Assembly: GCF_040024445.1 (NCBI RefSeq)
Contig: NZ_CP157276.1
Coordinates: 496,001 to 560,000 of the forward strand
Source: Prescottella soli
GTDB lineage: Bacteria > Actinomycetota > Actinomycetes > Mycobacteriales > Mycobacteriaceae
DNA length: 64,000 nucleotides
Reading direction: 5' to 3'
Shown here: one piece after another, positions 1 to 64,000 of the stretch
Layout: the number at the start of each line of letters is the position of its first letter
Position numbering within the stretch: the first letter of the stretch is position 1
Position numbers and translations under genes: made by a program
The notes under the pieces: model-generated
What the model saw: the letters and a program-made list of their open reading frames with translations, nothing else
Told to the model about the DNA's origin: nothing
Databases searched by the model: none

Positions 1-120
1 GGTCAGGGGCGCGACGGCCTCGGTGAGTGCCGGCAGATCGGACGCAGCGACCGCCCGTTCGGCCACTCGGATCGGAAAATCGGTGTCGGACGCATCGATT
101 CGGCTCATCGACTGCACCAT
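1..120 (-). CDS. 5' part of an unidentified protein, cut by the window edge
   Basis: The minus strand is open for 40 codons from an ATG at 120 to the window edge, with no stop. It reads MVQSMSRIDASDTDFP and onward. A second in-frame ATG at 108 could be the true start, and neither has a strong ribosome binding site. It starts 28 nt after the stop of the minus-strand gene at 149-1117, which suits co-transcription. I recognise no domain in this short piece, and its function cannot be stated. Confidence 0.4.
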   Translation of the reverse strand, partial: MVQSMSRIDASDTDFPIRVAERAVAASDLPALTEAVAPLT

Positions 121-148
121 AGCCCGCCGCCCGACATCCCGCCGGGCG

Positions 149-1117
149 TCAGGGCAACGACCACACCACCGTCGTGACGAGCCAGAAGACAACCGCCGCG
201 GCCGCCAGGAACCCGATCGACACCGCCGTCCCGATGGCGTCGATGCGCCGCCCGGCGGGGCCGTCGGGCTCGAGCCAGAAGCGCAGCGCGCGGGTGACGA
301 TCGGCATCACCACGCAGGTCAGCAGGCTCACCGACGCGATGTTCCCGATCAGCAGACTCGCCCACAGCGGCGCGCCCGGCCACAGCTCGTCGATCACGAC
401 GGTGAGCACGACGACGAGCGGATAGAGCCCGACCAGCACCGACAGCGCGGTCTTCCACGACGGCACCGCGCTGCCCGCCGCCCCGCGCGTCGGGAACCAG
501 GATCCGTACGGGTTCGGGATCGGGCCGACGCTGAAGTCCTGGAACGCCTTACCTTCCGCGAGCAGCGCCGCACGTTCCGGCGACTCGAGCCAGCGGTCGA
601 GGTGCTCCTGCGAGTCGAACGTGAACAGGATCGTCCACTCGTTCTGGACACCCGGTATCGGCGCGTGCCGTTCCGAGCCGCGGAACCCGGGAAACCGCGT
701 CTCCGCGTCGTCGATCCGCTGCTGCCACGCGAGGAACTCGGATTCACGCCCCGGCACCGGCGGGTGGGAGACGACGACGGTGACCGCCTCCGTCCCCGGT
801 TCGCCGAGCAGGATGTGCTGCGTCGGAGGCGCATCGAACATCGTGCGCGCCCGCTCCACGAGGTCGCGCCGCCGGGCACTGTCCAACCAGCGCCGGAGAT
901 TCTCCAGCGAATCGAACAGGTAGACGACCGACCACGCACGCGTACCGCCGGCCGGCGGGTTCACGTCCGTTCCCAGGAAGCCCGCGAACGATGCTGCAGC
1001 CGAATCCATCTCGTCCTGCCACCGCCGGAAGGCGGCGTCCGAACCCGGCCGCACCAGATGCGTGACGACCACGGTCGCCGGTGAGCGGTGGCGGGCCGTG
1101 GCATCCCGGTCCGCCAT
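149..1117 (-). CDS. Two-domain antibiotic-biosynthesis-monooxygenase (ABM)-like membrane protein
   Basis: The 322-residue protein has two successive ABM-type dimeric alpha/beta-barrel domains. These lie at about residues 14-105 and 110-200, and each has the VVxxHxVxPG...F..W Q pattern and a late TF/YLFDS...L..WL segment. Three hydrophobic helices follow at about 220-245, 250-275 and 295-318, so the C-terminus is membrane-embedded. ABM proteins range from heme-degrading and quinol monooxygenases to structural relatives, and I see no residue that fixes a substrate. The start is an ATG with the open frame ending just upstream. The next minus-strand gene begins 28 nt after its stop. The family assignment is firm, the reaction is not. 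Confidence 0.8.
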   Translation of the reverse strand: MADRDATARHRSPATVVVTHLVRPGSDAAFRRWQDEMDSAAASFAGFLGTDVNPPAGGTRAWSVVYLFDSLENLRRWLDSARRRDLVERARTMFDAPPTQHILLGEPGTEAVTVVVSHPPVPGRESEFLAWQQRIDDAETRFPGFRGSERHAPIPGVQNEWTILFTFDSQEHLDRWLESPERAALLAEGKAFQDFSVGPIPNPYGSWFPTRGAAGSAVPSWKTALSVLVGLYPLVVVLTVVIDELWPGAPLWASLLIGNIASVSLLTCVVMPIVTRALRFWLEPDGPAGRRIDAIGTAVSIGFLAAAAVVFWLVTTVVWSLP

Positions 1118-1353
1118 GTCAGTATTGGTGTCTGTCCGGCGTCATGTCCGATTCGCCTCCGGAGCGTCGCGGTACACCTGGCCACAATTTACCCACGCGG
1201 TGAGGCTCCCCACACGGGATTACACCTGATCGTCGCCGTGACCTGCCCCTTTCCCGCATCTCGTAGCCGAATCGATTCCGCGCACGCCCTGACAGCCCCG
1301 GCACCGACGTGTCTACTGGGGGAACACCGACGAGTGGATCGAGGTGAGCGCAG

Positions 1354-2631
1354 ATGCCGGTGTGGCGATTGCGAGACTTCCAGAACGACGACCTGGATCA
1401 GGCCATTCAGATCTGGGACCAGAGCAGGCCCCCCGGGTCGCCCGAGCCCGTCTTCACACTCGCCGAGGTGATGGCGGCCGCGCGGGCGGGCCAACCCGCG
1501 GTCGTCGCGGTCGTCGGGGACGAACTCGTGGGCATGGCGATGGCGCAGGTCCACGGCGAACGCGCGTGGATCCTGCTCGTCGCGCTCGGCTCGCGGTGGC
1601 GCAACCGCGGTATCGGCAGCGACCTGCTCGCCCATCTCGAGCGGCGGCTGCGCGCCGCGGGCGCACACCGGATCTCGGCGGTGCTGCCCGAGGCCGCCAC
1701 CGGCACGGCCGCGTTCGAGCACTCCGGCTACCGGCGCCGCGACGGCCTCGTCTACTACGAACTGCTCGAGCCCCTGGGCCCGGACGAGACGCTTCTCAGC
1801 GAACTCGGCGGGCGCGTCATGCCGAGCGGCCTGTGGCAGAAGGTGTCCGGGATGGAGGCCGTCAAGGACGTCATCGAACTGCGAATCGTGTCGCCCCTCG
1901 AGCACCCGGACGTCGCGGACCGGTACGGCGTCACACCGCCCAAGGCCGTCATCCTGTTCGGGCCACCGGGCACCGGCAAGACGAGCTTCGCGAAGGCCAT
2001 CGCCTCACGGCTCGACTGGCCGTTCGTGGAACTGTTCCCCTCGCGTCTGGCGGCCGCGGCCACCGGCGGGCTCGCGGCCTCCCTCCGCGAGGTGTTCGCC
2101 GATCTCGCCGAACTCGACGAGGTGGTGCTGTTCATCGACGAGGTCGAGGAGATCGCCAGTGCCCGAACCGGACTCCCGACCAATCCCGCGCACGGCGTCA
2201 CGAACGAACTGCTCAAGCTGATCCCCGCGTTCCGGGAATCGGAACGACGCCTGATGGTGTGCGCGACCAACTCGGTGCACTCGCTGGACTCGGCGTTCCT
2301 GCGCCCCGGACGCTTCGACTACGTGATCCCCGTCGGCCCGCCCGACGCCCCCGCGCGCCGCGCGGTGTGGCGCCGGTATCTCGGCGAGTCGGCCGAGCAC
2401 GTCGACCTCGACCGGCTCGCCGACGCCAGCGAGCTGTTCACGCCCGCGGACATCGAATTCGCGTCCCGCAAGGGATCCCAGGCCGCGTTCGAACGGGAGG
2501 TGTCGGAGCGAACGGGACGGCCGGCGACGACGGACGACTACCTGACCGCGATCGCCGACACCCGTCCGACGCTCACCTCCGAGATCCTCGCCGAGTTCGA
2601 GCAGGACCGGAAGCAGTTCACCCGGCTGTGA
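1354..2631 (+). CDS. GNAT acetyltransferase / AAA+ ATPase fusion protein
   Basis: The 425-residue protein fuses an N-terminal GNAT domain (about 1-140, acetyl-CoA loop RWRNRGIGSDLL near residues 82-95) to a single AAA+ module (about 160-400). The AAA+ part shows Walker A GPPGTGKT (Lys209), Walker B LFIDE (Asp262-Glu263), a sensor-1 Asn in ATNS, and the arginine-finger/second-region run FLRPGRFD typical of FtsH/Cdc48-type ATPases. There is no peptidase domain. The start ATG follows a GAGGTGAG ribosome binding site. Inference: an ATP-driven remodelling protein whose client may be acetylated or recognised by the GNAT part. It is monocistronic and converges on mshC, with 10 nt between the stops. 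Confidence 0.85.
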   Translation: MPVWRLRDFQNDDLDQAIQIWDQSRPPGSPEPVFTLAEVMAAARAGQPAVVAVVGDELVGMAMAQVHGERAWILLVALGSRWRNRGIGSDLLAHLERRLRAAGAHRISAVLPEAATGTAAFEHSGYRRRDGLVYYELLEPLGPDETLLSELGGRVMPSGLWQKVSGMEAVKDVIELRIVSPLEHPDVADRYGVTPPKAVILFGPPGTGKTSFAKAIASRLDWPFVELFPSRLAAAATGGLAASLREVFADLAELDEVVLFIDEVEEIASARTGLPTNPAHGVTNELLKLIPAFRESERRLMVCATNSVHSLDSAFLRPGRFDYVIPVGPPDAPARRAVWRRYLGESAEHVDLDRLADASELFTPADIEFASRKGSQAAFEREVSERTGRPATTDDYLTAIADTRPTLTSEILAEFEQDRKQFTRL

Positions 2632-2641
2632 GCGGCACCGG

Positions 2642-3883
2642 TCAGCGCAGGTCGATGCCGAGCAGCGCGTCCACCGCGGTCGCGAGCGCGGCCGGCGCCG
2701 AGGCGTCCGGGCCGCGGTGGTCGACGGCCCGGCGCGCCCAGCCGTCGATCGCGTCGAGCGCCTTGGGGGTGTCCAGGTCGTCGGCGAGGTGCTGACGCAG
2801 CCGGGCGATCGTGTCGTCCGCGGACGGCGCCGACTCGAGCGCAGCCGCCTTGCGCCACAGCGCCAGTCGCGTCTGCGCGTCGGCGAGCACCTCGTCGGTC
2901 CAGGCACGGTCGGTGCGGTAGTGGCCGGAGAGCAGACCGAGCCGGATCGCGGCCGGGTCCACGCCCTCGCCCCGCAGCTTCGAGACGAACACCAGGTTGC
3001 CCCGGCTCTTCGACATCTTCTCGCCGTCCAGCCCGATCATTCCGGTGTGGACGTAGTGGCGCGCGAAACGATCTGTCCCGGTAGCGGATTCGGCGTGCGC
3101 GGCCGAGAACTCGTGGTGCGGGAAGATCAGGTCGCTACCGCCGCCCTGGACGTCGAAGCCCGAACCGATGCGGTTGAGCGCGATCGCCGCACACTCGATG
3201 TGCCAGCCCGGGCGGCCCGGACCGAACGGCGACGGCCACGACGGCTCACCCGGGCGCTGTGCGCGCCACACCAGCGCGTCGAGCGGATCCTTCTTGCCGG
3301 GACGGTTCGGGTCGCCGCCGCGCTCGGCGAAGAAGTGGTCCATGGTCCCGCGGTCGTAGCCGGACTCGTACCCGAACTGGCTGGTCGCGTCGGCACGAAA
3401 GTAGACGTCCGGGTACTCCGGGTCGTCGACGACGTAGGCCGCGCCGGACGCGACGAACTTCTCGACCAGCTCGACGACCTCGTTCACCGACTCGACCGCA
3501 CCGATGTAGTCCCGCGGCGGCAGCACCCGCAGCGCCTCCATGTCCTCACGGAACAGCGCCGTCTCCCGCATACCGAGGACCACCCAGTCCTCGCCGTCCC
3601 GCTCGGCCCGCTCGAACAGCGGGTCGTCGACGTCGGTCACGTTCTGCACGTAGTGCACGTCGTGGCCCGCGTCCCGCCAGATCCGGTTCACCAGGTCGAA
3701 CGTCAGATAGGTCGCGGCGTGACCGAGGTGCGTCGCGTCGTACGGCGTGATGCCGCACACGTACATCTTCGCCGTCCGGCCGGGGGTGACCGGCCGGACC
3801 TGCCGGTCCGCAGTGTCGTAGAGCCGGAGGGCAGGGCCCTGACCAGGCACGGACGGGACAGCGGTTTCGGACCAAGACTGCAT
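2642..3883 (-). CDS. mshC: L-cysteine:1D-myo-inosityl 2-amino-2-deoxy-alpha-D-glucopyranoside ligase (mycothiol synthesis)
   Basis: MshC joins cysteine to GlcN-inositol using ATP, the third step of mycothiol synthesis in the cytoplasm. The 413-residue sequence is a shortened cysteinyl-tRNA-synthetase fold. It has the zinc-site Cys43 in [10 protein letters not shown], the class I HIGH-like motif THLGHA, and KMSKS in EKMSKSRG. The start at 3883 gives the family N-terminus MQSWSE. The frame is open 17 codons further upstream, but those codons are Arg-rich and not family-like. The gene is close to undecaprenyl-pyrophosphate phosphatase and DUF3090 genes, as in mycobacteria. Confidence is high. 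Confidence 0.96.
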
Positions 3884-3996
3884 GGCAACGAGCCTAGTGG
3901 AGAGCCGATTCCGTCCTCGCGGGCGGCGTCGCACGACGCGATCGAGCGCACCCCGGCGCCGCGCCCGTCGAGTCTCGTTGAGCGGGAAACCACACC

Positions 3997-6156
3997 ATGG
4001 CGGTGTCGTGGCTCACTAGCTTTCGGGGCGTGACGATCCGAGACCACGCATTCCCGAACCTCCTGGCCCCCGGCAAGATCGGGCCCATCACGCTCGACAA
4101 CCGGGTCGTGCTCCCAGCGATGGACATGAACCTGTGCGAGGACGGCGAGATCCACCAGGGTGACATCGACCACTTCGCCGCCCGCGCCGAGGGCGGCACC
4201 GGGATGATCATCACCGGTTGCTGCGCCGTCGCATACCCGGCGGGCTGCACCAGCCGCAAGGAGCCGGGCCTGTCCGAGGACCGGTTCATCCCCGGCCTGA
4301 AGGCGCTCGCCGACGCGGTCCACGAGGCCGGCAGCAAGCTGTGCGTGCAGATGACGCACCACGGCAAGGTCGCCCGGATCGACACCCTCGACGGCCGCCC
4401 CCAGCTGGTGCCGTCCATCCCGAAGCCGCCCGGGGACATGAGCGCGATGGCCGACTGCACCCCCGAGGAACTCCGGAAGATGGCTGCCATCCAGGAGGGC
4501 AAGAAGGCCACCTACCGCGAGGCCACGCAGGAGGACCTCGACTGGTTGGTCCGGATGTTCGCCGAGGCCGCGGGCCGGGTGAAGGCCGCCGGCGGAGACG
4601 CAGTGGAGATCCACTGCGCCCACAACTACGTCCTCGGCGGCTTCCTGAGCCGCTACTCGAACCAGCGCTCCGACGAGTACGGCGGGTCGCTGGAGAACCG
4701 GGCACGGCTGTCGTGCGAGGTCATCCGCGCGGTCAAGGACGAGGTCGGCGACAGCCTCGCCGTCATCGTGCGCCTGGCCGGTCAGGAATACGGCGAGTCC
4801 GAGGGCCTGACGCCGGACGAGGCCGCCCGCGCCGCCGCCATGTTCGAGCAGGCGGGCGCGGACGCCATCCACGTCACCGGCACCGCGCTCAACGCGTTCG
4901 CGAACTTCACCGACGGCCCGCTGCCCGACAAGGTCGGGTTTTACACCGACAACGCCGCCGTCGTGAAGCGTGCGGTGTCGATTCCGGTCATCACCGTCGG
5001 CCGCATGCTGCCCGAGGTCGGCGAGCAGATGATCTCGGAGGGCCGGACCGACTTCGTCGCGATGGGCCGCCAGTTGCTGGCCGACCCGGAGCTCGTCGAC
5101 AAGCTGAAGGCCGGACGGTCCCAGCAGGTCCGCCCCTGCATCAACTGCTACGTCTGCGTGCAGGAGAACTTCTGGGACGACACCCCGCTGTGCGCCGTCA
5201 ATCCGGCGCTCGGCAACGAGACGCTGCTGCCGTTCCCACCCACCACCGCACGCAAGCACGTGGTCGTCGTCGGCGCAGGCCCCGGCGGTCTCGAGACCGC
5301 CCGGGTGGCGACCGAACGCGGACACCGGGTCACCATTCTCGACAAGACCGACCGCCTCGGCGGAACGCTGTGGTTCTCCACCCTCACCACGCCCGACAAC
5401 GAGCGCCTGCTGAACTGGCTCACCCACGAGGTGAAGCGCGCCGGCGTCGACGTCCGCCTGAACACCGAGGCCACCGCCGCGACGATCGAGGCCCTCTCGC
5501 CCGACGTCGTCGTGGTCGCCACCGGCGCGGTGCGCGCACGGCCGAGCGTGCCGGGCGGCAATCTGCCGCACGTGCACACCGGCGACACGCTGCGGGCCCT
5601 GATGACCGGCGCGGGCGACGTCTCCGACCAGTCGCTGTTCCTGCGGGTCGCCGGCAAGCTGGGCGGTCTCGTCGGAATCACCAAGAGCCCCGCCAAGATT
5701 CGCGACCTGAGCCGCAAGTTCCTCAAGTTCCTTCCGATGAGCAAGAACGTCGTCGTCATCGGCGGATCGCTCGTCGGCCTCGAGCTGGCCGAGTTCCTCG
5801 CCGAGCGGGGAAGCAACGTGACGCTCATCGAGGAGGGGCAGCAGCTCGGTGTCCCGATGGCGATGCCGCGCCGCTGGACCGCCGTCAAGCACGCCAACGA
5901 GCTGGGGGTGAAGATCCACCGCAACGCGACCGTCGAGCGCATCACCGAGAAGACCGTCGAGTTCACCGCCGGAGGCAAGACGCTGTCCGCGCCGGCGAGC
6001 CTGGTCGTGGTCGCGTCCGGCGTCTCCGCGGCGGCGCCGCTGGCCGACGAACTGGCCCGCGCCGGGGTCGACGTGCGCGTCGTGGGTGACGCCACCGAGG
6101 TCGACTACATCGAGGGCGCGATGCACACCGCGTGGAAGGTCGCCACCGAGCTGTAG
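3997..6156 (+). CDS. Old-Yellow-Enzyme-type FMN/Fe-S/FAD oxidoreductase (2,4-dienoyl-CoA reductase family)
   Basis: The 719-residue flavoprotein has an N-terminal FMN-binding TIM barrel (about 15-360, [17 protein letters not shown] near its start). A 4Fe-4S cluster segment follows with Cys381, Cys384, Cys387 and Cys399. The C-terminal FAD/NAD(P) domains have GAGPGG near 423 and a second dinucleotide motif VVIGGSLVG near 590. This is the layout of 2,4-dienoyl-CoA reductase and of trimethylamine-dehydrogenase-like enzymes. The substrate cannot be read from the sequence. A GTG at 4030 is an alternative start. Its stop is followed by a strong hairpin shared with the convergent gene. Confidence 0.88.
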
Positions 6157-6168
6157 GAGGCGACGGGG

Positions 6169-6200
6169 TCCCTGGCCGGCGTCAGAACGCCGGCCAGGGA
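6169..6200. terminator. Bidirectional hairpin terminator between convergent genes
   Basis: A perfect 13-bp stem (6169-6181 with 6188-6200) closes a 6-nt loop. The right arm lies inside the last codons of the minus-strand gene at 6182, so its stop codon is in the loop. It can terminate transcripts from both sides. There is no clear U-tract, as is usual in actinobacteria. Confidence 0.75.
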
Positions 6201-7003
6201 ATCGGCCGGGACCCGACCGGATGCGGCATCACCGGCGCCGCGAGGAGCGCCTTGGCGCGGGCCCGCAGCGCGTCGACCTCACGGCCGGTGACATGCTCGG
6301 CGAGAACGGCCGGAAGGTCGTCGCCTCCGAGCCGCTCGGCCAGAGATTCGATGTCGGCCATCAGGTCGTCACCGATCGGCATTCCCGCCCACCCCCACAA
6401 GACCGTGCGAAGCTTGGGTTCCTCGTGCAGGCAGATGCCGTGGTCGACGCCGTACACCGACCCGTCGATCCCCTCGAGTGCGTGACCGCCCTTGCGATCG
6501 GCGTTGTTGAGCAGAATGTCGAGCACCGCCATCCGCCGCAACCGCGGATCGTCGGCGTGGATCAGCGCTACCTCGTCGCCCTGGACGTCGAAGGCACGCA
6601 ACACCTCGAGCCACCCCGGCGGCACCTCCTCGGGCGGGCAGATGTCCACCAGGTCGAGCTGTCCCCCGGACTCCGGGTGCCGGTCCGGCGTCTCGATCCA
6701 CAGCTGGACCATGCCCGGACCGAGCGGACCGTCCCGCAGGATCGTGTGGGGAATGACGCCCCAGCCGAGCGCCTCCGAGATCAGATACGACGCGACCTCC
6801 CGGCCGGCCAGCGTGCCGTCCGGGAAGTCCCACAGCGGCCGCTCGCCACGAATCGGCTTGTAGACGCACCGCACCGATCGACCGTCCGACGACGCATCGC
6901 ACACCAACGTCGCGTTGCTCGCGTGCACGATCCGGCCGACCAGCGTCAGCTCGCCCCCGGCAAGCAGTCCTCGCGCCGCGGGATCCAACGGGTCGACCGG
7001 CAC
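6182..7003 (-). CDS. SCO1664-family protein (PI3/4-kinase-like fold)
   Basis: About 273 residues match the actinobacterial SCO1664 family, which resembles phosphatidylinositol 3/4-kinase catalytic domains. Visible marks are CVYKPIRGERPLWDFP (a lysine in the ATP-site position), the catalytic-loop-like LLNNADRKGGH and YGVDHGICLHEEP. The substrate is unknown. I place the start at GTG 7003, which overlaps the end of the DUF3090 gene by 9 nt. The frame is open further upstream but would then run deep into that gene. The tight coupling with DUF3090 is a constant feature of actinobacteria, so the two probably act together. Confidence 0.8.
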   Translation of the reverse strand: MPVDPLDPAARGLLAGGELTLVGRIVHASNATLVCDASSDGRSVRCVYKPIRGERPLWDFPDGTLAGREVASYLISEALGWGVIPHTILRDGPLGPGMVQLWIETPDRHPESGGQLDLVDICPPEEVPPGWLEVLRAFDVQGDEVALIHADDPRLRRMAVLDILLNNADRKGGHALEGIDGSVYGVDHGICLHEEPKLRTVLWGWAGMPIGDDLMADIESLAERLGGDDLPAVLAEHVTGREVDALRARAKALLAAPVMPHPVGSRPIPWPAF

Positions 7004-7008
7004 CGTCG

Positions 7009-7602
7009 TCAGAGCTCTTCTCCGAACTCGACCGACGAATCGAATCCGGCGATACGCCGATAGCCGTTGGTGCGAATACACACATGCCCGTCCGCCGCGA
7101 GCGGTTCACCGCACAGCGGGCACGGCGCGCGTCCGGCGGCGATCACCCGCTCCGAGCGCAGCGCGAACTCGCGGGCCTGGATCGGGGTGAGGAACACCCG
7201 CACCGCGTCCGGCCCCTCCTCCGCATCGTCGAGGACGACCGACTCGTCGAACTCCGTCTCGCTCACCGCGAGCAACTCGACGACGACCGACTCCGCCTCG
7301 GCGTCCCATCCGAGTCCCATCGTGCCGACCCGGAACTCGATGTCGAGCGGCGTCACGAGAGGGCTCAGGTCACCGAGTTCGCCGGCCTCGGGTGGCACCG
7401 CGGTACCGAACCGTCGGTGTACCTCGTCGAGCAGCAGCCCCATGCGGTCGGCGAGCACCTGCACCTGCTGCTTCTCGAGCAGCACGCTCACCACCCGCGC
7501 GTCGTGGACAGCCTGGAGATAGAACGACCGGTCACCTGGCTCCCCGACCGTCCCCGCAACGAATCGATCAGGGGTGCGAAAAACGTGTATCGCGCGTGAC
7601 AT
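7009..7602 (-). CDS. DUF3090 family protein
   Basis: The 197-residue protein begins MSRAIHVFRTPDRFVAGTVG and ends with a zinc-ribbon-like pair, CPLCGEPLAADGHVC, giving three or four possible metal-binding cysteines near the C-terminus. This is the DUF3090 family (Rv2134c-type), whose function is not known. The ATG start has a good GAGGAGG ribosome binding site. The gene is first in a two-gene unit with the SCO1664-family protein. The zinc-ribbon suggests contact with a partner protein or nucleic acid, which is inference only. Confidence 0.85.
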   Translation of the reverse strand: MSRAIHVFRTPDRFVAGTVGEPGDRSFYLQAVHDARVVSVLLEKQQVQVLADRMGLLLDEVHRRFGTAVPPEAGELGDLSPLVTPLDIEFRVGTMGLGWDAEAESVVVELLAVSETEFDESVVLDDAEEGPDAVRVFLTPIQAREFALRSERVIAAGRAPCPLCGEPLAADGHVCIRTNGYRRIAGFDSSVEFGEEL

Positions 7603-7641
7603 TGCACCTCCTCGAACTATGCGTACCGCTTCATTATCCGC

Positions 7642-8331
7642 CTACCGATCACGGCCCACCTCACCGCCGGGAACGGGTTGCTGCGGGTCGGCCGACCGGC
7701 CGCCGCCGTCCAGTCCGGCGAGATCGCTGCCGGTGTCGTTCATCCGCAGGACGAACGGTCTGATGTCGGTGTACCGGACCACGCTGATCGACGCCGGCTC
7801 GGTGACGATGCGCTGGAACCCGTCGAGGTGACTGCCCACCGCGTCGGCCAGAACCGACTTGATCACGTCGCCGTGGCTGCATGCGATCCACACCACGTCC
7901 CGGCCGTGTGCGTCGGCCAGCCGGCGGTCGTGGTCCCGGACCGCGGCCACCGCGCGCGCCTGCACCTCGGCCAGCCCCTCGCCGCCGGGGAAGACGGCCG
8001 CGGACGCGTGCTGCTGGACCACCTTCCACAGCGGCTCCTCGACCAGCTCCTTCAGAGCGCGACCGGTCCACTGCCCGTAGTCGACCTCCACCAGACGCTC
8101 GTCGACGCGCGGCTCGAGGCCACGGTCGACGGCGAGCGGAGCCACCGTCTGCTCGCAGCGCAGCAGCGGCGAGTGCACGATCTCCACGATCGCGAGCCCG
8201 GCCAGGCGATCGACGAGCCCCTTGGCCTGTTCGATGCCGACCTCGTCGAGCGCGACGCCCGGCGAACGGCCCGCGAGCGTGCGAGAAGTGTTCGCCGTCG
8301 AGCGCCCGTGACGCAACAGGATGACCGTCAT
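7642..8331 (-). CDS. Histidine-phosphatase-superfamily protein (phosphoglycerate-mutase-like, Rv2135c type)
   Basis: The 229-residue protein opens with MTVILLRHGRSTAN, where the His of RHG is the phospho-acceptor. The second catalytic His lies in ACSHGDVIKS near residue 160, and the acid/base Glu in LVEVDYGQW. Its C-terminal tail (GLDGGGRSADPQQ) is low complexity. The family removes phosphate from small molecules or proteins, and the substrate here is unknown. The start is fixed by the RHG motif lying eight residues in. It is followed by the DUF3090 gene on the same strand, matching the mycobacterial order. Confidence 0.85.
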   Translation of the reverse strand: MTVILLRHGRSTANTSRTLAGRSPGVALDEVGIEQAKGLVDRLAGLAIVEIVHSPLLRCEQTVAPLAVDRGLEPRVDERLVEVDYGQWTGRALKELVEEPLWKVVQQHASAAVFPGGEGLAEVQARAVAAVRDHDRRLADAHGRDVVWIACSHGDVIKSVLADAVGSHLDGFQRIVTEPASISVVRYTDIRPFVLRMNDTGSDLAGLDGGGRSADPQQPVPGGEVGRDR

Positions 8332-8368
8332 GCGCCCCAGCCTAGTTCCGACATCGACCGGAAACCGG

Positions 8369-9217
8369 TCACGTCGCCGAGACGACGCCCGTGGCGAGCA
8401 GAACGAGCACGAGCGTGCCGAGGGCGATCCGGTACCCGACGAACCAGTACATCGAGTGGTCGACGACGAATCGCAGCAGCCACGCGATCGTGGCGTAGCC
8501 GATCGCGAACGCGATGAGCGTCGCGACGACCAGCTGCGCGCCCGACGCATTCAGTCCCTCACCGGCCGGCTCGAACGCATCCGGGAGGCTGAACAGCCCG
8601 GACGCGACGACCGCCGGAATGGCCAGCAGGAACGAGTACCGCGCCGCTGCCTCACGGGTGAGCCCCAGGAACAGACCCGCGCTGATCGTGCCGCCCGAAC
8701 GGGAGACACCGGGAATGAGCGCCAGCGCCTGGGCCGAACCCATCACGATGCCATCCTTGGCGCGCAACTCCTCGATGGGACGCTTCTTGCTGCCGTAGCG
8801 CTCGGCGGCCGCGATCACCACCGCGAAGACGATGAGCATCGTCGCGATCAGCCAGAGATTCCTTGCGCCGGTACGGATCTGGTCCTTGAAGAGGAACCCG
8901 AGCACTCCGACGGGAATCGTGCCGATGATGACGTACCAGCCCATGCGGTAGTCGAGATCGTCGCGGAACTCGGCGCGGAAGAGCCCACGGAACCAGCCCG
9001 CGACGATGCGGCCGATGTCGCGCGCGAAGTACAGCAGAACCGCTGCCTCCGTGCCGAGTTGGGTGACGGCGGTGAACGACGCACCGGCGTCGCTACCGAA
9101 GAAGATCTCCGAGACGATCCGCAGATGTCCCGAGGACGAGATGGGAAGGAACTCGGTGAGACCTTGCACCGCTCCCAGCACGATCGCCTGGAGCCAGGTC
9201 ATGGCCTCCCCGATCAT
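8369..9217 (-). CDS. uppP: Undecaprenyl-diphosphatase UppP/BacA
   Basis: The 282-residue integral membrane enzyme removes a phosphate from undecaprenyl pyrophosphate, recycling the lipid carrier for peptidoglycan. Family motifs are [17 protein letters not shown] near residues 18-34 and [14 protein letters not shown] near 165-180. About seven hydrophobic segments are seen. An internal ATG at 9202, behind a GGGGAGG sequence, is an alternative start and would remove five residues. It sits 37 nt upstream of the phosphatase gene on the same strand. Confidence 0.95.
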
Positions 9218-9420
9218 GCGCGGAACTCCGGGCCACTCGGTGCGAGGGCGGAACGACGGATGAGGTTGGGGGCATCCGGATTACACACGTGTGGTCCAAG
9301 TTTCACCGGACAGACGGTACCCGGCGTGGCTGTTCTCGGCGCGCCGTGCGCACTACTAGTGTTCTTCCCGGTGGACGCAGTTCACCAACGAAAACATCCG
9401 GTGTCGAGACGTGGGCGGTT

Positions 9421-10356
9421 ATGGAATACAGAGCGGTGGGAACGAGCGGGCTGCGGGTGTCGAGGCTCGGTCTGGGCACCCTGCACTGGGGACGGGACAC
9501 CGACGGGGACGAGGCCGCCGCACAGCTGTCGGCGTTCGTCGACGCGGGCGGCACACTGGTCGACACCTCCCCCGCCTACGGCGACGGGAAGGCGCAGCGC
9601 ATCCTCGCGGAACTGCTCGACGACGTCGTGCCGCGCGAGTACCTCATTCTCGGCGGCAGCGCCGGGATCAATTCCGCCGCCCCGTCCGGTCAGCGCGTGG
9701 ACTGCTCCCGCCGCGGCCTGCTGACCCAGCTCGACGCGACGCTGCGCGAACTCGGTACCGACCACCTCGACATGTGGCAGGTCGCGACGTGGGATCCGCT
9801 GACTCCCGTCGACGAGATCGCCGCGACCCTCGACTACGCCGTGAGCAGCGGCCGCGTCCGCTACACCGGCGCGCGCGGATACCTGGGGTGGCAGCTCGCT
9901 ACCGCGGCGGCGAACCAGGGCCCCGGCCGACTGGTGGCGACGCAGGCCGAGTACTCACTGCTGGCCCGCGGGGTCGAGGAGGAGCTGCTGCCTGCGGCCG
10001 CCCATCACGGCATCGGCGTGTTCGCCGCCGTCCCCCTCGCCGGCGGCGTGCTGACCGGCAAGTACCGCGACGGCATCCCCGCCGACTCCCGCGGGGCGGA
10101 CGACACGCACGCCACCGAGGTCCGGAGCTACCTCACCGAGACGTCGGTGCGGGTGGTCGACGCGGTCCTCACCGCGGCCGACGGACTGGGCACGTCGCCG
10201 CTCGCGGTCGCACTCGCGTGGGCGCGCGATCGGCGCGGTGTCGCGAGCGCCGTGGTCGGCGCGCGTGACCTCGCGCAGCTCACGGGGGTTCTGTCGGCCG
10301 AGGACCTGGAGCTGCCGCCGGCGATCGCCGCCGCGCTCGACGACGTGAGCGCCTGA
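9421..10356 (+). CDS. Aldo/keto-reductase-like protein with two catalytic residues replaced
   Basis: The 311-residue TIM-barrel protein starts MEYRAVGTSGLRVSRLGLGT and has the AKR cofactor end VGARDLAQL. The catalytic Asp and Tyr are present in VDTSPAYGDG. The usual catalytic Lys strand reads LILGGSAG, with no Lys. The usual His, normally in a QxHRWDP context, reads QVATWDP, with Ala at that place. The protein may therefore bind NADPH without acting as a normal reductase. The start at 9421 is chosen because the open frame upstream is not family-like. Confidence 0.82.
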   Translation: MEYRAVGTSGLRVSRLGLGTLHWGRDTDGDEAAAQLSAFVDAGGTLVDTSPAYGDGKAQRILAELLDDVVPREYLILGGSAGINSAAPSGQRVDCSRRGLLTQLDATLRELGTDHLDMWQVATWDPLTPVDEIAATLDYAVSSGRVRYTGARGYLGWQLATAAANQGPGRLVATQAEYSLLARGVEEELLPAAAHHGIGVFAAVPLAGGVLTGKYRDGIPADSRGADDTHATEVRSYLTETSVRVVDAVLTAADGLGTSPLAVALAWARDRRGVASAVVGARDLAQLTGVLSAEDLELPPAIAAALDDVSA

Positions 10357-10413
10357 TTCGATCGCGCGTCCAACTTTCGATTGATTTGCGGTGATTAGTG
10401 AGGACAACGATGC

Positions 10414-10432
10414 AGAGGGTAGGCTAACCTCG
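10414..10432 (+). promoter_or_regulatory. Iron box (IdeR/DtxR-type operator)
   Basis: The 19-bp site agrees with the IdeR/DtxR consensus at 14 of 19 positions, including the unbroken core GGCTAACCT. It lies 41 nt upstream of the heme oxygenase start, where a repressor could cover the promoter. It implies that iron-loaded IdeR represses heme oxygenase and the hmu genes. Confidence 0.7.
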
Positions 10433-10473
10433 CAGCCATCGTGTTCGACGAAAATCATCGTGGAGGAGATCAC

Positions 10474-11157
10474 ATGGACGTGCTCGATCAGGGAACCGAC
10501 GCCGGCGCGCTTGCCGGGTTCGCCGAGCGCATCAAGACCGAGACCGACGCGGCACACCGCGCGACCGAGCAGTCCCGCTTCGTCGGCGATCTCCTGGCCG
10601 GCAAGCTCACCAAGGAAGGCTACGCCGCCCTCCTGGCGCAGACGTACCTCGTCTACGAGGCGCTCGAGCGCGCCGGTGAAGCCCACGCCGAGGATGCCCT
10701 GGCCGCACCGTTCATCGCCGCGGAACTGATTCGACTGCCCTCGCTGGCCGCCGACCTCGAGTTCCTCCTCGGTCCGCAGTGGCGCGACGAAGTGGTCGCC
10801 ACGCCGGCCACCGCCCGGTACGTCGCGCGCCTCGAGGAGGTCGCGTTCACCTCACCCGCCGACTTCGTCGCGCACCACTACCTGCGCTACATGGGCGACC
10901 TCTCGGGTGGCCAGATCATCCGCCGCATGCTCGAGCGCGCGTACGGCTACGAGGTGGACGGACTGCGGTTCTACATCTTCGACGCCATCGCCAAGCCCAA
11001 GGTCTTCAAGGACGAGTACCGGGCCAAGCTCGATCAGGCCCCGCTCAGCACCGAGGAGCAGGCGCGGTTCATCGCCGAGGTGAACCTGGCCTACGGACTC
11101 AACGGTGGACTGTTCTCCGACCTCGAAGCCGACATCGATCGTTACCTTGTGAAATGA
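10474..11157 (+). CDS. hmuO: Heme oxygenase (biliverdin-producing, HmuO type)
   Basis: The 227-residue cytoplasmic enzyme opens heme with O2 and reductant, releasing iron, CO and biliverdin. The proximal heme ligand is His28 in TDAAHRATEQS, and the distal helix glycines are in YMGDLSGGQIIRR. Length and motifs are those of the HmuO family. The ATG at 10474 follows GGAGGAG. The gene overlaps hmuT by ATGA and is thus first in a four-gene operon behind an iron box. The arrangement couples import of heme to extraction of its iron. Confidence 0.95.
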   Translation: MDVLDQGTDAGALAGFAERIKTETDAAHRATEQSRFVGDLLAGKLTKEGYAALLAQTYLVYEALERAGEAHAEDALAAPFIAAELIRLPSLAADLEFLLGPQWRDEVVATPATARYVARLEEVAFTSPADFVAHHYLRYMGDLSGGQIIRRMLERAYGYEVDGLRFYIFDAIAKPKVFKDEYRAKLDQAPLSTEEQARFIAEVNLAYGLNGGLFSDLEADIDRYLVK

Positions 11158-12170
11158 GATCTTTCTCCCGACTCGCCGCCGCCGGGACTGCGGTCCTGGC
11201 GGCGCTGACCCTCGCGGCGTGCACCACGGTCACGACTGGCGACACCGACCAGCGCGGCCAGACCACCGCCGTCATCGCGGACCCCGATCCGCGTCCGATC
11301 ACGAACAACCCGACACCGCAGTTGCCGGCCACCGTGCGCGGCTTCGACGGCGTCGATGTCACGGTCACGGACGTCAGCCGGATCGTCACCGCGGACCGCT
11401 ACGGCACGCTCACCCAGACCGTGTTCGCGCTCGGCCTCGGTGACAACATCGTCGGTCGGGACACTGCATCGTCGTTCCCGGCCGCGAAGGACATCCCGAA
11501 CATCACACCGGGCGGTCAGGCACTCAACGCCGAGGCGATTCTCAACCTCGCCCCCACCGTCGTGCTCACCGACACCAGCATCGGACCCAAGTCGGTGCAG
11601 GACCAGTTGCGCGCGGCCGGGATCCCGGTCGTGTACTTCGATCCGGCACGCACGCTCGAGGGTCTGCCTGGGCAGCTCACCGCGGTCGCGCAGGCGCTCG
11701 GCGTTCCCGCCGAGGGCGAGCAACTCGTCGCGCGCACCCAGAAGGAGATCGCCGACGCGGGGGCGTCCGTCCCGCAGGACGGCGACAAGCTCAAGATCGC
11801 TTTCCTTTACATGCGTGGACCGTCGATCACGATGCTCGCCGGTCCCGGATCGGGCGCGGATGCGCTGATCGAGGCCCTCGGGGCGACCGACGCCGGCACC
11901 GCCTCCGGCCTCACCAACGAGTTCGTGCCGATCACCAGCGAGGCGATGATCGCCGCGGCGCCCGACGTCCTGCTGATGATGACCGGCGGGCTGCAGTCCA
12001 TCGGCGGGGTCGACGGTCTGGAGAAGGTGCCGGGTATCGCGCAGACCCCGGCCGGGCAGAACAAGCGTGTCGTCGACATGTCCGACACCACGTTGCTCAG
12101 CTTCGGGCCCAACACCGGTCAGGTCCTTGCCGCCCTGTCCGACGCGATCTACCACCCCAGCCCCGAATGA
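11154..12170 (+). CDS. hmuT: Hemin ABC transporter substrate-binding lipoprotein
   Basis: The 338-residue protein has a lipoprotein signal peptide with lipobox LTLAAC (modified Cys near residue 22) and two periplasmic-binding-protein lobes. The first lobe shows RIVTADRYGTLTQTVFALGL and the second SGLTNEFVPITSEAMIAAAPDVLL. This is the BtuF/HmuT class that captures heme outside the membrane. It overlaps hmuO by four bases and hmuU by four bases. Substrate assignment rests mainly on the neighbouring heme oxygenase. A siderophore or corrinoid is less likely. Confidence 0.9.
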   Translation: MRSFSRLAAAGTAVLAALTLAACTTVTTGDTDQRGQTTAVIADPDPRPITNNPTPQLPATVRGFDGVDVTVTDVSRIVTADRYGTLTQTVFALGLGDNIVGRDTASSFPAAKDIPNITPGGQALNAEAILNLAPTVVLTDTSIGPKSVQDQLRAAGIPVVYFDPARTLEGLPGQLTAVAQALGVPAEGEQLVARTQKEIADAGASVPQDGDKLKIAFLYMRGPSITMLAGPGSGADALIEALGATDAGTASGLTNEFVPITSEAMIAAAPDVLLMMTGGLQSIGGVDGLEKVPGIAQTPAGQNKRVVDMSDTTLLSFGPNTGQVLAALSDAIYHPSPE

Positions 12171-13225
12171 GCACAGAAATGACGACCCGCCCGCGGGTTC
12201 GCGCGGGGACGGTCATCGCAGGCCTGGCGATCCTGCTGGCCGTCCTCGCCCTGGCGTCCGCCTGCATCGGGCAGGTCCCGACCAGCCCGGCCGAGGTCCT
12301 CGGCAGCATCCTGCACCGCGTCGGGCTCGACATCGGCCCCATGCCGTCGCACCCGAGCGGGGAGGTGACGCTGTGGCAGGTGCGGTTCCCGCGCGTCGTT
12401 CTCGCGATCCTCGTCGGCGCCGCACTCGGCTGCTCCGGCGCCCTGCTGCAGGGCGTGTTCTCCAATCCGCTCGCCGAGCCCGGCGTGATCGGTGTGTCCG
12501 CGGGCGCCGCGGTCGGCGCCAGTGCGGTCATCGTCGTCGGTGGCGCGGCCACCGCCGGGCCGGCGGTGGCCGGTGCGGCGTTTGTCGCCGGGCTGATTAC
12601 CACAACCCTCGTGTACTTGCTGGCGCGTTCGGAAGGCCGCACCGAGGTGGTCACCCTGGTGCTGACCGGCGTCGCGATCAACGCGTTCGCCGGCGGCCTG
12701 ATCGCCTTCTTCACCTTCGTAGCGAGCCCCGCCGCCCGCGATCAGATCGTGTTCTGGCAGCTCGGCAGCCTCAACGGCGCCACCTGGAACGCCGTGGCGA
12801 TCGTGGCACCGATGGCGATCGCGGGCATCGCGGCGGCGATGCTGATCGCGCCCAAACTCGATCTGCTGGCACTGGGCGAGAGCGCGGCCCGGCACCTCGG
12901 TGTGGACGTCGAGAAGCTGCGACTGATCGCGATCGTGATCGTCGCCGTCCTGGTGTCGTCCAGCGTCGCGTTCACCGGCATCATCCTGTTCGTGGGACTC
13001 GTCGTGCCCCACGTGATGCGCATGCTGGTCGGACCGGGACACCGCCTCCTGCTGCCGGCCAGTGTCCTCGGCGGCGCGATCGTCCTGCTCGCCGCCGACC
13101 TCGGCGCGCGCACGCTGGTGCCGAACGCCGACCTCCCCCTCGGAATGCTCACCTCGCTGGTCGGCGGACCGTTCTTCTTCTGGCTGCTGCGGCGCACGCG
13201 CTCGCGGCAAGGCGGGTGGGCCTGA
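12167..13225 (+). CDS. hmuU: Hemin ABC transporter permease (FecCD family)
   Basis: The 352-residue FecCD-type permease has about ten membrane segments. Landmarks are RFPRVVLAILVGAALGCSGALLQGVFSNPLAEPG near 66-105, the coupling region GESAARHLGVDV near 240, and FVGLVVPHVMRML near 278. It forms a dimer that passes heme inward, driven by HmuV. Its ATG overlaps the hmuT stop (ATGA) and its TGA overlaps the hmuV start. Confidence 0.93.
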   Translation: MSTEMTTRPRVRAGTVIAGLAILLAVLALASACIGQVPTSPAEVLGSILHRVGLDIGPMPSHPSGEVTLWQVRFPRVVLAILVGAALGCSGALLQGVFSNPLAEPGVIGVSAGAAVGASAVIVVGGAATAGPAVAGAAFVAGLITTTLVYLLARSEGRTEVVTLVLTGVAINAFAGGLIAFFTFVASPAARDQIVFWQLGSLNGATWNAVAIVAPMAIAGIAAAMLIAPKLDLLALGESAARHLGVDVEKLRLIAIVIVAVLVSSSVAFTGIILFVGLVVPHVMRMLVGPGHRLLLPASVLGGAIVLLAADLGARTLVPNADLPLGMLTSLVGGPFFFWLLRRTRSRQGGWA

Positions 13226-14091
13226 TGGCATCGCTACTCGAACGCTCGCGAGGCCTGTTCGGCCGACCCGACGACGTCCCGTCCCCCACCGACAGCGGCA
13301 CGGTGACCATGCGCGCCGGCGACATCTGTGTCGAGCGTGGCGGCCGCACCGTCCTCGACCACGTCGACATCACGGTCCGGGCGGGCGAGGTGCTCGCGCT
13401 CGTCGGCCCCAACGGCGCCGGCAAGTCGACCCTGCTGGCCGCACTGTCCGGTGACCAGTCGGTGAGCTCGGGTGTCGTCGAACTCGACGGGAAGCCGCTG
13501 TCGGACTGGTCGCCGGGCGACATGTCGCGCCGGCGCGCGGTGCTGCCCCAGCAGCACACCGTCGGCTTCTCGTTCACCGCCCGGCAGGTCGTCCGGATGG
13601 GCCGGGCGCCGTGGCAGCGGACCCCGCGGTCCGCCGACGACGACAAGACGATCGACGACTGCCTGGACATCTGCGACGTCCGCCACCTCGCCGACCGGCC
13701 GTTCAGCGTCCTCTCGGGCGGCGAGCGCGCGCGGGTGGCGCTCGCCCGGGTGCTGGCGCAGTCCACCGAGACGGTGCTGCTGGACGAGCCGACCGCGGCG
13801 CTCGACCTGGGCCACCAGGAGGCCGTCATGCGGATCGCCTGCGACCGGGCGTCCGCCGGCGCCGCGGTGGTTGTCGTGCTGCACGATCTGGGACTGGCCG
13901 CCGCGTATGCGGACCGCATCTGCGTCCTCGAGAACGGCCGGGCAGCCGCCGACGGACCACCCGCCGAGATCCTCACGGAGGAGTTGCTCAGCCGCGTGTA
14001 CGGGCACCCCGTCGAGGTGTTCGCGCATCCGCGGTCCGGCGCCACCCTGGTCCAGCCGCGGCGCGACGACCCGACCGCCAGCCGGCGGTGA
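13225..14091 (+). CDS. hmuV: Hemin ABC transporter ATP-binding protein
   Basis: The 288-residue ATPase has Walker A GPNGAGKST, signature LSGGERARVALARVL, Walker B TVLLDEPTAALD and a switch His in VVVLHDLGLAA. The Q-loop is in LPQQHTVGF. It energises HmuU. The ATG overlaps the hmuU stop by one base. An extra N-terminal stretch of about 30 residues precedes the first strand. It is the last gene of the hmuO-T-U-V operon. Confidence 0.94.
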   Translation: MASLLERSRGLFGRPDDVPSPTDSGTVTMRAGDICVERGGRTVLDHVDITVRAGEVLALVGPNGAGKSTLLAALSGDQSVSSGVVELDGKPLSDWSPGDMSRRRAVLPQQHTVGFSFTARQVVRMGRAPWQRTPRSADDDKTIDDCLDICDVRHLADRPFSVLSGGERARVALARVLAQSTETVLLDEPTAALDLGHQEAVMRIACDRASAGAAVVVVLHDLGLAAAYADRICVLENGRAAADGPPAEILTEELLSRVYGHPVEVFAHPRSGATLVQPRRDDPTASRR

Positions 14092-14196
14092 ATGTCGCGC
14101 GCCTCACTCGGGGGGTGAGTCGAATTCCGGCCGGTCCGGTCGATCATGGATGCTAGAGAGCGAGCATCACACCGGCACCATCCGAGGAGCACCTTC

Positions 14197-15198
14197 ATGC
14201 GAGTACCCGCGCCGCGCATCACCGCCACCGCGATCGGGGCCGCGTTGCTGCTGCTCGCCGGGTGCTCATCCACGAAGGACGGCGACAACCTCCAGACCAT
14301 CGAGCCCGCCACGGCGGCCGTGTCGCCCGCCGGCGCGACGCCGACCGGCACGGTCCAGAACCTCGGCCGCTCGATCGACGCACTCGCGTTCGACCCGAGT
14401 TCGAAGACGACCGCGATCCTCGCGGACGGCGGGACCCACCTGCTGCTCCAGGCGCAGCCCGCCGCCGAACCGCGCGACGTCGCGCTCGACGGCCGCGCCG
14501 CGCAGATCGTCGTGGCCTCCGACGGACGCCTGTTGCTTCCGATGGACGGCCGCGTGCAGATCGTCGACGCGGCGTCGGGCGAGAAGAAGTCGATCACCGT
14601 CGACGGCGACGCGCGCTCGGCCGTGTACCTGTCCGACGGCCGGCTCGCGGCGGGTCTGGCGAACGGCAAGATCCAGATCCTCGACACGAACGGCGCGGTG
14701 GCCGAGACGATCTCGGGTCTCGCCTCGGTGGACGCGCTCGCCCTGACGAAGGGCGATCTCAGCGCTCTCGACCGCCGGCAGACATCGCTCACCGAGATCG
14801 ACGTCGACAACTCGTCGCTGGGTATGGCGCTGCGCGCGGGCGAGGGCGCGACACAACTGGCAACCGACGAGTACGGCCGGATCCTCATCACCGACACGGG
14901 GGGCGACGAACTGCTGGTCTTCACGACCGATCCGCTGATCATGCGGCAGCGCTACCCGATCCCGCACTCCCCGTACGGCGTCGCGTACGACGAGCGGACC
15001 GATCTGGTGTGGGTGACGGTCACCGGCGACAACAAGGTGGTCGGCTACGACATCTCGACCGGCATCCCCGTCGAGAAGGCCCGCTACGACACCGTCCGCC
15101 AGCCCAACTCCGTCACCGTGGACACCGCGGGCGGCGCCCTCCTGATCGGATCCGCGACCGGTGACGGCCTGCAGCGGATCCCGCTGGCCGCCGGGTGA
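14197..15198 (+). CDS. lppL: LppL-like beta-propeller lipoprotein
   Basis: The 333-residue exported lipoprotein has lipobox LLLAGC (Cys near residue 23). A long repeat region follows in which short VD..G/DG..L strands recur, as in NHL/PQQ-type beta-propellers. Examples are RSIDALAFDPS, RDVALDGRAAQIVVASDGRLLL and PYGVAYDERTDLVWVTV. No catalytic site is visible and its role is unknown. The start at 14197 follows GAGGAGC. Position between uppP and pyrD matches Rv2138 (LppL) in mycobacteria, on which the symbol rests. Confidence 0.75.
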   Translation: MRVPAPRITATAIGAALLLLAGCSSTKDGDNLQTIEPATAAVSPAGATPTGTVQNLGRSIDALAFDPSSKTTAILADGGTHLLLQAQPAAEPRDVALDGRAAQIVVASDGRLLLPMDGRVQIVDAASGEKKSITVDGDARSAVYLSDGRLAAGLANGKIQILDTNGAVAETISGLASVDALALTKGDLSALDRRQTSLTEIDVDNSSLGMALRAGEGATQLATDEYGRILITDTGGDELLVFTTDPLIMRQRYPIPHSPYGVAYDERTDLVWVTVTGDNKVVGYDISTGIPVEKARYDTVRQPNSVTVDTAGGALLIGSATGDGLQRIPLAAG

Positions 15199-15204
15199 GC
15201 CGCC

Positions 15205-15444
15205 GTGTCACGTCGTGGTCGTGGACTGCCCCGCGAGTGGGACCTCGAATCGGACGAGTTCGAGTACCTGCCGCTGCGTCTGCCCCGTGACGTGACCCGC
15301 TTGAGCGCGTCGATGCGCCTGGCCCTGCAAGCCGAGTTCGGCGGCTGGGAACTCTCGCGTCTGCGCCTCTACACGGACGGCAGCCGGCGCATCCTGCTCC
15401 GCCGCCGCAAGACCACCCATCACGTTCCGGCACCTGGAATCTAG
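15205..15444 (+). CDS. DUF5703 family small protein
   Basis: The 79-residue basic protein starts with GTG and contains [21 protein letters not shown], typical of the DUF5703 family found next to pyrD in actinobacteria. No function is known. It lies 6 nt after the lipoprotein stop and 8 nt before pyrD, so it is very likely in the same transcript. Confidence 0.8.
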
Positions 15445-15452
15445 GGAGATTC

Positions 15453-16526
15453 GTGTACTACCTGCTACTGCGTCTGATGTTCCGGGTTCCCCCGGAGCGC
15501 ATCCACCACCTGGCGTTCGCCGCGATGCGACTGGTCACGCGGTTCGCGCCGATCCGCGCGCTCGTCGCGAAGGTGCTCGTGGTCGACGATCCGGTGCTGC
15601 GCACCCGCGCGTTCGGGGTGGACTTCCCGGCGCCGGTCGGCCTGGCCGCCGGATTCGACAAGGACGCCACCGGCGTAGACACGTGGGGTCCGTTGGGCTT
15701 CGGATTCGCCGAAGTCGGCACCGTGACCGCGCAGGCGCAGCCCGGTAACCCCGCGCCGCGGCTGTTCCGACTCCCCGACGACCGCGCGCTGATCAACCGG
15801 ATGGGCTTCAACAACCACGGCGCCGGGAACGCGGCGAACTACCTGCGGCACCGGCGCGGCGACGTGCCGATCGGCGCCAACATCGGCAAGACCAAGATCG
15901 TCCCCGCGGAGGAGGCGCCCGCGGACTACACCGCGAGCGCCCGCCTGCTGGGGCCGCTGGCCGACTTCCTCGTCGTCAACGTCAGCTCCCCCAACACCCC
16001 GGGTCTGCGCGACCTGCAGGCCGTCGAGTCGCTGCGGCCGCTGCTGCAGGCCGTCCTGGAGACCGTCACGGACACCCCGGTGCTGGTGAAGATCGCGCCG
16101 GACCTGTCCGACGAGGACGTCGACGCCGTCGCCGATCTCGCGGTCGAGCTGGGGCTGGCCGGCATCGTCGCCACCAACACGACGATCGGCCGCACCGGCC
16201 TGAACACGCCGCAGTCGCGCATTGACGAGATCGGCGCGGGTGGCCTGTCCGGCGCGCCGGTCGCGGCCCGCTCGCTCGAGGTGCTGCGCCGCCTGCACGC
16301 CCGCGTCGGCGACAAGCTGGTGCTGATCTCGGTGGGCGGCATCGAGACCGTCGACCAGGCCTGGGAGCGCATCCTCGCCGGCGCGACCCTGGTGCAGGGC
16401 TACACCGGGTTCATCTACGGCGGCCCGTTCTACGCCAAGAAGCTGCACAAGGGCCTGGCCCGCAAGGTCCGTGAGGCCGGCTTCCAGTCGATCTCCGACG
16501 CCGTGGGCGCGGGCGCCCGCACGTAG
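15453..16526 (+). CDS. pyrD: Quinone-dependent dihydroorotate dehydrogenase
   Basis: The 357-residue class 2 enzyme oxidises dihydroorotate to orotate with membrane quinone, the fourth step of pyrimidine synthesis. An N-terminal amphipathic helix ([21 protein letters not shown]) anchors it to the membrane and feeds quinone. FMN-binding and catalytic segments include [19 protein letters not shown] and [12 protein letters not shown] with the class 2 catalytic serine. The GTG start at 15453 follows AGGGAGA. A strong hairpin lies 17 nt past the stop. Confidence 0.96.
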
Positions 16527-16543
16527 GTCCCCGGACGCCGAAA

Positions 16544-16573
16544 CGGCCCGCCACCTCCGCAGGTGGCGGGCCG
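16544..16573. terminator. Bidirectional hairpin terminator (pyrD / PEBP gene)
   Basis: A perfect 13-bp GC-rich stem (16544-16556 with 16561-16573) has a 4-nt loop. It sits between two convergent genes and can serve both. Confidence 0.85.
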
Positions 16574-16587
16574 TCGTGGTTCGTGGC

Positions 16588-17118
16588 CTACTTCTGCTCG
16601 TAGGTTCCGGTGATCACCGCGCGCGCGATGGCGTGCGAGAACAGGTTGAAGCCGAGGAACGCCGGCTTCGAATCCGGCGTGATGTCGAGGTGATCGACGT
16701 CCACCGCGTGCACCGCAAACATGTAGCGGTGCGGGCCGTGCCCCTTCGGCGGGCACGCACCCAGGTACCGGGCGAGATCGCCGTCGTTCTCCAGCGTGAC
16801 GGCACCCTCGGGCAGCCCCGAGCCGTTCTCGTCACCGGCATTCGCGGCCAGCGAGGTGGTCGTGACGGGGATGTTGGCGACGGCCCAGTGCCAGAAGCCC
16901 GACGCCGTCGGCGCGTCCGGGTCGAACATCGTGACGGCGAAGCTCTTGGTCTCCGCGGGGAAACCGGACCAGGACAGCTGCGGGGAGATGTCGTGTCCAC
17001 CGGCACCGAAGATTCCGCTGACCTGATCGTTCTTCAGCGGCGCGCCGTCGGTGACGTCCTCCGACATCAGCGTGAAGGACGGCAGGTCGGGTAGTCCGTC
17101 GTACGGGTTGTGAGCCAT
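16588..17118 (-). CDS. YbhB/YbcL (PEBP, Raf-kinase-inhibitor-like) family protein
   Basis: The 176-residue protein has the PEBP anion-site motifs [27 protein letters not shown] near 50-75 and [15 protein letters not shown] near 125. Bacterial members are small cytoplasmic ligand-binding proteins with no settled function. It corresponds in position to Rv2140c, next to the M20 hydrolase gene 18 nt upstream on the same strand. Confidence 0.9.
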
Positions 17119-17136
17119 GAGATTCCTCTCTCGCGA

Positions 17137-18513
17137 TCAGCTGTGTAGCAGGAAGTGTTCCATCACCCGGGTCCCGAAGCGCAACGCGTCGACGGGCACC
17201 CGTTCGTCGACCCCGTGGAAGAGCGCGGCGAAGTCGAGGTCCGGCGGCAGCCGCAGCGGGGCGAAACCGAAGCAGCGAATCCCCAACCGCGCGAACGCCT
17301 TCGCGTCGGTTCCCGCCGAGAGCATGTACGGGACGGTGCGGCCGTTCGGGTCGTGCGCGAGGATCGCGTCGTTCATCGCGTCCACCAGGTCGCCGTCGAA
17401 GGTCGTCTCGTACGAGTCGAGCTTGGTGATCCACTCGCGGGTCACGTGCGGCCCGATCAGCTCGTCCACCTCGCGCTCGAACGCGGCCTGCCGCCCGGGC
17501 AGCACCCGGCAGTCGAAGACGGCCTCGGCGGTCTGCGGGATGACGTTCGCCTTGTAACCGGCCTTGAGCATCGTCGGATTCGCGGTGTCGCGGAGGGTGG
17601 CGCCGATGATCCGGGCGATGCTGCCCAGCTTCGCGAGCGTGCCGTCGATGTCCGGGGAGTTCGGATCGAACTCGACACCGGTCTCCTCCGCGAGGACGGT
17701 GAGGAACTCGGCCACCGAGTCCGACATCACGAGCGGGAACGTGTGGTTGCCGAGCCGGGACACCGCGTCGGCGAGGAGCGTCACCGCGTTGTCCTCGTGC
17801 AGGAACGACCCGTGCCCGGCGGTGGCCTTCGCGGTCAGCCGCATCCACCCGAGGCCCTTCTCTGCCGTCTCGACGAGATACAGGCGCCTTTCCGTGCCGT
17901 CCGCGCGCGGGATGGTCAACGAGAATCCGCCGACCTCCCCGACCGCCTCGGTGACACCCTCGAACAAATCCGGCCGGTGGTCCACCAGCCACTGGCAGCC
18001 GTACTTGCCGCCGGCCTCCTCGTCCGCGACGAACGCGAACAGGATGTCGCGCGGGGGCACCGTGCCCTCGGCCTTGAACTGGCGGGCGAGCGCCAGCATC
18101 ATGCCGCACATGTCCTTCATGTCGACCGCGCCGCGCCCCCACACGTAGCCGTCCTCGACGGCACCCGAGAACGGGTGCACGCTCCAGTCGGCCGGCTCGG
18201 CCGGCACGACGTCGAGGTGGCCGTGCATCATCAGCGTCCCCCGCGCCGCGTCCGCACCCCGCAGGCGCGCGAACACGTTGCCGCGACCCGGCGCGCCGGA
18301 TTCGACGTACTCGGTCTCGTAGCCGACCTCCTCGAGCCTCGCCTGCACCCAGAGGGCGCACTCCCGCTCTCCCTTGGTCGTCTCGAGTTCACCGGTGTTG
18401 GACGTGTCGAACCGGATCAGTGAACTGACGAGGTCGACGACCTCGGATTCGGCGCGACTCGGGGACCGTTCCGACGACCGATCCGACGCCACTGCTTCTT
18501 CATTTGCTCCCAC
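17137..18513 (-). CDS. M20-family metallohydrolase (dipeptidase / deacylase type)
   Basis: The 458-residue protein has the M20 two-zinc active site. LMMHGHLDVVPAEP carries the first His-x-Asp, GRGAVDMKDMCG the bridging Asp, and AFVADEEAGGKYG the catalytic Glu pair. A later His ligand lies in the C-terminal catalytic part. A dimerisation domain (about 200-320) is inserted. The family includes carboxypeptidases, succinyl-diaminopimelate desuccinylase and aminoacylases. The exact substrate cannot be chosen, and the neighbour order fits Rv2141c. It starts with GTG at 18513 behind a GGAAAGGGGA stretch. Confidence 0.88.
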   Translation of the reverse strand: MGANEEAVASDRSSERSPSRAESEVVDLVSSLIRFDTSNTGELETTKGERECALWVQARLEEVGYETEYVESGAPGRGNVFARLRGADAARGTLMMHGHLDVVPAEPADWSVHPFSGAVEDGYVWGRGAVDMKDMCGMMLALARQFKAEGTVPPRDILFAFVADEEAGGKYGCQWLVDHRPDLFEGVTEAVGEVGGFSLTIPRADGTERRLYLVETAEKGLGWMRLTAKATAGHGSFLHEDNAVTLLADAVSRLGNHTFPLVMSDSVAEFLTVLAEETGVEFDPNSPDIDGTLAKLGSIARIIGATLRDTANPTMLKAGYKANVIPQTAEAVFDCRVLPGRQAAFEREVDELIGPHVTREWITKLDSYETTFDGDLVDAMNDAILAHDPNGRTVPYMLSAGTDAKAFARLGIRCFGFAPLRLPPDLDFAALFHGVDERVPVDALRFGTRVMEHFLLHS

Positions 18514-18600
18514 TCCCCTTTCCTACCACCGCCAGACTCACCGCACGGGATGCGACAGGCACGCAGATATGCCGCAAAAACACCCTCTGACCAGCCGATT

Positions 18601-18626
18601 TTGGACCTGGCGCAATATCGGATAAT
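18601..18626 (+). promoter_or_regulatory. Possible promoter of tRNA-Leu
   Basis: In an AT-richer stretch, TTGGAC (18601) and GATAAT (18621) resemble -35 and -10 boxes, about 75 nt upstream of the tRNA. Their 14-nt spacer is short, so the -35 may instead lie a few bases earlier. Confidence 0.3.
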
Positions 18627-18700
18627 CTTTCCAGGCACCCGGAGAACGGGGGCAAACGAAAAACAACTGAAGGCCCCGCGAACAGGCGGGAAAACAACGA

Positions 18701-18786
18701 GTCCGAGTGGCGGAATGGCAGACGCGCTAGCTTGAGGTGCTAGTGTCCTATTAACGGACGTGGGGGTTCAAGTCCCCCCTCGGACA
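18701..18786 (+). tRNA. tRNA-Leu (anticodon GAG)
   Basis: A complete 86-nt class II tRNA cloverleaf is seen. The acceptor stem is GTCCGAG with CTCGGAC and discriminator A. The anticodon stem CTAGC/GCTAG has the loop TTGAGGT, with GAG at 18734-18736. There is a long variable arm, and the T-stem GGGGG/CCCCC carries the TTC loop. The CCA is not encoded. The size and long variable arm fit leucine. No attachment-site repeat or integrase is visible next to it. Confidence 0.95.
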
Positions 18787-18802
18787 CTCTGAGTTGAGAC
18801 AG

Positions 18803-18842
18803 ACGAGAAGACCCCGGTTCCACGGAACCGGGGTCTTCTCGT
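18803..18842. terminator. Long bidirectional hairpin terminator (tRNA-Leu / S8 peptidase)
   Basis: An 18-bp stem (18803-18820 with 18825-18842) and 4-nt loop lie 17 nt after the tRNA and 24 nt before the stop end of the minus-strand peptidase gene. It probably ends transcription from both directions. Confidence 0.85.
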
Positions 18843-18865
18843 TGTCGGCCTTCGACATCGGTGGA

Positions 18866-20089
18866 TCAGTGGTGCATCGCCTCCGTCCTCAGTCCGGCGC
18901 GATCCGCCTTCGTCAGCTCCCGCACGGCGAGATCCTTCGCACACACCAACAGCGAACCGAGCGCGCTGACGCGCGGGAACGTCAGTTCGGTGTGCTTGAC
19001 GTTGTCGTGGTCGTCGGCGCCGTCGTAGACGACCGTCGAACCGCGCATCAGCCACCGCTTGACGTCCACCACCCCGGGCAGGTGCCCCATCGTCCGCAGG
19101 TAGAACGACTGCAGCAGCGCCACCACGCCCAACACCTCCGGCGTGGCCTGGCTGGCGCCGTACTGGATCGACTCACCGGTGTCGTTGAGGATGCCCGACG
19201 ACGTGATCGGCGCACCCGGCGCGAACGCGTCGGTCGCGCACGGTCCGCCCACCGTGCGGTGCAACCGCTGCGTGAACGGCGTCAACCGATCGGAGTCCGA
19301 CGCGAACGCCTTCGCGCCGTCGCGGTACCGGAAGCTGCCCTCGTCGGCGTCGTACACGGCGCCGACGCTGATCGACTGACGGAAGATCGCCGGGTAGCAC
19401 ATGCCCTGCATGCCGCCGTGCGCGTAGTAGTCGTTGCCGGCCGCGAGGCAGCAGCACACGCCCTCGTCGGCGAGCTGCTGCAGTAGCGCCCCGATCGCGT
19501 CACCGGGCATGTCGGTGTCCGTCGTCCGGTTGTCCGCAGCTCCCGTCGCCAGACACAGGGCCGAAATCCCCAGCGACGCGCGGTGATCGAGCACCCAGTC
19601 CAGCGCGTCCCGGATGTCGGTGAAGCGACCGGTGCCGTCGTTCGCGAGCACCTTCAGCGGAACGATCCGCGTGTTCGGTGCGACGCCGGTGTGGATCCGT
19701 CCGGCGGCCGCGATCCCGGTCACGCTCGTGCCGTGGCCGTGGCCGTCGGAGACCTCCGCCGTATCGCCGCCGTAGTCGGCGGTGAAGTTGCGGCCCGGAA
19801 GGACCCGCCCCGCGAAGTCGACGTGGGTGGTCCGCAACCCGGTGTCGAGCACGGCCACCGTCACGCCGGATCCCGACACGTTGAAGTCGCGGCGTGCCTG
19901 CGGTGCCCGCACCAGCAGGTCGACTTCGGTCAGTTCGGGAAGGAACGGGCCTTCCTTCTGCAGCGGTGGTTCGACCGGCACCACCGACTCCGCGTGCAAC
20001 GTTTCGAATGTGCCGATGGCGCCGCCTCTGGGGGCACTGCCGGTGGCGTCCGAGCCCGATTGGCCGGACGATCCCTTCGACGCGTTCAT
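18866..20089 (-). CDS. S8 (subtilisin-like) family serine peptidase without a signal peptide
   Basis: The 407-residue protein has the complete subtilase triad: Asp82 in VAVLDTGLRTTHVD, His119 in DGHGHGTSV and Ser313 in GASQATPEV. The oxyanion Asn region is in CCLAAGNDYYAHGG. There is no signal peptide or membrane segment, so it should act inside the cell or be released otherwise. The first 50 residues are low complexity. ATG 20089 is preferred over GTG 20098 because GAGGAGG lies 9 nt before it. No immunity or substrate gene is adjacent. Confidence 0.88.
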   Translation of the reverse strand: MNASKGSSGQSGSDATGSAPRGGAIGTFETLHAESVVPVEPPLQKEGPFLPELTEVDLLVRAPQARRDFNVSGSGVTVAVLDTGLRTTHVDFAGRVLPGRNFTADYGGDTAEVSDGHGHGTSVTGIAAAGRIHTGVAPNTRIVPLKVLANDGTGRFTDIRDALDWVLDHRASLGISALCLATGAADNRTTDTDMPGDAIGALLQQLADEGVCCCLAAGNDYYAHGGMQGMCYPAIFRQSISVGAVYDADEGSFRYRDGAKAFASDSDRLTPFTQRLHRTVGGPCATDAFAPGAPITSSGILNDTGESIQYGASQATPEVLGVVALLQSFYLRTMGHLPGVVDVKRWLMRGSTVVYDGADDHDNVKHTELTFPRVSALGSLLVCAKDLAVRELTKADRAGLRTEAMHH

Positions 20090-20297
20090 TGTCCTCACCC
20101 TCCTCGAGTGTCATTTCTCGAGCGGGGAACTGCCCCCGGGGGCACTCCCCCTGGTACTACAAATGCTCCTCTCGCGCGTGCGCCGTGTCACCAGTACGGC
20201 GCCCGAAAGTCCGGGTTCGCGTACTCGGTAGACTCGGACGTCGGCCCGATCCTCCGGGTCGGGTACCCGCACGAGATCAGGACTGAGTTACCCACCG

Positions 20298-21752
20298 ATG
20301 GCACAACCGATGACGGGTATCGACCCCGCCGACCTCGACGTCTGCCTGCGGGTGCTGTCGGAGGCATCCGCGCTCGACGCCGACCACCCCGATTCCGTCG
20401 CACTGCAGCGAGCCGTCGGCAATCTGTTCAAGAAGCTCAAGCGCCGCCGTCGCAACGAGACGCGGGACGCGGTCTCCGAGGCCGACCGCGCCGTCGTCGC
20501 GGCCACGGCGACGGGATCTCCCGACCGGATCGACGACGAGACCGCGGGGATCGCCCTCTCGTCCAACGCCGTCGGCGCCAGCGCGGGCACCCTGATCCGC
20601 CCGCGCCCCTGCTACATCTGCAAGCAGCGCTACACGCACGTGGACGCCTTCTACCACCAGTTGTGCCCGGAGTGCGCCGCCCGTAGCCACGCCAAGCGGG
20701 ACCAGCGAACCGATCTCACGGGCCGACGCGCACTGCTGACCGGCGGCCGCGCCAAGATTGGTATGTACATCGCGCTGCGACTGCTCCGCGACGGTGCGCA
20801 CCTGACGATCACCACCCGCTTCCCGAACGACGCCATCCGCCGGTTCAAGGCCATGGAGGACAGCGCCGACTGGATCCATCGACTGCGGGTGGTCGGCATC
20901 GACCTGCGCGATCCCGCACAGGTGGTCGCGCTCGCCGATTCCGTTGCCGCGCAGGGCCCGCTGGACATCCTCATCAACAACGCCGCGCAGACGGTCCGAC
21001 GCTCCCCCGGCGCCTACAGCGCGCTGGCGGACGCCGAGTCGGGTCCGCTGCCGGCCGGTGAGCTGCCCGACGTCGTGACGTTCGGCAAGACCAGCGAGGC
21101 CCACCCGGCGGCACTCGCCGGGTCGCTGTCCACCGCGGCGCTGACGGCGTCGACGAACCTGTCGGCCGACGAGGTCAGCTCGCTCGCGCTGGTCGCCGGC
21201 TCGGCGACGCCGGCCCGCATCGAGCAGGGCGTCGCGATCGACGCGGGCGGCCTGCTGCCCGACCTCGCCCACACCAACAGCTGGGTGCAGACGGTCGAGG
21301 AGGTCGATCCGATCGAGCTGCTCGAGGTGCAGCTGTGCAATTCGGTGGCCCCGTTCATCCTCGTCTCGCGCCTGCGTCCCGCGATGGCCGCGGCAGCGGC
21401 CAGGCGCAAGTACGTGGTGAACGTCTCCGCGATGGAGGGGCAGTTCAGCCGCGCCTACAAGGGCCCGGGCCACCCGCACACCAACATGGCGAAGGCCGCA
21501 CTGAACATGCTCACCCGCACGAGCGCCAAGGAGATGCTCGAGGACGGCATCCTGATGACCGCGGTCGACACGGGGTGGATCACCGACGAGCGACCGCATT
21601 ACACGAAGCTGCGGCTGGCCGACGAGGGCTTCCACGCGCCGCTCGACCTCGTCGACGGCGCGGCCCGCGTGTACGACCCGATCGTGCAGGGCGAGGCCGG
21701 TGTCGACCTGCACGGCTGCTTCCTCAAGGACTACGAACCGTCCCCCTGGTAG
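20298..21752 (+). CDS. Zinc-ribbon-containing SDR oxidoreductase with atypical active site
   Basis: The 484-residue protein has an N-terminal helical part (about 1-100). Next comes a four-cysteine zinc ribbon (Cys105, Cys108, Cys123, Cys126), then a Rossmann SDR domain from about 135. The nucleotide loop reads LLTGGRAKIG rather than TGxxxGIG, and the NNAA motif is present (LINNAAQT). The catalytic serine is in NVSAMEGQ. Four residues before the conserved Lys399, the place of the catalytic Tyr is taken by Thr395 (HTNMAK). A large insert of about 90 residues precedes the serine strand. Product and substrate are unknown. It is transcribed divergently from the S8 peptidase gene. Confidence 0.8.
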   Translation: MAQPMTGIDPADLDVCLRVLSEASALDADHPDSVALQRAVGNLFKKLKRRRRNETRDAVSEADRAVVAATATGSPDRIDDETAGIALSSNAVGASAGTLIRPRPCYICKQRYTHVDAFYHQLCPECAARSHAKRDQRTDLTGRRALLTGGRAKIGMYIALRLLRDGAHLTITTRFPNDAIRRFKAMEDSADWIHRLRVVGIDLRDPAQVVALADSVAAQGPLDILINNAAQTVRRSPGAYSALADAESGPLPAGELPDVVTFGKTSEAHPAALAGSLSTAALTASTNLSADEVSSLALVAGSATPARIEQGVAIDAGGLLPDLAHTNSWVQTVEEVDPIELLEVQLCNSVAPFILVSRLRPAMAAAAARRKYVVNVSAMEGQFSRAYKGPGHPHTNMAKAALNMLTRTSAKEMLEDGILMTAVDTGWITDERPHYTKLRLADEGFHAPLDLVDGAARVYDPIVQGEAGVDLHGCFLKDYEPSPW

Positions 21753-21854
21753 AGCAGGGTCACGGCCGGGAAGCGACGTGTGCCACACCCGGATCCCACG
21801 CCGGAGCGGGGATACTGGACGAGCGCACCTGACACCGACCGATCGGGAGGCTCC

Positions 21855-22250
21855 ATGGCCATCGCCGTTGCGTTCAGCGACAGTCCGGAGGGCCGCAATG
21901 CGCTGGTGTACGCCGCCCGAGCAGCGATGCAACGCGGCGAGGAACTCCTCGTGCTGCAGATCGTCGACGATGCGGCGTCGCCGGCCGAGCCGGATCCGAC
22001 GCGTTCCGCCGTGGAAGCGGCGCTGGACGAGGGCGGTGTCGTCGGGACGGCGTGGGAGCTGCGTACCGCCGAGCACAGCGGTGACCGCGTCGGCGCGCTC
22101 GTCGACCTCGTCGGCGACTGCGGAGCCGGGCTGTTCGTCGTCGGCACCCGCCGCATGACGCCGGTCGGCAAGTTCCTCCTCGAACGCTCGCTGCAGCGTC
22201 TGCTGCTCGAGGCCGATGTCCCCGTTCTGGTTGTCAAGGAACCGCAGTAG
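21855..22250 (+). CDS. Universal stress protein (UspA family)
   Basis: The 131-residue single Usp domain starts MAIAVAFSDSPEGRNAL. It has the nucleotide-binding tail GTRRMTPVGKFLLERSLQRLLLEADVPVLVV, close to the G-x2-G-x9-GS/T pattern but with Glu-Arg-Ser in place of the last Gly, so ATP binding is uncertain. The start follows GGGAGG. It stands between the zinc-ribbon SDR and the DUF2784 gene on the same strand. Confidence 0.9.
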   Translation: MAIAVAFSDSPEGRNALVYAARAAMQRGEELLVLQIVDDAASPAEPDPTRSAVEAALDEGGVVGTAWELRTAEHSGDRVGALVDLVGDCGAGLFVVGTRRMTPVGKFLLERSLQRLLLEADVPVLVVKEPQ

Positions 22251-22294
22251 CCTGAAACCGATTGAGGTCACTCCCCACGGCGGGAGGTGTCGCG

Positions 22295-22669
22295 GTGCTG
22301 TATCGGGTGTTGGCGGACGCCACCGTGGTCGTCCACCTGGCCTTCATCGGCTATGTCGTGTTCGGCGGATTCCTGGCGTGGCGTTGGCGCCGCACGATCT
22401 GGCTGCACCTCGTCGCGGCCACCTGGGGACTGGGAAGCGTGCTGATCGGCTACGACTGTCCGCTGACGTACGTCGAGGACTGGGCCCGCGAGCGCGCCGG
22501 CGAGCCGGCGCTACCGTCGTCCGGGTTCATCGCGCACTACCTGACGGGTGTCGTGTACCCCGAGCACGCCCTCAACCTGGTTCGTGCGCTCGCCGCGGTC
22601 TGTGTCGTGGTGTCGTGGGTCGGTTACGTCCTGCTCCGTCGTCGTGACCATCAGCGCGCCGCTGTGTGA
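22295..22669 (+). CDS. DUF2784 family membrane protein
   Basis: The 124-residue protein has three hydrophobic helices and the family landmarks LADATVVVHLAFIGYVVFGG and GYDCPLTYVEDWARERAG. Its function is unknown. I chose GTG 22295, behind GGGAGG with 7 nt spacing, over the upstream ATG at 22262, which adds a non-family N-terminus. Confidence 0.82.
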   Translation: MLYRVLADATVVVHLAFIGYVVFGGFLAWRWRRTIWLHLVAATWGLGSVLIGYDCPLTYVEDWARERAGEPALPSSGFIAHYLTGVVYPEHALNLVRALAAVCVVVSWVGYVLLRRRDHQRAAV

Positions 22670-22711
22670 CATCGGTCGCACAGATCCTTACCCGCAAGTA
22701 GGGTCATGTGC

Positions 22712-23959
22712 ATGACCTCACGTGCACGCGATCTCGACGTCGTCGTCTACGGGGCCACCGGCTTCGTCGGCACGCTCGTGGCCGAGTACCTCGCCCGGCA
22801 CGCGCCCGCCGGGACCCGGATCGGCCTCGCCGGACGGTCCGTCCAGAAACTCGAGCAGGTTCGCGCCGGCCTCGGTCCGGCCGCCGCCGACTGGCCACTG
22901 CTGCGCGCGGAGGCCACCGACGACGCCTCACTGCGCGACCTCGCGGCCGCCACTCACGTCGTCGCCACGACCGTCGGACCGTACGAGAAGTACGGCCTGC
23001 CGCTCGTGCGTGCCTGCGCCGAGGCGGGCACCGACTACATCGATCTCACCGGGGAGGTGCCGTTCGCGAGGAAGAGCATCGATCTGTTCCACGACACCGC
23101 AGCGGCGAGCGGTGCCCGCATCGTGCACTCCTGCGGATTCGACTCCATACCGTCCGATCTCGGCGTGCACGTCCTGCACCGGCAGGTCCAGGCGGACGGC
23201 GCGGGCGAACTGACGGACACCACGCTGGTCGTGACCGCGATGCGCGGCGGCGTCAGCGGCGGCACCATCGACTCGCTGCGCACCCAGATCGACGTCACCA
23301 AGCACGACGCGGCGCTGCGCCGACTGACCGCCTCGCCGTACTCCCTCAGCCCGGATCGCGCGGCCGAACCGGATCTGGGCCGGCAGTCGGACATGGCGCT
23401 CGTCCGCGGTTCGGACATCGCGCCGGGACTGGCCGGATGGAAGCCACCGTTCTTCATGGGGCTGCCCAACTCGCGGGTGGTGCGCCGCAGCAACGCCCTC
23501 ACCCGCCACGCGTACGGCAAGCAGTTCCGCTACCGCGAGGTGCTGAACGTCGGATCGTCGTTCGTGTCACCGGTGATCGCCGGCGGTGTCGGCGCCGGTA
23601 TGGGCGCCCTCGTTGCCGGGCTGGCGTTCCCGCCCACCCGGTGGCTGCTGGACCGGGTGCTTCCGAAGCCGGGACAGGGGCCGAGCGAGAAGTCCAGGCG
23701 CAAAGGCTTTTTCACGATCGACATCTACGGCCGGACGACGACGGGCGCCCGCTACTGCGCGCGCGTCGCCGCGAAGGGCGACCCCGGCTACGCCGCGACT
23801 GCGGTGATGTTCGGGGAGTCCGCGCTGGCGTTGGCACTCCAGCGCGACGCCTTGCCGGATTCGCCGGGCGGCGTCCTCACGCCTGCCACCGCGCTGGGTG
23901 ACGTGCTGGTGCAGCGCCTGCGCGGCGCCGGGTTCGAGATCCGCGCCCGACGGCAGTAA
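22712..23959 (+). CDS. Saccharopine-dehydrogenase-like / trans-acting enoyl-reductase family protein
   Basis: The 415-residue protein has an N-terminal Rossmann fold (VVVYGATGFVGTLVAEYLA), then ATHVVATTVGPYEKYG and CAEAGTDYIDLTGE, and a hydrophobic helix near 295-315. It matches the family of mycobacterial Rv2449c and the trans-acting enoyl reductase Rv2953, which acts with polyketide synthases in phthiocerol lipid synthesis. No polyketide synthase is nearby, so the pathway here is open. ATG 22712 is preferred over 22706 for ribosome-binding-site spacing. It converges on the amidotransferase gene, 4 nt apart. Confidence 0.85.
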   Translation: MTSRARDLDVVVYGATGFVGTLVAEYLARHAPAGTRIGLAGRSVQKLEQVRAGLGPAAADWPLLRAEATDDASLRDLAAATHVVATTVGPYEKYGLPLVRACAEAGTDYIDLTGEVPFARKSIDLFHDTAAASGARIVHSCGFDSIPSDLGVHVLHRQVQADGAGELTDTTLVVTAMRGGVSGGTIDSLRTQIDVTKHDAALRRLTASPYSLSPDRAAEPDLGRQSDMALVRGSDIAPGLAGWKPPFFMGLPNSRVVRRSNALTRHAYGKQFRYREVLNVGSSFVSPVIAGGVGAGMGALVAGLAFPPTRWLLDRVLPKPGQGPSEKSRRKGFFTIDIYGRTTTGARYCARVAAKGDPGYAATAVMFGESALALALQRDALPDSPGGVLTPATALGDVLVQRLRGAGFEIRARRQ

Positions 23960-23963
23960 CCGG

Positions 23964-24839
23964 TCAGTGGCCGGTCGGCGCCTGCGCGGCGGCCGCGTGC
24001 CCGGTGAGGTCGGCGAGCGTGAGCCGGCGCTTCGGTGGACGGTCGATGATCATCGTCCGCGTCACGTCCCGGTTCGGACCGACGTGCAGGAGTTCACCCG
24101 GGATCAGCGATTCCCAGTTGGGATCCTCGTCCATCTGCTCGGTGGCGACGACGACGGCGGGCAGCGTCGCCAACGCGCCGGAACGGGCCCGCACAGTCCC
24201 GATGCCGCTGGCATGGTCGAGGTGCCGGCGGCCGCTGGGTCCGCCGGGTCGGCGCAACAGCACCAGCAGGTCGTGCGTGTCGGGATACCGGAACGCCCAC
24301 ATCTCGTCGTCGCTCACCAGCACGAAGTTGATTGCGAGCAGTCGCAGGTTGTCGGCGACCCACCCGACGGCTGCGGCGATTCCGGCGCCCACGTCGCCGT
24401 CGTGCTCGTCGATGTGCCGGGTGATCAGCGCGAAGAAGCGCTCGGAGTCGGTGTCGCCGAGGACCAGGTCCCGGTAGGGGCCGAGTTCGGCCTCGAGCTG
24501 CGGGAGGTCCTCGATCACCCCGTTGTGGGCGAACAGGCGCCCCTTCTGCTCGAACGGATGCGTGTTCACCGGCAGCGCGTCGCCGGTGGTGGCGTACCGG
24601 ATGTGCGCGACGAACGTGCGCGATTCGCGCTTCTTCGCCTCACACTCGAAGTCCCGGTCCTGGTATGCCGCCAGTGGCTGCTTCTCCACCCGCGGCGTCC
24701 CGTCGGCCGTGAACGTGCCCAGCCCGGTGCCGTCCGGCATGCGCCGACTCTGCTCCTCGAGGCTGTCCTCCGCATCGAGCAACCAGAACGTCGCGTGAAC
24801 GCGGTGCGGCGCCGCGGACAATCCGAACAATCGACACAT
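23964..24839 (-). CDS. Class II glutamine amidotransferase domain protein
   Basis: The 291-residue protein starts MCRLFGLS, so Cys2 becomes the N-terminal nucleophile after Met removal. Other Ntn motifs are FVAHIRYATTGDALPVNTHPF and RLFAHNGVI, with DTDSERFFALI for glutamine binding. No synthase domain is attached, as in YafJ-type proteins and ergothioneine EgtC. No egt genes are adjacent, so EgtC is not supported and the substrate is unknown. Confidence 0.88.
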   Translation of the reverse strand: MCRLFGLSAAPHRVHATFWLLDAEDSLEEQSRRMPDGTGLGTFTADGTPRVEKQPLAAYQDRDFECEAKKRESRTFVAHIRYATTGDALPVNTHPFEQKGRLFAHNGVIEDLPQLEAELGPYRDLVLGDTDSERFFALITRHIDEHDGDVGAGIAAAVGWVADNLRLLAINFVLVSDDEMWAFRYPDTHDLLVLLRRPGGPSGRRHLDHASGIGTVRARSGALATLPAVVVATEQMDEDPNWESLIPGELLHVGPNRDVTRTMIIDRPPKRRLTLADLTGHAAAAQAPTGH

Positions 24840-24917
24840 GGCGATCTCTCCTCGCCTCGAGGCCGGTCATCGATCAGTATGACCGCGCACCCGAGGTCGG
24901 CGGGACCATTCGCGGCG

Positions 24918-25457
24918 TCAGAACTCCATGCCGGCGTCGGCACCCATCTGCATCGTCGTGTTCGCGCCGTCCAGCGACTCGCGAATGATGTCCGCGTGGC
25001 CCGAGTGGTGCGCGGTCTCCCGCAGGATGTGCAGTAGCACGCGCCGCACCGTCCACCACCGCCGTTCGGGTGCCCACGGGGCGGTCGCGAGGGGCACGAG
25101 CAGGTCCAGGTCGTCGAGCGATGCGACGAGGGCCTCCGTCGCCTGTGCGGCCGCCTCGTAGTCGGCAAGCAGTTGCGTGACCGTCTCCCCGTCCGCCATC
25201 CGGTACTGCTCCATCGCCGTATCCATGTCGAAGGTGGCGGTCTCGTCGCGTTCGAGGATCGTCGTCACCCACTCCTGCTCGGTGTGCACGAGATGCTTGA
25301 GGAGGCCGCCGAGAGTAAGTTCGCTGACCGTCGTTCGGGTCCGGGCCTGCGCGTCGTCGATGCCACGCATCGTGATCAGGAAGTTGTGCCGCTGGTCGGC
25401 GAGCAGTGCCAGGATGTCGGCGCGCTCGCCGGCCGCTGCGGTGGTGTTCTCGGTCAT
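24918..25457 (-). CDS. DinB family protein
   Basis: The 179-residue four-helix protein carries the metal-binding histidines of the DinB/YfiT fold in LLKHLVHTEQEW and ETAHHSGHADIIRE. Actinobacterial relatives are often mycothiol-dependent transferases or detoxification proteins. The chromosome makes mycothiol (mshC is in this window), but the sequence does not show the thiol used. The ATG at 25457 has a clean GGAGG site 8 nt upstream, and the frame is open but not family-like beyond it. Confidence 0.88.
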   Translation of the reverse strand: MTENTTAAAGERADILALLADQRHNFLITMRGIDDAQARTRTTVSELTLGGLLKHLVHTEQEWVTTILERDETATFDMDTAMEQYRMADGETVTQLLADYEAAAQATEALVASLDDLDLLVPLATAPWAPERRWWTVRRVLLHILRETAHHSGHADIIRESLDGANTTMQMGADAGMEF

Positions 25458-25578
25458 CTTCGTCCTCCGGTCGGTTCGGTGAAGTTCGACGAGAATCACG
25501 CTACGAATGATTGCGGACAGTTTCGGTCCTCTATCGATCGCCCTTCGAGAATTCAGCGTCCGATCTAGCCTCGACGTC

Positions 25579-26838
25579 GTGAGCGCTCCCACGCACGCGT
25601 ACCTGGCGGCACGACTGCCGGTGTACGACCTCGCCGTCACCGCCGTATCGGCGTACGCGTCAGCCGCGAACGCACTGCGAGAATCCGTCGGTCTCGCACC
25701 GCAGAGGACGGACCTGCGGCCCGACCGGATCGCCGCGTCCTTCTCCGGCGACAAGATGTTCCGGGCGAACGGGGCACCCGCCGACGGGTTCGCCGAGCTG
25801 TCCGGGTTCTTCCGGACCGCCGACGGGTGGGTGCGCACGCACGCGAACTACCCGCATCACCGGGCACGCCTGCTCACCGCGGTAGGACTCCCCGAGGACG
25901 CCGACCGGGAACGGTTCGTGCGGCGCGTCGCCGACCTGTCCGCCGCGGACGTCGAGGACCGGGCGGCCGACGCCGGGGCTATCGCCGCCCGCGTTCGCAC
26001 CGAAAGAGACTGGGCCGCATCCGAACCCGGCCTCGCCGCCGCGACCGGCGATCTCGTCGGCATGCGGATCCGGTCCGATTACGGCACGCGGCGACCGTCC
26101 GACGCCGGCGCGCCACTCGCCGGTGTCCGGGTGCTGGATCTGACGCGGGTCATCGCCGGACCCGTCGCGTCGCGGGCGCTGGCGCTGCTGGGCGCCGACG
26201 TCCTGCGGATCGATCCGCCGCGCATGCCCGAGATCCGCTGGCAGCACAGCGGGACCGGACAGGGCAAGCGGTCGACACGGCTCGACCTGCGGGATCCGGA
26301 CGGCCTCAGCACCTTCCGGGCCCTGCTCGCCGACGCCGACATCCTCCTCACCGGCTACCGGCCCGGCTCGCTCGAGGCGCTGATCGGCCGGCCCGGGTCC
26401 ACCCGGCCCGGCCTCGTGCACGGCCGGGTCTGCGCGTGGGGCCGCACCGGGCCGTGGGCTGGGCGGCGCGGGTTCGACAGCATCGTCCAGGCCGCGTCGG
26501 GCATCGCGGTGATCGAGGGCCACGACGCGCCCGGCGCGCTGCCCGCGCAGGCGCTCGATCACGCCTCCGGATACCTGCTGGCAGCCGGCGTGGTCGACGC
26601 GCTCGTCGATGCACGACGCGACGGCGCCGGACGTGACGTCGACGTCGCTCTGGCCCGGACCGCCGCGTGGCTGCTCGATCGGCCGAACCGTCAACAGTCA
26701 CCACTACCGGCGCAACTCCCGGGCCCCGACACCGTCGTCACCCACGGAGAGATCACCGCGTCCCGGCCGGCACTCGCCGAGTTCGACGACTACCCGTTCC
26801 CGGCACGGACCTGGGGAGCCGACGCTCCCCGCTGGTAG
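25579..26838 (+). CDS. CaiB/BaiF-type (class III) CoA transferase
   Basis: About 419 residues. The second half has VRVLDLTRVIAGPVASRALALLGADVLRIDPP and a GxGxGKRSTRLDLR region of the family. RRGFDSIVQAASGIAV carries the likely catalytic Asp. The first 180 residues hold a diverged companion segment. These enzymes move CoA between carboxylic acids. The partner acids are unknown. GTG 25579 is taken as start because the codons before it look like leader sequence; an ATG at 25507 is possible. Confidence 0.83.
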   Translation: MSAPTHAYLAARLPVYDLAVTAVSAYASAANALRESVGLAPQRTDLRPDRIAASFSGDKMFRANGAPADGFAELSGFFRTADGWVRTHANYPHHRARLLTAVGLPEDADRERFVRRVADLSAADVEDRAADAGAIAARVRTERDWAASEPGLAAATGDLVGMRIRSDYGTRRPSDAGAPLAGVRVLDLTRVIAGPVASRALALLGADVLRIDPPRMPEIRWQHSGTGQGKRSTRLDLRDPDGLSTFRALLADADILLTGYRPGSLEALIGRPGSTRPGLVHGRVCAWGRTGPWAGRRGFDSIVQAASGIAVIEGHDAPGALPAQALDHASGYLLAAGVVDALVDARRDGAGRDVDVALARTAAWLLDRPNRQQSPLPAQLPGPDTVVTHGEITASRPALAEFDDYPFPARTWGADAPRW

Positions 26839-26950
26839 CGCGGCGGAGCTCACGCAGCCGCTCGACCACGGTTGCGAACATCGCGCCGCGCGACGCCGAC
26901 CGCGGCATACTCGAATCAGTGGCCGAACGGCCGCGGCGGATGGGAGAGGA

Positions 26951-28609
26951 ATGGCACAGCCCGCGATTCTCAGCGTCGACGACGACCCGAGCGTCTCCCG
27001 CGCCATAGCCAGGGACCTGCGACGACGCTACGGGGACAGGTATCGGATCATCCGAGCCCAGTCCGGCGACGAGGCACTGGCGGCGCTCAAGGAGATGAAG
27101 CTGCGCGGCGACGCCGTCGCGGTCCTGCTCGTCGACTACCGGATGCCCGGGATGAGCGGCATCGAGCTCCTCGAGCAGGGCATGGACCTGTACCCGGCCG
27201 CCCGGCGGGTACTGCTCACCGCCTACGCCGACACCGACGCCGCGATCGACGCGATCAACATCGTCGACCTCGACCACTACCTGCTCAAGCCGTGGGATCC
27301 ACCCGAGGAGAAGCTCTATCCGGTGGTCGACGCCCTCCTCGAAGCGTGGATCAGCGATGAACACAGGCCGGTCACCGAGATCCGGGTGGTCGGACACCGG
27401 TGGTCGGCGCGCTCCTCGGACGTGCGCGAGTTCCTGGTCCGCAACCAACTCCCCTACCGGTGGTACATGTCCGACGAGCCGGAGGGCCGACGGCTGCTCG
27501 AGGCCGCGGGCGCCGACGGAATGCGACTGCCCGTGGTGATCACGAGCGACGGCAGTGCACTGGTGGAGCCGACCGACTCGGAACTGGCCGCCCGTGTGGG
27601 GCTCGCGACCACCCCGTTGTCGGACTTCTACGACCTCGTCGTCGTCGGCGGCGGGCCGGCAGGACTCGGCGCGGCGGTGTACGGGGCGTCGGAAGGCCTG
27701 CGCACCGTACTGGTCGAACGCACCGCCACGGGCGGGCAGGCAGGGCAGAGTTCCCGCATCGAGAACTATCTCGGCTTCCCGGACGGATTGTCCGGCGCCC
27801 AGCTCGCCGACCGGGCACGCAGGCAGGCCTCCAAGTTCGGCGCCGAGGTGATCACCACCCGCGACGTCGTCGCCCTGGAGGTGAACGGGTCCGCGCGCAC
27901 CGTTCGGTTCGCCGACGGGGCCGCGCTGGACGCGCACAGCGTCATCCTCGCGACCGGGGTGTCCTATCGGCAGCTGTCGGCACCCGGGCTGAGCGAGTTC
28001 ACCGGCCGGGGCGTGTACTACGGCTCGGCCGTGACGGAGGCCGCGCGATGCTGCGACCAGGACGTGTACGTGGTGGGCGGCGCCAACTCCGCGGGACAGG
28101 CGGCTGTCTATCTCGCCAGGGGCGCCCGCTCGGTGACCATCGTGGTGCGTGCCGGCTCTCTGGACGACTCCATGTCGCACTATCTGATTCAGCAGATCCA
28201 GCAGAACCCGAAGATCACGGTCCGGACGTGCTCGGAAGTGATCGGCGTGGACGGTGAGGACCACCTGGAGCGGATCACTCTGCGCGACAACACCACTGGA
28301 CGCACCGAGTCCGTCGCCGCGCAGTGGCTTTTCCTTTTCATCGGAGCTGCGCCACGCACCGAGTGGCTCGACGGCGTAGTGGTGCGCGACGACAATGGAT
28401 ACGTGGTCTCCGGCCCGGATCTGATAGTCGACGGCAAACGGCCGCCCGGCTGGGAACTCGATCGCCTGCCGCACCAACTCGAGACCAGTGTGCCCGGGGT
28501 CTTCGCAGCCGGGGACGTGCGCGCCGACTCCGCGAAACGGGTGGCATCCGCCGTCGGAGAGGGAGCGATGGCAGTGATGCTCGTGCACCGATATCTGGCC
28601 AAGCCATGA
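26951..28609 (+). CDS. Response-regulator receiver / thioredoxin-reductase-like FAD oxidoreductase fusion
   Basis: The 552-residue protein has three parts. First is a receiver domain (1-125) with acidic cluster Asp10-Asp12, phospho-acceptor Asp62 in LLVDYRMPGMSG, a switch Thr in LLTAYAD and Lys in YLLKPWD. Second is a glutaredoxin-like segment (about 140-215) that lacks any CxxC. Third is a thioredoxin-reductase-like flavoprotein (about 225-550) with VVGGGPAGLGAA and VYVVGGANSAGQAAVYL. The usual redox CxxC between these motifs is missing and the place reads TEAARCCDQ. The GxF.AGDVR FAD-site motif is present. The stop overlaps the start of the histidine kinase gene by ATGA. Known relatives pair a regulator domain with this reductase, but physiological electron donor and acceptor are unknown. 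Confidence 0.88.
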   Translation: MAQPAILSVDDDPSVSRAIARDLRRRYGDRYRIIRAQSGDEALAALKEMKLRGDAVAVLLVDYRMPGMSGIELLEQGMDLYPAARRVLLTAYADTDAAIDAINIVDLDHYLLKPWDPPEEKLYPVVDALLEAWISDEHRPVTEIRVVGHRWSARSSDVREFLVRNQLPYRWYMSDEPEGRRLLEAAGADGMRLPVVITSDGSALVEPTDSELAARVGLATTPLSDFYDLVVVGGGPAGLGAAVYGASEGLRTVLVERTATGGQAGQSSRIENYLGFPDGLSGAQLADRARRQASKFGAEVITTRDVVALEVNGSARTVRFADGAALDAHSVILATGVSYRQLSAPGLSEFTGRGVYYGSAVTEAARCCDQDVYVVGGANSAGQAAVYLARGARSVTIVVRAGSLDDSMSHYLIQQIQQNPKITVRTCSEVIGVDGEDHLERITLRDNTTGRTESVAAQWLFLFIGAAPRTEWLDGVVVRDDNGYVVSGPDLIVDGKRPPGWELDRLPHQLETSVPGVFAAGDVRADSAKRVASAVGEGAMAVMLVHRYLAKP

Positions 28610-30039
28610 GCACCGGGCCGACATGCACGCCGGAGGAACTGCGGACGCTGTTCCTCTTCGAGAAGCTGGACGACGACCAGCTCGGACAGCTGTGCCGCGC
28701 CGGGCGGATCGAGGTCGTCGAGCCGGGCCCGGTGTACCGCGAGGGCGACCCCGCGACGTGCTTCTACGTGCTCGTCGAAGGATCGGTGGTGCTCACCAAG
28801 CTCTCGGGTGGCCAGGACGTGGAGACCGTGCGTACCTCGCACCGCGGCGCGTACGCGGGCGCCTGGACCGCCTACATGGGCGACCGTGTGCCGCAGATCT
28901 ACAACGGCTCGATGACGGTGCCCGAGCGGTCCACCTTCTTCGTCCTGGACGCGGCCGACTTCGCCCGCTTCATGGCGGAGTGGTTCCCGATGGCGATCCA
29001 TCTGCTCGAGGGGCTGTTCTTCGGCAACCAGAGCGCCCGCGAGATCCTCGACCAGCGGGAGCGACTGCTCGCCCTCGGATCCCTGTCGGCCGGGCTGACA
29101 CACGAGCTGAACAACCCTGCAGCGGCCGCGGTCAGGGCGACGTCCTCACTGCGGGACCGGGTCGCCGGGATGCGGCACAAGCTGGGGTTGATCGCCTCGG
29201 GCGCCTACGAACCCGCGACCCTCCGGGCACTGATCCGCATCCAGGAGGAGGCCGTGGAACTGGTCGCGAAGGCTCCCACGCTGAGCCCACTGGAGGCGTC
29301 GGACCGGGAGGACACCCTCGGCGAGTGGCTCGAGGACCACGACATCGCGGGAAGCTGGAACATCGCACCGACGTTCGTGCAGGCCGGGCTCGACGTCGCC
29401 TGGCTCGAGCGGGTCGCGGCCGCGGTCGAGCCGCCGATCCTCGCCGGTGCCGTCGCCTGGCTCAACTACACCATCGAGACCGAGCTTTTGATGAACGAGA
29501 TCTCGGACTCCACCACCCGGATCAGCTCGTTGGTCGGCGCCGCCAAACAGTACTCGCAGATGGACCGTGCGCCGTTCCAGGTCTCGGACGTGCACGAACT
29601 GCTCGACAGCACGCTGGTGATGCTGAGCGGCAAGATCGGCGACGGCATCGACGTCGTCAAGGACTACGACCGCAGCCTGCCACGCGTGCCGTCATACGCC
29701 GCCGAACTCAACCAGGTGTGGACCAACCTCATCGACAACGCGGTGGCCGCCATGGACGGTCGCGGCACCCTCACCGTCCGCACCTACCGGGACGGGGACT
29801 GCCTCGCCGTGGCGATCGCGGACACGGGGAGCGGGATCCCCGAGGCGATCCGCGGCCGGATCTTCGAACCGTTCTTCACCACCAAGCCGGTGGGCGAAGG
29901 CACCGGACTCGGCCTCGACATCTCGTGGAGGATCGTGAACAGGCACGGGGGCGACATCCGCGTGACGTCTCAGCCGGGGCAGACCGAGTTCGTGGTCCGC
30001 GTCCCGTTGACCGCACCGCAAGGACGCGACGACGACTGA
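28606..30039 (+). CDS. Cyclic-nucleotide-binding-domain sensor histidine kinase
   Basis: The 477-residue soluble kinase has an N-terminal CAP/cNMP-binding fold (about 10-130, VEPGPVYREGDPATCFYVLVEGSVVLTK). Next is a dimerisation helix with His166 in SAGLTHELNNPAAAAV, and a C-terminal HATPase domain with N-box NQVWTNLIDNAVAAM and G-boxes DTGSGIPE and GEGTGLGLDISW. There are no membrane segments. Its ATG overlaps the stop of the receiver/reductase gene, so the two are co-translated and are the obvious kinase-regulator pair. The arginine that binds cyclic-nucleotide phosphate is not evident, so the ligand may not be cAMP. Confidence 0.9.
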   Translation: MSTGPTCTPEELRTLFLFEKLDDDQLGQLCRAGRIEVVEPGPVYREGDPATCFYVLVEGSVVLTKLSGGQDVETVRTSHRGAYAGAWTAYMGDRVPQIYNGSMTVPERSTFFVLDAADFARFMAEWFPMAIHLLEGLFFGNQSAREILDQRERLLALGSLSAGLTHELNNPAAAAVRATSSLRDRVAGMRHKLGLIASGAYEPATLRALIRIQEEAVELVAKAPTLSPLEASDREDTLGEWLEDHDIAGSWNIAPTFVQAGLDVAWLERVAAAVEPPILAGAVAWLNYTIETELLMNEISDSTTRISSLVGAAKQYSQMDRAPFQVSDVHELLDSTLVMLSGKIGDGIDVVKDYDRSLPRVPSYAAELNQVWTNLIDNAVAAMDGRGTLTVRTYRDGDCLAVAIADTGSGIPEAIRGRIFEPFFTTKPVGEGTGLGLDISWRIVNRHGGDIRVTSQPGQTEFVVRVPLTAPQGRDDD

Positions 30040-30065
30040 GGTCCGGGGAATCGACGACTCCCCGT

Positions 30066-30782
30066 TCACCCGTTCCCCGCGCGCGCCCGGGGAGCCGACG
30101 CGCCCCGCCGGCGGTCACCGCCCGCCGCGAGCACGCCGAGCACGATGAGCACCTCGGCGGCGATGTACGTCGCCATCACCCAGAAGCCCTCGACCGGCGG
30201 GGTGAACCAGTCGGCGAACGCGCCCAGCGCGATCATCCCGTCCGACACCAGGAACAGGCCGCCCCCGATCGCGACGGTGCGGTTCACACCGGCCGCCAGG
30301 ATCGCCATGGCACCCAGCGCGGCGCCGTACACGAGCGCCGGCACCAGGAGCGCGCCCGCCCCCGGTGCGCACGCGGCGATCAGCAACGCCACCACGACGA
30401 CGTAGGCCACGACGACACCGCGATTCCGACGAAGCACGTTCGCGGTGGTGAACGGCGCGAATGCAGCGATGTACGTGATCTGAGCCAGCAGGAAGAACCC
30501 CACCATCAGCAGGAACGCGGTGTCGCCGTGCGCCAGGTCGGGCGCGGAGTCGCCGAGCCAGGAGAGCCCCAGCGCGACGAGCGTGAGGACGACCAACCGA
30601 CTGCGCGGGGCCACGGTGGACAGCCACAGCACCGCCGCGAGCATCGGCATCAGAAACCACTGAGTGACGTCCGCTGCCGTCTCCGCGCCGACGAGTTGCG
30701 CCGCCAGGTGCACGAGCGCGAGGGCCGCGAATGCCGCCCACGCGACCCGGACCGGCGTATTCTGCTGCCGTTTCACGGTCAC
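30066..30782 (-). CDS. YhhN-family membrane protein (lysoplasmalogenase-like)
   Basis: The 238-residue integral membrane protein has about eight hydrophobic helices. The family landmarks are LGLSWLGDSAPDL, with a conserved Asp, and GGGLFLVSDGMIALGAF. Animal and Legionella relatives hydrolyse the vinyl-ether bond of lysoplasmalogens. For this bacterial member activity is inferred from family only. It converges on the histidine kinase gene with 26 nt between. Confidence 0.85.
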   Translation of the reverse strand: MTVKRQQNTPVRVAWAAFAALALVHLAAQLVGAETAADVTQWFLMPMLAAVLWLSTVAPRSRLVVLTLVALGLSWLGDSAPDLAHGDTAFLLMVGFFLLAQITYIAAFAPFTTANVLRRNRGVVVAYVVVVALLIAACAPGAGALLVPALVYGAALGAMAILAAGVNRTVAIGGGLFLVSDGMIALGAFADWFTPPVEGFWVMATYIAAEVLIVLGVLAAGGDRRRGASAPRARAGNG

Positions 30783-30843
30783 ATGCTAGGTCCTGCACCG
30801 GCGCCGCCGACGGGATCCAGCCATGTCCGCAATGATGAATGCC

Positions 30844-31326
30844 ATGGCAGCAGAACACAGCTACGCCCTCGACGTCGCCTGGACAGGGAACCGCGGTACG
30901 GGAACGAGCGGCTACCGCGACTACGACCGTGACCACACGGTGACCGCGCCCGGTAAGCCGCCGCTGCGCGGCAGCGCCGACCCCGCCTTCCGCGGGGAGG
31001 CGGACCGGTGGAATCCGGAGGAGCTGCTCGTGGCCGCCCTGTCCCAGTGCCACATGCTGTCGTACCTGGCACTGGCCGCGGCAGGGGGCGTCGTCGTCCT
31101 CGGATACACCGATCAGCCGACTGGACGGATGCGACTGAACTCCGACGGGTCCGGCCAGTTCACCGAGGTGGTCCTGGCGCCGAAGGTGCTGGTGGCGGAC
31201 CCGTCGATGGTGGCGGCGGCCGAAGGACTGCACGCCGACGCGCACGGCAAGTGCTTCATCGCGCGATCGGTGAACTTCCCGGTCGAACACCGCGCGGACG
31301 TCGCCGTCGCGGGGGCGGCCCGATGA
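30844..31326 (+). CDS. OsmC family peroxiredoxin-like protein
   Basis: The 160-residue OsmC/Ohr-fold protein has the first active-site Cys in LSQCHMLSYL and the second in HGKCFIARSV. The pattern, with PEELLVAALSQCH, is of the YhfA/OsmC type that reduces organic hydroperoxides with thiols. I start at ATG 30844, since the earlier ATGs precede a non-conserved stretch. It overlaps the nucleoside hydrolase start by ATGA. Confidence 0.88.
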   Translation: MAAEHSYALDVAWTGNRGTGTSGYRDYDRDHTVTAPGKPPLRGSADPAFRGEADRWNPEELLVAALSQCHMLSYLALAAAGGVVVLGYTDQPTGRMRLNSDGSGQFTEVVLAPKVLVADPSMVAAAEGLHADAHGKCFIARSVNFPVEHRADVAVAGAAR

Positions 31327-32381
31327 GCGCGCGCACCCGGCTGATCGTCGACGTCGACACCGGCATCGACGATTCGGTCGCCCTGCTCTACCTGCTCGCG
31401 CGCGACGACGCCGAGATCCTCGCGGTCCTCTCGACCGCCGGCAACGTCCCGACCGCGCAGGTCGCGATCAACAACCTGGCCTGGCTCGAACTGTGCGGGC
31501 GGCCCGACATCGAGGTCGCCGTCGGCGCCGACGGTCCGCTGAGCGCCCCGTTGCGCACCACCGAGGACACCCACGGGCCGCAGGGAATCGGGTACGCGGT
31601 ACTCCCCCGCCCGACGCGCGGCACGTCGGACCGCACCGCGTCGCAGGCGTGGATCGATCTCACCCGCGAGCATCCAGGAGAACTGGTCGGGCTCGTGACC
31701 GGCCCGCTCACCAACCTCGCGCTGGCGATCCGCGCCGATCCCGATCTCCCCGGACACCTGAAGCGTCTGGTCGTGATGGGAGGCGCTTTCCAGCATCCGG
31801 GCAACACGACACCGGTCGCAGAGTGGAACATTTCAGTCGATCCAGAGGCCGCCGCCGAGGTGTTCGCCGCCTTCTCGGCGGTCCCCGAGGACCGCTCGCC
31901 GATCATCTGCGGCCTCGACGTGACCGAACGAATCATCATGCGGCCCGACCATCTTCGCCGGCTCGCCGAACTCGCCGAGAGCACACCGGCCGAGACGATC
32001 CGCACCGAGGACGATTCGTCGGTCAGGTCGATCACCTCGAATCCGGTTGTGCGACATCTGTCGGACGCGGTGCGCTTCTACTTCGAGTTCCACCGCGACC
32101 ACGGGCAGGGATTCATCGCGCACATGCACGACCCCTTCGCGGCCGCGGTCGCACTCGACCCGGGCATCGCCCGGTATCGCAGTGCGACCGTCGATGTGGA
32201 GACGGAGGGTCGGATCACCCGCGGTCAGACCGTCGCGGACTGGTACGGATTGTGGCAGAGATCACCCAACGCGTACATCACCTGGGAAACCGACCCCGAC
32301 GCGTTTCTCGACGACCTCGTTCGCCGGATCGCAGGCCTCGCGAAGACCGTTGCGGTGTCGCCGAAGCGAACCGACCGGTAG
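31323..32381 (+). CDS. Nucleoside hydrolase (inosine/uridine-preferring family)
   Basis: The 352-residue enzyme hydrolyses nucleosides to base and ribose. The calcium-binding aspartate cluster is at the N-terminus (IVDVDTGIDDSVAL), with the leaving-group region in MGGAFQHPGNTTPVAEWNISVDPEAA and a later MHDPFAAAVAL that supplies the other metal Asp. Base preference cannot be seen. It is coupled to the OsmC gene by a 4-nt overlap. Confidence 0.92.
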   Translation: MSARTRLIVDVDTGIDDSVALLYLLARDDAEILAVLSTAGNVPTAQVAINNLAWLELCGRPDIEVAVGADGPLSAPLRTTEDTHGPQGIGYAVLPRPTRGTSDRTASQAWIDLTREHPGELVGLVTGPLTNLALAIRADPDLPGHLKRLVVMGGAFQHPGNTTPVAEWNISVDPEAAAEVFAAFSAVPEDRSPIICGLDVTERIIMRPDHLRRLAELAESTPAETIRTEDDSSVRSITSNPVVRHLSDAVRFYFEFHRDHGQGFIAHMHDPFAAAVALDPGIARYRSATVDVETEGRITRGQTVADWYGLWQRSPNAYITWETDPDAFLDDLVRRIAGLAKTVAVSPKRTDR

Positions 32382-32479
32382 CTCGTCACTGGTACCGTTT
32401 TCGACGATCTGGATGAACGTCCAGTCGGGCGTCCGGCTGCATCAACCAGGTCGTTCAGTCGGGAAATAAGGCGGTACAC

Positions 32480-33157
32480 GTGGCACGACAGGCACGCGCC
32501 GTGGCAACACGGCAGCAGATCATCAGCGGAGCGGCTCGAATGTTCGAGCGGTCAGGGTTCGAAGGGGCAAGCCTCGGCGACATAGTCGACGGAGCGGGCA
32601 CCACCAAGGGCGCGCTCTACTTCCACTTCCGTTCGAAGGACGAGCTCGCGAGAGTCGTCATCGACACGCACCATCAGACATCGATCGACACCGTCCGGGC
32701 GATTACCCTGTCCGGCGTCAGCCCGCTTCGACAACTCGTGATGCTGTGCCACGAAATGGGCAGACAGATCGTCCACGATCCGATCGTCCGGGCGGGCATG
32801 CGGCTCACGCTCGAGCTCAGCGGTGCGGGCGGCCCGGACCAGCAGTACGTCGACTGGATCGAGAGCAGCCGGCAGATCGTCGAATCCGGCGTCGGCCGTG
32901 GCGAGATCCTCGCGACCGTCGATCCGGACACGCTGGCGCGCTTCCTGAGTGGTTCGTTCATCGGCGTCCAACTGGTGTCGCAGGTCCTGGCCGGGCGCGA
33001 GGACCTCGAACAACGGATCGACGAGATGTGGTCGCTGCTGCTCCCCAGCATCGCCACCAGCCAGGACGCCGCCGAGCTCGCCGAGATTCGTGCCGCCCGC
33101 TGGGCGCCACCGACCCAAGCGGAAGCGCCGCAGGCGGATTCCGCCGTCGGCGCCTGA
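32480..33157 (+). CDS. TetR-family regulator resembling ScbR-type gamma-butyrolactone receptors
   Basis: The 225-residue protein has an N-terminal TetR HTH (ATRQQIISGAARMFERSGFEGASLGDIVDGAGTTKGALYFHF is the span 9-51). The closing segment TKGALYFHFRSKDELA followed by VVIDTHHQ is characteristic of the ScbR/ArpA autoregulator-receptor branch. The ligand domain fills the remainder, with an Ala/Glu-rich tail. No butyrolactone synthase (AfsA/ScbA) gene is in the window. The GTG start is preceded by AAGGCGG, and the gene ends before a strong terminator. Confidence 0.85.
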   Translation: MARQARAVATRQQIISGAARMFERSGFEGASLGDIVDGAGTTKGALYFHFRSKDELARVVIDTHHQTSIDTVRAITLSGVSPLRQLVMLCHEMGRQIVHDPIVRAGMRLTLELSGAGGPDQQYVDWIESSRQIVESGVGRGEILATVDPDTLARFLSGSFIGVQLVSQVLAGREDLEQRIDEMWSLLLPSIATSQDAAELAEIRAARWAPPTQAEAPQADSAVGA

Positions 33158-33175
33158 GCGGAACTCACCGCGTCA

Positions 33176-33210
33176 GCGGGCCCCGCAGCTGTTTCAGCTG
33201 CGGGGCCCGC
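33176..33210 (+). terminator. Hairpin terminator after the TetR gene
   Basis: A perfect 15-bp stem (33176-33190 with 33196-33210) and 5-nt loop lie 18 nt past the TetR stop and 24 nt before the VOC gene. Confidence 0.85.
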
Positions 33211-33233
33211 CGCTGTCGGGCACACTGCCGCAC

Positions 33234-33671
33234 ATGGACCAACGCATCCACTTCGTCACCCTCGCGACACCGGATCTCGATGCGGCGCGCGCGTTCTACT
33301 GCGGCGGGCTCCGGTGGGAGCCGTTGCTGGACGTGCCCGGGGAGATCATCTTCTTCCAGACCGCGCCGGGCACCGTGCTCGGCCTGTTCGACGCGGAGAA
33401 GTTCGGTGAGGACTTGGGCCGGCCCGGCACCCACCTGGCGACCACGGGAATCACCTTCTCCCACAACGTCGACAGCGCGGAGGCCGTCGACACGCTCGTC
33501 GCCCAGGCCGCGCGCGCGGGTGCGAGCGTGGTCAAACACCCGCAGCCGGCGGCATTCGGCGGCTATCACGGGCACTTCGCGGACCCGAACGGCGTGGTCT
33601 GGGAGATCTGCCACAACCCCGGGTGGAGTGTCGATCCGGCCGGGCGGGTGCGGCTGACGACCGACTTCTGA
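33234..33671 (+). CDS. VOC (glyoxalase/bleomycin-resistance) superfamily protein
   Basis: The 145-residue protein has two beta-alpha-beta-beta-beta halves of the vicinal-oxygen-chelate fold: VTLATPDLDAARAFYCGGLRWEP and HGHFADPNGVVWEICHNPG. Metal-ligand positions His7 and the late Glu in VWEI are present. The function of such small VOC proteins (isomerase, dioxygenase or drug binding) cannot be told. The gene is flanked by terminators on both sides, so it is monocistronic. ATG at 33234. Confidence 0.88.
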   Translation: MDQRIHFVTLATPDLDAARAFYCGGLRWEPLLDVPGEIIFFQTAPGTVLGLFDAEKFGEDLGRPGTHLATTGITFSHNVDSAEAVDTLVAQAARAGASVVKHPQPAAFGGYHGHFADPNGVVWEICHNPGWSVDPAGRVRLTTDF

Positions 33672-33685
33672 CCCTGTCGGGGAAC

Positions 33686-33728
33686 GACGCGGGCCCCGCA
33701 CCACCGGGAGTGGTGCGGGGCCCGCGTC
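33686..33728. terminator. Bidirectional hairpin terminator (VOC gene / meaB)
   Basis: A 19-bp stem (33686-33704 with 33710-33728) and 5-nt loop lie between convergent genes, 15 nt after the VOC stop and 20 nt before the end of meaB. Confidence 0.88.
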
Positions 33729-33748
33729 GGAAAACGTTGCGGCGAACG

Positions 33749-34750
33749 CTATTCGGTTCCGTCGAACGCGTCGAGGATCCGGTGCGCCGCGAGGGCCGCG
33801 GTGAGCGAGCCGTCGCGCACCTGGTCCTCGACCTCGCCGCGGATCTTCTTCACGCGCTCGTTCGAGTCGAGCCGGCGCAGCAACTGGTCGTGGACCATCG
33901 ACCACGTCCAGTCCACCTGCTGCTGGTGCCGCTTGCGTTCGAGTTCACCGGCGTCCCCGAGGACCGTGCGGTGCCGGAGCACCTCGTCCCAGAACTTGTC
34001 GACACCGGTGTTCTCGAGCGCGCTCATCGTCAGCACGGGCGGCTTCCACAGCGCGTCGTGCGGGTAGATCAGCCGCAGCGCGCCCGCCAGCTCGCGGGCC
34101 GCTGCCTTCGCCTCGATCTCGTGCCTGCCGTCGGCCTTGTTGACGCTGACGATGTCGGCGAGCTCGAGGACACCCTTCTTGATGCCCTGCAGCTGGTCAC
34201 CGGTGCGGGCGAGGGTGAGGAACGTGAACGTGTCGACCATGTTCGCGACCGTCACCTCGGACTGCCCGACCCCGACCGTCTCGACGAGGATCACGTCGTA
34301 GCCGGCGGCCTCGAGCAGCACCATCGTCTCGCGGGTCGCCTTCGCGACGCCACCGAGCGTGCCCGACGTCGGGGACGGCCGAATGAACGCGTTGGGCTCC
34401 ACCGACAGGTTCTGCATCCGGGTCTTGTCGCCCAGGATCGATCCACCCGTGCGGGTCGAGGACGGGTCGACCGCGAGGACGGCGACCTTGTGCCCCAACG
34501 AGAGCAGGTGCATCCCGAGGGCTTCGATCGTCGTCGACTTGCCGACGCCGGGAACACCCGTGATCCCGACCCGGATCGCGTTGCCGGCGTGCGGGAGCAG
34601 GCGCAGCAGCAGCTGCTGCGCCTGCTCCCGGTGATCGGCCCGGGTGGACTCGACGAGAGTGATGGCCTTGGAGACATCACTTCGCCGGCCCTCCAGGACC
34701 GCGTCACCGAGTGCAGCCAGATCGAGCGGCGGACGGTTAGTCGGCGGCAA
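33749..34750 (-). CDS. meaB: Methylmalonyl-CoA mutase-associated GTPase
   Basis: MeaB is a G3E GTPase that guards adenosylcobalamin loading and reactivation of methylmalonyl-CoA mutase. The 333-residue sequence has Walker [10 protein letters not shown], switch segment [33 protein letters not shown] and base-binding NKAD. No ATG or GTG suits the N-terminus, and TTG 34750 is the best start, overlapping the end of mutB by 14 nt. It is the last gene of the mutA-mutB-meaB operon. Confidence 0.92.
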
Positions 34751-36998
34751 TCGGATCGTGTCCCAACTGCTCCGACAGCTTCTGCAGCAGGCCGATCGCC
34801 GCGTCGGCGAGGACCGTGCCGGGCGGGAAGATCGCCGCTGCACCGGCCTGGTACAGCTCGTCGAAGTCACCCGGCGGGATGACGCCGCCGACCACGACCA
34901 TGATGTCGGGGCGACCCACCGCGGCGAGGGCCTCCCGCAGCGCCGGCACCAGCGTGAGGTGACCGGCGGCGAGGGAGGACACACCGACGATGTGGACGTC
35001 GGCGTCGGCCGCCTGCTGGGCGACCTCCTCGGGGGTCTGGAACAGCGGTCCCACGTCGACATCGAAGCCGAGGTCGGCGAAGCCCGTGGAGATCACCTTC
35101 TGGCCTCGGTCGTGACCGTCCTGGCCCATCTTCGCGACGAGGATGCGGGGACGACGTCCCTCCTCCTCGGCGAACCTCTCGACGAGTTCGATTGCGTTCG
35201 AGATGTTGCTCACCTTTCCGGCCTCGTCCCGGTACACACCGCTGATGGTCCGGATCTCGGCCTGGTGGCGCCCGTACACCTTCTCGAGCGCGTCGGAGAT
35301 CTCGCCGCCGGTCGCCTTCGCACGGGCCGCGTTGATGGCCAGCGCCATCAGGTTGTTCTCCATGCCGCCCTCGGTGGAGGCCGCGGCGCGGGTGAGTTCG
35401 GCGAGCGCCGCCTGCGTGGCCGCCTCGTCGCGCTCGGCCCGCAGCTGCTGGAGCTTGGCGATCTGCTCGGCGCGCACCTTGGTGTTGTCGACCTTGAGGA
35501 CCTCGATGCTGTCCGGCTCGTCCGGCACGTACTTGTTGACGCCGATCAGCGGCTGGCGACCGGAGTCGATACGGGCCTGGGTACGGGCCGCGGCCTCCTC
35601 GATGCGGAGCTTCGGGATGCCCTCACCGATGGCCTGCGCCATGCCGCCGGCCTCCTCGACCTCGGCGATGTGGGCGCGGGCCCGGTTCGCGAGTTCGTTG
35701 GTGAGCCACTCGACGTAGTGCGAGCCACCCCACGGGTCGATCGGACGGACGGTGTTCGACTCCTGCTGGATCAGCAGCTGCGTGTTGCGGGCGATGCGGG
35801 CCGAGAAGTCGGTCGGCAGCGCGATCGCCTCGTCGAGCGCGTTGGTGTGCAGCGACTGGGTGTGGCCCTGCGTCGCAGCCATCGCCTCGACACACGTGCG
35901 ACCGACGTTGTTGAACACGTCCTGCGCGGTCAGCGACCAGCCGGAGGTCTGCGAGTGGGTACGCAGCGACAGCGACTTGGCATTCTTCGGAGCGAACTTC
36001 TCGACCAGCTCGGCCCACAGCAGACGCCCGGCGCGAAGCTTGGCGACCTCCATGAAGAAGTTCATGCCGATCGCCCAGAAGAACGACAGGCGCGGAGCGA
36101 ACTTGTCGATGTCCATGCCCGCGTCGAGACCGGCGCGGATGTACTCGATGCCGTCGGCGAGCGTGTACGCCAGCTCCAGGTCGGCGGTCGCACCGGCCTC
36201 CTGGATGTGGTAGCCCGAGATGGAGATCGAGTTGAACTTCGGCATCTTCGCCGAGGTGTACGCGAAGATGTCGGAGATGATCCGCATCGACGGCTTCGGC
36301 GGGTAGATGTAGGTGTTGCGGACCATGAACTCTTTCAGAATGTCGTTCTGAATGGTTCCGGCCAGCTGCTCGGGGGCGACACCCTGCTCCTCGGCTGCCA
36401 CGACGTACAGCGCGAGGATCGGCAGCACCGCGCCGTTCATCGTCATCGACACCGACACCTGCGACAGGTCGATGCCGTCGAACAGCTGTCGCATGTCGAG
36501 GATCGAGTCGATCGCGACGCCGGCCATGCCGACGTCACCCTGCACGCGCGGGTGATCGGAGTCGTAGCCGCGGTGCGTCGCGAGGTCGAACGCGACCGAC
36601 AGGCCCTTCTGACCGGACGCGAGGTTGCGGCGGTAGAACGCGTTGGACTCGGCGGCGGTGGAGAATCCCGCGTACTGGCGGATGGTCCACGGCTGGTTGA
36701 CGTACATCGTCGGGTACGGGCCGCGCAGGAACGGCGCCGCGCCCGGGTAGCTGCCCAGCGGGTAGCCGTCGGCCTCGGCCGCGTCGCGATCGGCCTTGGT
36801 GTAGACCGGCTTGACGTCGATGCCCTCGGGCGTCGACCACACCACCTGCTCGGCGGTGTAGTTGTTCGCGGTCGCCAGGTTCTCGACGAGTGCGTCGGTC
36901 TGCTCCGCGGTGGGAGCAGCCGGCTGCGGGAACTCCGGGTCCGTCAACGCGACGTCGGCAAAGCTGCCGATGAGGTGCTTGACCTCGTTGGTTGTCAC
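34737..36998 (-). CDS. mutB: Methylmalonyl-CoA mutase large (catalytic) subunit
   Basis: The 753-residue cobalamin enzyme interconverts succinyl-CoA and R-methylmalonyl-CoA, serving propionate, odd-chain and cholesterol side-chain breakdown. The N-terminal CoA-binding barrel has [20 protein letters not shown] with the catalytic Tyr. The C-terminal B12 domain has the base-on ligand motif GQDGHDRG and the later GGVIPPGD. The GTG at 36998 overlaps the mutA stop (GTGA). Confidence 0.97.
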
Positions 36999-38908
36999 TT
37001 GATGCTCCCAGTTTCGATAGCGCCGAGCAGTTCGGTCAGGGCCGCGACTGCGTCGATGCGAGCGGTAAGGAATCCGTCGGGGCGCTCGGCACCCTCGACC
37101 TCGGCGAAGATCTTCTCCGGCCCGGCCAGCAGCACCTGCTCGATGCCGGCGTCGCGGAGCGCGGCGACAGCCGCGGCACCCTGCTCGCCGTAGCGCTTGT
37201 CGGTGCCACACAGCACCGCGATCGTCGCGCCCGACTCCTTGACAGCCGTAGCGATGCCGCCGTCGGCCGGATCCAGCGGACCCGGGTTGACGGCCTCGAT
37301 GCCACCGGAGGCCAGCAGGTTCGTCGCGAAAGTGGTGCGCACATTGTGCTCCGCGACCGGGCCCAGCGGTGCCAGCAGCACCTGGGGCCGGGCGCCGTTC
37401 GCGGCGAGGAAGGCGTCCGAGCGGTCGCGCAGCGCCTCGAACGCGGCGGCGTAGCGAGCGACGGTCACGCCGGCGGCGGTGGAACCCGCCTCGGCGGCAC
37501 CTGCGGGCAGCGGGGCCTCGCCGAGGTTCGGGAACTCGTTGATGCCCGTGACGGCAGTCCGGCGATGCGCGATGTCGGCGTCGCGGGCCGCCTTGGTGGC
37601 GGCGATCCGGTCGGCGACGACACCGGCAGCGAGCGCGGCGCTGTAGCCGCCGGCGGCCTCGATCTGCTGGAAGAACTCCCACGCCTTGTCGGCGACCTGC
37701 TGCGTGAGCTGCTCGACGTACCACGATCCGGCGCCCGGATCGAGGACGCGACCGAGGTGCGACTCTTCGAGCAGCAGCAGCTGGGTGTTGCGGGCGATGC
37801 GCTCGGAGAACGACTTCGAGACACCCGCGGCACCCGAGGGCAGCGCGACGTCGAACGGCAGGACGGTGACCGAGTCGGCGCCGCCGACACCCGCACCGAA
37901 CGCTGCGAGGGTGGTGCGGAGCATGTTCACCCACGGGTCGCGCTGCGACATCATCGCGGCCGACGTGACCGCGTGCTGGACGGCGCCACCGAACTCGGAG
38001 GCCCCGCACACCTGCGCGACCCGAGCCCACACCTGGCGTCCGGCACGGAACTTCGCGATGGTCTGGAACTGGTCGTCGGTCGCGGCGAGGCGGAACTCGA
38101 GCTGGCCCAGGGCCGCCGAGATCGTCAGGCCCTGCTCGGTGAGCGCGCGCAGGTACTCGACGCCGGCCGCGACGGCCGCACCGAGCTCCTCGGCATCGCC
38201 GGCACCGGCGTTGTGGAAGGCCGTGCCGTCCACCGTGATCGCCCGCACCGTCTCGGCGCGCGCGGCGGCGGTGTCCGCGAGCGCGACCGCATCGGCCAGC
38301 TCGACACCGGCGGCACCGGAGAACGCGTCGGTGAGCGGCGAGGCGCCGAGACCGATCCGAACCTGGGCGCGATCGGTGACACCGTCACCCGCGGCGGCGC
38401 GCGCGTCGAGCAGCGCGTAGACCTGCTGCGCTGCCGCCGCCACGTCGGCACCGGCGTCCAGGGTCAGCGGCGCCAGATCCAGCAGCACTCCCGTGAGCGC
38501 GAGGTCGAGCGCGGCGACGGGGAGGTTCTTGCCGCCGAGCGACAGCCGCACGGCGCTCACGCCGTTCTCGAGGCCGTCGAGGATCGCGCGGTTGACCTCG
38601 GCGCCGTTCTGCGCGTCCTGACCGAAGAGCGCGGCGACGAGCCAACCGGAGTTGACGTCACGGCTGCCGTCGGCGCCGCGGACGAACGGGAACTGTCCGG
38701 GCAGCGGGGCCTCGGGGAGCTCGTCGCGTCCGGTGTACAGCGGCGAGACGGTGACACCGTCGTACGTGGTGGTGTCGAGAAGCTTCTGCGGTTCCGGGCC
38801 CAGCTCGGCGGCGTCCACTCGACGCGACTTGGCGAGCACGCCGGCGACGGCCTGCTGCCATTCCGAGTAGGCGCGCGCGGCGTCCTCGGCTTCTGAAGCT
38901 GGTGACAC
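36995..38908 (-). CDS. mutA: Methylmalonyl-CoA mutase small subunit
   Basis: The 637-residue homologue of the large subunit shares the barrel and a C-terminal cobalamin-like domain, but the DxHxxG cobalamin-His motif is absent (the region reads [14 protein letters not shown]), as expected for the non-catalytic subunit. The GTG at 38908 follows GAGGGAG. The open frame beyond it is not conserved. It is the first gene of the mut operon, and a repeated operator-like sequence lies upstream. Confidence 0.95.
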
Positions 38909-38960
38909 GGGGCGACTCCCTCTCACTCTCGTGTGCGATCGCTCATGGCGAACGGTCTTC

Positions 38961-39000
38961 CAATCGGACAGAACAATCGGACAAACAAATGGGACGATTG
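38961..39000. promoter_or_regulatory. Repeated operator-like sequence in the mutA/thioesterase divergent promoter region
   Basis: CAATCGGACA occurs twice with a 13-bp period (38961 and 38974). A degenerate third copy follows, and CGATTG, the inverse of CAATCG, closes the block at 38995-39000. The 171-bp gap separates mutA from a divergent thioesterase gene. A transcription factor site is likely but the factor is unknown. Confidence 0.45.
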
Positions 39001-39079
39001 CCGTCCCCTGACTTGTGATGCTAACCGCACCCACGCGGTCGCCGACGTGAGGCCACCCACGGTTCGTTAGCCTCGAATC

Positions 39080-39940
39080 ATGACCGTTGCGAACGTCCTG
39101 GAAGAAGGTGTCTCGATCACCCCGCAACGGCTGTTCCGAATGCTGCCGCCGCAGCGACTCGACGGTTTCAACCGCATCACCATGGAGATCGACGGACTCG
39201 ACCCTCGGGCGGCCTCCCCTACCGCCACGCTGGGCATTCTCGTCGACGACGTCCTCGGATTCACGCTGTGGGACCGTCGCGGCGAGCGCACCGGCCTCGT
39301 CACCGCGGATTTGTCAGTGGACTTCATCACACCGACCGGTTGGGTCGGCCCGGAACTCCACGCCGACGGTCGTGTGGTCGCGGTCACAGAGGACGGCGGC
39401 GTCAGCGCCACGGAGATCCGCGACTCGGACGGCACCCTGATCGCGACCGGCACCGCGTGGGGCAACTTCGTCGACGCCGGCGCCGACCGCAGCTCCGCCG
39501 TCGTGCGCCCGCTCGCCACGGCCGGCACGATCCCCGCGCCGTCCACGGCTCCCCTCGTGCGCATCGGCGGACGATTCGAGGTCGGCGACCGCACCCGCCT
39601 GATCGTGCCGCCCAACGCGGCCCTGGCGAACAAGCTCGGAGTGATGCACGGGGGCATCCAGGCGAGCGCGATCGACCTGGTCGGCAACGCGGCCGTCAGC
39701 ACACCCGAAGCACCGATGCACACCGCGTCGTTGCGCATCAACTACTTCCGCCCCGCACCCGTCGATTCCGACGTCGTGTTCGCCGCCGAGGTGATCCGGG
39801 CGGGTCGCTCGGTCGCCGTCGCCCGGGTGACGAGCACCGGCGGCGACGGTCGGGTGTGCGCGGTCGCCACCGTCACGTGCCGCAGGCCGAGCAGGTCCGC
39901 CGCACCGGCGCGCCGCGGCGCCGCGTTCGTGCGCGAATAG
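39080..39940 (+). CDS. Double-hotdog acyl-CoA thioesterase-family protein (PaaI-like)
   Basis: The 286-residue protein has two tandem hotdog domains. The second has NKLGVMHGGIQASAIDLVGNAAV (the PaaI-type HGG with general-base Asp) and LRINYFRPA. The first is degenerate, reading LGILVDDVLGF and SVDFITPTGW. It likely hydrolyses acyl-CoA thioesters, chain unknown. It is divergent from the methylmalonyl-CoA mutase operon, which may hint at a shared acyl-CoA role. Confidence 0.82.
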   Translation: MTVANVLEEGVSITPQRLFRMLPPQRLDGFNRITMEIDGLDPRAASPTATLGILVDDVLGFTLWDRRGERTGLVTADLSVDFITPTGWVGPELHADGRVVAVTEDGGVSATEIRDSDGTLIATGTAWGNFVDAGADRSSAVVRPLATAGTIPAPSTAPLVRIGGRFEVGDRTRLIVPPNAALANKLGVMHGGIQASAIDLVGNAAVSTPEAPMHTASLRINYFRPAPVDSDVVFAAEVIRAGRSVAVARVTSTGGDGRVCAVATVTCRRPSRSAAPARRGAAFVRE

Positions 39941-39970
39941 CGGTGCGCCGCGGGGGTATCCTGACCGATC

Positions 39971-40636
39971 GTGATTGCGCGACTGAGGGATCCCCGGCTT
40001 CTCGGCGCCCTCGTCGGGTTGGCCGTGCTGTTCGTGGTGGCCGCGATGGTTCCGCACCCCTCGGTCGACCAGATCCGGGCGTGGGCCGACGCCGTCGGAC
40101 CGATGTTCGTGGTCGTGTTCTTCCTCGTGCACGTCGTGGTGACGATGGCACCGATCCCCCGCACCATCTTCACGGTCAGCGCGGGCGTGCTGTTCGGTGC
40201 CGCGACGGGCATCGCGGTGTCGATCGCGGCCACGACCGTGAGCGCGGTGCTCGCGCTGCTGGTGGTGCGCGCAATCGGCCGTGACGCGGTGGCCGCCCAT
40301 CTGACGCACCCGGCGGTGAAGGCGGTGGACGCACGGCTGGCGCGGCGCGGGTGGCTCGCGGTCGGCTCCCTCCGGCTGATCGCCGCGATCCCGTTCTCGG
40401 TGGTCAACTACTGCTGCGGCGTGTCCTCGATCCGCGTGCTCCCCTTCACCGTCGCGACCGTCGTCGGGGCCCTGCCGGGCACGGTCGGCGTGGTGCTGCT
40501 CGCGGACGCGCTCACCGGCGAGACCGATCCGGCCATGTTGGCGGTGTCCGGGGTCTGCATCGCCGTCGGCGTCCTCGGGCTGTTCGTCGACGCGCGGACG
40601 CCGATCCCGGAAGCCGCCGTCAAGGATCTGGACTGA
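39971..40636 (+). CDS. TVP38/TMEM64 (DedA-like SNARE-associated) family membrane protein
   Basis: The 221-residue membrane protein has about six hydrophobic helices and the re-entrant-loop motifs APIPRTIFTVSAGVLFGAATGI and RLIAAIPFSVVNYCCGVSSIRVLPF, typical of the VTT-domain proteins that move lipids across membranes. GTG start. It corresponds to Rv1491c by position near mutA. The transported lipid is not known. Confidence 0.88.
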   Translation: MIARLRDPRLLGALVGLAVLFVVAAMVPHPSVDQIRAWADAVGPMFVVVFFLVHVVVTMAPIPRTIFTVSAGVLFGAATGIAVSIAATTVSAVLALLVVRAIGRDAVAAHLTHPAVKAVDARLARRGWLAVGSLRLIAAIPFSVVNYCCGVSSIRVLPFTVATVVGALPGTVGVVLLADALTGETDPAMLAVSGVCIAVGVLGLFVDARTPIPEAAVKDLD

Positions 40637-40660
40637 ACTCCAGGAAGTAAAGCTTTGAGG

Positions 40661-40680
40661 CTTGATATCTGGCAATCAAG
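40661..40680. promoter_or_regulatory. Inverted repeat upstream of the SatD-like/HTH gene
   Basis: CTTGAT and ATCAAG form a 6-bp inverted repeat with an 8-nt spacer, 17 nt before the start codon, in an AT-rich patch. The encoded protein has a C-terminal HTH, so this may be its own operator. Confidence 0.45.
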
Positions 40681-40696
40681 GCCTTAGCCTTGCTCC

Positions 40697-41278
40697 ATGT
40701 ACGTCCTGACCGTGGATCAGCGCGGCAGCCGACGCGACATCGACCGCGTCGCGCCGCTCCTCGCCGACCTCGCGCAGCGCCCGCTCCTGCGACCGTTCGA
40801 ACGCACCGCGGGCGACGAGGTGCAGGCCGTCGCCGACGACCCCGCGATCGTCGTCGACCTGGCCCTGGAGCTCGTCCGCCGCGGGCACTGGAGCGTCGGC
40901 ATCGGTGCCGGCGCGGTCGAGGAACCGCTTCCCGCGCAGACACGCGCCGGACGAGGTCCGGCCTTCGAAGCCGCGCGGGTGGCCGTCGACCGGGCCAAGA
41001 AGGCGCCCGCCGCGGTGGCCGTCGAGGCCGACGACCCGGACGCGGCACTGGACGCCGACACGGCCCTGTCGCTGATCGCCCTGCTGGTGGCGCGGCGGTC
41101 ACCGCAGGGACAGGCCGCGGTGGATCTGATGGAGCGCGGGCTCACCCAGGCCGAGGCCGCCGCCGAACTCGGAATCAGCAAGCAGGCCGTGTCCCAGCGG
41201 CTTTCCGCCGCGGGATGGCAGGCCGAGGTGGCCGGCCGGCGCCTGGCCGCGCGACTACTCGGGAGGGCCGAACGATGA
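40697..41278 (+). CDS. SatD-like protein with C-terminal helix-turn-helix
   Basis: The 193-residue protein has an N-terminal SatD-like domain (about 1-125, with TAGDEVQAV and the later GPAFEAARVAVD). A C-terminal HTH (GLTQAEAAAELGISKQAVSQRL, a 22-residue span near 148-169) follows. SatD proteins come from a stress-linked operon in streptococci and their biochemistry is unclear. The TGA overlaps the ATG of a membrane-protein gene, a coupling like that of satD with satE. It is likely a ligand-responsive regulator of its partner. Confidence 0.72.
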   Translation: MYVLTVDQRGSRRDIDRVAPLLADLAQRPLLRPFERTAGDEVQAVADDPAIVVDLALELVRRGHWSVGIGAGAVEEPLPAQTRAGRGPAFEAARVAVDRAKKAPAAVAVEADDPDAALDADTALSLIALLVARRSPQGQAAVDLMERGLTQAEAAAELGISKQAVSQRLSAAGWQAEVAGRRLAARLLGRAER

Positions 41279-41805
41279 CCGCACTCAGCCTCACGCTCAT
41301 CGGCCTCGCCGCGCTGGTGGGGACGATGGCGGGCAGACTGGGGGCGGCCTCCCGGCCCGCGGGCGTCGGCGTCCGACTCGCCCCGGTCGCCGCCGTCCTC
41401 GCCCTGGCCGGCGCGGCACTCGCGGCGAGCGCCGCGCCGCCGGTCCACGGATTCGCCCTCGCCGCGACGTACGTCCTGACGGTCGCCGCGGCGGCGACCG
41501 GCGGCGCGCCAATGGTGCTGGCCGCCTTCCGCTTCGCGCGCAAGCAGCCCGACGCCGGACCGGAACCGGACGACGGCCCGCTCCGCGGCGGCCGCGTGAT
41601 CGGCCTGCTGGAACGGACCGCCGTCGCGGTGTCCATCCTCGCCGGCTGGCCCGAGGGGATCGCCATCGTCCTCGCAGTCAAGGGCCTGGCCCGCTACCCC
41701 GAGCTGCGCGAGCCGCACGCGTCGGAGCAGTTCATCATCGGCACCTTCACCAGCGTGCTGTGGGCAGTCGCCGTTGCGGGGGTCGGCCGGGCGCTGGTCA
41801 CCTAG
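41275..41805 (+). CDS. Integral membrane protein coupled to the SatD-like gene (SatE-like by context)
   Basis: The 176-residue protein has about five hydrophobic helices and a charged loop (RKQPDAGPEPDDGPLRGGR) near 108-126. Its C-terminal part FIIGTFTSVLWAVAVAGVGRALVT is family-like for small actinobacterial membrane proteins, but I cannot name a function. The ATG overlaps the previous stop by four bases. Its TAG stop lies within the 6-bp target duplication of the adjacent IS481 element. Without the element the stop would still be there, so the gene is intact. Confidence 0.75.
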   Translation: MTALSLTLIGLAALVGTMAGRLGAASRPAGVGVRLAPVAAVLALAGAALAASAAPPVHGFALAATYVLTVAAAATGGAPMVLAAFRFARKQPDAGPEPDDGPLRGGRVIGLLERTAVAVSILAGWPEGIAIVLAVKGLARYPELREPHASEQFIIGTFTSVLWAVAVAGVGRALVT

Positions 41806-41806
41806 C
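41801..41806. repeat. Left copy of 6-bp target-site duplication (CCTAGC)
   Basis: CCTAGC directly precedes the left end TGTACT of the IS element and is repeated at 44413-44418. It fits the NCTAGN target preference known for the founding IS481 of Bordetella. Confidence 0.9.
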
Positions 41807-42788
41807 TGTACTGCTCGGGGACGTTGATCAATCGTGAGAACGACGGCTGGTTGCCGCACGCCGTGTGCGGGCGATGCTGGTTGTACTGGTGCAACCACAC
41901 CCCAAGCGCTCCCCGCCGCTCTTGTTCTGAGGTGTAGCAGCGGGCGTAGGCCCATCCGTCGGCCATAGTGCGGTGGAAGCGCTCCACCTTTCCATTTGTC
42001 TGTGGCCGGTACGGTCGCGTGCGCTTATGTGTAATTGACAGGTCCTCGCACGTATCGCGCCACAGGAACGATCGGTAAGCGCCACCGTTGTCCGACAGAA
42101 CCCGCTCGATCGTGACGCCGCGGTCGGCGAACCATTCGACTGCACGGCGCAGAACGGCGACGGCGGTGACGGCTGTCTCATCATCGTGGACCTCGGTGTA
42201 TGCCGCCCGTGAGTGATCATCGAGAACTGTGTGCACGAAGGTGTACCCGAGCTTCGGGTTGCGCCATTTTTTCTTCGGCTTGCCAGGGGTGGCTGCGCGG
42301 TTGCGGTCGCCTTGGGGGCGGCCGACGTAGCGCCGGCCGCCGCCGTCGGGGATGTTCCCGAGCTTCTTCACGTCCACGTGGACGAGCGACCCCGGGTGGT
42401 CGTGCTCGTACCGGCGAATTGGCTCACCGGTCGCCCGGTCCATATAGGACAGCCGATTCAGACGCGCCGAGCACAGGATGCGATGCACCGTCGACGGGGC
42501 GACGCCAAGCCTGCTCGCGAGTTGAACCGGGCCTTCGCGCAGCCGCATCCGCAGGCTCACACATCGCTGCGTCACGGCCTTGCCCGTCTTGTTCGGCGAT
42601 GTTCTCGGCCGCGAGGAGCGATCGTGCATCGGCACACCGGCGAGGTAGCGATCGACCCAGCGCTTCACGGTCGGCCAGGACACCTGGAAACGGGCGGCGA
42701 CCTCGCTGATCGGCCACGCCTCCTCGACGACGAGACGGGCAACCTTGAGGCGGTGTCTTGGCGTGAGCGCGGCATTGGGGTGTGTCAT
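41802..42788 (-). CDS. IS481-family DDE transposase
   Basis: The 328-residue transposase has a double HTH at the N-terminus (RLKVARLVVEEAWPISEVAARF and the later GPVQLASRLGVAPSTVHRIL regions). The integrase core carries a DDE triad: Asp in HVDVKKLGNI, Asp in VLSDNGGAYRS and Glu in KVERFHRTM. The C-terminal end IYNQ-type segment reads YNQHRPHTACGNQPSFSRL. Reading runs through the left inverted repeat. The final Ser codon and the TAG stop are completed by target-site bases. It appears intact, so the element may be active. Confidence 0.95.
   Translation of the reverse strand: MTHPNAALTPRHRLKVARLVVEEAWPISEVAARFQVSWPTVKRWVDRYLAGVPMHDRSSRPRTSPNKTGKAVTQRCVSLRMRLREGPVQLASRLGVAPSTVHRILCSARLNRLSYMDRATGEPIRRYEHDHPGSLVHVDVKKLGNIPDGGGRRYVGRPQGDRNRAATPGKPKKKWRNPKLGYTFVHTVLDDHSRAAYTEVHDDETAVTAVAVLRRAVEWFADRGVTIERVLSDNGGAYRSFLWRDTCEDLSITHKRTRPYRPQTNGKVERFHRTMADGWAYARCYTSEQERRGALGVWLHQYNQHRPHTACGNQPSFSRLINVPEQYS
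41807..41829 (+). repeat. Left terminal inverted repeat of the IS481 element
   Basis: TGTACT, then three mismatched bases, CGG, one mismatch and GACGTTGATC. It matches the inverse of 44390-44412 at 19 of 23 positions and overlaps the 3' end of the transposase gene. Confidence 0.92.
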
Positions 42789-42806
42789 GAAATCTTTCGG
42801 GAATGT

Positions 42807-42837
42807 AAGAGGGCCAGCCGTTTCGGCTGGCCCTCTT
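42807..42837. terminator. Hairpin terminator separating cargo hydrolase and transposase genes
   Basis: A 14-bp stem (42807-42820 with 42824-42837) and 3-nt loop lie 17 nt past the hydrolase stop and 18 nt before the transposase start on the minus strand. It ends hydrolase transcripts before the transposase gene, insulating it from cargo expression. Confidence 0.85.
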
Positions 42838-42853
42838 CAGGTCTGTCTGCGGT

Positions 42854-43597
42854 TCAGTTAGCTGGGGAAGTCGCTGCTGCAGCGAGGATGTGGGCGAGGT
42901 CGCCGGGGCGGCTCCACATGGGCCAATGCCCGGTCGGGAGGTCGATGAGGTCAACATGGTCGAGGTTTGACACCTCGACGAACATGGGATGACCCGCGTT
43001 GGCCAGCTCCATTATCTGCGCGCTCGGGATCGAGCAGCACACCAGAGTGGTCGGGACCGCCAGACGCGCATCGTTGGTGAGCTCCACTTGCTGGCGTAGC
43101 ACGGGACCGGGTTCTGGAACGGCCCTGGCTCGAAAGCGCTCGAGAGCCTCGGTGCTCAGGCCCTCAAGGCTGGCCTGCTCCCCGAGCGCGTCGAAGGGCG
43201 GCAGGGGCAACTCGTCCAGATCCTCGGGCGCATCCGGGGCGAAGACACTGCCGGACGCGACAGGCCCACTATCGACCCACACCACTCGGCGGACAAGTTC
43301 AGGATGCTGATCGAGCACAAGGCTTACCGGCGCGTTGGCTCCGCTGTGCGCCACGATGACTACCGGCTGGGCCTCGGAAGCCTCAGCCTGGGTCATAGTC
43401 TGCTCGATCGCCATCGCCTGGTCATCGAGCGTCCTGGACGCCCGCTTGGGGTCCCGCTCATCGAGGCCGGGAAGCGTCATCGGGATGGTTCGCCAGCCGT
43501 CAGCGGTCAGGTGTTCCAGCACCTCGTCCCATGCCCAAGCCCCCAGCCAATGGCCAGCGATCAGGATGATGGTCGGGCTGCTCGCGTTTGTCGTCAC
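42854..43597 (-). CDS. Alpha/beta-hydrolase (esterase-like), transposon cargo
   Basis: The 247-residue enzyme has an oxyanion loop near IAGHWLGAWAW, a nucleophile elbow VIVAHSGAN with the serine near residue 85, and a C-terminal His in DLPTGHWPMWSRP. This last run is shared with the plant SABP2/EstC-like esterase group. No signal peptide. It starts with GTG at 43597 and is transcribed away from the WYL regulator gene 89 nt off, the common layout of a regulator and its target. The substrate, perhaps an ester xenobiotic or signal, is unknown. Confidence 0.85.
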   Translation of the reverse strand: MTTNASSPTIILIAGHWLGAWAWDEVLEHLTADGWRTIPMTLPGLDERDPKRASRTLDDQAMAIEQTMTQAEASEAQPVVIVAHSGANAPVSLVLDQHPELVRRVVWVDSGPVASGSVFAPDAPEDLDELPLPPFDALGEQASLEGLSTEALERFRARAVPEPGPVLRQQVELTNDARLAVPTTLVCCSIPSAQIMELANAGHPMFVEVSNLDHVDLIDLPTGHWPMWSRPGDLAHILAAAATSPAN

Positions 43598-43627
43598 ACC
43601 ACGATGCTCTCAAGCCTCTAGGACAAG

Positions 43628-43649
43628 GGCATGTCACCATTTTGGCATG
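43628..43649. promoter_or_regulatory. Direct-repeat operator candidate between divergent cargo genes
   Basis: GGCATG occurs twice, at 43628-43633 and 43644-43649, 16 bp apart, in the gap between the hydrolase and regulator starts. It is a plausible site for the WYL regulator. Confidence 0.35.
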
Positions 43650-43686
43650 ATTTTTTGCCGGGATGGGAAATGAGCAGGAGTGGGAG

Positions 43687-44382
43687 ATGAAGAGGGCGGA
43701 GCGGCTCCACGCCCTGTCCGAGATGCTGCGACGCAGCGGATCGCGTGGATGCACTGCTGAGCGACTGGCAAAAGAGTTCGGCGTGTCCGTGCGGACGGTC
43801 AAGAGAGACCTCACCGCGCTCGAGAACAGTGGCGCGCTGATCTGGTCGCGTCCGGGCCCCGGCGGTGGCTACGGGCTAGTCGCCCGAGGCACCCTGCCAC
43901 CGGTCAGCCTGACCCCTGTGCAGGCAGTGGCGCTACTCGCGGCAGTCTCTGCTGCACCCGATGCCCCCTACGCCGATCTCGCCTTAGCGGGCGTTCGGAA
44001 GATAATGGACGTACTCGATCCACGGACCCGGACGAAGGCTGATGAGCTGGCCACTCGCGTCTGGGTCAACGCGCCTCCTACTCCGCGCACGATCAAGTCA
44101 GCGCTGGAGGAAGCGATGGCCGAGCAACGGGTGGTGCGTATCCGCTACACCTCGCGTGACGGCAACACCACCACCCGCGACGTCGAGCCGGTGATGTTCG
44201 CCTCCACGAACGGCCATTGGTACCTGATCGGCTGGTGCAGGCTACGCAGCGATATGCGGTGGTTCCTCGTGTCCCGTATCGAGCACGCCAGTGCAACCAA
44301 GATTGCCTGCAGCGGCCATGACATTGACGAGATCGGCATCCCCCCAGCGACAGCAAGACCCGTGAATGGCCAAGGTGAGTGA
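43687..44382 (+). CDS. YafY-type WYL-domain transcriptional regulator, transposon cargo
   Basis: The 231-residue protein has an N-terminal HTH of the HTH_11 type (RLHALSEMLRRSGSRGCTAERLAKEFGVSVRTVKRDL spans 4-40). A WYL ligand domain follows, with VVRIRYTSRDGNTTTRDVEP and NGHWYLIGWCRLRSDMRWFLVSRI. WYL domains sense nucleotides or other small ligands. ATG 43687 gives the common MKRAERL start; ATG 43663 would add eight residues. It likely controls the divergent hydrolase gene. Both lie inside the IS481 element. Confidence 0.87.
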   Translation: MKRAERLHALSEMLRRSGSRGCTAERLAKEFGVSVRTVKRDLTALENSGALIWSRPGPGGGYGLVARGTLPPVSLTPVQAVALLAAVSAAPDAPYADLALAGVRKIMDVLDPRTRTKADELATRVWVNAPPTPRTIKSALEEAMAEQRVVRIRYTSRDGNTTTRDVEPVMFASTNGHWYLIGWCRLRSDMRWFLVSRIEHASATKIACSGHDIDEIGIPPATARPVNGQGE

Positions 44383-44389
44383 GGCACTC

Positions 44390-44412
44390 GATCAACGTCT
44401 CCGGTTAGTACA
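44390..44412 (-). repeat. Right terminal inverted repeat of the IS481 element
   Basis: The inverse reads TGTACT, then AAC, CGG, A and GACGTTGATC, pairing with 41807-41829 at 19 of 23 positions. It begins 7 nt after the cargo regulator stop. Confidence 0.92.
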
Positions 44413-44418
44413 CCTAGC
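44413..44418. repeat. Right copy of 6-bp target-site duplication (CCTAGC)
   Basis: CCTAGC follows the right end of the element directly and is identical to 41801-41806. Confidence 0.9.
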
Positions 44419-44420
44419 GG

Positions 44421-44804
44421 CTACCGATATGGCGGCTGCGACTCGACGAGGTCCTTCGCGTCGCGCAATCCCAGACCGGGATGCATCTCGCGCAGCCGTT
44501 TGATCGCCGGAATCCGCTCGGACGTCGCCGCGATCGCCGCCCGCACGTCCTCGACGGGAACGTCCGCCGGCGACACGCGCGCCGCCGTGGTCCGGGGCTC
44601 GTTTCGGTGCCGCCACGCCGACACGGTCGTCACGGCGAAGCTGAGGACTGCGTACACCCAGATACCCAGCGACACCCAGTCCCACGCCGACGGTTCCGAC
44701 GTGACTCGGTCGACGGCGGACGGTCCCGCCAGGACGACGAGCCAAGCCAGGATCAGCGTCCCGACCCAGCGCTCGACCCGTTCGCTCTCCAGCCAGCGCA
44801 GCAC
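44421..44804 (-). CDS. Small membrane protein with a ribosomal L7/L12 C-terminal-like domain
   Basis: The 127-residue protein has two membrane helices (about 14-32 and 43-62), then a linker and a C-terminal piece reading IPAIKRLREMHPGLGLRDAKDLVE. That piece closely follows the L7/L12 C-terminal fold (IxAIKxVRxxTGLGLKEAKxLVE). On the ribosome that fold recruits GTPases. Here it would be a membrane-tethered copy. Its gene ends 3 nt after the IS target duplication and is 3 nt downstream of the SPFH gene on the same strand, so it is the last gene of that unit. Confidence 0.78.
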   Translation of the reverse strand: MLRWLESERVERWVGTLILAWLVVLAGPSAVDRVTSEPSAWDWVSLGIWVYAVLSFAVTTVSAWRHRNEPRTTAARVSPADVPVEDVRAAIAATSERIPAIKRLREMHPGLGLRDAKDLVESQPPYR

Positions 44805-44807
44805 GAC

Positions 44808-45980
44808 CTACACCTGGCCCGGCGGCAACTCCTCCTGCTGCTCACTACCGCCGCCGAGGAGGTGCTCCTGGGTCAGTGGGCTCTCGACGGGCGTACGCGC
44901 GACAGCCTCGGCCGCGCGGACCGCACGCTCGACCGCCGGATCGGTCTTGGTCTCGAACCAGCCGGCGATCTCGTCGGAGTCGTCCTCGGGCCGTGGCAGG
45001 TTCTCGTCCTCGGTGCGGCTGGGCTCGTACCGGAACACGCCGTCCTCGCCGGGCGCCCCGAGCGTCTTCGCGAACCCCTTGAGCGCGTCCCCGAAATCAC
45101 TGGGCACGAGCCACACCTTGTTCGCGTCGCCCTGCGCCATCTGAGGCAGCGTCTGGAGGTACTGGTACGCAAGGAGTTCCGGCGTGGGCTTGCCCGACTT
45201 GATGGCCGCGAACACCTTCTCGATCGCCTTGGCCTGCCCCTGCGCCTGCAGGTACTTGGCGGCGCGCTCGCCCTGTGCGCGCAGGATCCGCGACTGGCGC
45301 TCGCCCTCGGCCGACAGGATCGACGCCTGCTTCGCGCCCTCGGCGGCGAGGATCTGGCTCTGCTTGGCACCCTCGGCCGTCTTGATCGCCGACTCGCGAT
45401 GGCCTTCCGCGTTGAGGATCATCGCCCGCTTCTCGCGGTCGGCCTTCATCTGCTTCTCCATCGACTCCTGGATCGACGGCGGCGGATCGATGCTCTTGAG
45501 TTCGACGCGGGCGACGCGCAGGCCCCACCGGCCGGTGGCCTCGTCGAGCACGCCGCGCAGCTGACCGTTGATCGAGTCACGCGAGGTGAGCGTCTCCTCG
45601 AGGGTCATGCCGCCGACGACATTGCGCAGCGTGGTGATGGTGAGCTGCTCGACGGCGGCGATGTAGTTGCTGATCTCGTAGACCGCGGCCTGCGGGTTGG
45701 TCACCTGGAAGTAGACGACCGTGTCGATCGACAGCGTCAGGTTGTCCTGCGTGATGACCGGCTGCGGAGCGAACGACACGACCCGCTCACGCAGATCGAC
45801 CTTCGCCCGGATCCGGTCCACGAACGGGACCAGGAACGTCAACTGACCGGACACGGTCTTGATGTAGCGGCCCAGGCGCTCGATCACCGCGGCCTCGGCC
45901 TGCGGCACCAGCGCCACCGACTTCGCGACCACGACGACGACGAGTACGACCAGTACCGCCAGAACTATCAGTGCAGCCAT
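44808..45980 (-). CDS. SPFH/band-7 domain protein (stomatin/flotillin-like)
   Basis: The 390-residue protein has one N-terminal membrane helix (2-20) and an SPFH domain (about 25-200, IERLGRYIKTVSGQLTFLVPFVDRI). A long Ala/Glu coiled coil follows, with repeated AEG...SQILAAEG elements (about 200-270), then an acidic tail. Such proteins form membrane scaffolds. The upstream NfeD gene ends 5 nt earlier, the usual SPFH-NfeD pairing. The start ATG follows TAGGAGAG. Confidence 0.92.
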   Translation of the reverse strand: MAALIVLAVLVVLVVVVVAKSVALVPQAEAAVIERLGRYIKTVSGQLTFLVPFVDRIRAKVDLRERVVSFAPQPVITQDNLTLSIDTVVYFQVTNPQAAVYEISNYIAAVEQLTITTLRNVVGGMTLEETLTSRDSINGQLRGVLDEATGRWGLRVARVELKSIDPPPSIQESMEKQMKADREKRAMILNAEGHRESAIKTAEGAKQSQILAAEGAKQASILSAEGERQSRILRAQGERAAKYLQAQGQAKAIEKVFAAIKSGKPTPELLAYQYLQTLPQMAQGDANKVWLVPSDFGDALKGFAKTLGAPGEDGVFRYEPSRTEDENLPRPEDDSDEIAGWFETKTDPAVERAVRAAEAVARTPVESPLTQEHLLGGGSEQQEELPPGQV

Positions 45981-45985
45981 CTCTC

Positions 45986-46417
45986 CTACGGTCCCCTCCA
46001 TACGACGGCGGTGGCGCCGTCGATCTCCATCACCGTGACTGTCGTCCCCGGTGGGTACACCTCGGTGACGTCGAGCGGACGCGCTGTCCACACGTCACCG
46101 TCGAGCTTGACCTGACCGCTGTGCGCCGCGACCTCCTCGAGGACCAGCGCCTGCTTGCCGGGCAGGGCAGCAGTATTCATGAGCTTGAGCGGCGGCTTCT
46201 CGAAACGGCGCAACAACGCGGGCCGCACCCCCAGGACGAGGGCGAGCGACACGACACCGAACACGACCGCGTCGACCCAGACCGGGAAGTCGGTCACCGC
46301 GCTGAAGCCGGACGTCACCAGCGCGCCGCCTGCCAGCATCAGCAGGAAGAACTCCCCCACCAGCGCTTCCGCAGCCGCCAACAACACCCCCGCTACCAGC
46401 CAAATCAGAGCTGCCAC
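45986..46417 (-). CDS. NfeD-family membrane protein
   Basis: About 143 residues: two or three hydrophobic helices (LIWLVAGVLLAAAEALVG, then FFLLMLAGGALVTSG and VVFGVVSLALVLG), and a C-terminal OB-fold domain with GKQALVLEEVAAHSGQVKLDGDVWTARP. This is the short NfeD without the protease part. It partners with the downstream SPFH protein. GTG 46417 gives the family-like N-terminus; the frame is open to an ATG at 46477. Confidence 0.88.
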   Translation of the reverse strand: MAALIWLVAGVLLAAAEALVGEFFLLMLAGGALVTSGFSAVTDFPVWVDAVVFGVVSLALVLGVRPALLRRFEKPPLKLMNTAALPGKQALVLEEVAAHSGQVKLDGDVWTARPLDVTEVYPPGTTVTVMEIDGATAVVWRGP

Positions 46418-46514
46418 AGCACCATCTAACCAGAAGTTCCGCTGAGCGAGACATGCGCGAACTCCGGCTGTGGACAAGGGCGGCGCCGCGGACCGAGCGC
46501 GGCAAATCCGCCGG

Positions 46515-47339
46515 TCAGTCCACGGTCACGAAGTCGACGAGCCGCTCCACGGCGCCGATCAGCGGCGCCTCGAGGTCCCGGAAGCTGCCGACCGCCCCGT
46601 AGACCCGACGCCAGCCGTCCTGCGGTGTGCCCCAGCCGAGGGCGTCGCACACGCCGGTCTTCCAGTCCCGCCCGTGCGGAATCCGCGGCCACGCCTCGAT
46701 TCCGACGGCCTTCGGCCGCACCGCCTCCCACACGTCGATGTACGGGTGCCCGGTCACCATCACGTACGGGCCGAGCCCCTGCGTCAGGCGTTCCTCCTTC
46801 GATCCGGTGACGAGGTGGTCGACCAGGACACCGACCTTCCGGCCGGGCCCCGGTTGGAACTCGGCCAGGCGGTCGGCGAGGTTGTCGAGGCCTTCGAGAT
46901 GCTCGACGACGACGCCTTCGACACGCAGATCGTGACCCCACACCCGCTCGACGAGCGCGGCGTCGTGCACGCCCTCGACCCAGATCCGGCTGGGCAGCGC
47001 GGTGCGGGCGCGCAGACCTTCGACCTTGGTCGACCCCGACGCCGAGCGCTGCGGCCCCTTCTGCGCCGACTGCGGAGTCGGCCGGACGAGGGTGACGGCC
47101 CGGCCGTCGATGAGGAACGCGGCCTCCCGCATCGCGAACAACCGGGTGCGCCGGGCGGCATCCTCGAGGCGCACGAAGTCGCCGTCGTAGGTGCGCTCGA
47201 TGCCGACGACGGCCCCGCAGAATCCGGTTGCCGCATCCTCGACCACCAGGTCACGCTCGGCGGCCACCTGCGGAGTCGTGGGCTTTCGGGTCCGGGGATG
47301 ACCGGCGAAGATGTCGCCGTACTTGTTGCTCGCGTTCAC
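46515..47339 (-). CDS. DUF3097 family protein
   Basis: The 274-residue actinobacterial protein has WVEGVHDAALVERVWGHDLRVEGVVVEHLEG and VGVLVDHLVTGSKEERLT. These acidic motifs resemble a Toprim-like core (E...DxxD-type spacing). Function unknown. A Toprim relation suggests nucleic acid chemistry but is inference. It starts with GTG at 47339 and is divergent from the gene at 47407, with 67 nt between. Confidence 0.82.
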   Translation of the reverse strand: MNASNKYGDIFAGHPRTRKPTTPQVAAERDLVVEDAATGFCGAVVGIERTYDGDFVRLEDAARRTRLFAMREAAFLIDGRAVTLVRPTPQSAQKGPQRSASGSTKVEGLRARTALPSRIWVEGVHDAALVERVWGHDLRVEGVVVEHLEGLDNLADRLAEFQPGPGRKVGVLVDHLVTGSKEERLTQGLGPYVMVTGHPYIDVWEAVRPKAVGIEAWPRIPHGRDWKTGVCDALGWGTPQDGWRRVYGAVGSFRDLEAPLIGAVERLVDFVTVD

Positions 47340-47406
47340 GGCACCTCACGCTATGTCAGACCGGGGCGGGCGCGGTTCCCGCCACGCCGTCCTATGCTCG
47401 TTTACC

Positions 47407-48219
47407 GTGAGTTCCCTCAGCGCGACGCTGACCGTGTGGGCCGGTTCCTGGCTCGCCGGCGACAGCGCACCCGACGACGTGATCGACGCCCTCCACCAGT
47501 GGGCGCCGATGCACATCGTCGGCGCGTCCGACGCCGGAACCGCGATGTCGACCGGCCTCGGCTGGCCGGGTGTGCAGGACGGCGCGGGCCCGATCCTGCT
47601 TCGCCTGGTGCGCCAGGCCGCCGCATCCGACGCGGCCGAGGTCCGACTGGTGCTGCCGGCACCCGGCGACGTCCGCGGGCTTCCGGCCGGCACCGGGTTC
47701 GCCCGAGCCGCGCTCGACGCCGGTGAGGGCGTCCTCGTCGGCGAGACGGGTCAGCCGGGCATCGGCCTGGTCCCCGTCGTCGAGGGACCGGATGTGCTGC
47801 GCTGGACGATCTTTCCGATCGATACGGTGCCGGCGCCCGGCGAGCACACCGGGCTCGGCGAAGCCGAGTACGCGATGCGCGAAGCGATCCGGGACGCCGC
47901 CGACGCGCTCCTGCAACTGTCGTCGGTGCACACCGGGCACCCGGGCACCGATCCGCGTCGGCGGATCGCCGAGGCGCTCGACGACCGGGCACACCACCGC
48001 TATCCCGACGCGGCGCCGACCCGGGCCCTGCGCATCCTCGACTCGGCCGACCAGGTGGCCGCCATTCTCGCCGTGGCCGAGGATGATTCACCGACCGAGG
48101 CCCCGTCCGCGTCCAGTGCCGCCGCCCGCGAGGACCTGCTGCGGCCGCTGTGGACCGCGGTGCGGACGGCCCGGGTGGCGGCCGTGTCGGCGTGCGCCCG
48201 CTCCCCGTACCGCGCCTGA
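47407..48219 (+). CDS. Conserved actinobacterial protein of unknown function
   Basis: The 270-residue acidic soluble protein is rich in Ala and Pro and starts with GTG. It reads as a two-part fold: TLTVWAGSWLAGDSAPDDVIDAL...AVRLVLPAPGDVRGLP, then a C-terminal helical part with RALRILDSADQVAAILAVAED. By position near ferrochelatase and the SPFH genes it may correspond to Rv1486c. I see no catalytic motif. Confidence 0.72.
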   Translation: MSSLSATLTVWAGSWLAGDSAPDDVIDALHQWAPMHIVGASDAGTAMSTGLGWPGVQDGAGPILLRLVRQAAASDAAEVRLVLPAPGDVRGLPAGTGFARAALDAGEGVLVGETGQPGIGLVPVVEGPDVLRWTIFPIDTVPAPGEHTGLGEAEYAMREAIRDAADALLQLSSVHTGHPGTDPRRRIAEALDDRAHHRYPDAAPTRALRILDSADQVAAILAVAEDDSPTEAPSASSAAAREDLLRPLWTAVRTARVAAVSACARSPYRA

Positions 48220-48225
48220 CCGGGT

Positions 48226-48714
48226 TCAGCCGTCGCGGTGGTTCATCACGATGTGCCGGTCGATCCGCACATGCTCGTCCAGCGTCGGGTACCGCAGGCC
48301 CGTGTCGGGGCCGTAGCCGTGGTGTCGTAGCCACGCGTAGACGTCGCCCCACAACCAGATGCCACCCGAGACCGTGTTGAACGGGACCGGGAACGGCGTC
48401 CCGCGTTGACGCACCCCCCGCACCCACTGCCCCACCGCCTGACGGGTCACCCCGGCGCGATCGGCGATGTCCTGACGGGTCACCAGATCCGGGTGGGTGC
48501 GCAGCGGACGGACCCCCTCGGCCACCAACTGATCGACCAGGCTCATCCCGGCCGTCGCGCAGCGCATGCCCTCGGCCGCCACCGTCAACAGCTGCAGACC
48601 GCCGTGGTCGTCGACCCGACCGTCGAACTCCTTCGCGACCGCGGTCTCCCGCGAAACCGTCAGCAACGGAACGATGAACGTGAATTCGAAGCGGTGGTAG
48701 AGGCTGTCGTGCAC
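48226..48714 (-). CDS. Helix-turn-helix protein of unknown function
   Basis: About 162 residues. The centre holds an HTH (LVTRQDIADRAGVTRQAVGQW) followed by a short wing-like region ending in GGIWLWGDVYAWLRHHG. The N-terminal 70 residues have an alpha/beta look (FEFTFIVPLLTVSRETAVAKEF). The C-terminus is MNHRDG. GTG 48714 is a likely start because it lies past the end of the ferrochelatase gene; the frame is open up to 48816. It is tail-to-tail with the gene at 47407. Confidence 0.68.
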   Translation of the reverse strand: MHDSLYHRFEFTFIVPLLTVSRETAVAKEFDGRVDDHGGLQLLTVAAEGMRCATAGMSLVDQLVAEGVRPLRTHPDLVTRQDIADRAGVTRQAVGQWVRGVRQRGTPFPVPFNTVSGGIWLWGDVYAWLRHHGYGPDTGLRYPTLDEHVRIDRHIVMNHRDG

Positions 48715-48767
48715 CCGCTCAACATAGCCCGCCCCGTCTGTTTCCCTCCGGAAACGCGGCGGGCCGG

Positions 48768-49835
48768 TCAGCGGGTGCTCGGCCGACGGACCGGTGCGCA
48801 GCAGTCGACGGCGCACAGGCGCCCGTCGACGGACGCACCGAGCAGCGGCTCACGACCGAGCCGCTGCGGCGCCACGCCGGAGCGACGCTCCTCGACGAGG
48901 TCGAGCACCATCCGCGCGAAGCGTGGATCGGTACCCGGCGTCGCGACGCGCGCGAACTCGATTCCGAGCTCCGCGGCCTTGTCGCGGGCCTCGGTGTCGA
49001 GGTCCCACACCACCTCGAGGTGGTCGGACACGAACCCGACCGGACACACGATCACGGCCGGGGCACCGGCGGCCGCGACCGCCTCGAGGTGATCACAGAT
49101 GTCGGGGTCGAGCCACGGCACCTGCGGCGGCCCCGACCGGGACTGCCACACCAGGTCGAACTCGTCGACGCCGGCCGCCTCCGCGCACAGGCGCGCCGCC
49201 TCGGCGACCTGACGGCTGTAGAGGTGCCCGCCCTCGGCAGGCGGTCCGGCGTTCGCGTCGGCGGCGACCGGTACCGAGTGCGCGGTGAACACCAGCCGCA
49301 CCCGGTCCCGGGCGTCCGCCGACAGTTCCTGTCGCGCAACACGAATCGCATCGGCGAAGGCGGCGACCATCAACGGATGGTCGTAGTACTGCCGCAACTT
49401 CGTCAGGGTCGGCGCCGCGTCGACCGCGGCGCGGGCACGGACGATGTCCTCGTGGTACTGCCGGCACCCCGAGTACCCGCCCCAGGCCGACGTCGGGAAC
49501 ACGAGCGCGTTGCGCACCCCGTCGTCCCGCATGCGGGCGACGGTCTCCTCGACCATCGGATGCCAGTTGCGGTTACCGAAGTACACCGGCAGATCGATTC
49601 CGGCCCCACGCAATTCGTCCTCGACCCGCGCGATGATGTCGCGGTTGAGGCCGTTGATCGGGGACACACCGCCGAAGTGCATGTAGTGCCCGACGACGGC
49701 GTCGAGGCGTTCGGGCGGAACGCCCCGACCCCGGGTGACGTTCTCGAGGAACGGCCGCACGTCCTCCGGCTTCTCGGGTCCCCCGAAGGAGAGCACGAGT
49801 AGTGCGTCGAATGCCGTGTCCCGCTGACCGCTCAT
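48768..49835 (-). CDS. hemH: Ferrochelatase (coproporphyrin ferrochelatase type)
   Basis: The 355-residue enzyme inserts Fe2+ into a porphyrin. In actinobacteria the physiological substrate is coproporphyrin III. Motifs are [22 protein letters not shown], the catalytic His in FTAHSVP and [12 protein letters not shown]. The 2Fe-2S cluster cysteines of the actinobacterial form appear in [10 protein letters not shown] and in the C-terminal CAVDCC. It lies 42 nt after inhA on the same strand, as in mycobacteria. Confidence 0.96.
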
Positions 49836-49877
49836 GCCCTCATTCTCGCCCGTCCCGGAACCGCCGCCGCGGACGGG

Positions 49878-50675
49878 TCAGCCGACCACCGCGTGGAAGC
49901 CGCCGTCCACGTAGATGATCGACGCGGTGGTGCCGGGCAGCCAGTCCGAGAGCACCGTGCACACGCTCTTGGCGACGGCCGTCGGATCGTCGACGTCCCA
50001 GCCGATCGGGGCGGCGGCGTCCCACGCGGTGTTCAGCTTGTTCAGCTCCGCGCCCGGGCCGGTCGCGTCGCCCGCGATCGCCTTCGCGGCGAGGGTCTTG
50101 ACCGGTCCGGCCGCAACGAGATTCGATCGGATGCCGCGGCCACCGACCTCCTTGGCGACGTACCGGTTGACGGCCTCGAGGGTGGCCTTGGACACGCCCA
50201 TCCAGTTGTAGAACGGCATCGCCCGCGACGGGTCGAAGTCCATGCCGACGATGGAGGCGTTGTCGTTGAGGACCGGCAGCAGCGCCTTCGCCAGCGACGC
50301 GTACGAGTACGCCGAGATCTCCATGGCGTTCGAGATGTCCGACCAGGGCGCGTCCAGGAACGGCGCACCGAGACCCGACCGGGGCGAGAACGCGATCGAG
50401 TGGACGACGCCGTCGATGCCCTCGGGGGCGAGCTCGCGAACGCGATCGGCGAGAGTGGCCAGGTGCTCCTCGTCCTGGACGTTCAGCTCGACGGCCGGCG
50501 GCACCGGCTGCGGAAGCCGCTGGGCGATCCGGTCGATCAGCCGCAGCCGGTCGAACCCGGTGATGATCACCTTCGCGCCCTGTTCCTGCGCCACCTTCGC
50601 GACGTGGAACGCGATCGACGCGTCGGTGATGATGCCGGTGACGAGAATGGTCTTGCCCTCGAGCAGTCCGCCCAT
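49878..50675 (-). CDS. inhA: NADH-dependent enoyl-ACP reductase InhA
   Basis: The 265-residue FAS-II enzyme reduces trans-2-enoyl-ACP in mycolic acid elongation and is the isoniazid target in mycobacteria. Motifs are [24 protein letters not shown] at the nucleotide site, VVHSIAFSP with the residue equivalent to Ser94, [15 protein letters not shown], and [12 protein letters not shown] with the catalytic Tyr and Lys. A GGAGGACC site precedes the ATG. fabG1 lies 54 nt upstream in the same operon. Confidence 0.97.
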
Positions 50676-50729
50676 GGGTGATGGTCCTCCTGTATGAAAG
50701 TCTGTGGGTGCGTGAGGTTTCGGGTGGGC

Positions 50730-51461
<732 letters not shown>

Positions 51462-51529
51462 CTATCTGCTCGACTACCCGTTACGGGCGCAGGTGGACGA
51501 ATTCGACGAACTGGACCGGCCCCTGCGCC

Positions 51530-52510
51530 TCACGGCAGTCGTTGCCGCAGCACCAGGGCGGAGCCGAGGCCGGCGGCGCAGAACAGGACGCCGAGGACCA
51601 GCCACGGCCGGCTGGCGTCACCGCGGGCGTTCTCGAAGCCGATCTGCTCCTCGAGGGTGTCGTAGACGGCGCGCAGTTCCTCGACGCTCGAGGCGGTGAA
51701 GAAGCTGCCACCCGACAGGTTCGCGATCTCGCGCAGCGACGGGTCGTCCACCGGGACCGGGATCCGGTCACCCTCGATCTCGACGGTGCCGTAGCTGGTG
51801 CCGAACGAGATGGTGGAGATCGGGACGCCCTTGTCCTTGGCCTGCCGCGCCGCGGTGAAGCCGCCGCGCGGATCGGTCGGGCTCTCCGGCACGGTCTGCT
51901 TGCCGTCGGAGAGCAGCACGATCCGCGCGGGCGGAGCCTGCTCGCTGCCGCCGAGGACCGCCGCGAGGGTGTCGATCGACTGCAGCGAGGTGAAGATGGC
52001 CTCGCCGGTCGCGGTGCGCTCGCTGAGCTTGAGGTTGTCGATGGCCGCCTTGGTCTCCTCGCGGTTCGGAGTCGGCGACACCAGCACCGACGCCGTGCCG
52101 GCGAACGCGACCAGTCCGAGGTTGATGCCGGGCGTGAGCCCGTCGGCGAACGCCTTCGCGGCCTCCTGTGCGGCGGCGATGCGGGTCGGTTCGACGTCGG
52201 TCGCCTTCATCGACAGCGAGACGTCGATCACGAGCACGACCGTCGCGCGGTTGCGCGGAACGCGTTTGTCGGCAGTCGGTCCGGCGAGTGCGACGGTGAG
52301 GAACAGCAGACCGACGAGCAGCAGCGCCGTCGGAATGTGCCGGGTGATGTTCGGCCTGTTGGGCGCGACCTTCTCCAGCAGTTCCATGTTCGCGAACCGC
52401 AGCACGTGCTTCTGCCGGCGGCGCTGGATCACCACGTACCCCGCGGCGAGCGCGGCGACGACCGCCAGGAACAGCAGCCACCACGGGGACGCGAACTGCG
52501 ACAGGCTCAT
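51530..52510 (-). CDS. VWA-domain membrane protein (Rv1481 type)
   Basis: The 326-residue protein has two N-terminal membrane helices (about 8-25 and 58-75). A von Willebrand A domain (about 90-280) has a [15 protein letters not shown] motif, and a final membrane helix lies near 300-318. With DUF58 and MoxR it forms the common three-gene set thought to act as a metal-dependent chaperone or envelope-stress module. Its ATG overlaps the DUF58 gene end by four bases. Confidence 0.92.
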
Positions 52511-53478
52511 CCGCGTGCCACCCGGCTCGCACCCGGCCGGTTCTGTGGTGCCCCGAAGCTGTGTCTGCGGGCCGAGACGAACCGCACGACGTCGGCGATC
52601 CAGTCCCTGTCGGTGCGCAGACTCAGCCGCGGTGCGCCGCAGCGTCGTAGCGTCGCCTCGACGTCCGCGCGGTGTGCGGCCGCCGCGCGCGCGAAGTCGG
52701 CACGCAGCTTCGGCGTCGTCGAGAACTCCCGTGTCCGACCGGATTCCGGGTCGAACAGCACGACGTCACCGGCATCGGGCAGTTCCATGTCACGCGGGTC
52801 GAGTACCTCCACCGCGAGCAGGTCGTGCCTGCCCGACAGTGCCCGCAGCGAGTGCTCCCAGTCGATCGGCCCGAGGAAGTCGCTGACGACGACCGCCAGA
52901 CCGCGGCGTCGCTGGGGTCGGCGCAGGGATTCGAGCGCGCCGCGCAGATCCCCCCGCACACCCTCCGCGGCATGCGGGGTGGACGCGATCCGGCGCAGCA
53001 TCGCCTGCGCGTGCACCCGACCTCCACGGGCCGGGATCCGCTGCATCCGGTCACCGGTGGCGACGATTGCCCCGATCCGGTTCCCGCTGCCGCCGGCGAG
53101 GTAGGTGACCGCCGATGCGGCCGCGATCGCGAGGTCCCGCTTCTCGCACGATGCGGTGCCGAAGTCCAGGCTCGACGACAGGTCCACCACGAGCCAGGTC
53201 TCCAGTTCGCGGTCGGCGACCGTCTGGCGCACGTGCGGGTGCGTGGTCCGGGCGGTGACCGACCAGTCCATCTGCCGGACGTCGTCGCCCGGCTGGTACT
53301 CGCGCGCGTCGCCGGGCTCGGAGCCGGGCCCGGGGATGAGTCCGAGGTGGTCGCCGTGCAGGACACCGTCGAGTCGTCGACGGACGGTGAGCTCGAGGGT
53401 CCGCAGCGCCGCGGTCAGCTCCGGATCGCGCAACGATCCGGAGCGAAACGACGGGACCGCGCCCGCAGACCGGGTCAC
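52507..53478 (-). CDS. DUF58 family protein (Rv1480 type)
   Basis: The 323-residue protein holds a DUF58 core with [32 protein letters not shown] near 45-77. A VWA-like segment [13 protein letters not shown] and VVVSDFLG follow. The family accompanies MoxR ATPases and its action is unclear. GTG 53478 overlaps the MoxR stop (GTGA), fixing the start. It is in the middle of the moxR-DUF58-VWA unit. Confidence 0.9.
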
Positions 53479-54593
53479 TGCCGCGGGGTGGTCGCCGCGG
53501 GCACCGGGCCCGGATCGAACGCCGGCGGCGCCGGCTGTGCCACCGGCTGCGCGCCGACCTGCGGCAAGCCGACGGTCTGGAGCACCCGGATGATCACGTC
53601 GTCGGGCGACACCTCGTCGGCCAAGGCGTCGTACGACAGCACCAGGCGGTGGCGCAGCACGTCGGGGATGACCTCGAGCACGTCCTGCGGGACGACGTAG
53701 TCGCGGCCCCGCAGCAGCGCGAGCGCCCGCGACGCGGAGATGATGCCGAGGGTCGCGCGCGGGGAGGCGCCGTACGCGATCCACCCGGCGACGTCGTCGA
53801 GACCGAACTGGCGCGGGGTGCGGGTCGCGGCGATCACGCGCACCACGTAGTCGACGAGGGCGTGATGGACGAACACGTTGCTCGCCACCGTCTGCAACCG
53901 GACCAGTTCCTGCGCGTCGAGGATCTGGCTGGGTTCGGGCGCGGCGACACCCATCCGGTAGACGATCTCGCGCTCCTCCTCCACCGACGGGTAGTCGACG
54001 AGCACCTTGAACAGGAAGCGGTCGCGCTGCGCCTCGGGCAGCGGGTACACGCCTTCGTTCTCGATCGGGTTCTGGGTGGCCATGACGAGGAACGGTTCGG
54101 GCATCGGATACGTCTTGCCGCCGATCGAGACGTGCCGCTCGGCCATCACCTCGAGGAGCGCCGACTGCACCTTCGCGGGCGCACGGTTGATCTCGTCGGC
54201 GAGCAGGAAGTTCGCGACGACCGGTCCGAGTTCGGTGTCGAACTCCTCCCGGCCCTGCCGGTAGATCCGGGTGCCGATCAGGTCGGTCGGCACCAGGTCC
54301 GGGGTGAACTGGACGCGGGAGAACGAGCCGCCGACGACCTTCGCGAACGTCTCCACCGCGAGCGTCTTGGCGACGCCGGGAACGCCCTCGAGCAGCACGT
54401 GCCCCTTCGCGAGCACGCCGACGAGCATCCGCTCGACCAGCCGGTCCTGCCCGACGATGACGCGCTTGACCTCGTAGATCGCGCGCTCGAGGGTCTGCAC
54501 GTCACGCGCGAGATCGGGTGCCGGACCTCCCATACCCGCGTGCGTCGCCCCTTCCGAGCCGGATCCCGCCACAGCACCGTCACGTGAGGTCAC
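53475..54593 (-). CDS. moxR1: MoxR-family AAA+ ATPase
   Basis: About 372 residues. Walker A is GVPGVAKT (Ala in place of the usual Gly before Lys-Thr is normal for MoxR), Walker B FLLADEINRAPAKVQSALLEVM, sensor 1 ATQNPIENEGVYPLPEAQRDRF, plus the C-terminal lid and a Pro-rich tail. MoxR ATPases act as chaperones for protein maturation with VWA partners. GTG 54593 gives a short leader; the frame is open to 54647. Confidence 0.93.
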   Translation of the reverse strand: MTSRDGAVAGSGSEGATHAGMGGPAPDLARDVQTLERAIYEVKRVIVGQDRLVERMLVGVLAKGHVLLEGVPGVAKTLAVETFAKVVGGSFSRVQFTPDLVPTDLIGTRIYRQGREEFDTELGPVVANFLLADEINRAPAKVQSALLEVMAERHVSIGGKTYPMPEPFLVMATQNPIENEGVYPLPEAQRDRFLFKVLVDYPSVEEEREIVYRMGVAAPEPSQILDAQELVRLQTVASNVFVHHALVDYVVRVIAATRTPRQFGLDDVAGWIAYGASPRATLGIISASRALALLRGRDYVVPQDVLEVIPDVLRHRLVLSYDALADEVSPDDVIIRVLQTVGLPQVGAQPVAQPAPPAFDPGPVPAATTPRQ

Positions 54594-54700
54594 CAAGAAT
54601 CCCCGCTTCCACCTAGATCGATCGGATCGACTTGCCTGTCCGCTCAACTATTCCAGGTGCCGGCGATACCCGACACAAGGACGACGCCAGCCGAGGCGAG

Positions 54701-56176
54701 CTAGGACACCATACGGACAGCGTAGGGGGTCATCCCGTCCCAACGCACCGGCGAAACCTGGACGACCGAACCGGACTGCGGCGCCTCGAGCATCTGCCCG
54801 TTCCCGAGGTACAGCGCGACGTGCTGGCTCGCGTTGGCGCCGTAGAAGATCATGTCGCCGCGCCGCATCTCCGACGACGGCACCTGTGTGCCGGCGGTGT
54901 ACTGGTAGCCGGTGTAGTGCGGCAGCGAGATACCGACACCGGCGAACGCGTAGATCATCAGCCCGGAGCAGTCGAAGCCGACCTTGCCGAAGTCGCCGAA
55001 GCTGTCGGCGACGCCGCCGTCCCGGATGCCGAGCGTCGGGCCGTTCTCGTTGCCGCCTCCCCACGCGTATTGGACGCCGAGCTGCGACATGCCGCGGTCG
55101 ATCACCGTCTCGATCGCCGCACTACCGGTGACGGCCGGGGCCATCGGCTTCGGCTTCGCCGGCGCGGGCGGCGACCATCCACCGGAGTCCTCGTCGAGCT
55201 GGGTGTGGGGACGCTGCCCGTCGGCCAGTTGCGCGGCACGTTCCTGCGCGGCGCGATCCTCGGCCGCTCGGCGGGCCGCCTCCGCTGCGGCGGCAGCGGC
55301 GGCCGCGGCGGCGGCTTCCTCGGCCCGGCGCTGGTTGTCCCACGCGACGTAGGCGTCGCGCTGGCCCTGCAGGCCCGTCACGTTGTTGCGGGCCGCGTCG
55401 AGCTGCGCCTGAGCGGAGTCCCGTGATGCCTCGATCTCCGCCTTGCGGGACGCCTGCTCCTGCAGTGCCGTACGGGCACTCGCGATCGCCTGTTCGGCGT
55501 CGGCCTTCTTCGCCTCGGCCGCGCCTGCCGCGGCGTCGGCGCGCTGCTTCGCCTCGCGCGCAGCGGAATCCCGGTTCGCCTGTTCGGTCCGCGCGCGCTG
55601 CAGGTTGTCGAGCACGGCCTTCTGGCTGGCGGAGAGCAGCCGCATGATCTGGGCCCGGTCGAGGATGTCGTCGGGCCCCTTGGCACCGAAGTAGGACGAC
55701 AGCGACGCGACGTTGCGGCCCTTGGTGTAGCTCTCGACGGCGTAGTCGGTGAACCGCTGCTGCGCCTGTTCGATCTGGGTGCCCGCATCATGCAGCGCCT
55801 GCTGGCTCTGCGCGACGAGACTCCCGGCGGCGTCGGCCGCGTCGCGGGCGGTCTGCAGGTCGACGAGCGCGCGGTTGACGTCCTCGCGCTTGATCGCGAC
55901 CTCGTCGTCGAGGCGTGCCAGTTCCTGGTTCGCGCCGGCGACCTGGTTGATCAGGTCACCGACCTGCGTGACACCGGCGGACACCTGGGCGTTGCCGCTC
56001 TCGATCTCGGCGTCGGACGGATTGGGTGGTGGGGGCGGCACCGCGGCGGTGATGCCGGGCATACCCACGACCAGAGCCCCGACGACACCGACACCCAGTA
56101 CCACCCGCGCGACACGCGACCGCGCACGTGAGAAACCCGGACGTCGCACGCCTGCGCGTGAACTCCTTCGCCTCAC
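54701..56176 (-). CDS. ripA: RipA-like NlpC/P60 peptidoglycan endopeptidase
   Basis: The 491-residue exported hydrolase cleaves the D-Glu-mDAP bond and is needed for daughter-cell separation in mycobacteria. A signal peptide (about 20-45, VARVVLGVGVVGALVVGMPG) precedes a long coiled coil (about 55-310), then a Pro/Lys linker (PPAPAKPKPMAP). The NlpC/P60 domain follows, with catalytic Cys in FDCSGLMIYAF, His in SQHVALYLGNG and the third polar residue in the next strand. The GTG start follows GGGAGG with 5-nt spacing. Mycobacteria carry ripA and ripB in tandem; only one gene is here. Confidence 0.9.
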   Translation of the reverse strand: MRRRSSRAGVRRPGFSRARSRVARVVLGVGVVGALVVGMPGITAAVPPPPPNPSDAEIESGNAQVSAGVTQVGDLINQVAGANQELARLDDEVAIKREDVNRALVDLQTARDAADAAGSLVAQSQQALHDAGTQIEQAQQRFTDYAVESYTKGRNVASLSSYFGAKGPDDILDRAQIMRLLSASQKAVLDNLQRARTEQANRDSAAREAKQRADAAAGAAEAKKADAEQAIASARTALQEQASRKAEIEASRDSAQAQLDAARNNVTGLQGQRDAYVAWDNQRRAEEAAAAAAAAAAAEAARRAAEDRAAQERAAQLADGQRPHTQLDEDSGGWSPPAPAKPKPMAPAVTGSAAIETVIDRGMSQLGVQYAWGGGNENGPTLGIRDGGVADSFGDFGKVGFDCSGLMIYAFAGVGISLPHYTGYQYTAGTQVPSSEMRRGDMIFYGANASQHVALYLGNGQMLEAPQSGSVVQVSPVRWDGMTPYAVRMVS

Positions 56177-56494
56177 AACATCCTCCCTACTGCTGCGACC
56201 GGAATCGGCTGTCCAACCGATCCGTGCGGGGAGGCACGTCCCCGGCGGACAGCCGCCGAGGACGCACAGATCACGTGACGTCACAACTGTCACGTGAATC
56301 TTCACATCACTCTTGCGACACTTCTTCCCCAAAAAGCGCCATTGGCACCGTACGACACTTTGCGCGCTCTGGTGAACTCTTGTCACAAATGACGTCGTGG
56401 TAATTCCACCAGGCGAAATGATGACACCTGTGGGCGTGAAACGGGGGCACCAGCGCCTACGGCCGCGCGGCGTTTCGCGCCCGGCGGGCGCAGG
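56177..56494. other. Non-coding gap upstream of the RipA-like gene
   Basis: This 318-bp gap holds the promoter region and leader of the RipA-like gene (minus strand). It is AT-richer than the genes around it. Near the gene it contains a hairpin (56237-56264, two 5-bp stems split by a small internal loop), and a 27-bp dyad with GTCACA repeats at 56271-56297. I see no open frame with family likeness and no known riboswitch pattern. Confidence 0.6.
56271..56297. promoter_or_regulatory. Candidate MtrA/dyad operator upstream of ripA
   Basis: The halves TCACGTGAC and GTCACGTGA form a perfect 9-bp inverted repeat with a 9-nt spacer. Within it GTCACA (56280) and GTCACG (56289) form a direct repeat of 9-bp period, like MtrA boxes of mycobacteria. 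Another GTCACA lies at 56392. MtrA is known to control ripA in M. tuberculosis. Confidence 0.5.
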
Positions 56495-57076
56495 TCAGTC
56501 GTCGAGTCGGCCGGTCTCCGTGCCCGCGGACAGCGTTCCTGCGGCGGCGTCGGGCGCGACCGGATCGCCGGCGTGCGACGCCGGCCCACGACGGACCTTC
56601 GCGACGTAGGACAGGCCGCCGACGAGCGCGACGACGAGTACGAGCAGCGCCGTCACGAGGCCCCACGAGTGGCCCGGTTCGGTGATCTCGTCGACGAAGT
56701 TGTTCGCCGACTGGACCGCATTGCCGGTGTAGGTGCGGTCCTGCGCTCCCTCGAGCACGACGCGACTGATGGTGTCGCTGTACGTTCCCGGCGACGACGG
56801 GCTCAGGACCAGAACCGTGCCGCCGTCGACCTTGCCGACCTCGGTGGCCAGATCCCGCAACTCCTCGGGACGACCCGGGTTCTGCTCGAGCACAACGATT
56901 TTCAGGTCGATGCCGTGTTCGTGCGCACGCGCGACGACGTCCCGAAGGTCGGCGACTTCCGAGGCCGGCGCCGCGACTCCGTCGTCCGACAGATCCGCCA
57001 GCACTGCGTCCACAGACACGTCGTCGGGAATCGTGGCAGCGAGCGGGAGGCGGGCGGGCGCGATATGAGCAGGCAT
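56495..57076 (-). CDS. Rv1476-like membrane protein
   Basis: The 193-residue protein has a soluble N-terminal alpha/beta part (about 1-135) with LKIVVLEQNPGRPEELRDLATEVG and TVLVLSPSSPGTYSD. This resembles TPM-type phosphatase-like domains. One membrane helix (about 145-165, LVTALLVLVVALVGGLSYVA) and a short charged tail follow. It corresponds in place to Rv1476, between aconitase and ripA. Role unknown. Confidence 0.8.
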   Translation of the reverse strand: MPAHIAPARLPLAATIPDDVSVDAVLADLSDDGVAAPASEVADLRDVVARAHEHGIDLKIVVLEQNPGRPEELRDLATEVGKVDGGTVLVLSPSSPGTYSDTISRVVLEGAQDRTYTGNAVQSANNFVDEITEPGHSWGLVTALLVLVVALVGGLSYVAKVRRGPASHAGDPVAPDAAAGTLSAGTETGRLDD

Positions 57077-57418
57077 CTCTCATCCGGGATCAGTGGGCAG
57101 ACAGGGACTCGCAGGGCAGGCGGGCAGAAGCCTGGAAAGAACAGTACGTGAAGACCTATCGCCGCAGCGCCTCCGTCCGTTGCGCCCGCGTGCCGACTGC
57201 GTGAGGATTGGACCGACGCGAGCCGACCCGACGCCGCATTCGTTCCGGCGCCAGACCCTGAAGTCTCACAGGACAAGCGTACTGTTAGACTTCTCTGGAG
57301 ACGCCCGCGGAACTGTCGGGTTCGGTTCGCCGATCGAACCGGGCACTGTTCGCGTGCCTCGCTTCAGCCGTCGACACAGCCCCGTCGATGGCGAACCTCA
57401 AAGACGAGTGGAGCTGAC
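57077..57418. other. Non-coding gap with the acnA promoter region
   Basis: This 342-bp gap separates the divergent Rv1476-like gene from acnA. It contains the AcnR operator (57269-57284), a -10-like TAGACT directly after it, and about 120 nt of leader before the GTG start. No other coding frame with family likeness is visible. Confidence 0.6.
57269..57284. promoter_or_regulatory. AcnR operator upstream of acnA
   Basis: CAGGACAAGCGTACTG fits the consensus CAGNACnnncGTACTG established for AcnR of Corynebacterium glutamicum at every fixed base. It is 135 nt before the acnA start, next to TAGACT, a possible -10. AcnR itself is encoded downstream of acnA. Confidence 0.85.
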
Positions 57419-60220
<2,802 letters not shown>

Positions 60221-60232
60221 TCACCTGATCGT

Positions 60233-60256
60233 GTGATCCGGGTCCTCCCGGATCAC
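60233..60256 (+). terminator. Hairpin after acnA
   Basis: A 10-bp stem (60233-60242 with 60247-60256) and 4-nt loop lie 12 nt past the acnA stop. A second, 9-bp hairpin is at 60268-60303, just before acnR. Together they may end most acnA transcripts and lower acnR expression. Confidence 0.65.
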
Positions 60257-60331
60257 CCAGTGCGCTGACGGCGGGCTCGGGACGTCAGTCTCGGGCCCGC
60301 CGTTGCAGTTTCGTACGAAAGGAAGTCGGCT

Positions 60332-60898
60332 GTGCCCAAGGTCAGCGAAGACCACCTCGCGGCGCGACGGAGCCAGATCCTCGACGGGGCCCGCCAATGT
60401 TTCGCGCAGTACGGCTACGACGGCGCCACGGTGCGCCGCCTCGAGGAGACCACCGGACTCTCGCGCGGTGCGATCTTCCACCATTTCAAGGACAAGGACG
60501 GACTGTTCCTCGCCCTTGCCCACGAGGACGCCAAGCGGATGGCCGACGTGGTCGCCGAGGGCGGCCTGGTCCAGGTGATGCGCGACATGCTCGCGTCCCC
60601 CGACCAGTTCGACTGGCTCGGCACCCGCCTCGAGATCGCCCGGCGTCTGCGCACCGATCCCGAGTTCGCGCGCGACTGGACCCAGCGCAGCGCCGAACTC
60701 ACCGAGGCCACCGTCCGCCGGCTCGAGAAGCAGAAGTCGGCCGGTCGTCTGCGCGACGACCTGCCCACCGACGTTCTGCTCGACTACCTCGACCTGGTAC
60801 TCGACGGGCTCATCGCCCGCATCGCATCCGGGCACGGCGCCGAGAACCTCTCGGCCGTCCTCGATCTAGTCGAGGAATCGGTGCGGCGGAAGGGCTGA
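60332..60898 (+). CDS. acnR: TetR-family aconitase repressor
   Basis: The 188-residue repressor has an HTH (ILDGARQCFAQYGYDGATVRRLEETTGLSRGAIFHHF spans 16-52) and continues KDKDGLFLALAHEDAKRMADVV. This closely follows C. glutamicum AcnR, which represses aconitase and binds citrate-Mg. GTG start. The matching operator lies before acnA, so the gene probably represses its own operon. Confidence 0.93.
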   Translation: MPKVSEDHLAARRSQILDGARQCFAQYGYDGATVRRLEETTGLSRGAIFHHFKDKDGLFLALAHEDAKRMADVVAEGGLVQVMRDMLASPDQFDWLGTRLEIARRLRTDPEFARDWTQRSAELTEATVRRLEKQKSAGRLRDDLPTDVLLDYLDLVLDGLIARIASGHGAENLSAVLDLVEESVRRKG

Positions 60899-60904
60899 AG
60901 CGCG

Positions 60905-61126
60905 TCACTCCGTCTTCTTGCGCCGGTTCGGGCCGCCCCGCCGACGCAACGTCACGTCCGCTTCGACGAGCACGTTGTGGATGAATCCGTACGAGCGGCC
61001 TGTCTGTTCGGCGAGGGTGCGGATGCTGGCACCCGCCTCGTATTGCGCCTTCAAGTCGTCGCGGAGCTTGTCACGCGATTCCCCGGTGATACGGGCCCCC
61101 CGCGAAATCCCTGAGATCTCCGCCAT
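60905..61126 (-). CDS. Small HTH protein (Rv1473A type)
   Basis: The 73-residue basic protein has a resolvase-like helix-turn-helix in YEAGASIRTLAEQTGRSYGFIHNVL and a very basic tail (RRRGGPNRRKKTE). It matches the small Rv1473A-type DNA-binding proteins beside the ABC-F gene in mycobacteria. Targets unknown. It converges on acnR, 6 nt apart. Confidence 0.85.
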   Translation of the reverse strand: MAEISGISRGARITGESRDKLRDDLKAQYEAGASIRTLAEQTGRSYGFIHNVLVEADVTLRRRGGPNRRKKTE

Positions 61127-61230
61127 GACGTCCTCCGGTCAGCTGAGCGAGACTCACTTTCCAGGCTAGATCACCGATCGACGCGTGATCAACAAACCGA
61201 AAACTCGCTCAGCCAGCGGAGACGGACGAA

Positions 61231-62862
<1,632 letters not shown>

Positions 62863-63022
62863 GCACATCTCCTCGGTAAGAGCCACAGGCACAACTTCGG
62901 CCACGCAGACGCGTGACCGGCATGTCATGTTGCCCGCGAACGAGCACAAGAACCACCGATTTTACCGTGCTGCCCGCTCGGTGCCACACGGCGGCCACGT
63001 GACTCCGCTAACGTGCGATGCC

Positions 63023-63793
63023 ATGACACGCGAGAACGACTTGCAGGGACGGAACGCCCTCGTCACCGGCGCCAGCCGCGGAATCGGCAAGGCCATCGCC
63101 GCCGAACTCCTCGCCCGCGGAGCCAACGTCGTCGTCACCGCCCGCAAGGCCGAACCGCTGGACGAGGCCGCGATGGAACTGCGCGCGCTCGGCCACGCCG
63201 GCCACGTCGTCGCGATCGCCGGCAACTCCGGCGACGCCGACGCCCGCCGCGAGGCGGTGACCCGGACGGTGTCCGAGCTCGGTTCGCTCGACATCCTCAT
63301 CAACAACACCGGCATCAACCCCGTGTACGGGGCCTTGATGGACGCCGACCTCGACGCGGTCCGCAAGATCTTCGACGTCAATGTCGTCGCCGCCCTCGGA
63401 TACGTGCAGGAGGCGTACCGGGCGTGGATGGCCGAACACGGCGGCGCGATCGTCAACCTCGCGAGCGTCGCGGGAATCCGGTCGACCGGCGTCATCGCCG
63501 CCTACGGCGCGTCCAAGGCGGCGCTCATCCGCCTCACCGAGGAACTGGCGTGGCAGCTCGGTCCCACGATCCGGGTCAACGCCGTCGCCCCGGGCGTGGT
63601 GAAGACGAAGTTCGCGGCGGCCCTCGTCGCCGGCGGCGAGGACCAGGCGTCGTCGATCTACCCGATGAAGCGGCTCGGCACACCCGAGGACGTGGCGGGG
63701 CTGGTCGGCTTCCTGGTTTCCGACGACGCCGCCTGGATCACCGGCGAGACCGTTCGCGTGGACGGCGGCCTGCTCGCGACGGGCGCGCTCTGA
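63023..63793 (+). CDS. SDR-family oxidoreductase
   Basis: The 256-residue classical SDR has TGASRGIG (nucleotide loop), NNTGINP, the catalytic Ser in VNLASVAGIRSTG, and Tyr and Lys in AAYGASKAALIRL. FabG-like in length, with cofactor-tail VDGGLLATGAL. Substrate unknown. The TGA overlaps the likely start of the next gene, so the two may be co-expressed. Confidence 0.93.
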   Translation: MTRENDLQGRNALVTGASRGIGKAIAAELLARGANVVVTARKAEPLDEAAMELRALGHAGHVVAIAGNSGDADARREAVTRTVSELGSLDILINNTGINPVYGALMDADLDAVRKIFDVNVVAALGYVQEAYRAWMAEHGGAIVNLASVAGIRSTGVIAAYGASKAALIRLTEELAWQLGPTIRVNAVAPGVVKTKFAAALVAGGEDQASSIYPMKRLGTPEDVAGLVGFLVSDDAAWITGETVRVDGGLLATGAL

Positions 63794-64000
63794 CCCCCAC
63801 GCCGGATCTCGCGGTCGTCGGGCTGGGGCCCGCCGGCCGGGCGCTCGCGCACCGCGCGGCCCGCGCCGGTCTGCGCGTCGTGGGCATCGACCCGCACCCG
63901 GACCGGCCGTGGTCGCCGACCTACGCGGCCTGGGTGGACGAACTCCCCCGCTGGCTCGGACCCGAGGTGCTGCGCGCGACGGTCGGCCGGCCGAACGTGT
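63790..64000 (+). CDS. crtY: Lycopene-cyclase-like FAD protein, 5' part (cut by window edge)
   Basis: The frame reads PDLAVVGLGPAGRALAHRAA with the FAD-binding GxGPAG, then PHPDRPWSPTYAAW and VDELPRWLG. This is the start typical of CrtY/CrtL lycopene cyclases, which make carotene rings. There is no ATG, GTG or TTG near this N-terminus; the only in-frame candidate is a CTG at 63790, overlapping the SDR stop. The gene runs past 64000. Confidence 0.75.
   Translation, partial: MTPTPDLAVVGLGPAGRALAHRAARAGLRVVGIDPHPDRPWSPTYAAWVDELPRWLGPEVLRATVGRPNV

Follow-up and report, generated by a model that had tools for sequence, protein, structure and literature searches.

A complete IS481-family transporter-IS carrying a hydrolase and a WYL regulator in Prescottella soli, and its cargo-carrying relatives

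The window analyzed here, a stretch of 64,000 nucleotides from Prescottella soli, holds a complete IS481-family transporter-IS, a single intact unit in which two passenger genes unrelated to transposition, encoding a hydrolase and a WYL-type regulator, lie between the IS ends (Table 1). That the unit is such an element, and that it is mobile, we regard as very likely. The original prediction of a complete IS481 transposon with two extra genes is thereby borne out by the ends, the target duplication, the intact transposase, and the identity of the two cargo genes. Transporter-ISs, mobile insertion cassettes, IS481 cargo elements, NCTAGN targeting, and target-made stop codons were all known before, and the element is ordinary in kind and new in its cargo; it is the architecture of the transposase clade to which it belongs that is unusual. 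Among IS481 elements with cargo, those best described confer antibiotic resistance. In the clade described below, the same IS481 vehicle appears to move ordinary metabolic enzymes together with their own regulators through actinobacteria, to swap cassettes, and then to discard the transposase. Regulated accessory genes would in this way have a path that escapes annotation, since the majority of copies have lost their resemblance to transposons.

Anatomy and insertion site of the element

Table 1. Features of the element, in window coordinates
Feature	Position	Strand	Basis or remark
Complete element, 2606 bp	41807..44412
Left target duplication CCTAGC, 6 bp	41801..41806		Supplies the transposase stop (-), holds the stop of the upstream + gene
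IRL, 23 bp, overlapping the 3' end of the transposase gene	41807..41829	+	Sequence
IS481-family DDE transposase, 328 aa, intact	41802..42788	-	D139, D233, E269 invariant (D-35-E)
Hydrolase-transposase spacer with compact 14-bp hairpin	42789..42853	-	Hairpin 42807-42837
Cargo 1, alpha/beta hydrolase (Abhydrolase_6), 247 aa	42854..43597	-	Pfam, model, alignment
Divergent promoter region, candidate WYL operator	43598..43662		Motif conservation
Cargo 2, HTH-WYL transcription regulator, 239 aa	43663..44382	+	Pfam
IRR, 23 bp	44390..44412	-	Sequence, end scoring
Right target duplication CCTAGC	44413..44418		Sequence

The left end reads TGTACTGCTCGGGGACGTTGATC and the right end is the complement of GATCAACGTCTCCGGTTAGTACA. 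These terminal inverted repeats have TGT...ACA tips and match at 19 of 23 positions, and they are flanked on both sides by a perfect CCTAGC duplication of an NCTAGN target; repeats and duplication both lie where the original prediction had put them. The tip-plus-CTAG signal exceeds the 99th percentile of shuffles at both ends of this copy. Given this percentile and the recurrence of the same 33-nt spacing between WYL alignment and element end in 19 loci (see below), we judge the ends not to be a product of chance. The IRR itself lies 10 nt past the end of the WYL alignment, here as in many other copies. The transposase matches the NCBIfam IS481 model NF033577 (E 9e-97; 324 bits, cut-off 224), and its DDE triad is invariant across the aligned family members. 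Its stop codon (41802-41804) is made by the target duplication, the CTAG of which is read on both strands, and the element sits between two convergent genes. A transposase stop supplied by CTAG has been described for TnRErm46 (PMC6794481).

On the cargo side, the regulator scores above the cut-offs for both PF08279 and PF13280, which gives it an HTH plus a WYL domain. The intergenic region between the two cargo genes keeps a palindromic motif with the consensus GTATGTCACTATTTaTGTCATGAATTT, an imperfect palindrome of the form ATGnCA-N7-TGnCAT, and the divergently encoded regulator very probably controls the hydrolase by binding to this conserved site. A scan of 42700-43800 for sigma-70 promoters gave no match. 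The structural model of the hydrolase (pLDDT 86) adopts an alpha/beta fold of the SABP2/hydroxynitrile-lyase type. Its top PDB matches (6tj2, BioH3, PytH, and SABP2) reach query TM scores of ~0.66-0.75 at 15-24% identity, and the structural matches include a Paenibacillus SABP2-like hydrolase and the pyrethroid hydrolase PytH. Ser85 and His224 are invariant; no acid is conserved at the usual place, and D109, which follows the strand at 102-108, is a candidate. Our best guess for the protein is an esterase with a role in detoxification or scavenging.

In the two closest relatives, G008 and G002, whose neighboring 8 kb are 96% and 92% identical to the window, respectively, the flanking genes directly adjoin each other, and the cargo is absent from the site. 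The insertion, which had been called recent, is so relative to the split from these relatives. The single CCTAGC expected at the empty site was not found: both relatives read CCTGAT. We therefore only infer that the target CTAG was present before insertion, in the lineage of the window only. For the insertions in loci L024 and L021, a single-CTAG empty site was sought in the genome of the window and none was found, the regions that correspond to their flanks being rearranged and mosaic.

Copies with these ends at other sites, on which the original prediction depended, do exist. Perfect 6-bp duplications occur at three hydrolase/WYL loci in all (CCTAGC in the window, GCTAGC in L024, and GCTAGG in L030), so that the same pair is found elsewhere with ends and duplication, as in a unit that moves as a whole. 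By analogy with the family, the DDE transposase would act on the 23-bp ends and insert the unit at NCTAGN, generating the 6-bp duplication, and the element would in this way carry the hydrolase/WYL pair between actinobacteria.

A transposase clade with exchanged cargo

Thirteen distinct transposases, that of the window included, are at least 76% identical to the latter and form one supported clade (96/91), a membership that lay beyond what the original prediction could see. Cargo is present in all 13. The elements of the clade are 2.4-3.8 kb long and have the same ends, with perfect 6-bp NCTAGN duplications in 11 of the 13, whereas no cargo accompanies the 1.1-kb ISs that form the sister of the clade (L188) and most of the outgroups. 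Tn5564 and L141, both longer, fall outside the clade. Nine types of cargo were distinguished (Table 2), with HxlR, MerR, WYL, RidA, DUF2268, TfoX_N, VOC, ABC, and MazE-like named according to Pfam and AraC-like from sequence only.

Table 2. Cargo types within the transposase clade
Cargo	Members
Hydrolase and WYL	Window
VOC and WYL	L171
RidA and WYL	L172, L175, L179
TfoX_N plus a second cargo protein, and HxlR	L178, L182
MerR-TipAS and DUF2268 protease	L180, L183
Rrf2 and NAD(P)H-binding protein	L173
ArsR and permease	L174 (published ISArsp12)
ABC ATPase, permease, and AbrB/MazE-like protein	L181
VOC and AraC-like, with nested IS3-like element	L184

Two comparisons show how these cargoes are distributed over the transposases. 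L181 and L182 are 96% identical over their first 970 bp, which comprise the IRL plus the transposase, and unrelated after this, with identity dropping at ~900-950. The cargo of L182 is in turn 80% alike to that of L178, but the transposase of L178 groups with that of the window and the transposase of L182 with that of L181. Shared cargo with different transposases, together with the break between L181 and L182, indicates that cassettes move between transposase modules, with the junction at the 5' end of the transposase gene. Judging from these alignments, the module that is kept is the IRL plus the transposase, and the cassette that is swapped extends from the transposase start to the IRR. Homologous recombination and alternative end use are candidate routes of exchange.

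Several published elements resemble that of the window in part. Among them are ISArsp12 from Arthrobacter pA2H1 (PMC6305408; L174) and the related ISPfr21, likewise IS481 elements with 5'-TGTACTGACCGG ends, two passenger genes, and a 6-bp duplication around CTAG. ISArsp12 measures 2615 bp and has a transposase of the same clade, 76% identical to that of the window, but carries a permease plus ArsR instead of a hydrolase plus WYL. TnRErm46/ISRe46 of Rhodococcus equi, the mobility of which has been demonstrated (PMC6794481), shares the combination of regulator and cargo within an IS481 element, the NCTAGN target, and the CTAG-made transposase stop; it differs in its size of 6.9 kb, its macrolide resistance cargo erm(46), and its end sequence. 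Tn5564/IS5564 from Corynebacterium striatum pTP10 (L192) combines an IS481 transposase with a co-oriented cargo gene, cmx, that lies upstream of and overlaps it, and is flanked by a 6-bp CCTAGG duplication. Unlike the window element, it is 4156 bp long, carries a chloramphenicol exporter, and has a transposase that is 62% identical and falls outside the clade. The bare actinobacterial IS481 elements of ~1.1 kb (L188, L129, L134, and others) agree with the window element in family, ends, and target, but lack cargo and have a long stem up to the start codon in place of the compact hairpin. A search confined to published papers returned no description of a hydrolase/WYL IS481 element, an all-cargo clade, cassette exchange at the 5' junction of the transposase, or a cargo-gated IS481 transposase.

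Two further observations concern individual members. In L184, an IS3-like element with two ORFs (3795-5206) is nested in the VOC/AraC transporter-IS, the outer GCTAGG duplication of which is still perfect. L180 and L183, which represent the element with MerR-TipAS and a predicted Zn-protease (DUF2268), come from different families of the order.

Gene order, hairpin, and expression of the transposase

In nine of nine cargo types, the gene adjoining the transposase lies upstream and in the same orientation, so that the transposase is the last gene after the cargo. A compact, strong hairpin shortly precedes the transposase start in 10 of the 13 members (z from -2.9 to -6.9), the exceptions being L180, L183, and L181. 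In the window it ends 18 nt before the start; within the hydrolase lineage, it is conserved in other copies, where 6 of its 13 pairs have changed in a compensatory manner. The stop of the permease gene and the start of the transposase gene overlap in L181, and those of cmx and the transposase do so in Tn5564, which acquired its cargo independently.

In this clade, the cargo operon has the transposase as its promoter-distal gene, in most cases preceded by a hairpin. These features led us to consider that leaky read-through, starting at the promoter of the cargo, yields most of the transposase, a proposal to which we would give something approaching an even chance. In that case, transposition may come under the influence of the regulator in the cargo as well. 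Alternatively, and with an even chance, the element is an ordinary transporter-IS, a class that is well established, in which the transposase has a weak promoter of its own, the hairpin is only a terminator that shields it from transcription of the cargo, and the WYL protein plays no part in transposition; this alternative competes with the read-through step only. It gains from the bare IS481 relatives, where a long stem ends at the transposase start codon and is likely a guard against incoming transcription, and from a TACATT hexamer within the 18-nt spacer between hairpin and start in the window, which could be the -10 box of a short-leader transcript; the three members without the hairpin also count against read-through. 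Yet in most members the corresponding spacer has a Shine-Dalgarno-like sequence but lacks a clear -10 box. The overlap of cargo stop and transposase start in L181 and Tn5564 likewise speaks against a separate promoter, and a co-oriented upstream cargo gene in all nine types would be improbable by chance.

Read-through from the cargo promoter is also part of a broader and more tentative proposal, which we consider possible but rather doubtful: this monophyletic IS481 branch would be an obligate carrier of cargo, with a fixed transposase module at whose 5' end enzyme- or transporter-plus-regulator cassettes are swapped, and with the transposase expressed only as a distal, hairpin-gated gene, such that the signal-sensing regulator in the cargo (WYL, HxlR, MerR, ArsR, or Rrf2) also activates transposition whenever there is a need for the cargo. 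If the cargo promoter does gate the transposase, movement would be coupled to whichever condition the cargo responds to.

Spread and decay of the hydrolase/WYL pair

A search with the WYL protein yielded 80 loci of actinobacterial type, in nearly all of which the hydrolase gene lies divergently beside the WYL gene. A comparison of their flanking DNA revealed almost no common neighbors, even within the genus. A cargo tree, built by a quick method and unrooted, mixes host families, placing Corynebacterium, Gordonia, and Propionibacterium together and Nocardiopsis algeriensis with Prescottella. Both observations support the originally proposed movement between actinobacteria.

To score the ends, the 12-nt tip plus CTAG was compared with shuffles at a 1% null threshold in 79 scorable loci. 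The right end is retained in 36 of these, the left end in 13, both in 11, and neither in 41. In 19 loci the distance from the WYL alignment to the right end is 33 nt, the spacing of the window copy, and 64-69 nt separate the hydrolase stop from those transposase remnants that retain the first codons; this common distance and the common right-end spacing imply that the copies have one ancestral layout. Since copies with a right end occur in every main clade of the unrooted cargo tree, the common ancestor of the cargo copies was probably already inside the element. The transposase is lost or broken in most copies of the cargo, and among ~900 genomes searched by DNA and the 80 loci, the window copy is the only one that combines an intact transposase with this cargo, the dN/dS of which is 0.13-0.36. 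After landing, copies would thus decay by losing first the transposase and then the ends, while the pair is kept under purifying selection.

The many loci without either end leave room for another history. Part of the cargo's spread may have occurred by means other than the window element, and in the extreme, the hydrolase and WYL genes would be a chromosomal pair that IS481 elements captured repeatedly, so that the window copy says little about the rest. Three Microbacterium loci with common flanks, which look vertically inherited, would fit such a history. We consider it very unlikely, because the junctions fall at the same nucleotides: the 19 loci have an identical right-end spacing and others a similar one, across all main clades of the cargo tree, and the transposase remnants have one common junction with the hydrolase. 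Least probable of all is that the unit is an immobile relic that looks intact by chance next to an accidental CCTAGC repeat; it is present as a single copy in its own genome and its ends are mismatched at 4 of 23 positions, but the full-length transposase with its invariant DDE residues, the perfect duplication, and the empty site in the relatives argue against this, and other members with perfect duplications have comparable end mismatches. We therefore rejected accidental repeat, dead relic, and repeated independent capture alike.

Within a plasmid collection, no WYL relative was found at E 1e-40, and hydrolase relatives were confined to Cutibacterium acnes plasmids (61%) and one Arthrobacter plasmid (41%); a phage collection contained one transposase relative (60%). 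On the C. acnes plasmid from HL096PA1 (L177), the stretch around the 61% hydrolase relative has no annotated WYL gene, and genes for ParA and a DUF4865 protein lie near. A hydrolase/WYL locus of actinobacterial type with 70% G+C was also found on contig00071, titled Vibrio cholerae 35D (L064), and is probably a contamination of the public assembly. Lastly, in three loci (L048, L094, and L028) the tip of the inverted repeat lies against or near the hydrolase stop and the whole transposase gene is gone, which makes them resemble mobile insertion cassettes.
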